NCBI RefSeq assembly: GCF_052324685.1
Contig: NC_135223.1
Coordinates: 11,163,766-11,227,765, forward strand
Source: Brachyhypopomus gauderio
Lineage: Eukaryota > Chordata > Actinopteri > Gymnotiformes > Hypopomidae
Direction of reading: 5' to 3'
Length of the DNA stretch: 64,000 bases
In this document: positions 1-64,000 of the stretch, one piece after another
Layout of the letters: every line of letters starts with the position of its first letter
Numbering within the stretch: position 1 is the first letter of the stretch
Made by a program: the position numbers and the translations under genes
The notes under the pieces: model-generated
The model's database searches: none
Told to the model about the DNA's origin: nothing
What the model saw: only the letters and a program-made list of their open reading frames with translations

Positions 1-2647
1 TGTGTGGTAAAAAGCTGCCCTTCCCGTGTTTGCTCTTTCACTCTCTACTCCTCTCTCTTCGGTCTGTCCTGTTCCCTGTCGGCATGCTAACATCGATCAG
101 CTCACAGCGTAAAAGTGAAAGTCCTCATAACTCAAGTCTGTACTCAAACATCCACCCCCCGACCTCTCTCCTCCCCCTTTGCTCCATTATAGGGCAAGCT
201 CTCCCCTCCTCCTCTTCTCAGCTTTCTCTGAAGACCTGGCGCAGGCTTGGGCATGTGCTCTGGTCGTCTGTTTTTAATTTCATCTCTGCGTGGCCGCTTA
301 CGTTTCCACTCCAGCCACAATGTGGCATGGTGACTTCATCAGGTCTCGTTGGCTTTGTGCGAATCGACAAAGGGCGTCGTGATACGTTTTGAACACACAA
401 AACTGCTGAGTCATTGTCCCGCATCATGCGCTCCACCATTAAATGACCCAAATGTCATCCTTCAATCAGGCGCAAACAGCGAACTGCGCTGTTCGGGGTG
501 ACTGTGGTTCCAGATCCATAGCGCCAACACAGCGCGTCTCTAAATCACAATATTATGCGTGGACAGCACGTGTCGAGTGGATTACTACATAAAAAATCAT
601 CTAAGAATAAATTTCCGCTAGCTTTCCGCAAATCACTCAGCCGTTACGGTAACGATGACTCACGTAGATAGTATTCTGTTTGAACAGTAGTCTGTCTGAG
701 AGTGAGGGAGTGGGATGTTCTAGCAGCAGCCCGGCAACACACAACCCTTCATGGGAAGCGCCAGGAGAAGTAGTGGTAAATAATCGATTTTAGAATTGAT
801 ATTTTTATTACTGCAATATTTTCAATTTTCAATTACGCAAAGTGTAGTGGCTTCTACAATGAAAGTTTGATGTGATATATATTGGAGCTGAGTGAAGCAC
901 GTGAATAATTTATTGTGGAATGAGTATGCTGGGCGCTATGAGAAACTCCAGGGTTTTTTTTACATTTTATCCTGTGTTTTTTTACATTTTATCCTAACTG
1001 TCATTTGCGATGAAGGCTGAAAAAAGTCTATTGCATGAAATATCCTATAGCATTTGTGAGAGTAAATCCCATGGATCCTATGTTTGAAACCTCTCCAAGA
1101 TTACTGGAAAATGGAAAGAATAATTTCAAAACCATGTGGCTTACGTATTCCAGTGAAATACTCTTGCACAGCTCTTGTCACCAAAAGTCACGCTAGTGAA
1201 ATTTGTCTAGTTTAACCTATATTTCATGGAGCCCATCTTTTTATTAAATAAATTAAATATAATATTAATATAATAAAATATAATAAAAGTGTTTTATACA
1301 GCTTTTCAAATAAAATGTTATATACAGCTGTATTTGGAATAAGAAAAAAAATCCAATAGATCACTGAAAGATTATGCCAACAGGAAGAGTGACCATTTTC
1401 ATTTATGTAGCATTCTAGTTATTTTATTTTGTATGTAGTCACAACAAGCCATTGACAGCAAGTTACAAAGCAAAATATATCAAGTGCAATCACAAATGAG
1501 TAAAGGTGAAAAAAGCTTTAGATAAGGTCCCTGAGGACAATTCATGAAAACATTCACATAACTGAACAATGTGGCTTCCAGCATGCAGACTGACCAGATA
1601 TGGCCCAACTCCACACCCAAACTGAAATCCTTCAGCACTAGAAGGATCACCACAGTATTTGGAAGTCAGATCAGATTTCAGTGCCGAGAGTATGCGCACC
1701 CGTCACTTAATGTGAACCAGCATGATGAGGTTCATCAGGTTGGACTGAAAAGTGGCCAGAGTCTCTGTTCTACTCCAGTGAAAACTGGTTATGTTCCAAC
1801 AAGCAAGGCATTTTCAGACTTCACACTCCCTTAATGTCTAGTTTCAGCTCATTTACACACTTGGCAAACATCCTTATCTTGCAGCTTAGTCGTTACAGAG
1901 GTAGTTGGATGTAGCGTTCGGACACCCCAGTCTCCCACAGGAGATGCATTGTGTCATTCACTACACTATACCAACCACATCATGTTTTTATTCTGACACT
2001 AGCAGAGGTGTTCTAACCCAGGATATTCTGAAACTCCTGTAGCATTACAAATGCACTTGAGCAAATATTAGCAAAACACACATGGTCAGGCTGACTAAAA
2101 CAGTTCAGTGTCTGTACCGGTTTAATTATAAACCAAAGTAGCAAAAAGACTAGATCTAAACCAAGCTGTCTATTAGCCTATGCTTTAACAGATATTGCAA
2201 TGGTTAAAACATTTAATCATATATTTAATACCAGTGGGTTCAAATATCCAATTAATTCCTGTTGCTATAATAAGAAAGTGTCATCTGTGCTTGGCTTGCC
2301 TGTTTATTTAGGGTAGAAAACAGAAATCAGCAAACTACAACCATAGAGGGGGGGGGGGGGGGGGGTACTGCAGTGGTCAACATTTTAATTCTAACGAACA
2401 AAGTATTGTGCAGCCTAGATATTTCAAATATATAGGCTATAGTAAAATATATTTTTCATTTAGAATAAAACAGTCACTCCCTTTTGAAAGATATTTTACT
2501 TTCTCAAATAACAAATTCATTGCTTTTTGCATTTTTCATTCACTCAGTCATATATTCACATGGGAGTCTCATGAGAAAATGTCCTTACGCGTGCACACAC
2601 ATTAGTTCCGCCACTAGCAAAATGCTTTTGTTTCCGTGCTTGTTCTC
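1..2647. other. Intergenic / FLCN 3' flank, no gene supported
   Basis: No reading frame here resembles a known protein, and the short frames present have no splice context. The part next to 2647 should be the FLCN 3' UTR, read leftwards; a possible AATAAA on the minus strand lies at 2303-2308. A run of 18 G sits at 2348-2365, and an AT-rich block with repeated TAATATAA-like words at about 1235-1310. At about 955-995 a short phrase (poly-T followed by ACATTTTATCC) is tandemly duplicated. Confidence 0.5.
2303..2308 (-). terminator. Possible FLCN polyadenylation signal
   Basis: The forward strand reads TTTATT, which is AATAAA on the minus strand, about 340 bases beyond the FLCN stop codon. The hexamer is seen; its use is inferred. 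Mammalian FLCN transcripts have longer 3' UTRs, so a site further left is also possible. Confidence 0.3.
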
Positions 2648-4968
2648 TCACTGACTCACAGTCCTCTCTCCTCCTCTCACAGCCGTCATTAGATGGCTCT
2701 TGTATGTCTTGCTGAGTCCCGTCATCCAGAACTTCAGCAAGCGCACATTATCCTCCTCCCCAGGGCCAGTGGCTCCCAGCAGAGCCAGAACCTTCTGCGT
2801 GTCCTCTCTACCTCTCCCGTCCACCTTGGAGAACTTAAAGAGCACCTTCACCTTGCTGTTAGGAGGGGTTAAAACAGGGGAGTTAAGGCAAGAAGGAAAG
2901 AGATGAGACAACGCTGCTTATTAAACACCAGCTTTACATGGGAGATGACCCGGAACAGTGCCTAAACTGCTAGGATTTTCTACTAACTCGAGACCAAGAT
3001 GATGTGGAAGAACATGTAGAAAAGCTGCAGTCAAAGAATTAAGAAATGGAAACAGAACTGACTTCATCCACTCTTCCTTTAGACAAAGCAGGCAGTGAGA
3101 CACCACATCCACAGACAGATTCTCGTTGGTCAGAGCGACCTCAATCTTATTCAGCAGGGTTGGACCTGTGGGTTTAGAAAGGAAGAGAGTGACGCACATA
3201 CATTATAGCAAACAGGGCTACATTACAGTAAACACGCATACATTACAGCAAACAGGCCTAGATTAACGCGAACAGGCCTCGATTACCACAATCAGGCCTA
3301 CATTACAACAAAAAGACCTACATTACAGTAGATACACATACATTACAACCAACAGTGAGCTGTGTGTTTGTGCACGCTGTCGGGCTGGATGCAGGCCTTT
3401 TGCTTCACCTTTATCAGTCGGTTGTGTATTGGCACTACTGATGGTGAAGTGGTACAGTGAAAGGATGTCATCTCTACACACACATCCCTGTTCCACATTT
3501 AGCACATCCACCAATACTGTAAATTCTGAAAAAAGCATAAAGACAAATACAAGAATGGGTTTCTTTTTGGACCTCAAGGTCATTACATTCATGTCCTAAT
3601 TCCCCAAATCATCAAAAAGTCAGTGCAAGAGTGCTTCAGTGTGGAAATACAGAAAGTGCAATTAAAGCGGTGGCACATCTTATTGAACAGAACTTCTTAT
3701 TGAAGCATTATAAAGTTAATGAATCATCTTCACAGTGATTCACCATCACATGATACAACTACATTACCAAGCCACCCAAGAAGTCTGTACTCCCTCAAGA
3801 AATGTTTAGGAGTTTATTCATGAAAGGAAAATGGTAAAACAGATTCAGGCTGTGTCCACAGTTCACCAGACTGGCTCTACGATTTTACAGGTGTTGACAT
3901 TTTTCAGCGCATAATCTTTTTGCAGACATACCAGAAGAGGCGACATGGGCTGGGATTTGCACGTCAGGGCTGAGGCCCAGGAAATTGCACCGATATGCTT
4001 CCTCATAGTGTGAGCTGTAGGCTACCACCCGGACACAGCCCACTGGCAGCAGGGCCTAAGGGAAGCAAAGATGGGTGTGGTTAGTTTATCTTAGGACTGC
4101 TGCCTGTAAATCAACAGGTCTGGGACACTTTAATGAGCTCATACAGGATTACACACCCTGTTTGTGTTGTGAACAAATTAAGCAAGAAACACTGTATCTT
4201 ATACTGTATACTGGGGAAAACTAATAAAGACTTATTTTGTATATTGGACATCACTTAACTAAAGTCTCAAGACTACAAAATTATCCTTTAAATCAAGAAA
4301 CTTGTATAAAAGGGTACTTCATTACTGAGACAATACTGGTTAGCAGACCTTGAGCATGTTAATAGCTGACTGAATAAGGCCACGGTCCACCCCTCTCCAG
4401 ATCACTTGGTTCCCCATTAGCACATGCCACGCCAATTGCCGGAACTCTGCACAACCGAGTACCTGCAAGAACAGTCGAGATAAAAAAGAATGCACCTTCA
4501 GGATGGCAGTTCACAGTCAGAGCTCACAGAAAGGTCACGTTAGCATGAATATACCTGTCGTAAATGCCTTAGTGATCTGAACTTTGGTCCATGAGGGTCT
4601 TCGGCATTCCCATCATCACCACACAGGAACACTCTGGCCTGTGTGCTCTCTGTCTGGGCTTTACCTGCAACCTCCTCTGCATTCATCTCCTCCTCTTGTT
4701 CTACAAAAAGAAAAAATAAACATACAAGATGGTTAACTGACCATTTGCCATGACTTCACATCCATCTCGAGACATTAAAAGGAATTCACAAGATGCTTTA
4801 TGATTCATCCTCCCCCAAGTCATACAGATATGTAGATGTTCAGTGATCAAATGACTTATGGTGACTGAGGTGCCCTTGAGCAAGGCACCTAACCCCAACT
4901 GCTCCCCGGGCTAGGGCTAGGGCTGCCCACCGCTCTGGGCACGTGTGATCCACAGCCCCCTAGTAATC

Positions 4969-5013
<45 letters not shown>

Positions 5014-8000
5014 CTGACTGCACAGATGGGTTAAAAGCGGAGGACAAATTTCGATTGGGGTGTAAAAATCACAATTGACAAAATACGGCACATTTACATT
5101 TACATTTATGATAATGTAACCAGGATAAACAAGCTCCATAATGTGGACATGTGACTTATTTTAATAAAGTACAATGTGGCTCAATAAGGTTAAACACTTT
5201 CAATATTTTACACATTTACAGCATTTAGCAGACAGACGTATCCAGAGCAACATGAAGTGATGTCATCTTGTCATCCTAGCCAGTACATCATCAAACAACG
5301 ATAAGTGCAGTACCAACCAAAGACTTCCAGATACATTCAACTCATCAGTAGTAGTGCAATATACCCAGTGCAGGATTAGTGATCATTTAAATACTCTACA
5401 AACAGATGAGACTTCAGTCTGCATTTGAAGACAGCAAGAGACTGCAGACAGAGATGAGTCTTGATGCTTGTCTTTCATGAAATTTGAAGGATGCTATTTC
5501 AAGCTAAGCCATACTTGAGGTTTGAAGTACTGAAGGTACTTGTAGGTGAGCATCCGGATTCTTCAATCGGACGTGTGCAACTGCTGGAAACCAGTGAAAG
5601 GGACACAGTGGATTGACGTGTGAACTTCAGACAAATGAAGACCAGCCGTGCTGCTGCGTTCAGGATCAATAATAGACATCTGAAGGGCCCTAGAGGATGA
5701 TCAACAAGTAGTGAGTAGAACTCAAGCCTTGAGATGACAAGAGACTGCACAAGCACCCGATCAGCTTCCTGTGAGCGAAAGCGCTGAAGAAAACCGAGCT
5801 GAGACATGAGCTGAGAACACATGAGAAAACGTGAGCTGAGAACAAGAACCAAAGTCCAAAGTTATGCCAAGGCTGCGAGCAGCTTCAGACAACAAGACCA
5901 GCGAGTTGGCAAAAGAAAGTTAGATCAAGGTAAGGATTAGGGATTCCTGGGATGTATGCTCAGACTTGTTGAGGTTGAGCCTCAAGTGGTGGGTTGTCAT
6001 CCATGAAGTAATGTCATACAAGCATGCTGGGTCCCAAAGTCTGGACCCGGGAACCCTCATAGCTAGCTGCATGCTAGTCAGGGGACATTGACTACTTCAA
6101 CATCTCTCCAGTTCCAGATTTTGATTTACACCATCTTGATCTTATTAAACTTTATTCAATGTAAATAATTCCATTCTTCCATAATCTTATTACTTTATCC
6201 ATATCAAGTTACACTAATTCAATTAATAATCTTACTTTACCAAATTATTCATTTCTCAACAACATATTCTCAACTCAAAATAAACACTGAACCATATACA
6301 AAATCAATCTAGTTAGTTACAGTTCAGTGTCCAAATGAATGGGAGATTTTAAAGGCAACATATGCAGTCAGCCTAGTTGTACTTTAGTGGGTAAGTGTAA
6401 CAGATAAACGAATGACAAAAGTCTAGGTAGGTTCATTGCTAGCAACTACTCGGAGTTCAACAAACACTGATTTGAGCAGTCTTGAGAGGCATGCTTTCAC
6501 AGTATAGGCTAGACGCTGCCACCTCAAAAACAGACTGTTCCAACATTTCATTTCAGAACTGAAAATAAATCCATTAACAACCAAAACAAAAAACACTGGA
6601 CTGGACCTTGGTGTCCTCATAGTTACAGGCCTCAAGCCAGCCTGGATGACAAGAGACCGCTGGAACTACTGCTCCCACAAAACCACCACGGCATCTCTTC
6701 AGGACCACGGAGAGCAGCCACTCACGGGGCTTATGTAGGAAATCAAACGGATCACTACACCTTTTAAACATCGTAACATACCACACACAACTGGCTGCAT
6801 GTCACTGCATCATTAGTTCATGCAGAAGAAAGTTAGCCAGATCTAGGGTTTATTCTAGATGTGCCATTTGCTTCTGGAGTCTGCTGCTGCTTCCATTTCC
6901 CAGAAAAGCAGACTTGCATAAGGATTAAAATCCTGATCAGGAAGGTTCAACCCTGCTCATACATAGGACATGTATGGAGGTATCAACTGGTACCTCTCAT
7001 AACCAACGTAGCCTATGAAAGTCTACTTAAACCTCTCATTCATGTTAGCTGTTGGTATTACTGACATTAGGGAAAATCACATGCACCAGTCATTGTTTCC
7101 AACTACCGGTATTCACAATTACCATTAGGCCCATTATTCAGAGAACATTCATGAATTGGAATTAAAGCTGAGCTTTTGGACACGTTTGGAGGAAGTAAAT
7201 AGGTGAGGGCATCGAAAAGAAAAGACATCTTAAAATTTTGGGTTTTATGAGCTAGATGCTAGAATAAAATAAATACTTGAAATTGTGGGCCCTGATTCTA
7301 TAATCTGAGAGTTTAACTTTTTTATGGAATTATAGAAATTAATAAACTTTTCCATGATATTCAATTTTTTTTGGAATGGGTCTGTAAATGCTGCATCTGC
7401 ATTGGAGAACTGCGAAATGCAGTGTTTTTGTTATGTATAAATTATCTGGGCAATAAAGGATCCAATTTATATAGATATTTAAAATGCCTGTCTCTAGTTA
7501 CATTTAAATGAATGTACTTGAAATGTCCACCACTAGAACCAAAACAGTTTTTTTTAAGACAGAAACAACATGTAGCAGGATGTTAACTGATTCTAGACAG
7601 CTATTGCTCATTACACACATTAATGTCATTTTTGCATGCCAAGAGCTGATTGACTACGTGATGTACGCAGTCAGCCCTTTGAGACCGCAAGGGACCTTTA
7701 CCCGTTTGTCTCTCGATCAGGACGAGCGTGTCTTCGGTAGGGGCTCCCTCCAGCAGCTTCTCCGTCAAACGGCTCCCGCTGGCCTTCAGCAACCTGTGGT
7801 GTACAGAGCACACGGCTATTCCTCTACCACTGACGAAGAAGGGCGTAGTGAGGGTAAAGGTTATGACCGCAGTGTCCCGAGGAGTGTTCGGACGGGACTG
7901 GTTCAGCTAAGAGCGGCTCGTGCGCGTCGTACCAGCTGAAGGAGGCGTGCAGGCTGGCCCACAGGTTGGGGTGCTGGGTGAGGGAGGGCAGGGAGCGGGC

Positions 8001-9756
8001 CGCGTTGCCGCTGCGCTGATGAGGGAACACCGCGGGGGAGAAGGCGCTGTTCATCCGCACCGCCCTCTGCGGACACACACCCTGCTCGCTGTCAAACACC
8101 TGCAGGCCAAAGGTCACGGACACACTCAGCATCTGTGTCATCTTTGGCCCTACATGCATTTAAAACCCATCGTTAGTCCCATAAGGCCTTCTGATTAACA
8201 TATTACTATCACTACCAAGAGTGTGGATGATGTAATTTATTTACTACTTGAGATCTAATGGTGATGTAAGAACATGTTCAATGCCTTTGTGCCTCAGGGG
8301 CCCCGAGATAATGAGGCAGAAGGAGCACCATATTTTATGTTCTGGCTATAAATACTGGCAGGTCCGTTTGAAAGCGTGTTGCTAGATGCAGCAAGATGGT
8401 TCTTTATTTAGACTTGTATAAAATAATGCAAACCAAGAGTTGAACAGAACAAGATGGTGAGATTTTACTATTGATACATGCAGGCGACTGGAACTCTGGA
8501 AGCAATACTGACTGTGGCAATAACAAAGGGAAATGCCTCTTTTCCACCAAAACAAGGACAAAAAACGAGACATGCTGGAACTTGCTCAGGGTGAAAACCA
8601 TTTTCAGAACACAAACTAACAAAAGTTAAAAGTTTTGGGGGATTTCTACACTTCTTTCCCCCCTTCAGGTGATTAGTGAGAAGCACAGGTGCCGGTGAGA
8701 ATCTCATTATAACAGTAATGCCGAGGGGCCTGGGCGGTGCTGTTCCCAGCCCTGCAGCCGAGAGGTGGAGCACCGTACCTTCAGGGCTGTACTCTGTAGG
8801 CTCTGGATGGTGAGTTTGAGGTGCCGCAGTAGGAAAGGCCAAGAGTTGATGAGGTAGATCCTGTCCATAGCCACCATGACGATGCTGTACCAGCGCTGGA
8901 AGCCACGTGCCAGGCTGTCTTTGATGAAGAAGGTGTGGGAGAACACAAAGCCGTGCTGCTCGTCGCCGAAGAAGATGGGCCCCTCCCTACCTGGACATAC
9001 CTGCAGGAGTCACACGCACAGGGAGGCACAGATTCAAGCCAAACTATTTCATCCAAAAATCAGACGCTGCTTATGGGAAATGAAGGAATGAGACTATTTT
9101 GCTCGTTCATATACTAAAGAGTTAGTTTGTACTCGGGCCATTGAATTGCAGTATGAATGTGGTTTGTTTTTGGAAAATGAAGTTCATAGGATAATCTGTT
9201 TGATGTTGCTAATTTTCTGATAGGTTTATGTTTCAAAAGAAAAGCAGTCTCACACACACACACACACACACCTCACAGCTGAGGCTGCGTACGCATGCCT
9301 GACGCACTACACTGAAGAGCTGGGGCTGACGTGGGTGCTGATGACTAAGGTAGCGAATGCCCGTTTCAGTGTCCACGCTCACAAAGCCAGGGTGGGACGC
9401 AGGCAGTGAGCGGCAGCCCTGACAGTGGAGGAAATGGAGCCAAGATTAGGGAGGTAAAACCAAGGAGGGGAGGTAAAACTTTGATTTTCTGTTGAACGAC
9501 ATGACCACAACACGCAGAGAAAATGGCAAACGTTGCTTTGTCATCTCACCTCACACATGTCGGCTCTTTGAGTGGCAGAGCCGTTGGCTCGCATGGTGAG
9601 TCCCTCTCCCTCTCTGTCTCCTTCACGGTCCACGTCAAGGACCGCTGATCCAGGCTGTGGCGGCGACGGTGAGGGCGGGTGGACGGCTTCGGTACAGAAC
9701 AAGGTCCGAGGACCATGGAGCTCACAGAAGTGACAAAGGGCGACTAAAGCGTTCAT
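2648..9756 (-). CDS. FLCN: Folliculin, complete, 11 coding exons, 548 aa
   Basis: Folliculin is a DENN-family protein. With FNIP1/2 it acts at the lysosome as a GTPase-activating protein for RagC/D, coupling amino acids to mTORC1 and TFEB/TFE3. Minus-strand exons: 9756-9550, 9418-9272, 9000-8779, 8099-7933, 7793-7702, 4700-4555, 4462-4349, 4055-3932, 3525-3409, 3165-3063, 2855-2648. Every junction is GT-AG and the phases agree throughout. The start is the family start ([18 protein letters not shown]), and an acceptor AG lies immediately before that ATG, so the 5' UTR is on an upstream exon. The ARGFQRWYS segment carries the arginine equivalent to human Arg164, the reported catalytic finger, here residue 150. 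The C-terminus keeps the [16 protein letters not shown] block. Human folliculin has 579 aa; the first coding exon and the acidic linker at the exon 5/6 junction are shorter here. Intron 5 (3 kb) is full of dispersed repeats. Confidence 0.97.
3200..3355. repeat. Degenerate 21-24 bp minisatellite in FLCN intron 9
   Basis: The phrase CATTACAGCAAACAGGCCTA and close variants (CGATTACCACAATCAGGCCT, CATTACAACAAAAAGACCTA) recur about seven times head to tail. The unit length drifts between about 21 and 24 bp. It lies between FLCN coding exons 9 and 10. Confidence 0.75.
4860..5095. repeat. Teleost SINE-like dispersed repeat with internal GT tract
   Basis: The block runs from TGCCCTTGAGCAAGGCACC through CTGCCCACCGCTCTGGGCAC, a (GT)n tract at 4973-5012, then ACAGATGGGTTAAAAGCGGAGG and AATCACAATTGACAAAATACGG. 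I recognise this arrangement as a high-copy teleost interspersed element, but cannot assign a family name with certainty. It lies in FLCN intron 5. Confidence 0.6.
5200..6010. repeat. Dispersed repeat (TTTACAGCATTTAGCAGAC family)
   Basis: The block begins with the widespread fish phrase ACATTTACAGCATTTAGCAGAC followed by TCCAGAGCAAC. It continues through GATCATTTAAATACTC and GAGACTTCAGTCTGCATTTG into a longer body ending near 6010. A second, shorter member with the same opening and the same TCATTTAAGTACTC / GAGTCTTCAGTCT phrase is at 51210-51535, so it is a repeat within this window. The 117-codon minus-strand frame inside it has no recognisable domain. Confidence 0.6.
6011..7701. other. Remainder of FLCN intron 5, nothing recognised
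   Basis: This is AT-rich sequence with several short frames. A minus-strand stretch at about 6600-6786 has more balanced composition, but it has no folliculin counterpart and no splice phase that would fit between coding exons 5 and 6, which already join cleanly. Confidence 0.4.
9250..9271. repeat. (CA)n microsatellite forming FLCN intron 2 donor
   Basis: On the FLCN strand this is a (GT)n run that begins at the donor GT after the exon encoding SLSCE. The 5' splice site of coding intron 2 is therefore the first dinucleotide of the repeat (GAG|GTGTGTGT). Confidence 0.85.
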
Positions 9757-10469
9757 CTGAAAGGAAAGTTGTTTGGAGGATGAGTGCACAGGCAGTACTG
9801 TGAAGCAATTACAGCATTTCAGAGCCCAGCAGCACTGTAGAATGACTTGTTCTTGACCAGGTCTTGGTTATGGACTACCATGAATAACACTGCCTTCTGC
9901 ATGCCAGGACATTTCTATCGCCTTTGCTGCTCTGGATAATTGTTTGTCTGTTCTTTTTGTTTTTGCTATTTTTGTTTCAAAAGGGGGTGTGGGAATGCTA
10001 AATACAACTGCTGTGTATTTTTCAATCATGTTATTTTTCTTTCTATAATGTCAAACCTGATGAAATTCGCAAAAACAATCTTAAGCAAAAAGCCAAGCGT
10101 TGCAGGGCAGTGTTGTCTACTTAGTACGTGATGGGGGATGAACAGTATGCTGTAATGGCATCACAATGGCTACAGTATATAGTAGGTGCAGGTGCACACC
10201 TACAACATAGTGAAGACTTTTCCAGTCTCGCTGTAGGTCAGTGCAAGGCCTCAATAGATTTTAATATAATAAAAAGCCTTTAAAAATGTCTTATCTCTGT
10301 GATCGAGATGACTAATGGACAACCTGGAGTTTTTCTTTGCCACGGTCTTCCTTGGCATGCTCATTAGGGATCTGGACCTATGCACTTGTAAGGCTGCTTT
10401 GTAACATGTGTTGTAAAAAGCACTTCATAAAATTGACTTGACTAGGTTAGGCTAATTAAGTAGCTATAC

Positions 10470-11335
10470 ACCACATTCCAAATTATTATGCAAATTATAT
10501 ATTCCTTCAGTTTTCCTAAAGGGTTGATGCAAACGACAGCCAGTATAATCAACGTTAGAGTACAAGTCTAATTTTTTTTTTTATATCCCAATTAAAGTCT
10601 TTTTTTCCCAAAAATTTCAAAACATTCAAAAGCCATCATTTGCTGACCAAGCTGCATGTTAACATATGACCCTTTCTTTGACATCACCTTCACTATTTTA
10701 TTCTTGGAGAGATTCTTCTGGAATTTCATTGCAATCTCAGAATAACTTCCCAGAGTTGCTGTTTTGGTGTGAACTGCCTCCCACCCCAATAGATGTTTTG
10801 CTTGAGGATACTCCAAAGGTTCTCAGTAGGGTTAAGATCAGGGGAGAATGGGGGCCACACCATGACTTTCTCTCCTTTTATGCCCCCATAGCAGCCAATG
10901 ACAGAGATATTCTTGGCAACATTTGATGGTGCATGGTCATGCATGAAGATAATTTAGCTACAGATGGAAGGGTTCTACTACCGTGGCCTACCAACGTTCT
11001 CCCTATGACTCAAGCCCAAAACATGACTCCATCACCTTGCTGATGTCACAGCTTTATTGGGACATGATGACTGTCCACCAGTCATCCACCTGGACCATCC
11101 AGTGTTGGATTGCATTCATCAGTAAAGGGGACAGTTTGAAAATTAGTCTTCATGGATGTCTGGGCCCACCACAACCATTTCTGCTCGTGAGTATTGGTTA
11201 GGGGTGGCCAACTAGGTTTATGCACAGCTACAAACCTCTGGAGTATTAGACACAGTGAGGTTCACAGGCCTCCAGAGGCACCAGTAGCTTCAAATACCTG
11301 TTTGCTGCTTTGTAATTTTAGCAGCTATCTTAATT
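10470..11335 (-). mobile_element. Degenerate Tc1/mariner-like DNA transposon
   Basis: The minus strand at 10726-10944 carries the Tc1 transposase signature PFSPDLNPTENLW, including the catalytic-region glutamate, followed by a family-like C-terminus. Further transposase-like phrases (FTDECNPTLDG, GDGVMFWA) lie on the same strand at about 11030-11150 but in other frames, with stops. A terminal-repeat-like phrase, CACATTCCAAATTATTATGC, lies at about 10472. No matching right end was found. The copy is dead: frameshifts, stops and one missing terminus. It lies between FLCN coding exon 1 and the probable FLCN leader exon. Confidence 0.8.
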
Positions 11336-11676
11336 CAATGAATCTTAATTCAATTAATATGTCTGGCAAAAACCTTCATTATACCTTTAACTGTACAACC
11401 CATCTGTGTCATTAGTCAGCCACAAACCTCTTCACACTACAATGATCATACTCAAGTTTTCATGAAATATCTAATGTTTTCATGCCTTGTCCAAGGCAAG
11501 GCATGTCCAAAATGCCCTCCAAGAGTTTAACTGAAAAACAATCACTGACACTTAAATCCGATTTGTATAATAGATTTGAAAATACATTTAAACGAGACCA
11601 CAGTCGTAAATAGAAGAAATCTTAGATTAACAAACATCGTATTGGGAAGTGTAGCTATAATGTACATCTTACTTAC

Positions 11677-12085
11677 CTTTTTACTGTTACTGACAGCTGT
11701 GAAATTCCAAAACGAACCAGTACTGAACCGTGATCCAACTAATTAGCAATAATAAAACATTTCAACGTGTCTCGGACTGTTCAGCTAGGCTGAGTAGCCA
11801 GATAAGTCACCTGGATTTAGAAAACTAGATATTCTAACTTGGTTGGCTAGAGAGCTAACTAACTGGCTATGTAAGATGTGTTAACTGTGACTTAGGCAGC
11901 TGGTAAAAATAGAAAAAGAAGGCAGTCTTGGTTCATTATAGCTTCCCACAATCATTGTCACTGGAAAAAAATAACAATTCATCTACATTTCTCTGTTTCT
12001 TTTCCAGCCAAAGACCATTGTTAGTATTCAGTTTTAATAGTGTTACACCGCTCCAGGATCCTTCTTCTCTCCATTATCCTCGACG
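11677..12085 (-). other. FLCN: Probable FLCN 5' UTR exon (3' edge at 11677)
   Basis: The minus strand reads AAAAAG|GTAAGTAAG, a near-perfect donor, at 11677/11676. The first coding exon has an acceptor directly against its ATG, so at least one upstream leader exon is required. This donor, next to the CpG-rich region at 12.05-12.45 kb, is the best candidate. The 5' edge is not defined and the right boundary given is only a guess. Confidence 0.45.
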
Positions 12086-12095
12086 GTCACGTGAT
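12086..12095. promoter_or_regulatory. CLEAR-like / E-box element GTCACGTGAT
   Basis: GTCACGTGAT differs by one base from the CLEAR consensus GTCACGTGAC bound by TFEB/TFE3. It contains the full TCACGTGA palindrome. FLCN is a reported TFEB/TFE3 target in mammals, which makes the position, just upstream of the probable FLCN leader exon, meaningful. Function is inferred. Confidence 0.5.
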
Positions 12096-12333
12096 GGGTA
12101 GTCACGCGCTCTGTTCATAACAACGTGCGCGTGACTCACATTAGTGCTTAAATATAAATAAACGAAGCCGTTTTGAACGTCATTTCGACGCCACGCTAGT
12201 TTCACCTCATATTTATTTAGCTTGTTATGTCTTTATTTAAAGTGATTTTAAAGTCATTTACTCTGTTTGGACCCCAAAGGCGTTACTGAATCGCCTGCTG
12301 AGAAAAACTACAAGACCCACATCCGCGACGGTC

Positions 12334-12341
12334 TTACGTCA
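12334..12341. promoter_or_regulatory. CRE/ATF-like site TTACGTCA
   Basis: This single eight-base match to a CRE variant lies inside the CpG-rich LENG9-proximal segment. It is short and could be coincidental. Confidence 0.3.
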
Positions 12342-12777
12342 GCAGGACGTTCGTAGCGCAGACAGCACGGCCGAGCGCCGCCCGTCACCTTATACCGTGA
12401 TCCACACGGTTGTTTTCGCTACGGTATCCAGGCGCCTCAGAGCCGGGTGCACTCCCAGCATGAGTAATAGTACCTGAGCCCTGAATATGTAAATTCATTT
12501 ATATCCAAGATGATGTAATGGTGCAAAAGTATCTCGATGGCGGATGTCGTTCACGAACTTCCTCGTTAACTGGCCCGTTTGTTTTCTCGAGGACAGCAGG
12601 CTGGCTAGCTTATAACAATATAGCTATATAACAGCTTATATAGTTTTAACAGCTATTACAGCAGATACTCTTACCTAGGTAGTAGTCAGATTTTCAGTTT
12701 TCTAAGAGGTAGCGATTCTTTTATTGAATATATCCTAGATCAGCTGGGACACGTGTACCTGAAGAACCTCGGCTGTC

Positions 12778-16390
<3,613 letters not shown>

Positions 16391-16943
16391 CAGTGAAATG
16401 TTCAGAACGCTGATCATTCTGAATGCAATAATTCTGATGATTATAAACATATAATCCAGCAGCAGTTTTATGCAGTAATTAAGCAGACCTCCTGTGGAGC
16501 AATAGCCCCTAACACACACTCCTGATTTGACCTACTGTACCAAAGATCAGAATTATTTCAGGAGTGTCTGTTTAGGTTTTTAATATCTATTAAGGACAAC
16601 ATTTTAATGCTGAGGCCAAAGCTATATAAAACACCAAACCTTACAGAATAATTGTCATACTTGCATTTAATTAACATGAGTTTTAAATAACATGAGTCCA
16701 AATACAGTTGTTTTACTGTTATAAATGTTACCATTTTCTTTGCTGTATAAAGGAAAATTTTAAATGTGATTGGTGGGAGGATACTGTACTTGGTGATTGT
16801 TTAATCACAATTTCATTCAGTGTATTGAATCGCTTAATGTATCCGGGCAGGATGGCTCTTGTTCAAATGGACAGGATATGAATTAGTAATACATGGTATA
16901 ATATGCATTTGTGATCAAAGAGTTACATTATTTAGTAGTAAGA

Positions 16944-16949
16944 AATAAA
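16944..16949 (+). terminator. Possible LENG9 polyadenylation signal AATAAA
   Basis: This AATAAA lies about 555 bases after the LENG9 stop codon in AT-rich sequence. The hexamer is seen; its use is inferred. Confidence 0.4.
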
Positions 16950-18594
16950 TTCTGAACTCTGAATCTTTTGAAAATATTCAGAGGTGACTTTGAACATAAC
17001 TGAACTTGTAAGTCTACATTTGTTGTTATTTGTGGTTTTACCTGTGCGCATGCATGGATGTATGTTTTCTGTGGTCTTCCAGGCGTTATGTAAAGAAATG
17101 CCAGTGGTGGTTTACCATATATCTTCAAATTCAGAGCATGCATTTTCAAATTCCTGCAATGACATTAGTTAGGCATGGCTTTCAGAGCTCGCTCTTATGT
17201 TCCCCTTGTTTCTAAGACGTGAAGGAATCTAAATGTGATTCCATAATGGTTCTAATTGTATACTATGCCGCTTTCCCATGCTATACTATATTGCTTTGCA
17301 GACTGCAAATCGACTTAAATCGATGGCGAACCTTTTAGTAAGAAAATTGCATGAACCGCAGTCCCTTTGCACGCGCATGTATTAGCAACACTCCGATTTG
17401 AACAGCATAGATATATTATTTCATGTCTTCCTTCGCCATTTCATCCCACATACTAGCACACGAGACACAATCCCTGTTCGGATTTGATTCGTTTCTCAGA
17501 GGGAGGTTGTAATAAAACACAGTTATCGCGACTCCTCATTGAAACTCCTGTATACAAGAGGTATTAACATTTCTACGGGATGACCGAGTTTCAAATGCGC
17601 TGTGTTTTAACCTGAATGTTTAGTAACGTGCTATTCGAGTTTAGTTCACGTTTTCTCCGGATTATGCTCTCAAATGTAACGGAAGATTTACCGTCCACAC
17701 GTAAATGGTTGAGTGACTTCATTACGATTCAGGCGGGAGGATCCGCACCCTAACAGACTAAATACGGCTGGTAGCACCAGTCATTTTATTCTAATTCGAG
17801 GTGACATCTGCCTGGGAAATAATGGAAATTTCTATCCTGACGGGACTTCAATTACACCAATTTTGGGTTATGTGAAAACGGTTAATTCCGCATGTAATTT
17901 GCTCAGAGTGCATAAAATCGAGGGAAATGAAACCACACAACGAACACAGGTGTACAAGAAGAAATTACCGATGTAAATGTAATCCCTTCCGAATATGGCT
18001 ACAGTGTCTTTTTCTTGGTTCCTTCCGTTTGCCCCCCCAATCCCCCATCTCTCCTCCACCCATCTCTCCTCCACCCATCCCCCACATAGACTCTCTCGCT
18101 TTATTCCAGCTTCACATAAAAACAACACGTCCCCTCTCTGCCCATCTCTCACACATTCATGGCCACTTTTATTTCTCTCCTCGCAGTCCTTCCGTTTTCG
18201 TTGTTTTCTAATTCGTCTGTCGGCTAAGCCCAGTCGGGTCTGCAAAGCATCTCTGTATCTTTTCTCAGGCCCCCAATATTTATCCTTCCGTATGCTGTCC
18301 CAAATTTAACTAGGATAATTATGTTAAACGAACGTGAAGCCGGATTTGGGAAGATTTGCATCACATTAAGCAAGATTTGTTCAGAAGAACAGGCCTCGGT
18401 TGGCTCGTTGGCTTTGTTTTCTGGTTGTTGTTTTAAGTGTTATAAGGCTGCTTTATATTCGTGCACAATTCTATTTTAACAGCGGCTTTAGCATTTTTTC
18501 GTGATTTGCTGGCCCTCACCTGCAAGCGGTGATCTTTGACGTTCCATTCCATCAGAGCGTCCTTTCTGACTTCTCCACAACAATACACACACGC

Positions 18595-18715
<121 letters not shown>

Positions 18716-20207
18716 AAGTTCACTCTCCATCACGCCGACCTTAAGGAACAGACCAGTTTCACATGGTTTGCCATTATTTTGGTCCATAACATCTTTGGGA
18801 GTTTGAATGTTACAAAGTGGTATCTTTTCTAAATATAATCTTAGTCCAAGGACCTTTGTAGCATGCCATTAATTTTTCTTAACGATTGTTTTACTTTGCA
18901 TAATTGTACCTAGCAGTATATGAAAAACCACGTAATCCCAAAGTTTCCCGATTCTGAGGTGCCTGCGCTCCTCGGTTCTCCACGCGCGGCGGAGTCATGA
19001 AGGATGACGAGTGCGATGATTAAATACGTTTGAGGGTTGATGAAGCTGTACAGTTGTTCTGCGTTGGGAAATTGATTGACAGGCTTCGAATTCCTGAGGC
19101 TCTCGTGTTCGTCCAGTAAAAGCTTCCCTTGGGAATCCTGACTGGAAGCCCTCCGTTCATTGTCATCATTCTTTGACTGTTCGCGCATCCATCAACGTGC
19201 ACTTACTCCATCTGGGGGTGGAGGACAGCGGAAAAGCAGAAATTCATGTATAATTTGCTATATTTTGTTCTCACTAATACAACGACGGCTGTAAATTAAG
19301 ATGCTGTTTTTCACGAGGCACACAAAGCGTTTCATCGGGTAGCAGTATATTTAAGTATATTTCAATGAGTGGCTTCTATTTGAATATACATTGACAAACG
19401 CGTGACAAGTGGAAGCTCCCTATAGGAAACGATTACAGGTAGGCAAAGGTTTAAATTCATTTAATATTTATAAAATGTTGCTTTTTATGCCCTTGGTTCA
19501 TCCGTGCTGGTATGAAACGTGTTTCCCTGTTTGAGGGCAGTTCCCCTCAAACATGAACATTTCGTTGTGCTGCCTTTTTAAAATAATTATTTTTATGGCT
19601 ATTTATGAATGATCCCATAGTCAGACAAAATGTGTCTTATAGTTATTAGACATTCATAGCTAAATCCAATAGCACTGAATAGTGCTCACGAAGGGAAACA
19701 ATTCACTTACTAAAGTGCAATCAATATCGACCTTTCTGCTCCTAATTTTAAATGGATTACCTCTACACATTTGATTAAATTGATGTTCCCATTATTCAAA
19801 ATTGAACCATGACTTGGTTTTAACAGAACGGCCGGTTGATAAAAAATGCACATCAGGCTTAATGACAGAAATCCTAAACCGACGCTGTATCCTAAACTAC
19901 TCCTCCCAAAAGGGCGCACACAGGACAAGGGCGCAAACTTCACCAAACTCCAATCAGCCCGTTTCATTCAGCTAACGCTCGAAGACATTAGTCAAAGAGA
20001 AGAGTTGTACACAACGGCCTTTTAAAATGTTAATGCTGTATGAATTACTACATCACGCACTGATCACTGCATTTTATGGCACTCTTTTCTGATTCATGAT
20101 CCCATCAGCCTGCTTTGATGATTTAAGAGCATTTATGAAGCCTTTCATTTTCTATTCAGTTGCTGCTGCAGTTAAATTATTACGAAAGGTCACAATTAAT
20201 GTATTTT

Positions 20208-20253
20208 GCATAGCTAGCGGTATACACTAGCTTGCATAGCTAGCGGTATACAC
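20208..20253. repeat. Tandem duplication, 26-bp spacing
   Basis: GCATAGCTAGCGGTATACAC occurs at 20208 and again at 20234, separated by TAGCTT. Confidence 0.9.
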
Positions 20254-20291
20254 AGACAAATTATCCTTTAGATGTAAAAGGACGCAAGACT

Positions 20292-20296
20292 AGTGT

Positions 20297-20355
<59 letters not shown>

Positions 20356-20362
20356 TGTGTCT
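20292..20362. repeat. (GT)n microsatellite
   Basis: A GT run with one TTT and one GAG interruption, in the LENG9-TTYH1 intergenic region. Confidence 0.95.
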
Positions 20363-21061
20363 GTGTCTGAGAAGACATTTTAGTTTTGAAGATGAAGTTG
20401 AAGTCCTAGGGCTTGGTTCAGATTCGTGTTGTTGATCTGATCACGTGCACCTGTGCTCACATTTCGCTGCCTTCTGTTATGCAATGCGCTCCGCCGCGAT
20501 AACAGGCTGACAAAATGAATCATGTCGAGCCATGTGGGAGTGTTTGTATTGACGGCGGTGGCGGTAGAGCTTAGAGACACTCACAGCCGCTGGATGTTTA
20601 ACGGCTGCCAAACAGTGATTTATTTCAGTACACCATGTTTCTAGGTGGCATTAGATGGTACGACAGCAGTTGGCATTGATGCTACAAGGCTGATCTACTT
20701 CACCAAGGTCAACCACAATCTGGAATGTTCGGAATGGTGTTCTTATGAAAGTAATCGAGTCACGCCAACAATCTTAAAAATTGTGCTTCTGTTTATTGCA
20801 GTACGATAGTAATAGGTGGTAATATGATTTTTGAAAGTCTGTCTGCGAGGGAGGGATAGTTTGGGAGGGATAAGATCGAGACATCCTTGCTAGGGTCGTA
20901 CTTGAATGCCTTAATGGAGGTAACTTTACCCTGTTTTATCTGTCTTGTTAGATTTGTCCATTAATGCTTGTCACATAGATGATCACATGACTAGCTGCAA
21001 CATCCGAACAGGAAGTGACTCCTGTGTTGTCCTTGCCATTTCGTGTGCTGATGGATTCCAT

Positions 21062-21125
21062 GACATGTGCACATACTGCTTGTATCCAACAGTGACATGT
21101 GCACATACTGCTTGTATCCAACAGT
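21062..21125. repeat. Perfect 32-bp tandem duplication
   Basis: GACATGTGCACATACTGCTT and the following TGTATCCAACAGT are repeated exactly once head to tail with a 32-bp period. Confidence 0.92.
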
Positions 21126-21479
21126 GCTCTTCGTGTTTTGAGAGTTGAATCAAAGTTCCACATTTTGATTAGTCTAGCACAAGTCCTGATTAGTCTTGCA
21201 CAATCCTGCTCAAACTCACAGAAATGCAATACTCCTGATTTTCCAGCCAGTGGGTGAGTTTCAGTTCCAGACTGAAATATGCTGAGCTCTCCATGATCTG
21301 CCTATTCAGGCACATCCCACTGGCACAGAAAGTCTGTTTAAAACATCTCTGTGCACAGATGGAACACACATATAAACGGAGAGTAAATGGGACCTTTGGG
21401 AAACTCTTGTCTTAAACAGACATGCCTTGATCTCTTAATCCATTCTGTTCTGCCCACCATGATCATCAAAAGTGTGTGC

Positions 21480-21496
21480 GTGCATGTGTGTGTATG

Positions 21497-21537
<41 letters not shown>
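21480..21537. repeat. (GT)n microsatellite
   Basis: The run starts imperfect (TGTGTGTATGCATG) and becomes pure GT. It lies about 270 bases upstream of the TTYH1 start codon. Confidence 0.95.
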
Positions 21538-21539
<2 letters not shown>

Positions 21540-21694
21540 CCTAGTAACACTGCTCTCCGCTTCATCTACTTTCCTCTTGGTCCCGTTCTTGTCTCCTTGC
21601 ACCTCTTTCACTGTGTCCCCCTGTCCTGGCCCTCACGTGCAGGGTTTGTCTTTGTCTATGCATCTGCATGTCTTCTTCTCTAGTTCTGAAGTAT

Positions 21695-21700
<6 letters not shown>

Positions 21701-21760
<60 letters not shown>

Positions 21761-21776
21761 TCTCTCTCTCTCTCTT
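21701..21776. repeat. (CT)n microsatellite in the TTYH1 leader region
   Basis: A CT run with a single CCC interruption that ends 33 bases before the TTYH1 ATG. It is either promoter-proximal, leader sequence, or the pyrimidine tract of a leader-exon acceptor; the sequence does not decide which. Confidence 0.95.
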
Positions 21777-21809
21777 TGTGAAGTGGGGCAAAGGTGGTGA
21801 ACAGGGCTA

Positions 21810-33813
<12,004 letters not shown>

Positions 33814-34400
33814 TTTTTATGCATAGTATTTAAAAAATGAACATAGTGTATATTTAGTTTTCGTATTGATGGACACGATTGAAATAAGGCTAAGGTGAAG
33901 GAAATCTGAATTCTGGATATGAAAGCTAATGTGTAATGTCAGTACCATTGATCTTCAAAAGCACTTGACCAGGTCAGACTGGCGGTTTGATTTCCAGGTC
34001 ATTTTTAAATCAGCCAGGATGTTGGCGACATATAAGCCACTGTCATCTGTTTAGTGTTGTTGTGGAGGTTGGAAGCAGAATGGTATTGATGTTACCGTAG
34101 TGCTCTATTTTTGAACTGTGTTACTACGGGTTGCAGGTCTCCTGGGAATAATGGCACATTTCTTTGTATGATTATGCAGCTTGTCAACCACATATTTTTT
34201 TTTTTTGTTTTGTCTCTTTTTAAAAATATTTGACTGTACCTTTTTCGATAAGTGGCATTTCTGTATTATCTTGTATATCCTCTGATACTATGATTATACG
34301 AAATATTATATAAATATATATTCAATGTAATGATGTTTGAGTGTTAAAGCACTTTGATGGATAAAAAAGAATGAAAGAATACCGTTTTAGAGAGTGCTAC
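33814..34400 (+). other. TTYH1: Probable TTYH1 3' UTR
   Basis: AT-rich sequence after the TTYH1 stop codon. No canonical AATAAA stands out, so the 3' end is not defined. Confidence 0.35.
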
Positions 34401-36380
34401 GGTGTCTAGCCTCTCCCCTGGCTACTGGTTGGGGATTTTAACCTGCTGGGTTTGAGCAATACAGCCTCTTCCACTGACTACAATGCAGAGGTCACAGTGT
34501 ACTCAGCAATAATACACTTTTTCTAAACTGATATAGCACCTTTTAGCAAATTAGAGTGATTGCTCTTAATGCAACAACAACTCGACATTACAAAATATAG
34601 ACTTGACTGCCAATTAAAAATGTTTACATTTCTATGAAAATTTTATACCACTTTATAGCAGAGCAGTGGAATAGGAAAAGCATTACAGGACTGTGCCCCT
34701 TTCAGTGACCTGTGTAGAAATAACCTGCTAAATACGCCTGGGGTGTTTATAACAAAGTCTGGACAGACACTCTGGGCCAGATTCAGGCTTGATCAGAGAG
34801 TTGAGAGCATCCACCCTGGTTTGGAGGAATGTGCTAATTCACTTGAGATCAACTGTAATGAGGGTAAAACACACACACACACGTGCGCGTATGTTTATGT
34901 GTGCTCAGTTTGCCAGTGCATTACTCTCTCTTTCCTCACATACTCTTGTTAATCCTTAAATCTGAGTTTTTATGGTTTTAATGCTCCTTTTGAATGGCAT
35001 TCTTTTTCACTACAGAGTCTTAATAGAAATTAAAATAAAAGTATGGTAACAAAGGTGCAATGACTCGGAATATGTGTGCATTTTGTGGGCAGGAACTGAA
35101 CGAGACATATAAAGGTGGAAAAACAAGCACCATCAGGCACACACCTCGAGCACACTTCATCCACAATGCAGTGCGTGCATCTTTTTGTCTGTGTATGAAC
35201 AAAGTATGAATTAAAATATACCATGAGCATAATCAGGCTTACAATCTAGATGAACAATGAGGTCACAAAGTGCTGACAGAATGTACCTGTACAGACGCAA
35301 ATTCCAGTGGAATGTTTTACAAGAAATGCGTTACACACCTTTACGTGAGGGAAATATCATCTGCATTCTGTAAGAAACTAGACAGTGACACAATTTAGGT
35401 TTTTTTGGCACTGGTCTCCAACATACAGCGATTTTAAATATACATAGCATATAAGCTTAAATCCAGTCAAGCGCTGGATTAACTGCTTTGAATGTATTCA
35501 CACATATTTTGAGCAAACAATAGCCTACAGGTATTTTTATACATAGTCCCCCATTTTCAGAGGACCATAGGAAATTGCAAAAATGAAGCATACTAAATTA
35601 ATTTGACAGGCTTATGTCCATGATTGCAAAATGCTTTGTAGTTCAGCAGTACCTGAATTTCAGGACCAAACAGCTAATCGGCGGATACGTTTGCTGGTAA
35701 TACCAGGGCCGAATTCACCTCTTTTCAGTCCCTGCTTTCTTCCTTAAGCCATGTGCTCAGTAGGTGAAGACCATTCCCATTTACTTTATAGCCAGTACAA
35801 CCAGCACAGCTTTAGCTCGGCACCCTGCTGCAAGGTGAAGTGCCATCTAGTCATCTGGTTGCTATTCAGTGGTGAAACCTGTTGCAACGCTGTTGCTAGT
35901 CAATGATAAAACCTGTTGTAATACTGTTGCTATTCAGTGGTGAAACCTGTTGCAACGCTGTTGCTAGTCAATGATAAAACCTGTTGTAATACTGTTGCTA
36001 GCTAGTGATGAAAGCTGTTGTAATTCCATTGCTAGTCAATGAGTAAACCTGTTGTAACACTGTTGCTAGCCAATGATGAAACCTGTTGTAATACTGTTGC
36101 TTGTCAGTCCTGAAACTTGTTGTAATACTGTTGCTGGTCCGTCGTGAAGCCTGTTTGTTGTAATACTGTTTCTTCTTTGACACACTGCCATTGCCCAGGC
36201 AAAGTCTAAGACCGATTTATTCCACTTCCCACACTGGTCCCCCTAAAATGAAATCAGCAAAGCCCAGAGGCAAACGCCATGTCTAGTATCGCTTCCACTT
36301 CAATGTCTTGGCATTAGTGGAAGTCCCGTAAGGTCTATAGTAGACACTGATTTGAAAAACAATTCCATGTAAATAACAAA
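34401..36380. other. TTYH1-JOSD2 intergenic region
   Basis: Nothing coding was recognised. It contains the minisatellite at 35870-36175 and otherwise unremarkable AT-rich sequence. Confidence 0.4.
35870..36175. repeat. 33-36 bp minisatellite, about 9 copies
   Basis: The unit AACCTGTTGTAATACTGTTG plus CTAGTCAATGATGA recurs head to tail with substitutions (CAACG for TAATA; AGTCAAT, ATTCAGT and AGCCAAT variants). The first four units alternate two variant types, so a two-unit block was itself duplicated. Confidence 0.9.
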
Positions 36381-36385
36381 TTCAC

Positions 36386-36391
36386 TTTATT
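36386..36391 (-). terminator. Possible JOSD2 polyadenylation signal
   Basis: The forward strand reads TTTATT (AATAAA on the minus strand) about 665 bases beyond the JOSD2 stop. The hexamer is seen; its use is inferred. Another TTTATT lies at about 36215. Confidence 0.35.
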
Positions 36392-36676
36392 AGTCAACAT
36401 TTCATTTCACTGAGTGTCCTCTGAGATGTTTACATGACAACTTGGAAAAGGAGCATGAGCAAATTAGAGGGTAGAGAGGAAGTCCCTGTTGTTTGTAGTA
36501 TGCATAATTATATTAAGAAATCTTGAAACCACAAGTATATTTGCAAAGACTAGCTGTGCTATATCTTTTCTGTGCATAGTTGGGCAGACGGCATTATCTA
36601 CTTCAGCAGTGCAGTGCATAGATGGCGAACAAGACACATAAATGTTACTTTTACAAAACAAGCATTTGTCCTGAGA

Positions 36677-36760
36677 GAGAGAGAGATGGGGAAGATATAG
36701 AAAAAGAAAGAAAAGAGAGAGAGAGAGAGAGATAGAGAGAGAGAGAAAGAAAGAGAAAGG
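36677..36760. repeat. Imperfect (GA)n tract
   Basis: GAGAGAGAGATGGGGAAGAT followed by AGAAAGAAAAG and GA runs, within the probable JOSD2 3' UTR. Confidence 0.85.
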
Positions 36761-37055
36761 CAGTCGATACAACTGTGATGACCGCTGTAACCCACAGTGT
36801 CCAAGCCTGTGACCGTTCTAACAAACACGTCCTTCATGGCAGAAAAGGGGTCCCTTTCATTAACTGTTCAATGGGACATCTCTTTGCGTGCAAGTGTGAC
36901 TTTTGTGAGCAGCTCCTTCATTCTTTGGTAGCCCTGTTCTCCTGAAGGAGCCTCCATTAAACCAAACCTTCCCGCGTCCCAACACTGGCTTCCCCCCGCG
37001 CATGCATGCGTGCACATTCAGTCCGACTGCACACGGAACACAGCCCGTCCAGCCA

Positions 37056-38376
37056 TCATTCTGCTGGGTTGTCCGGAATCAGCCACGTCCCTTCATCCTC
37101 TACTTCTCGTTGGACCACAAGAAGCATCTCCGCAACATCCTGAGACAGCTGCTCTTTGAGGAACGACCTGGGAGAGCAAGACAGAGTTTAGAAATCTAAC
37201 ATGAGCTGAGGGATGGAGAACAGTACAATGAGAGCAAGCATATAGATGTGGAAGAGGTTGAATGAAGTGAGAGGGATAAAAGACAAATTCGACATCTACC
37301 AAAACAGCAATTGGTAAAGAGAAAGATGGAAACCAGAAAAAAATGAGGAGTATAAAACTAGATCAACTAAATGACACTGCTTACCAGCCCAGCAAGATAC
37401 ACATATAATGAAAGGGTCAGTAGACAAGTCTGAGAAAAGCAAAAGCTTATATAAAACCCAGAGCACGTCATCATAGACAGTGCCAACTTGACAGCACGAG
37501 GTTTCAGAACAACCTCACGCAGCCAGGGACACACCTGAGTTCTGTTTCTCCTCCAATGCAAACAGGACCCTTAAGTTTAGAGTCCAGGTTGTAGTATTGT
37601 CCGTTGACCTGCCGTACTGCTAGCCAGTGTCTGCGTCTCAGTGGGAGAGACACAATTCCCAACGATACCCGTGACGGCACGTTTAAGATGAAGCCCTGCA
37701 CCTTCTCCAGACACAAACTCTGCACTGATCTGAGCACAGAAGGGGAGAAATGATTATGTAAGTACCTAATACAAAACAACATAAAATGATCAGCAGGAGG
37801 ACCAAGCCATGTAAGCTTTAAAGGTGCTGGTTAGACTATCACATAGTGTCGACCAGTAGGTCTGAGAACTGACCTACGTTTGTCCCACCACACGGCGGCC
37901 AGTCCACGACTCTGGAGAGCTGCCATTATCACATTCACGTCGTAGTTCCCCGTCCCCAATACAGAGCGATGGGGGTTCACCACGCACTGAGGGGCCAGGC
38001 TATTGGAAGTGCATGTGGAGGAAGAGAAACATGAATATGCCATGTATTAAAAAAATACTTTTGACAGGTGTGTTTAGAGGTGTAAAAACTGTAGAAAATC
38101 TATGTCCTAAATGATTGCCATGGGCATAAAATAATAAGGCTAATTAATGAATAATATAGTAAACATTACATTAACATTCAATGGTGCATTAGATCAAAAG
38201 AGAAGTCATTTATTCAAAAAGAAGCCAAATAAAAAGTTTCCCCGTTGATCTCACCGTTTGCAGATGTCGTCTGCTGTTTCCTTGGTGAACACCCGCTCCT
38301 GAAGCACGTTGTTCAGGGCATGGATGGCACACAGCTCCAACCTCTGCTTCTCGTGGAACACCTCCACCTCGCTCAT
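37056..38376 (-). CDS. JOSD2: Josephin-domain deubiquitinase, 4 coding exons, 184 aa
   Basis: JOSD2 is a small cysteine protease made almost entirely of one Josephin domain; it cleaves ubiquitin chains. Minus-strand coding exons: 38376-38255, 37999-37874, 37729-37535, 37167-37056; all GT-AG with matching phases. The catalytic cysteine is C16 in [12 protein letters not shown], the histidine is H117 in [10 protein letters not shown], and N130 in YYNLDSKL is the third residue. [14 protein letters not shown] and AAVWWDKRR are strong family blocks. Human JOSD2 has 188 aa. The lack of the N-terminal extension of JOSD1 and the presence of WWDKRR favour JOSD2, though separation from JOSD1 rests on recall rather than a tree. 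The start is the only ATG in the first coding exon that leads into the domain; the exon begins at 38390 after an acceptor TTGTAG, so a leader exon lies upstream. Confidence 0.93.
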
Positions 38377-38636
38377 GCTCGCCCGCACAGCTACAACACA
38401 CACACAGTCAGGCCAGGCAGACAACGCATGGTCAATGTAGCTAGCTAGCACATTAAGAGATAAGAAAAGTAACAAGTTGTAGAGCTGGTCCCGCGCATAT
38501 CCGATTATCTTCACAATATTCCCGGAAACATTTTGTGTACGTGCGTAAATCACACGACACACACAATCACAACACGCCCCTAGTGAGCGGGCTAGCTGGC
38601 TAGCTGTAGCAGTAACGTAGGCCGACGGCGACTCAC

Positions 38637-38730
38637 CTCACGTCGCTGCGCAGAGTCGTAAACAAAAGGCAACAGAAACCGCTATTGTGAGTCTCCGCAG
38701 GCAAACGTCACAGCTCTACCAAACTCAGGA
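38637..38730 (-). other. JOSD2: Probable JOSD2 5' UTR exon
   Basis: The minus strand reads ACGTGAG|GTGAGTCGCC, a strong donor at 38637/38636, about 246 bases upstream of the coding-exon acceptor. The surrounding DNA is CpG-rich. The 5' edge is not defined. Confidence 0.5.
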
Positions 38731-38739
38731 TTTTATGTC

Positions 38740-40840
38740 GGCTCTGTCTAAACTGTCAACTCTAACATTTCTGTAAAGAGGATGATGTAGTGTCTTTAGC
38801 AAAATGATGAACCGGAAACAGCGATATTGTTGTTGGTGACGCCCACAAACTCGCATCATTCGAGCGATAAAAACACACCAGCCAATGGGGAGGAGGGTTC
38901 CACACGGGCGCTTTCGAATAACTCGAATAGGCTCTCGCTTAGGTCTCACGCTTTTTCACGTTTTAGAACGGAAGTCTGAAAAGTCTGAAGTCTCCAATGT
39001 AAAAAGGTTCTATTCTAGGCTGTGTTAGATAAAATGATGTATGGGTGAATGACGGATTAGCACAAACATTTGACACTTTATTGAAGAAAGTTATGAAAGA
39101 CCGCTATCAACATTGGAGTTAGCCACACGCCACTGTTTATGCGTCTTTAACTAGTTCAGTGTTTCCATCACAGCGACTGACTGTAATGTAGTCTACGTTC
39201 AACAGCTACATTTAGGAGAACAAGCTAGGCAAGTTGATTGGAATTTTTTATCTTATATGGATTACAATGAATTCCAATTGCTTTGTACCATTCCTGTTAC
39301 TTCATATTTTGTAAGAGTAGGAGCCCGTTTATATTTCAAAAAGTAGCTGTTTAAATCATAACATTCACTCCACGGTTGAAAAATTAAAAAGGCATTTGTA
39401 GTTCGATTCAGTTTTTAATATCTGTACATTTCTTATTACAGTACATTGCCGTTGCAGAAAGGACACACATACGTATGGCAAGTAGGTCAATATAGTGAAA
39501 TTCTGGGTTCCAGTCCAATCTGATATCCTAATTGCACCTATGACTACAAAAAACAGCAATCCCCAAAATCACCGCAGGATGTACAGTTTTTTAGGACGCC
39601 CCCTAGTGACAAGAAAATATTAACGCACGCAATGTCCCTATGTCCAAAATAAATCAAAAACTTTACAAGACCTGTTTCACATTAAGATGTAATTTCTAGG
39701 AAGCTAAGTGGATAAGCAAACACTAATTGGTGGATATATCCACATCCACGCCTTGTTGAAATATACAAATGCAGAAATACCTGTCAAATTTGTTAGATAT
39801 CACTTCCAATTTTTTTGTTTTCGTTTGGCCATTAGCTTTGACTTTAGAAGTATCTCTTCATTGTAACACATAATACATTTGGTCTTTGCTTGTTCTCGTG
39901 GTTATAAAAACTGTGTCAAAACTCCTTATGCAATATACTTTGATTAGGCATGCGATATGAACCTCAGAACTGATTATCATCTGCATTACTACAGAAACAC
40001 CTGGGTTTGACTATAAATGTCTCATACTCTCAATTAATAAGTCCTGGTTTCACCACAACCTTCCACGTTCTTTCTATGTCTCTCATGTTTAGCTACCTCA
40101 TGAAAAGATTTTCAAGATTTCCAAAAGGCTTTGTCTAATCTAGAAATATAGATTTCTACGACACTAGAAGATACGGTGAAAACTGCTTGGGTGCTTATAA
40201 CTGTAGGCCTAAATTCTGAATAAATATTATGATATGGTAGATATATTCGTCCACTGCTTACATGTGGCCATGTAAGACTGCATGTTAGTCTTGTGAATTT
40301 TACCACAATATCCACATAACCTTGTGGCAACTGCTTCTGTCTTGTCCATGTTTATATATGAGCTTTAATCTAGGTAAGTAGACAAGGACAGGAGATAAGG
40401 GAGAAGTTTGAAATAGCCCATGACATTCAATTTCCAATGGTTCTACTAGTCTGCTTTACAAGGTAGAACGTGTGCAAGTGCTGACAGAGGTATGCTTTCT
40501 GTTTTGCACATTGTAGATGTAAATATCGTGGATAATGTTTTTACATCTATACAATTTAAAGGCAATATAGACATAAAGGGTCACAAACATGCAGAATGAC
40601 ATCCAAGAAGTTAGGCTAACTAAAACATGCATTTCGTCTGAGGCTGTACATTTATTCACATTACTTTATTGTTGTGCATATGCCTTATAAATTATCTTGG
40701 GAAGGGTACATTGTATAGATTCTAGATGCCAGAAATGTCTAATTATGAAGGAATGTACAAATGCGAAGGTTACTTTTACATTATAACTTTGCCTGAAATT
40801 TACGATTTCAATTGAGCAAGGGACTGTCTTTTGGGTGGGT
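38740..40840. other. JOSD2-UBE2S intergenic region
   Basis: The two genes are divergent and about 2.5 kb apart. A CpG-rich patch near 38640-38940, with a CCAAT at 38882-38886, belongs to the JOSD2 side. From 39000 to 40840 the sequence is AT-rich and nothing was recognised. Confidence 0.4.
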
Positions 40841-40858
40841 ATGAGTTATTCAAACGCA

Positions 40859-41004
40859 CCAATTGCTTAGGAGCTTTTCGCATGCCGACTTTAACTGGTC
40901 TGCGAATTTACAAAGTAAAGTTACGTCACTGTAGGTACGGAAGATGATTGGTTAGACTCGTTTCGTTGTTTGGATACGCACTACTTGTATCGCACGATGA
41001 TTGG
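40859..41004 (+). promoter_or_regulatory. CCAAT-box cluster upstream of UBE2S
   Basis: CCAAT at 40859-40863, and inverted copies ATTGG at 40947-40951 and 41000-41004; the last two are both in a GATGATTGGT context. A CRE-like TTACGTCA lies at 40921-40928. Multiple NF-Y boxes are typical of G2/M genes, a class to which UBE2S belongs in mammals; the link here is inferred. Confidence 0.45.
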
Positions 41005-41273
41005 TCAAATTGATTAAACCTTGCTCCTATACGTGCGCGTATTTTTGTTCCTGTGTCAAAAAAACTGCTAACTTGCTAAATACGGGGCATTTTTAGCCGT
41101 TAGAAGTTAATAAGCTAATGTTGTAAGAGACACCGGAATTCTAATTATCTGAACCGTGCGAGCTAGTTTGTTGTCTTACTGCAAACTGCTCGAACAAAGT
41201 TAAGACATTTTGCGAGAGCAGAAGCGAACTAGCTAGCTGTCTATATTTCTCTAATTTAGCTACGCGAGCGGAC

Positions 41274-41281
41274 TGACGTCA
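41274..41281. promoter_or_regulatory. Consensus CRE, TGACGTCA
   Basis: A perfect eight-base CREB/ATF palindrome in the UBE2S promoter or leader region, 343 bases before the start codon. Confidence 0.5.
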
Positions 41282-41544
41282 GATTGTGGTTGGGCTAACT
41301 AGCCGACAAGATAGTTTAGTTTGTTTTTAACGTAAATACATCAGGTCGGGTGGAAGGTGTGCGGTCGTCAGGCACTTCACTTTAGAAAGGTTAAACCAGA
41401 ATGTGGATGTTTGATCCTGCCGAGGTCCCAGAGTGACACGGCTAGCTGAGTTCCAGTTTTCGTTTAACATAAAGCTAACGTTACCCAGCTAGCGTGCTAG
41501 CTCTCTTAAAGTACCCGCGTCTAATCCTCCGTCCGGCGAGCCTC

Positions 41545-41588
41545 GGTTCGATCCCCCGACCGCCCTGGTTCGAGTCCCCGACCGCCCT
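41545..41588 (+). repeat. 22-bp tandem repeat in the UBE2S leader
   Basis: Two abutting 22-base units, 41545-41566 and 41567-41588, each begin GGTTCGA and end CCCCGACCGCCCT, differing at two bases. Each contains a match to the tRNA B-box (GGTTCGANNC). No A-box or cloverleaf partner was found upstream, so this is not called a tRNA. It ends 28 bases before the UBE2S ATG. Confidence 0.9.
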
Positions 41589-41616
41589 GCTTTCAGCGCT
41601 CCGCTGCTTGGTCGAG

Positions 41617-44600
41617 ATGGTAAGTTGGAGCCCGTCGAGTCCTCCAGGCGTGAGGAACAACGCCGCTCCGTTAGCCGACTAGCGTGTCTTCACGCTAACT
41701 AGTTTTTCGCTCGGCAACCGCAGTACTTGTTCGCGAAGTCGCTGGAGTGCTAGCGAGACAGCTAGGCTAGCTAACTTTTCCCCAGCGTTGGCTAACCAGC
41801 TAGAAAGCCGAGTAGTTCGACAGTATCGAGTAAGCTGGCTATCCAGACGTATGTGAAAAGTATAACGGGAGTACAGTTAACACAGAATAGTTAACCAGCT
41901 AACTCTGTGTCAGTAGTGTTTGGTTGGTTAATGTTACAGCTACTCCACTTTGATAATCAAGATGAACTGAGGCTAGAGGTTCGGTGTGTGTGTTACAGTA
42001 GCTCGTCTCGGGTTAGGATGTCCGCTACAGATCCAGTATGACGGGTATGTTACAAGTACAGACGAACCTACGCTGGTGTAGTCGCTTAAAATGTGGTAAC
42101 AACCGGCCAGCTAAGTTGAGTTCTAGCCAGTTGTCTCTAGCTAGCTAACCTTAGCCGACCTGGATGTTGGAGGATGTGGAGTTGGTCGTTGCCTGTGGAC
42201 CGGTGGCGGTTACACGTTAGTGCGGTGGTTACATTCATCTAGCTGGCCACGCTGCGCTACTAGAACTGTAGACGCGGTTCATCTCTGAATTTAGATCGTA
42301 TTGGACACTGGTACCTAGATTAGTTTAACCAGCTAATTGTAACTTCACAGGTTCACGATGAGGGCGATATTTCGGTTTACCAGTGATTCGACTTTAAAAG
42401 CCTCGTCGGTCTAATCATGTGGTGATCGTACTACGAAATGTTCCCGAAAACATAAAAAATATCTAAACACGTGAAAATGTAAATGGCGAACAACATACCG
42501 ACCATACTAGCTACAGTTCGCCATTTGAAATACATGTTTTGTAGTTGTCTTTCTCTGCAGCAATGAGCAATGGTGCAGTGGTTGGGAACCAGAAACGTGC
42601 CAAATATAGTTTATTTTAAAGCTTCTCATCAGTTGGCCTGTTTTGTTTTACGGCTACACAATATATATAATTCATCTCAATATCGACAGATGCTATACTG
42701 ATATCGCAGAAAATTGGCCCTTTAACAAATGCCAAACGGTGTGAGCGTCCTGATCCATGTCGATGGATGAGTTCAGTGGTTTTTTTTTTTTTTTTTTACA
42801 CGAACCAAGAAATGTAAATGTTTGTGCAAATACAGGCCAGTCTTCCACCATGTATCGTAAACATTTTACTACTGTGCTTTTAATGATTTAATGATTTGTC
42901 TGGTTAAATTAAAGGTTAAATAATGTTTCAGGGCATTCTAAAATGGCAGTGTATATGAAAAGTCACATCCAGAAGTAGGACCGTCAGTATCATCTACCCC
43001 TGCTCTTTTTTCTTATATTGGTGAACTGGGTGTGAGAAATTACTCCAACAAAAGGCACAATTGTAATCTTCAGTTAATTTTCTCAATTTCAGGTAGACCA
43101 AGGGTTTATAAACATTTTATATTGATACAGAAATGTAGTTGACTAGAGTGCGAACAACATTAGCTCTATCACATTACAGTAATAAATGAAAGAAATATGC
43201 CTAAAATGAGAAATACTTAATTTCCTTAGCTATACCCTAACCTTAAAGGAAAATGGTTTCAAGCATTTTAGGGAACACTGCTGCAGTTTTCCTTTAATGA
43301 TCATTCACAGTATCATTGCAGATGTCAAAATCTAGTTTTTCCCAATTTATATAAAATAACATACTTAGTGTTCTGTTCATGAATTTGTACACTGAAAGTT
43401 CAGGCTACCTTTGCTAACTCCCCTGCTCTCATCGCTGTGCCCACTCCTGCACCTGCCACCAATTTTCTACTCACACGCACCCAGTCTTTAATCTCCAATC
43501 AATCTCAGTCTCTCAGCCAAGCACCTTAAATGGTGCTTTCTCATGTGCAAAGTGGCGACGTTCGTTCCTGCATACTGCTGCTCTCTGGCTGCTCTTTTCT
43601 CTGAATTGTGATGGGAGAGTTTAGTGTAGTATATTACTGAACAATTCAGGGCCATGTCATTACCTTTCTCTAAAGGAAAATGGCTTAGTATTTTTTTTTA
43701 CACTTGTCACATGTTTTATAAATGATTATCTTGGACATCAGTTTTGTTTCTCTTCAGTATGTCATATGTGCTTAAAATGACTAACTTGGAGACAGACTTG
43801 TCTGTGTGGCTCAAAAAAGGTACTGATGCAGTTTTAAATAATAACTGTACCTTTTGTTCATGTTTTCTAGAACTCAAATGTAGAGAACCTGCCTCCTCAA
43901 GTTCTAAGACTAGTATACAAGGAAGTGTCTGCTCTGGCAGCAGATCCCCCAGAAGGAATTAAAATCTACCCCAGTGAAGAAGATATCACAGAGCTTCATA
44001 CTGCCATTGAGGGTCCAGGTAGTAATTATCCAGTCCTGTGCTAAATATGAACAGTCCGCATGTGGCACAAATCTGTAAATATTTCACTACTTTCTTTCTT
44101 TGAACTTTCCTTAACAGAAGGGACCCCATATGCAGGAGGAGTCTTCAGGATGCGATTGGTCTTGGGTAAAGACTTTCCTGCTGTACCACCCAGAGGCTAT
44201 TTTCTGACCAAGATTTTCCATCCAAATGTTGGGCACAAGGGTGAGATCTGTGTCAACGTACTGAAGAGGGACTGGAAGGCAGAGCTCGGCCTCAGGCATG
44301 TTTTATTGGTCAGTATCACAGTTCACCTCTTGAATCTCCACACAGTGAATTAATTATTACAACCATGAAGTTTTTCGATTAAGCTTGATTTTTCGATTTC
44401 AGTTTGAAATTCATATGGTGCAGGCTTCTAAACTTAAATATAAGATTTCCCTCTTTCTGTCTGCCCCTCTCCACCCCCCCCCCCCCCCCTCCTCTCCCAC
44501 CCTCTGTTTTGTCTCCCAGACCATTAAGTGCTTACTGATCCATCCCAATCCTGAATCTGCTTTGAATGAAGAGGCTGGGAGGTTACTGTTGGAAGACTAT

Positions 44601-44864
44601 GCAGAATATGCCTCTCGGGCTCATCTTCTAACGGAGATCCATGCTATGGGTGGGACCTCTGGGGCCCTTCAGGAGCCTGGTGATGGACCCCAGCCCAAGA
44701 AACATGCAGGAGATCCAAGCAAACGTGCGATTGTAGCTGGTGCTGCACCAGGTGCTGGGGCCACTGGTTCAAATAGTAGCAGTTCCAGTGGCACAAGCAG
44801 TAACCCTAGTACTATAGCTGCAAAAAAGAAAACTGATAAGAAAAGAGCTCTGAGGCGGCTATAA
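41617..44864 (+). CDS. UBE2S: Ubiquitin-conjugating enzyme E2 S, 4 exons, 228 aa
   Basis: UBE2S is the E2 that extends K11-linked ubiquitin chains on APC/C substrates in mitosis. Coding exons: 41617-41619 (the ATG alone), 43871-44018, 44118-44308, 44520-44864; GT-AG junctions and phases fit. The UBC fold spans residues about 10-155, with the HPN motif at 85-87 and the catalytic cysteine C95 in [12 protein letters not shown], the same number as in human. The linker (about 165-210) is rich in Gly, Ala and Ser with a serine run and differs from mammals. The end, [15 protein letters not shown], is the lysine-rich tail and APC/C-binding terminus of the family. Human UBE2S has 222 aa. The start follows from NSNVENLPP, which must be preceded by Met, and from ATG|GTAAGT at 41617-41625. 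A short frame reading through 43744-43870 into exon 2 is not used. Confidence 0.96.
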
Positions 44865-47800
44865 CAGTGAATTTCTTTCTTTTTGTTTTTCTTACTCCTT
44901 TTGTCAATATAAATATTGCATTGAGCAGACCATATTTTTCATCCTTTTCGTGTTTTTCTGTCACAGAAAAGCCCCTACACATTTTTTTGAGCAGTTCCCT
45001 TTGAAATTCTACTCTCAGGATTCATTGTGATTGGCAATTTATTTCATTCATGGAATGGGGTCTTTCTGGGAGAAAGAGATTGTTGTCAGTTGTCAGTATC
45101 AGTTTTAACTTAAAAGTACCCTTCACATCCATGGCAGTGTTGTTTCTCCTTACCCTCTTTAACTTCACCAAGGAAATGAGAGCTTTACATTTCCTTTAAT
45201 TTAATACTAAGATTTTAAAATGTCCTCCTGCCAATAATACAATGGGGATGAAACCAGACCAAAATGGTCAACCAATCTTAGATTGCTGAGGATGTGCATT
45301 ACGTTACATACTTGGGGTACTGCATCTTAACAGGGTTCTCCTACTTTTATCAAACTTGACAGACGCGTCATTGACTAAACAATGAGTGGTGTTGATTTGG
45401 GATTTATGATATTTATTTGAACGTGTTTTTTTGTTTATTTTTTTTTTTATGCATTTCGGAAAACTTCAGGTGTTTCACAGACGCATTTGCCGGGTGAGTA
45501 ATGAGTTGGTTTTATGAAGTCATCCATGAAACAGTACAGTCCAGGTACCTTACAGGTTTGGCAGTTGGCAAACTCACCATTAGCATTTTTATGTGCGATT
45601 TATACAAAAGGTAAGGTAATGCCAAGCTGCATGAATAGTAGTGTGTTGCGTGAAATTAAATGGAATTGTAAAAGTTGCAGATGCTGTGAAATCTGAACTC
45701 AATTTGGAAGGGAAATTTTTTTTTTTGCAGTGTCCTGGCAATATTACAGACATTTGGTGTGTGAGCGCACGTGTGGATTGGTGTAGTACAATCTAGATTA
45801 GAAGATTATAGAAAACGAAAGGGGTTAAAATGTGGTCTAAACTTTACAATGTTGATGTTTGTCTTTTTTTTTTGTGATTGATTAAATTTTTATATTGTTT
45901 TGTGCATATTTCTTCCCATGATAGAATATATATATATATATTAATTTCCCTGCATTCAGGTGACTTGCTTGTTGGAGATTGTCACTGAAGTCTTTTTAGT
46001 TTGTTTTGGATTTTTTTTTTTTTCTTCATCAAGAACAATACAGTTTGTTTCCAACCTCACATTTGCCATGTCACACGATCATTATATTTTTTTCCCTTTT
46101 TTAAAAATCGTAATCAAAATTTTTATGAACTAATAACAAAGCCATCCATCTTTTTAATCCCAGTTTTGTATATTAGGCTCCAGGTCCTCTGGAGGAAGTC
46201 TCTCTCATCTTGTTGCAGTGGTCTGGTTACTTTTAGTGCATGTCCATGCATTGGGTATCCAGTAAAGTCTATAGTTCTCAACATAGGGCTTAAATTTCCT
46301 AAGGAAACCCTCTCTAATAGTTTTGAACTCTGGTAATACCTTGCATACGGGTAACCTTTTGCCATTTTGTGAGTTTTGGGTAGAGACTGGGGATTTTGTG
46401 TCCATTTGTTATTTAATTTAATAATAAAGTTTGTTGGGGGAAAATAACAGTTTATCTTGTTCCATGTAACATATTTCAGACTCACTGTCCTATGAATTAA
46501 TTTATAAAGGCTGCTTAGAGATGTATGTTTACAAACATAACAAACAAGGTTTGGTGTCCGGGCATCTATATTACAGTAGTGCGCATGTAAGTTCTGCACA
46601 CTCCATCGTGCCAAAGAAGTCCATGGACACATTGACACATTCCTGGTAAGAAACAAATGTGCAGACGGCTCCTTTGGTGACTTACTGATGAGTCAGGTGC
46701 TCTGCTGGCTGTGTAGTACTTGTGTCGAATGCCCTCCAGATATTCTGACATACTGCACTTGGTTTTTAAAAGGGTGGCAAAGCCACCTTTTGTGCAGGGG
46801 ACTGTGTAGGCTTTGTCCTTTCAGGCAGGTGCTTCTGTAATCTGCAGGCCAAGGTTTCAAATCAGAATAACTTGGTTGGACATAACTGAAAACTATTGTT
46901 TAACTATTGTTTTGTTTGATGGAATTTGACACATGAATGTGAATGAAATGAGTAAATGATGAGAGTGCAGAGGAAGCGGACTGCTGGTTCACAGTGTCCC
47001 CTCAGAACTGGGACGACATTACATGTCACAAGTCTGTATTTTTGGGCACGGACTTGAACACACTATTATGGATTTTATTGCTTTCGATTTAGGAATGTAC
47101 ATTCATCTTGGCAGAATCTCGAGGTTCAGATGTGTCACAACTGCACGTTTATGTTTCAGTAATTACAGTTGTCACATTGGGCATAGAGTACAGCAAAATC
47201 ATGTTACCTAGACTTTATATGTTTTATGTCCATTGCACCCACACAAATGCAGTAGAGAGGAGAAATGTCACATCTGACAATTCCCATGTAGCTTCCAAAA
47301 AGCAGCTTCATCCAAAACTAGAGTAACTTGTGGAAGAGCATAATTCCATCAATGAGCATGTTGCTGAACTGCAGGACTGAAGCTTCCATTCATTCTTCTC
47401 TCTGTAGCCCCTTTATCCTGTTGTTATCCTGCGGCTACATGTGCTTCAAATGTTTTATTTTGTCATATAAAACCTCATCAATGCAACCTGCAACATTCTC
47501 CAATACCATTGATTACATTTGAATTGGTATTTCCCATCCAGCCCAGGTTGAGCAGATGGCAAAATGAACTATACTCAGAGTTCACCAGGTGCTTTGTTAC
47601 AACACTTGCCACTTTATTAGATGTATTAGTTATTCACTAGTCCACCTTTTGCCATGCACACCATCTACGCAGTTCATCACTGGTTCCAAACAGGACTTCT
47701 GCTGACTACATTTTTTGCTTAGTGATCCATTCATCACAAAACAGTATCACTGAGTAGTGACAGCTGGGAGCTGCTGCAAGTGTACTGGGCATGAATATCC

Positions 47801-49295
47801 TGCTGGGTGCTGAGACGGGTTGAAAACCAATAAAGGGGGGTTAGAAGATGGTTAACACAAATTGTGCATAAGTAAGAATATGTATGTCTTCACCGCTAAT
47901 GTTCTGCACTCTGGATCATTTAAAATCCACTGTACAAGAGTACAAAACTGTCACTGCCCAAATATTTGTTTTGAAGTTACATTCAAATGGCCACATCACA
48001 AATAAAAAGTATAGTTGCTAAAACACGTATTTAGTCCTTTATATTAGTAATAAATGTTCTGTATTCATATAAAGATCAATTAGGCCATGCATCATTGGCT
48101 AGGAATAACTGGACTAAGCTGTGTAGCATGGAGTCTGTTTTTACTGTTTGACTCCTAAGATCTGGTGGACTGTCAGTCGGGCTCTCCTAGGTGACCTTTG
48201 GAAATCACCAACCTGTAGGTGATGGCAGCCTACCCATGCTTTCTCCTGCTGCTTGTGTTTGAAACACCGCTTACAATGGTGTACACTAGCAGACCCCAAG
48301 GGCCCCATTCATCTAACGTTCCCTGCTGTGCTTTCAGATCTATTTGTGGTGTTGGGCTTCTTTATGATGTTAGCATTTTTAGTAATTTCTCACTCATTAA
48401 TTGATATACCCTAGCTTAGGTTAAAAAAAGTGTGCTATAAAATTTTTATATTTATACATGCAAATCACTGAACAACTTCTCACGTGTTCTTTAATGTGTA
48501 ATCTCCGTTTTCTGTGGCATCCAGATTTCCAGAGGGTGCACGCAGGCTGTAATTTGAGCCGGTTATAGCGGATGAACAGTTCTCTCCGCGGGCTGCCTGA
48601 GAGGCCGAAGCAACGGCCCACCCACCTGTATAGGAATAGCAGACTGCACACTGCCTAATTACTGTCTGTAGGAAGCAAGCTTGAGACTAGTGGAGGGTTG
48701 GGCTTAACAGCAGAGTAATCGAAGGATTTTGTGCCCTTTAAAAACCTTGAGGTTACTAAAATGTTGATCACATTGCATCCACAGGAACAACGTATTCGTT
48801 CGTGGATGACAAAGGTCAGATGTGTTTAGGTTGAATTGCTTTTATGCTTAAATTCGTAATTACATTTATGTTATGTATTAAAGATGCAAATATTTTTATA
48901 CAAAACATTGTGATGGCAGTGCCCTACACATCGCTGTCCATGGTGCTGAAGTCATCATTGACAATGTGCTGTGATAAATGTGAGGTAATGTCTTTGTCCT
49001 TCAGTTTATTTTAATCTATAAAATTGCCTTAACCTGTCACGTTGTTATCATCCTGGTTTATCTTATCAAATCTACGCAGACCGACTTTCATTAAGATTAG
49101 CTACAAAGAAAACAATAGAGTAACAGACATTTTTAACATGGTAATATTTTTGGTTACTTATGATCCCTCATTTTCATTTAGCAATAACCTGCTGTTTTGT
49201 ATATCTATATCCTTACCAAAATCACAATATCAACTGTCCACAATGGGTGCTTTCTAGGTCTAAAACGGTTGCATTATGCACCTTCAGGCTCTTTT
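44865..49295. other. UBE2S 3' flank and intergenic region
   Basis: The first part should be the UBE2S 3' UTR. AATAAA-type hexamers occur at 47830 and 48001, but none can be assigned. A 177-codon minus-strand frame at 46123-46656 has no recognisable domain. Otherwise the DNA is AT-rich and featureless. Confidence 0.4.
46123..46656 (-). other. Unassigned 177-codon open frame
   Basis: An open frame with ordinary-looking composition (no low complexity) downstream of UBE2S on the opposite strand. I recognise no family. Chance frames of this length are expected about once in a window of this size, so it is recorded only as an open frame. Confidence 0.15.
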
Positions 49296-49303
49296 ATCTC
49301 CAG

Positions 49304-49488
49304 TATTTGGTACTTCACAAACTTGTAGTGACACAACAATGATTAAACACGAAGCGGAGATGCAACATACACACAATGGATTTATTTACTTTAATGGTCT
49401 TCCTCATTGCAAAGTTAACAGAGTTGGCATGCACATAGCTGTATCTAGTTCCCATGAGTATTACAAACTACACAATAACATAATAACA
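49304..49488 (-). repeat. LTR of the gypsy relic (3' LTR)
   Basis: It shares TTTGGTACTTCACAAACT, TTACTTTAATGGTCTTCCT and GCATAGCTGTATCTAGTTCC with the copy at 53451. On its inner side the minus strand reads AAGAGGGGAGGAA, a good polypurine tract, immediately before the LTR start TGTTATTATG. Confidence 0.85.
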
Positions 49489-51209
49489 TATTCCTCCCCT
49501 CTTAAACCCACAGTGTAAATATATTCTGAAATTCAACAAACAACTCAACATATGCAACCTGATCACTGCCAAAATGTTAAAATGAACCAAACGTCCAGTC
49601 TTTCTTTTTTCTAAACTAAGGGAGTAAGGTAGACTACCTCAAACCCTGACATTACCTTGGGGATTATTCTGCACATTTCTTGAGGGTATGTCACTAACGT
49701 TTTGAAGGATGTCGTTCTCTCACCGGATAGCGTCAAACGTTCTTATCAGGAGACACCAGATTGGCCACAACAGCAGAAGTCCACACCAGAGTAGCAGGTG
49801 GTACCAGCTTAGCATTAGCAGCTGACGGATAAGGCAATATCTTCAAAAGGCAATGTCTTGAGAAGGTGACTCTTCCAAGGAGAGTGTGAGGTTGTTGTGA
49901 TCAGTTTGCTGTGACAACTCAGGACAAGCTATTGGTGAAGACTCAGCAGGAGATGTTCCATGTAGTAGCTAGTCTAAATGCCTCCTCAGCAGTCTGGACT
50001 GTGTAAGACACTTGTCCTGTCTTTCTGATGGCTGTTGGAAGGACCGTTGCAATGTTCTCCTGGTTGGAAGAGAGCTGTTTTTCACTCTTTGTTTCCATCT
50101 CTCTATTTAGGCATCCTGTTTGTGCAAAGTTCATTTCATGACATGTATTGCCAGAGAGACCTGAATAGTTGAATGTGGGACAGTCCTGTAGTGCAGCAGA
50201 AAACTCCTTAACCTCTGATAAAGTGAGACATATCCCTTTGAAGCTTTAAGGGAATGCTTCACGCTCTGCACAAACCTTTCTGGTATCCGTTGGTAGAAGT
50301 GTGGTAATGAACAGATCAGATATGCTGAACTCCATTCACTTTAAAGAACTTCTCAAATTCTTGGAAAATAAATAAATAAACTGAGGACCAGTCACTTAAA
50401 AGCTGTACGGGAAAATCAAATCTGCTTAACATCCCACCTAGCATTTCGTCTTCTCTATAGTAGTTTATGGACATTATGGACATTTTTGGCCACTTATTAA
50501 GTACATTCTCTAAGTACATTCTCTCCTCAAATGTGCAAGCAAGGTCAACACAGCCACGTTGTCAGTTTTATTCTGGCCAGTTCCATGGGTGCAGCCATTT
50601 GTGACACATTACAGACCTTCTGACATGAAGAACATGACCTTGCCATTTCAGTACCTTTTCTTTGAGGGAGGAATGATGACTCCTTGTCTCCTGAAGACAC
50701 CCTGCCTGCACCATAAGGTCATTTCACCTTGACAGATATGGTTTTAGTTCTGCTTTCTCTTTTGTATTTCGTCCACTGACCACAAAATCCATCATGGTCG
50801 ATAACACTGGGTCACTTCTTGTGTGTCGTTGCACTTGTGCAGAAGTAATGGGTGCTTCCTCCAGCTGCTTAAAGTACAACCTAGTTTGCTTTTGCTCTGC
50901 AAGTGTCACCGGTTGAGGCAGTCTAGAAAGCCCATCCAGATTTGTAAGGAAGTCAGACTTCCTGTACCTGTCATATGTGTATGCACAGTAGTAATGTGTG
51001 GCATCCAACTAACAGCCAATGACGGGATGCCCCCTTGTAGCCCAAAAAATTGGTGTTAAGAGGAAGAGGATCTGTTAAAATCCAAACTGAGTGATGGAAC
51101 TTGCGAACACCAAATATGCTGAGAGCACCTTGCTCTATTTGAGCATAGTGGCTTTCTGCTTTGTTCAGTGTACATGATGCAAACACATAGATTTACATGT
51201 TCAAACGAT

Positions 51210-51535
51210 ACATTTACATTTACAGCATTTAGTTGACACTCTTTTCCAGAGAGACTTACAAAGTGCTTTGCCATCTGTTTGCAGAATGCATCCTAGATAG
51301 TACTCATAGATTCTCTTGGATCAGACTACTAAACTACAGGCATCAAAGCCTATATGTATATTGCAAATAAACAGTCTCAAAAATTAAAAAGAAGAATGAA
51401 AAAACCATACCTAGAAGTGCAAATAAACACAAGTTACTTTACCATACAATGTAAAGTACAAGGACAACATGTGCTACCTGCAGTGTTAGTGGTCATTTAA
51501 GTACTCAGCACGTGAGTCTTCAGTCTACCACAATT
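51210..51535. repeat. Dispersed repeat nested in the gypsy relic
   Basis: It starts ACATTTACAGCATTTAGTTG and ends near GAGTCTTCAGTCT, matching the family at 5200-6010. It interrupts the retrotransposon between its reverse transcriptase and RNase H remnants, so it inserted later. Confidence 0.7.
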
Positions 51536-53450
51536 CCCATCACATAAGGAGAAGCGTTGTATGCCAACTGCAAGGCTAAGGAAGGATTAAAGTGTTTTAA
51601 GGCTTCAGACCATTGTCCTTTGTTTGGACAAACACTTTTTCACAATGATGGGTCCATCTCCAAACTTTACATTGACACAGCTGATGTAGTGGTTTTAGCA
51701 GGTAAGACAAGTCCTGAATTATCTTACCATAATAGTTTAGCAGGCCTTGGTAAGAGCACAGCTGACTTGCGCTCTGGGATGCTTCTACTATTGCCTTGAC
51801 CTTGGAAAGAGCTTTGTGTAACTTTTGAGAGTCTATCATCTGCCCAAAGTATTTGACAGATGTCTGAAAAAAAAACTCAGAATTAAACTTGCAAACTCTG
51901 TGTCCATGCTCCTTTAGTCTCTGTATTGTAGCATCCAGGTTTCTCAGATGCTTTCCTGTTTCCCCAGTGATCAGAATGCCGTCATTTGAAGGTAAATCGT
52001 CATTTGAAGGTAAGCTTGGCTAAGGTTGATTATGCTGAATTTCTGTCCTCCAGCTAACTCTGCAAACAAGACTACAATATGAGGTAGTGGGTATCGCTCC
52101 ACTAACACAGGATTAACCATCACTTAAAAATCTCGACATATCCTAACGGTTCTTTTTTCATCACAATATGGGAGGTGGCCCACTTACACAGGCTGACAGG
52201 CTTGAAGACCCAGGATTCCAGATGTGCCTCCACTTTGGGTCTAACTGCATAGGTATCCAGATGAGCTTTCAGAAATTCAGGTTTGGTGTCTGACTTGGTG
52301 TCCAGTTTAACGGTCATGTTTTTCATACTCCCAAGTTCACCCCATAACTTTTCAGCACGCTTATTCAGAACTACTGTCAATCCAGATTCTCCCTTTGACA
52401 TCAAGCAAATTGCAGACCAATCCAGTACGATTCTATCCAACTAAGAACAACCAAGTCATTGTATCTTGTTCACTCGTATATGTGTTCAGTTTAATGCGAG
52501 ATGGATTCAGAGGTAAGTGTGTTTGTACACAGTCTGAGACAATAGAGCCTGCTGCACCAGTATCAATTTCCATACCTCCTGGGTGTCCTTCATTTAATGG
52601 TGAGACCCAGTATCCCTGTGATGCCTTTTGTTATTGTTATGCACATACATTTTAGACTGGAATACACAGACTTTCTGTAGTCTTGTTTCTTAGATTTAAC
52701 TGTGCATTTTTTTATTTTACATGCATATTTGATGTAGCACTTACCTGAGGCCTTGCTCTTTTCAACAGAAACAGTGTACAATTTCCCATTAGTGCTGAGC
52801 TGTTGGGCCTCTTTGGCAGCCAACTCCATGGACACTAATTTCAATAGCCATTTCTGATGTGAGTGCATGTTCAGTCAGAAGGCGTTTCTGGATAGCTTCG
52901 CTCCTCAGCCCACACAAGAGCCTGTCTCGAATCGTGTCATTGAGCACAGAATCCAACTCTCAGTTCTAGCCCTTTTAATGCAGCAACAAACATTACTATA
53001 AACGCTACTTCCTCTTGACCCCTTTTGAGGAATCTAAAACGTTCTCCAATGACTATAGGCTTCAGTGAGAAATGAGCTGACGGAGTGACCACAACAGTTT
53101 CATCCGACTTGCTGCCTGGTTTGTCTAGAGATTGCAGTAAACTGAAAATATTTTGACCTTACAGTCAAAAACGTGGACACCAACGAGTCGTCCTATGCCA
53201 TTTGCCTGAGCAAACTCGTCAAACAAGACTCATCAAGAAGGTCGATATACGATAATCCCAGACATTTCAGATCAGTCTTTACTCACGAGGCCTCGCGTCA
53301 CCTTTTTTTTTTTTTTTGCTTTCTCGTTTTTTCGGTAGCAACGCGCACACCAGCCAGGAGGGAGATACAAACTTCCTTGGTTGTTTCACACATACTTTCT
53401 CTTTGACGGCATGAAAATCAGTTCCATTATTCCTCATCTTGAAGTTGTTC

Positions 53451-53625
53451 TGTGTTTGGTACTTCACAAACTGGTATTGACACAACAATAAAGATGCACC
53501 GTACACCGGGTTTAGTTACTTTAATGGTCTTCCTTAGCGCGGAGTAATACAGAGTTATTATGCGCATAGCTGTATCTAGTTCCCTCGAGTAGTCACAATT
53601 GTGAAGCGATACACAATACATGACA
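53451..53625 (-). repeat. LTR of the gypsy relic (5' LTR)
   Basis: Direct-repeat partner of 49304-49488 with many substitutions and small indels. No clear target-site duplication was found outside the two LTRs. Confidence 0.82.
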
Positions 53626-54592
53626 CAACTGTCGGATGAGACATGCTACATTGTTTGTTCTTTTTCAGACCTGTAAAATACTATCTAGTCTGAAACACTC
53701 TAACACTCCAGGATGATAACTAATCTATGTATCATGTTCGATGAGGATGTTTAGGATATGATAAACTGGCTTACCAATACAGTCGTAGTGCGTTAAAAGC
53801 AAACACAATTTATTTATTGGTGTTAATATCGTTATGACATATTACTTAAAAAACGAATAGACCTTTGCCATTTAGTTTTTCTTCTAACATCATGGCCATT
53901 TAGGTATAACTGCTATTGGGGGGAAGCACAAAAGCGCGACACGAAACGCCAAGCAACTACTATCGAACAACTAAGTACCATAATTAAAAATAAATTTTCT
54001 TATCCATTAAGAAAATGTTTTCTTTATTGTATAGATTATCCATCACCCCGAGACAGTCACCAATAAAATAACATCGTTGCTGTGGCAACCGATCCCCCCC
54101 CCCCACCTCTTACATATTGCCTAGCCAGCCATATTCGCAAAAATAATGGGAAGTCGCTTGAGGAACACTTGAAACGATCCAGAAGCGACGCATCAATCCC
54201 TAAACAAGACTGGCATGCGAGACCATTAAATGCACTTCGGACCTTCGCGAGACCACCGCCTCATTCCACCGGTGTTGGGCGCTAGGGCTGGAATGTGTGT
54301 GTGCACACTCGGCAGTGTGTGTCGAGCGACACCGACGTGAAGGAGTTACATGTTGCCATTTCTAAGAACACCGACAAAACAGTGTTAGGCGCAGCAACAG
54401 TTTAAGACCACCGTGGCTGTGCGTTGACTTGTCCCCTTAAACCAAACCGAGGAACTAACTGGATATTTTACTTCTGGAATGCTTTCGCAGTACTATAACC
54501 TAGGCGATATGTAAACACTCACTGTAAATAAGTTTAAAACACGTATACAGGATGTGTATAGGTGTAGATTAATCCATCGTCTTTAAAGGAAA
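53626..54592. other. Intergenic region, becoming CpG-rich near 54.1 kb
   Basis: The first part is AT-rich with nothing recognised. From about 54090 the DNA is richer in CG dinucleotides and may hold a promoter for the exon candidate at 54593. Confidence 0.35.
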
Positions 54593-54638
54593 ATGGAGAC
54601 AGCTACACCAGCGAAAAAGAAAACCTTGCGGAAATCAG
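54593..54638 (+). other. Candidate first exon, METATPAKKKTLRKS
   Basis: An ATG followed by 15 codons ends at TCAG|GTAAGC, a consensus donor, inside a CpG-enriched patch. The peptide is not recognised. Its phase (one base left over) fits the acceptor TGCAG|CGTTAAGG at 61099/61100, which would read in frame into the SHISA7 exon, and also the acceptor TTTCAG|CTCGCC at 59577/59578, which would stop after 12 codons. It may be a leader exon of SHISA7 with an upstream ORF, or belong to another transcript. Confidence 0.25.
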
Positions 54639-55481
54639 GTAAGCAAAACTGTTTTTATATCTAGAATACATTTTCTGAGCGTGGTCTCTGGTGGGGAATA
54701 AACCCCCGGGGTCATAATAACGCCGCGGTGGGTTGAATGTAATGGTGAGAGCAGCGTCGTCGTGAGGTTCAGCCAGACAGGTAAGTCACCAAGTTGTTCT
54801 ACGTTTTCTTTTGCTGTGATTTCGCTTATGACTGGCTCGTTATGTTCCTCTGTGTCACTTTTGCTCCTCTGCCAGTTTTTGTAAAAAATAAAATATTGAA
54901 CGACAAAAGGCTGCTGATCGTAAAGTCGTCAGGTGTTTTATTTATTTCATTAATTTTACCAGCATACATGTAGTCCGGACTTCGTAAGCACAGTGAAGCT
55001 ACACCGCCACTTTATCCGAACATGCATTCACGCCAACGCAGACGACCATTCAGTGCACTCTCGCTGGCTTTCATTCCCACCTACTCACTCATTACTATAC
55101 GTGCGCATCACTAGTCCACAACATGGATAAAACACGGAGGTACTAATCGATCCCCTAACACTGCTAGAAGTAAAAAGGCGCATGCAGAAATAAACGACGC
55201 TGATTGCACATCACTGCGGCGAAAGCTCCGCTGCGCAGTTCCACAACTCACATTGCGCTCGTGATTCGAGCCTGGATGCATGTGTCATTAACTGTTAAAT
55301 GATTATGCTGTGTGCTACTTGTCCGTACATTATCTGCCCAAACTGGTGGAATACTCCCTGCTGAGTGAAAAAGTCGTGAAATTTTGTTCTGCAGCTTGGC
55401 TTCTTGCGGGAACATGCGTGTGTAACGTAGGCCTTACAATACAAAGGAAGACAGCCGTCATCTGCCAAACATTTTCTGACC

Positions 55482-55483
<2 letters not shown>

Positions 55484-55568
<85 letters not shown>
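55484..55568. repeat. Compound (CA)n(CT)n microsatellite
   Basis: A CA run of about 25 units switches directly to a CT run of about 17 units, then GTCTGTCTCACACA. Confidence 0.97.
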
Positions 55569-55570
<2 letters not shown>

Positions 55571-57577
55571 GTCTCACACACGCACACACACGCGCACAGT
55601 CTCATTCTGTCCTACATAATTTGCGCCACTGCCCTCTACATCCACCAGACAAACCACTTCTGTGTCAGTCAAGTGTAGACAGTCAGCTCCACTCAGCCCT
55701 CGCAGACCTGACAGACAAGACTGCTTAACCTAATCACGGAGATGGTCCTTCAGAAAGTTTAATACCACAGAGAGGGAAAGGAGTAAAGCAATCTGCACAT
55801 TTCATAATGGCGAGTGCTTGAAGTGACGAAATCTTCTGGCCATTTGAGCTACGGAGTGTGTGGTGAGCAAGCGGGGCACGAAGTGGCGAGAACCCCGTGC
55901 GTAATTTCTCGGCGATGGCACTGGCTGTGTAAACCCAGCGTCACTGTCAAAGTGTCAGAGCAGATGTCATCTGTGGGGCAAAGACGAAACGACAGAAACA
56001 AGGGCATACGAGTGCGAGGAGGTGCAGGGCCAGTACCCTCACATCTAAAGGGATCAGGTGTGAGACAGGTGGGGAAAAGGCTGTTCCGTCGAGGTGCGCA
56101 AAAAAAGGAGGAAAGTGCATATCTTCCTCGAGGAAAGCAGCCTCGGAGGGAGAAGAAGGTCTGTTCGTTCTCCCTGTCATTCTTTCTCTTCCTCCCCTTG
56201 CACAAGTATGAACTGCTGCAGTGCTATTCTGAGAGGAAAAGAGAGAGATCTAGCTGCCTCAGCCCACGCACGGAATATCATAAAGAGAGGGAGAGCGAGG
56301 GAGAGGGAGAGAAAGTGAGCGAGAGAAAGTGAGGGTGGGAAAGGGAAAAAACGAAGAAAACGTCCAAAACAGACGCGCAGCTCGGCGGAACGGAATAAAA
56401 GAGTGCGTTAAGATTTCGCAGCAATCCGGCGGAATCTGACGGCCTGGTGATCGCTCCTCGGTGAACTCAACAGGCCGACTGTTCTGGGAAGTCGTCAACG
56501 CGCCCCATCTCCAGTGGCGCGTCTCTCTCTCTCATCGCCCACAGTCTCTTGATGATGGGGCGCTGTGCTTAAGGAGGCCTAATCCAGTTTACAGAGAGGG
56601 ACGTACTGTTCCACATATATTAGAAGGTGTTAAAAGTGGCCTACGCAGGCTAGCACCATTCTCTTGATGCTGTAGTACATGAAAATAGGAAGTTACTGGT
56701 TTCTTAGATGTTATTGCCTACACCCTCTCTCTCCCAATTCATTCCTTTACTCGTTCCATCAGCTAAATTCATTATCTGCTGTATCTTTTACTCCAGGTGA
56801 ATTCATCAATAAGTCAGGTTTACTGTTTCTGGTTCTAACATGTTAAATTTGGACGAATGTCACATCAGCACGCAAGTGTGTATGCCCATCCAGCTGTGTC
56901 AAATCTCACCACAGTGCTTCAGAAGGAGCAGTCAGCAGATAGCTAGTGCATCTCTCACGTCCATTGGCAGTGTTAGAATACTGACCCCCTCCCCTCATTT
57001 AGACAAACAGCATATCTCTCACATCACTCTGGGAGTGTTAGAATACTGACCCCCTGTTTCACTGCCAGGTCACAAAATGACCCATAGCACTCAAGGTTCC
57101 CAGCAGGTGTTCACAAATGTAAATGTTTATCATTATCATGTAGCGCCTACAATAACTGTGAATTAGGGTGGCCAAAAAAAACCTGATTATTTACAATGCT
57201 AGTTGGTATGAGAAGGTGATCTTAATAAAGTTTTCAAGTGTAATTCTACAAGAATTTGAATTAAATTAGTGAAGAATATATATTATTATTGAATTCAATA
57301 TATATTATTCAATCTAAATTCTAATGGCAACCACCACCAAGTATTTCTAATATGAAATAGGCATGGCATAAAGGATGGAACGTTCTCCTGAACATGCTGT
57401 TTTATTGATAGGTACAATATCTAATCAAAATCCCATTTCTCAAAGAAGAACCCCAGATTATTTTGTTAAATTATAGGCATATGCAGGCAAAACACTGTTC
57501 TGTTATGTGAAATTCTGTATATCCTGTGAAACCAGCATGCGTAGACTCAGTGTTTTATTTGTGCAGGGTTGTGCATA

Positions 57578-57609
<32 letters not shown>
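57578..57609. repeat. (GT)n microsatellite
   Basis: A pure GT run of about 15 units. Confidence 0.95.
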
Positions 57610-57611
<2 letters not shown>

Positions 57612-58000
57612 GATGGAGACCAGTGTTAGCAACCAAAAGAACGAGCAATGCTGTTTTATTATTAAGAAAGAACAACGTAGCGCTTACAGCAGTTTGATTT
57701 GTGTGAAACCGTGAAGTACAGTGTTCCTTTACATATACATATTTCACACATGCACGCGCACAAATTCAAATTACATCTGAACTGATAATTGATATAAATA
57801 ATATATCACATTTTTGAGTGCGTATAGCTTGTGCATAGAATGGCAGAAATAAAAAAAATCTGATGAATATATAGCAAAATGAAAAGCTGAACTTAATTTC
57901 TTGTTGTAAATTGGTTGATTTAGGTAAGGTTTAATTAAACAAAGGCGTAATTAAACTGGTATAAAGTAATTAATACAGAGGTAATAAAATGAAATCATTG

Positions 58001-58001
58001 C

Positions 58002-58048
<47 letters not shown>
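58001..58048. repeat. Compound (GT)n(GA)n microsatellite
   Basis: About 8 GT units followed directly by GA units with one GC interruption. Confidence 0.95.
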
Positions 58049-58049
<1 letters not shown>

Positions 58050-58397
58050 ATGCATTCCTCATTCTGTGATAACCAAACGCTGTGCACCTTTTTGCACTCC
58101 CACTGTGCTGTGTATATGTATAGAATAACCTTATGCTAGTGTGGCAGAATCTCCCTTTTGCCCGTGTGCACCCGTGCCTGTATTGTACATGGCAGCCTGT
58201 GTGCTGGCGTGTGCAGCCTGTGGCAGTGTAAACGCTCTGCTCTGAAGGTATGCTGCTTGTCTCATGTTCGCTGGATGCGCTGTATTCTGCACATGCAGCG
58301 TGCGGTACATACTGTGCTGTATGCTGTGTGTGTACGTGTGTGCTGGTAAGTGGTGTCACAGAAAGCTCTCCATTCTCTGCCACCCACACACTGAACT

Positions 58398-58544
<147 letters not shown>

Positions 58545-58886
58545 CTTCTCTGCCATACCTCTGGCTCTGTTTGTTCCTGTTCCTCTCTGCACTCATTTAA
58601 ATCCCTACCCTGCATTTATCTCTCTTTCTCCCTCTCTCTCTTTCTCTCTCAATCTTTCTCATACATGCACTCACTTACACACTGTCTCTTTCCTCCTATG
58701 TTTTACACTCCTGTCTCATTTTATATCTCACTGATTTTCACAAGCCTCACAAATGCATAAAAAAATCAGATACAGATAAAATACTTCAGGCGCAACAGAA
58801 TAACTAAACTCCCTCTCCTGCATGCACACGCCTGACGCATAACATACTGACACATATAATAATGCGTACCCGCAAGCAACCGAGCG

Positions 58887-59001
<115 letters not shown>

Positions 59002-59461
59002 CTCCCTCATCATGAGCCTTATGAAAGGAATTGATCACTGTTTGTTCGGATCATCGCTACCATTCAGACCCTCTCAATGCCTCTGAGTCACACTGGCACA
59101 TAGTAACACATTAAACAAACCGCCATTACCCGTCCCTGTGCCACGCACCACCAAAACGATCCGACATTCCTCCGCTTCTCTCTGTCCATTATACTGGAAT
59201 CCACCCTGGCAACATTGGCAATATAGTCTTCGAGATATTCAACTGAACAATAATAATTCTTAATGGGCTTAGAAATGCTTGAAAAGCTTTTCACAAAGAT
59301 TGTTGTTTTTTTTCCTTCATGAATGTAGTGGGGACTTAGGTTGCTGTGTGCTGTTTAATATGGCCAACAGTCAGTTACAGCTGTGCAGTGCATGGGGTCT
59401 GGCCCTGAGTGTGTAGCAAAAGTGTAAGGGCAGCTTACGATCTTGGGAACAGCTGCGTATA

Positions 59462-59528
59462 TCTATGTGCGTGTGTGTGTTTGTGTGTGTGCGTATGTAT
59501 GTGTGTGTTGGCGTGTGTGTGTGTGTGT
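59462..59528. repeat. Imperfect (GT)n tract
   Basis: GTGTGTGT interrupted by GCG, TTT and ATGTATG, just upstream of the possible exon at 59578. Confidence 0.85.
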
Positions 59529-59577
59529 ACACGCTCCTAGGCCGTGTGTAATGTGCTGATTTATTCTTCATTTCAGC

Positions 59578-59860
59578 TCGCCGTGTCTGCCCCCGAACAC
59601 GGTGCCAGCGATAAGGACCTTCGAATTCCAAAGCTGATGGAGAAGAGAGTGGGAAGAGCAGAGTGAAACTAGTCTGGGATCTCCACGTCATTTCCAGCAC
59701 CTGCACGCACCGGCCACGTTCCAAAGGCTCCCCCGCGTCGCAGAGAGCCTGACTCAACACACTGCTTCTCAAGGCAGCAGCGCCGAATGCATCCGGACCG
59801 GAGTGCTGGTGTGACGGACAGCCACACTCCTCAGACTGCTGCCTGCTGATAGAGGAATAA
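59578..59860 (+). other. Possible non-coding exon upstream of SHISA7
   Basis: A good acceptor (TTATTCTTCATTTCAG) precedes about 280 bases that are clearly richer in GC and CG than both flanks. There is no long frame and no obvious donor. It is a candidate leader exon or a separate non-coding terminal exon. Confidence 0.25.
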
Positions 59861-61187
59861 TTTTTCCAGGGCCACGTCCAGGGCCAAATTAAACCAGTAC
59901 TGAAAGTAATGAAAGACCTCTACCGAACGTCCCATTCCAACAGCACATATATTTGTGCAGTACATTAGTAAAGACTTTAAAAATTAAGTGCAACTTATTA
60001 AAATTTTGATTTATTTTGCCATAAAGGTAATAGAATTCACACCTTTTATCTCATCCACATTGTTGATAAGCTTGATAAAAGCACATTTCTGGAAAAGCCC
60101 TTGTAAAAATGAATCTAGGTTTCTCTTGAACCCTTCGACACTGTTGGAAGACGCCACGAAAGTGCTGTGCAGTCAGAATGATTCCCCATCACACTGACCT
60201 CAGCCATCCCAAGAGTGTACCGCCATAACTAGTCAGACATCAGTGTAGATTAGAACCACAGCATCGAGACAGTAACGTTAGACTTTTATTATGGTTATGT
60301 CAATACAGTTGATTATGAAACACTTTTAAAGGACTCAAGGCAAACTGCATTCAGGGAGTATTACTGGTCAGGGAAATTCTTAAAGACTTAAGTGCCACTG
60401 TTGAATATAAAGAGTGCCCAGATCATGTTGTATTGAAATTATACAGAAGATTGTAAAAAAAAAGAACATTAGTTTACATTTTATGGTGTTTACAGTTGAC
60501 CTTTGCTCTTAAGTGAATAATTCTTCATAATAAGTGCCAAAACCAGGAGAATATACTTACTTAAAAACCTACGTGCTTAAAAAAAAGCCTGTATTTGTTA
60601 GCTAAAAGCCTTCATAAATCAGCTATCACAACTCTGCCTCAACTGATGGTTGATGTAACACAATTATAATGAGGAAAGCCATTTTACCCTTGAGATACAT
60701 ACATGCTTTATCTTATTTTGCCCCAGACCTCTGAGGAAAGGAGAATAGTGAGTGTTTTATGAAGATTAAAAAATCAGCTCACTTTGCCTGAAGGGAGTAG
60801 TACTTCCTGCCCATCTCCAGAGTACTAGAGGAATGATAAGAACTTGCTGGCGTTTTGATTATTTTTCCATAGCACTGGGGTGTTTCCTCTGCTCTTTTTA
60901 AATCTGAGTTTGCCTTGAACCTAAAACGCCGTTGTAATCTCTGTCCCCCGATTCCATCCCGGAACTTTGCACGGAATTGCCCCCCCCCCCATTTTATTTT
61001 ATTTTTTTTACATATAAGAACTTCATTTATTTATGGACTGTTTTGATACTGACACAAAAACACGTTGGACACCCGTGATTTAAATGCTTTTCATGCAGCG
61101 TTAAGGAGGCTGGTTGTAACAGAGGATTCTGCAATGGTGCAGCGCATTGAGTCAGCAAGAGAAAATAGCCTTGTTAGTCACATAGAG

Positions 61188-62579
61188 ATGATGCCCACCT
61201 TGGGAGCTCGAGTGCGTGTCACCCTCCTCTTCCTGCTAATCGTCGCTCCGCTCAACGCATCCTCGGCCAGTGTCCCGGACCCCTCCAGACCCAGGAACGG
61301 CCTCGGCCGACCAACAGTCAGCCCTACTGCCGTTCCCAGGCCCAGCGGCTGGGGGTTGTTGCCACCCCTGTCTAGAGGCGGGACAAATGCACAAGGAAAG
61401 GGTGTGACAGGCCGGCCAAAGTCTCCACCCCCTGTCGCAGAAATGCCACCAAGGCCACAGGCTCAGGTGTTGTTGAAGAACGAAACCCCTCGGCGGCTGG
61501 TCAAAACGGACGTCTGTCGCGGGTACTATGACGTCATGGGCCAGTACGACCCCACCTTCAACTGCTCCAAGGATGACTTCATCTACTGCTGCGGGTCCTG
61601 CCACTTCCGCTTCTGTTGCCCAGATCACTCGCGCAGACTCGACCAAAACAGCTGCCAAAACTACAAACCTCCCGTGAAGGCCACCACCCCCCCGCCTGAC
61701 ACCCAACCCCCCCACCACCTCCCCGACCCTGACCTCAGCCACATCGACCAGAGCAAAGACAATCTACGCATCGTTGGCGGCAAGAGGAAGGGTGTGATAG
61801 TCAGTTCGAAGTCACCGCCGCCCGTCGCAGAGATGCCCCCAAGGCCACAGGCTCAGGTGCTGTGGAAGAATGACACAGCCGACGCCTTAAAGCCTCCACT
61901 CGGGGCCGCAAAGGTGGCCCCGCCCCCTCGGCGGCTGGTCGAAGTGGACGTCTGTCGCGGGTACTATGACGTCATGGGCCAGTACGACCTCACTTTCAAT
62001 TGCTCCAAGGATGACTTCATCTACTGCTGCGGGACATGCCACTACCGCTTCTGCTGCCCAGATCGCTCGCGCAGACTCGACCAGAACAGCTGCCATAACT
62101 ACAAATCGCCCGTGTGGGCAAACACCCCTCCGCCTGGCACAAAACCCCCCCACCACCTCCCCGACCCTGACCTCAGCCGCATCGAACAGAGCAACAACAC
62201 CGTGTATGTCATCGGCGGAGTGATCTCGTTCACGGTCGCAGTGGCGGTCGCCATCAAGGTGGCATTTCACAAGGCGTCTCGGCAACCTCGCAACCGGGAG
62301 CTCAACATGCCCAGGTGAGGAGAAGCAGTTTCGATCTCAGTGTTTGGTTCCGGAGGTTGCCTTTACCTTACCCTCAGCCTCTGGTTTCTGATGTCTCCTT
62401 CTCATGGCCGGTTGGTGCTGGCAGGGCTTTGGTGGACATGCTACGTCACCAGTCCAGCCCCGTGCAGCAGGGGGAGCGAAACAACAGTGTGGCCATCGGC
62501 ACAGGGGGAGGAGGAGAGGGGACCCTGGGCAGACCTCCCAAAAACCTCTACCCTACGCTGCAGAGCAAAGACAACAGAC
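61188..62579 (+). CDS. SHISA7: SHISA7-like synaptic protein with two Shisa domains, 5' part
   Basis: Shisa6/7/9 proteins are single-pass synaptic membrane proteins that modulate AMPA receptors; SHISA7 also modulates GABA-A receptors. Exons in the window: 61188-62314 and 62425-62579; the second ends at donor GTAAGT and the rest lies beyond the window. Residues 1-24 are a signal peptide (core VTLLFLLIVAPL). Two cysteine-rich Shisa domains follow, at 110-156 and 256-302, each with eight cysteines in the same pattern (CRGYYDVMGQYD, YCCG.CH.RFCCPD, LDQNSC). One membrane span lies at 339-358, and the junction then reads RALVDMLRHQ and PPKNLYPTLQ, as in SHISA7. Known SHISA7 proteins have one such domain; here it is duplicated within one exon. 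The start was chosen for the signal peptide; ATG 61191 is equivalent, and the frame stays open upstream to 61065. Assignment to SHISA7 rather than SHISA6/9 rests on the CRGYYDVMGQYD block and on UBE2S as neighbour. Confidence 0.92.
61392..61780 (+). repeat. SHISA7 intra-exon duplication, copy 1
   Basis: The unit starts near CAAGGAAAGGGTGTGACA, encodes KSPPPVAEMPPRPQAQVL and the first Shisa domain, and ends at the IVGG that corresponds to the start of the membrane span in copy 2. It lacks about 16 codons (an A/P-rich spacer) present in copy 2. Its tryptophan before TPPP is replaced by lysine. Confidence 0.93.
61781..62219 (+). repeat. SHISA7 intra-exon duplication, copy 2
   Basis: It abuts copy 1 directly, starting CAAGAGGAAGGGTGTGATA, repeats the proline-rich lead and the Shisa domain, and runs into the only transmembrane segment. 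It is closer to the family consensus than copy 1 (it keeps VWANTPPP), so it is probably the ancestral position. Confidence 0.93.
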
Positions 62580-63088
62580 GTAAGTGCAGACCCATCCTCT
62601 TACAATAGAATTCCATGAGAGACCATCTTACCATCACTGTTCATATGTGATTATGTCCAGCCTTCACACGCTAGAGAAAAACAAAACTAAAAAGTACTCA
62701 ATCTTGGGCTAAGGCTGAGAAATTCCCTTGAATGTATCCATAAATGAGTGGAACAGTATTTACTTTGAGCCGAATGACAGTAGTCCCGCATTAATGTATT
62801 ACCACAAATTCTTCCCTCTGGAAAAGTAGTTCCATCTGTGAAAGAATTAATTATACAGATTTACAGCCTAATTTACAAATATATTTGACTGAGGAACTCA
62901 TAAAAGTATTCACCAAAAACATGTGCTTTGAGATTGAGATTAGGTTGAAAAACACTGGAGTGTTCATTTAACGAAACCAGTTAGGATCCTTTTTTCAGTG
63001 ACTTGAAAAAATACAGCATACAGTGTATCCCCCTCACTTCACCCCTTCACTGCATCACACTCCTGCAGTGGAGGAACTGCCCAAATCC

Positions 63089-64000
63089 TGCCTTACACAC
63101 ACATCTACTCCTGTCCCTCCTGCCTTACACACACATCTACTCCTGTCCCTCCTGCCTTACACACATATCTACTCCTGTCCCTCCTGCCTTACACACACAT
63201 CTACTCCTGTCCCTCCTGCCTTACACACACATCTACTCCTGTCCCTCCTCCCTTACACACATATCTACTCCTGTCCCTCCTGCCTTACACACACATCTAC
63301 TCCTGTCCCTCCTGCCTTACACACACATCTACTCCTGTCCCTCCTCCCTTACACACATATCTACTCCTGTCCCTCCTGCCTTACACACACATCTACTCCT
63401 GTCCCTCCTGCCTTACACACACATCTACTCCTGTCCCTCCTGCCTTACACACACATCTACTCCTGTCCCTCCTGCCTTACACACATATCTACTCCTGTCC
63501 CTCCTGCCTTACACACACATCTACTCCTGTCCCTCCTGCCTTACACACATATCTACTCCTGTCCCTCCTGCCTTACACACACATCTACTCCTGTCCCTCC
63601 TCCCTTACACACATATCTACTCCTGTCCCTCCTGCCTTACACACACATCTACTCCTGTCCCTCCTGCCTTACACACACATCTACTCCTGTCCCTCCTGCC
63701 TTACACACACATCTACTCCTGTCCCTCCTGCCTTACACACACATCTACTCCTGTCCCTCCTGCCTTACACACATATCTACTCCTGTCCCTCCTGCCTTAC
63801 ACACACATCTACTCCTGTCCCTCCTGCCTTACACACATATCTACTCCTGTCCCTCCTGCCTTACACACACATCTACTCCTGTCCCTCCTGCCTTACACAC
63901 ATATCTACTCCTGTCCCTCCTGCCTTACACACACATCTACTCCTGTCCCTCCTGCCTTACACACACATCTACTCCTGTCCCTCCTGCCTTACACACATAT
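63089..64000. repeat. 32-bp minisatellite in SHISA7 intron 2, runs off the window
   Basis: About 28.5 copies of a strictly 32-bp unit (TGCCTTACACACACATCTAC plus TCCTGTCCCTCC). There are three variants: the common one with ACACACATC, one with ACACATATC, and one that also begins TCCC. No copy changes length. Short direct repeats with uninterrupted periodicity and no unique spacers exclude a CRISPR array. Confidence 0.98.

Follow-up and report, generated by a model that had tools for sequence, protein, structure and literature searches.

Does the shisa7 locus on C13 of Brachyhypopomus gauderio encode a receptor-associated protein with two extracellular Shisa domains, and if so, what could the additional domain do? 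The window analyzed here is a stretch of 64,000 nucleotides (C13:11163766-11227765), in which one open reading frame, unbroken over 61053-62318 of the forward strand, houses the whole repeated stretch. From its ATG at 61188 it supplies 375 whole codons before the donor CAG/GTGAGG, which receives the highest donor score across 61188-62640 (7.3 with a rough matrix), and the encoded part of the protein runs from a hydrophobic start and a proline-rich lead through two successive Shisa units to a single membrane span and the start of the cytoplasmic part (Table 1). Pfam recognizes two Shisa_N stretches in the exon 1 protein (1.9e-33) and a single one in each half submitted alone, in agreement with a first-pass annotation that had placed two Shisa units in frame within one exon. 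A match to coronavirus NS7A in the same protein (17.5 bits) falls under the cut-off of 27 and carries no weight.

The eight cysteines said by the annotation to be retained in both copies are indeed there, at residues 110-156 in copy 1 and 256-302 in copy 2, i.e., 146 residues apart with a proline-rich stretch in between, and the protein thus contains twice the pattern C*C*CC*C*CC*C described for CKAMP proteins (PMC10531659). The annotated common core is likewise found in both, since a 33-base pattern written from the sequence has two exact matches and none in 100 shuffles. Hydropathy, scanned over exon 1, exceeds 1.4 at two peaks only, the signal peptide and the single span, and reaches at most 0.38 between the units. 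Copy 1 stops at ...IVGG, while copy 2 continues as ...VIGG/VISFTV into the one span, so copy 1 is cut where the span would begin, as had been proposed. Copy 1, copy 2 and the paralogue on C6 all retain an N-x-T sequon in the lead and a second one, NCS/NCT, in the domain; in copy 1 these are NET and NCS, and it lacks the NNT that precedes the span in copy 2 and C6. The stretch after the span, KVAFHKASRQPRNRELNMPR in the C13 gene versus KVAFHKISRRPRNRDMNMPR in the C6 gene, is conserved in an alignment of these two genes. As predicted from Pfam and hydropathy, the C13 copy of shisa7 is a type I protein in which one signal peptide is followed by two Shisa_N domains and a single span, the architecture that the annotation had described.

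Table 1 Features of the C13 shisa7 gene; positions are those of the window unless C13 is given
Feature	Position	Strand	Basis or remark
shisa7 (C13 copy) exon 1, coding part	61188-62314	+	Open frame; donor GT at 62315; boundary same as in C6 paralogue
Signal peptide region, predicted, MMPTLGARVRVTLLFLLIVAPLNASS	61188-61265	+	Hydropathy windows, residues 1-31
Unit 1 (proline-rich lead, cysteine-rich domain and tail), derived copy	61382-61780	+	Outer limits approximate; aligned part 61392-61781
Shisa_N domain, copy 1	61509-61661	+	Pfam PF13908, 3.2e-17; eight cysteines
Unit 2, ancestral-like, adjoins membrane	61781-62218	+	Outer limits approximate; aligned part 61782-62219
16 codons in copy 2 and C6 paralogue, absent from copy 1	61878-61925	+	Alignment and offsets
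Shisa_N domain, copy 2	61947-62099	+	Pfam PF13908, residues 254-304, best stretch of exon protein; second half alone 2.3e-17; eight cysteines
Sole transmembrane span after signal peptide (exon 1)	62202-62267	+	19-residue hydropathy up to 2.24
GGCGG, candidate breakpoint microhomology	61377-61381, 61776-61780 (junction), 62214-62218 (end of unit 2)	+	
shisa7 exon 2, RALVDMLRHQSSPVQQ...	62425-62579	+	Conserved with C6 paralogue
Later shisa7 exon, beyond window	C13:11228566		
Last shisa7 exon, beyond window, KNEVTV-stop	C13 about 11232844-11233794		

The cysteine pattern, single span, stretch after the span and EVTV end place this gene in the CKAMP (Shisa6-9) group. In trees of exons from this genome, both copies cluster with the C6 paralogue (100/99 in the protein tree, 78/84 in the DNA tree), apart from six other exons. 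By its neighbours and paralogue the gene is probably shisa7, the identity annotated before. On its upstream side, the window contains part of UBE2S and exons that encode an AKAP7-type 2'-5' ligase-like domain, a Tweety domain and a Josephin domain; in human, UBE2S and Tweety, Josephin and AKAP7-like genes lie near SHISA7. Both the C13 and the C6 gene end in KNEVTV, directly followed by the stop in C13, and EVTV is reported as the PDZ ligand of all CKAMP proteins (PMC6470934). The intron after exon 2 contains a 32-base minisatellite (63108-64000, continuing to about window-equivalent 64426) with units like TCCTGCCTTACACACACATCTACTCCTGTCC plus one base; its 14-base core has 40 matches in the joined 30 kb, and it is a source of long spurious open frames. 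Such frames also arise from the CA/GT simple repeats at 25239-25750 and 57970-58600. By eye, 51600-52019 of the reverse strand resembles a retroelement reverse transcriptase (no Pfam match at 0.001), and 10729-10953, also of the reverse strand, a Tc1-type transposase fragment; two stretches like the latter lie close to the C6 shisa7 gene.

A search of the whole genome (796.5 Mb, 840 contigs) with unit 2 and the span as query, at an E-value of 0.001 and with the best candidates scored, returned at least 12 places, i.e., the two units described here and ten others with one match each. The best of the others, C6:1404732-1405235 on the reverse strand, is a one-domain shisa7 gene, which shares 70% identity with unit 2 and the span, the exon 1 boundary, a related exon 2, the last exon with its KNEVTV end and a related downstream gene with zinc fingers of C2H2-like appearance by eye, but has a single unit that carries the 16 codons copy 1 is without. 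The two genes fit a pair of ohnologues, judged from the one downstream neighbour they have in common; in a comparison with 36 kb of C6, no other gene of the window turned up. The remaining nine places each have a single domain, which shares 36 to 49% identity with unit 2. Six are CKAMP-type exons (L004-L008 and L016, on C3 and C6), in which one domain is followed by the span in one frame, and three (on C7, C11 and C34) are Shisa1-3-like and have a longer cysteine spacing, as stated for Shisa1-3 in PMC10531659. In the trees the genes pair as L004/L005, L006/L016, L007/L008 and C13/C6, some with weak supports, which would fit the extra genome duplication of a teleost. One scan each of the collections viral_contigs and genome_contigs yielded no relatives, as expected of collections without fish.

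The two units align as direct repeats at 61398-61486 and 61788-61876 (82%) and at 61486-61761 and 61924-62199 (90%), with a spacing of 390 and then 438 bases, so that the lead and the domain are shifted by 48 bases relative to each other. Of the 390 aligned bases, 59 are not the same in the two units (16, 13 and 30 at codon positions 1, 2 and 3), and about 87 silent sites include 27 that differ. In the protein, 29 of 130 residues differ in the alignment, or 22%, close to the 20% first estimated. Because the copies differ at so many residues and silent sites, the doubling is no assembly echo of one copy, which is what the annotation had argued. Between the copies, dS is 0.40 (95% interval 0.23-0.62) and dN is 0.114, with a ratio of 0.28 (0.17-0.50). 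Silent changes affect 5 of 28 sites in the cysteine-rich part versus 22 of 58; the lower share there, as gene conversion between the copies would leave it, does not reach significance (Fisher p 0.083).

With respect to the order of events, a DNA tree built from nine of this genome's cysteine-rich domains, 55 codons each, places copies 1 and 2 as sisters (99/99) with C6 next, and resolves an order left unresolved by the protein tree. In a comparison over one set of 60 codons, a proportion of 0.14 of the silent sites differs between the copies, as against 0.74 to 0.76 between either copy and C6. The sister relationship and these proportions make the doubling younger than the split of the C13 and C6 genes, barring conversion. 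In the DNA tree, the end branch of copy 1 measures 0.071 and that of copy 2 measures 0.0066. The 16-codon difference between the copies had been noted correctly, however, it is not a spacer gained by copy 2: the C6 gene has these codons along with copy 2, and copy 1 must have lost them. Taken at face value, the overall dS would mean an age of tens of millions of years, a rough figure at usual fish rates, and if it holds relatives should share the doubling. Short GGCGG matches before unit 1, at the junction and at the end of unit 2 are candidate breakpoints, a role that is suggestive only, because the same five bases recur in exon 1 at 61492, 61930 and 62243.

The selective history of the copies was analyzed with branch models, of which the one allowing equal time for both copies was relied on because the free-time model could not fix the omega of copy 2; in both, silent sites to C6 are near saturation. 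With equal times and over the whole unit, copy 1 has an omega of 0.37, with neutrality rejected (p 0.0009), and copy 2 one of 0.014. A common omega for the two is also rejected (p 0.0001 over the unit and 0.037 within the domain), copy 1 being the faster. When the analysis is confined to the 53 codons of the cysteine-rich part, copy 1 has an omega of 0.34 and neutrality is not rejected (p 0.10). The free-time model gives copy 1 an omega of 0.19 (p 0.0056). If copy 1 had started from the codons of copy 2, with residues free to change and stops barred, its chance of keeping all eight cysteines would be 0.04 for the neutral-fit time and 0.003 for the free-fit time. By these measures copy 1 is constrained but relaxed and copy 2 is little changed.

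Could the second domain be absent from the real genome or from the mature protein? With one assembly at hand, two alleles or loci might have been joined in tandem, however, the base differences and the 48-base gap between the units lie far beyond allelic difference, and the junction is in frame with no N in the joined 30 kb around it. A DNA search with unit 1 moreover returns only itself, unit 2 (91% and 83%) and the C6 gene (70%), and such a misjoin is the least credible of the explanations considered here. Removal of one unit by splicing, which would leave a one-domain mature protein, is also very unlikely. Weak donors of the form AGG/GTGTGA do occur at equivalent sites in both units (61402 and 61792, score 1.5), but the exon contains no in-frame pair with a donor above 3 and an acceptor above 2, while its own donor stands well above these thresholds; this is a weak test with rough frequencies, by which the donor and acceptor of exon 2 reach just 2.8 and -0.7. 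The retention of the copy 1 cysteines also speaks against splicing.

A more serious competitor, although we would not bet on it, is that the doubling is real and translated and that copy 1 does nothing but lengthen the stalk, its surface inert, kept in frame by the copy 2 and span that come behind it. The relaxation of copy 1 relative to copy 2, the loss of 16 ancestral codons and of the sequon before the span, and the neutrality test on the domain alone are all compatible with such a tolerated spacer. Against it stand the rejection of neutrality for copy 1 over the whole unit and the retention of eight cysteines out of eight together with two sequons. For copy 1 as a module that is translated and probably folds, the sequence provides fair evidence; the evidence that its surface has a function of its own is weaker. 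On balance, we favour as the probable reading a genuine CKAMP59 with two heads, the distal one retained although its constraint is relaxed.

Structure prediction gave a model of the doubled ectodomain with a mean pLDDT of 55.8 and a pTM of 0.26 (paralogues were aligned to unit 2 only); a separate model of copy 1 has a mean pLDDT of 57.1, likewise low. Both are too poor to use. The doubled model places a hairpin at each domain; a Foldseek search of the PDB with this low-confidence model gave no match at an E-value of 0.001. A sequence search of the PDB with the protein returned a single Shisa chain, a shisa-3 domain, and two viral ORF7a-type chains at chance level (E about 0.5). With a shisa-3 domain as the only one among the PDB matches, the contact between CKAMP ectodomains and their receptors appears to be structurally unsolved.

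Two descriptions of Shisa proteins assign one cysteine-rich domain to each (PMC10531659, PMC6470934), a family trait from which the protein predicted here departs with two Pfam domains. Mouse Shisa7 is described as a glycosylated type I protein that interacts with AMPA receptors (PMC5737659); another group locates it at GABA-A receptors rather than at excitatory synapses (PMC7841293). Mouse Shisa7 (CKAMP59) and the fish protein have in common a signal peptide, a cysteine-rich ectodomain, a single span with a conserved stretch behind it, and an EVTV end; the fish protein differs in having two Shisa_N units, of which copy 1 is shorter by 16 codons. A two-domain Shisa protein was absent from the matches listed in the open-licence literature (titles and starts of abstracts), where phrases for a doubled domain had 0 occurrences. 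Shisa-like proteins were reportedly surveyed by Pei and Grishin in 2012, and public fish genomes may already contain a two-domain form that nobody has remarked on.

For the favoured two-headed protein we propose the following course. A germline tandem duplication inside exon 1 of the C13 shisa7 gene, possibly by unequal exchange at the short GGCGG matches, would have occurred after the split from C6 and yielded a type I CKAMP59/Shisa7 that carries two disulfide-rich heads one after the other. CKAMP44 no longer binds its receptor when 20 residues following the span are deleted, and its cysteine mutants keep binding and lose modulation (PMC6470934). By analogy, the C13 protein would be anchored to its receptor via the short cytoplasmic stretch after its single span, and since the anchor would lie there, the doubling need not alter binding. 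Copy 2, in the ancestral place, would perform the ancestral modulation, and copy 1 would serve as a second, faster-evolving modulatory head, carried farther out on a proline-rich stalk, where it might reach either an adjacent subunit or a part of the receptor that is more distal; the arrangement may thus be one of one anchor and two modulatory heads. The annotation had suggested that the doubled form could contact two receptor subunits or add reach. That selection in a fish lineage keeps the two-headed subunit for a receptor contact of the distal head's own, one CKAMP59 bridging two levels or subunits while copy 2 and the C6 paralogue do the one-headed job, is a tentative proposal, and we hold it to be rather doubtful.

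A two-headed protein and its one-headed paralogue in the same genome provide a natural comparison for separating receptor binding, assigned to the span and the cytoplasmic stretch, from modulation, assigned to the cysteine-rich head, and the pair is equally suited to asking whether the distance of the head from the membrane matters.
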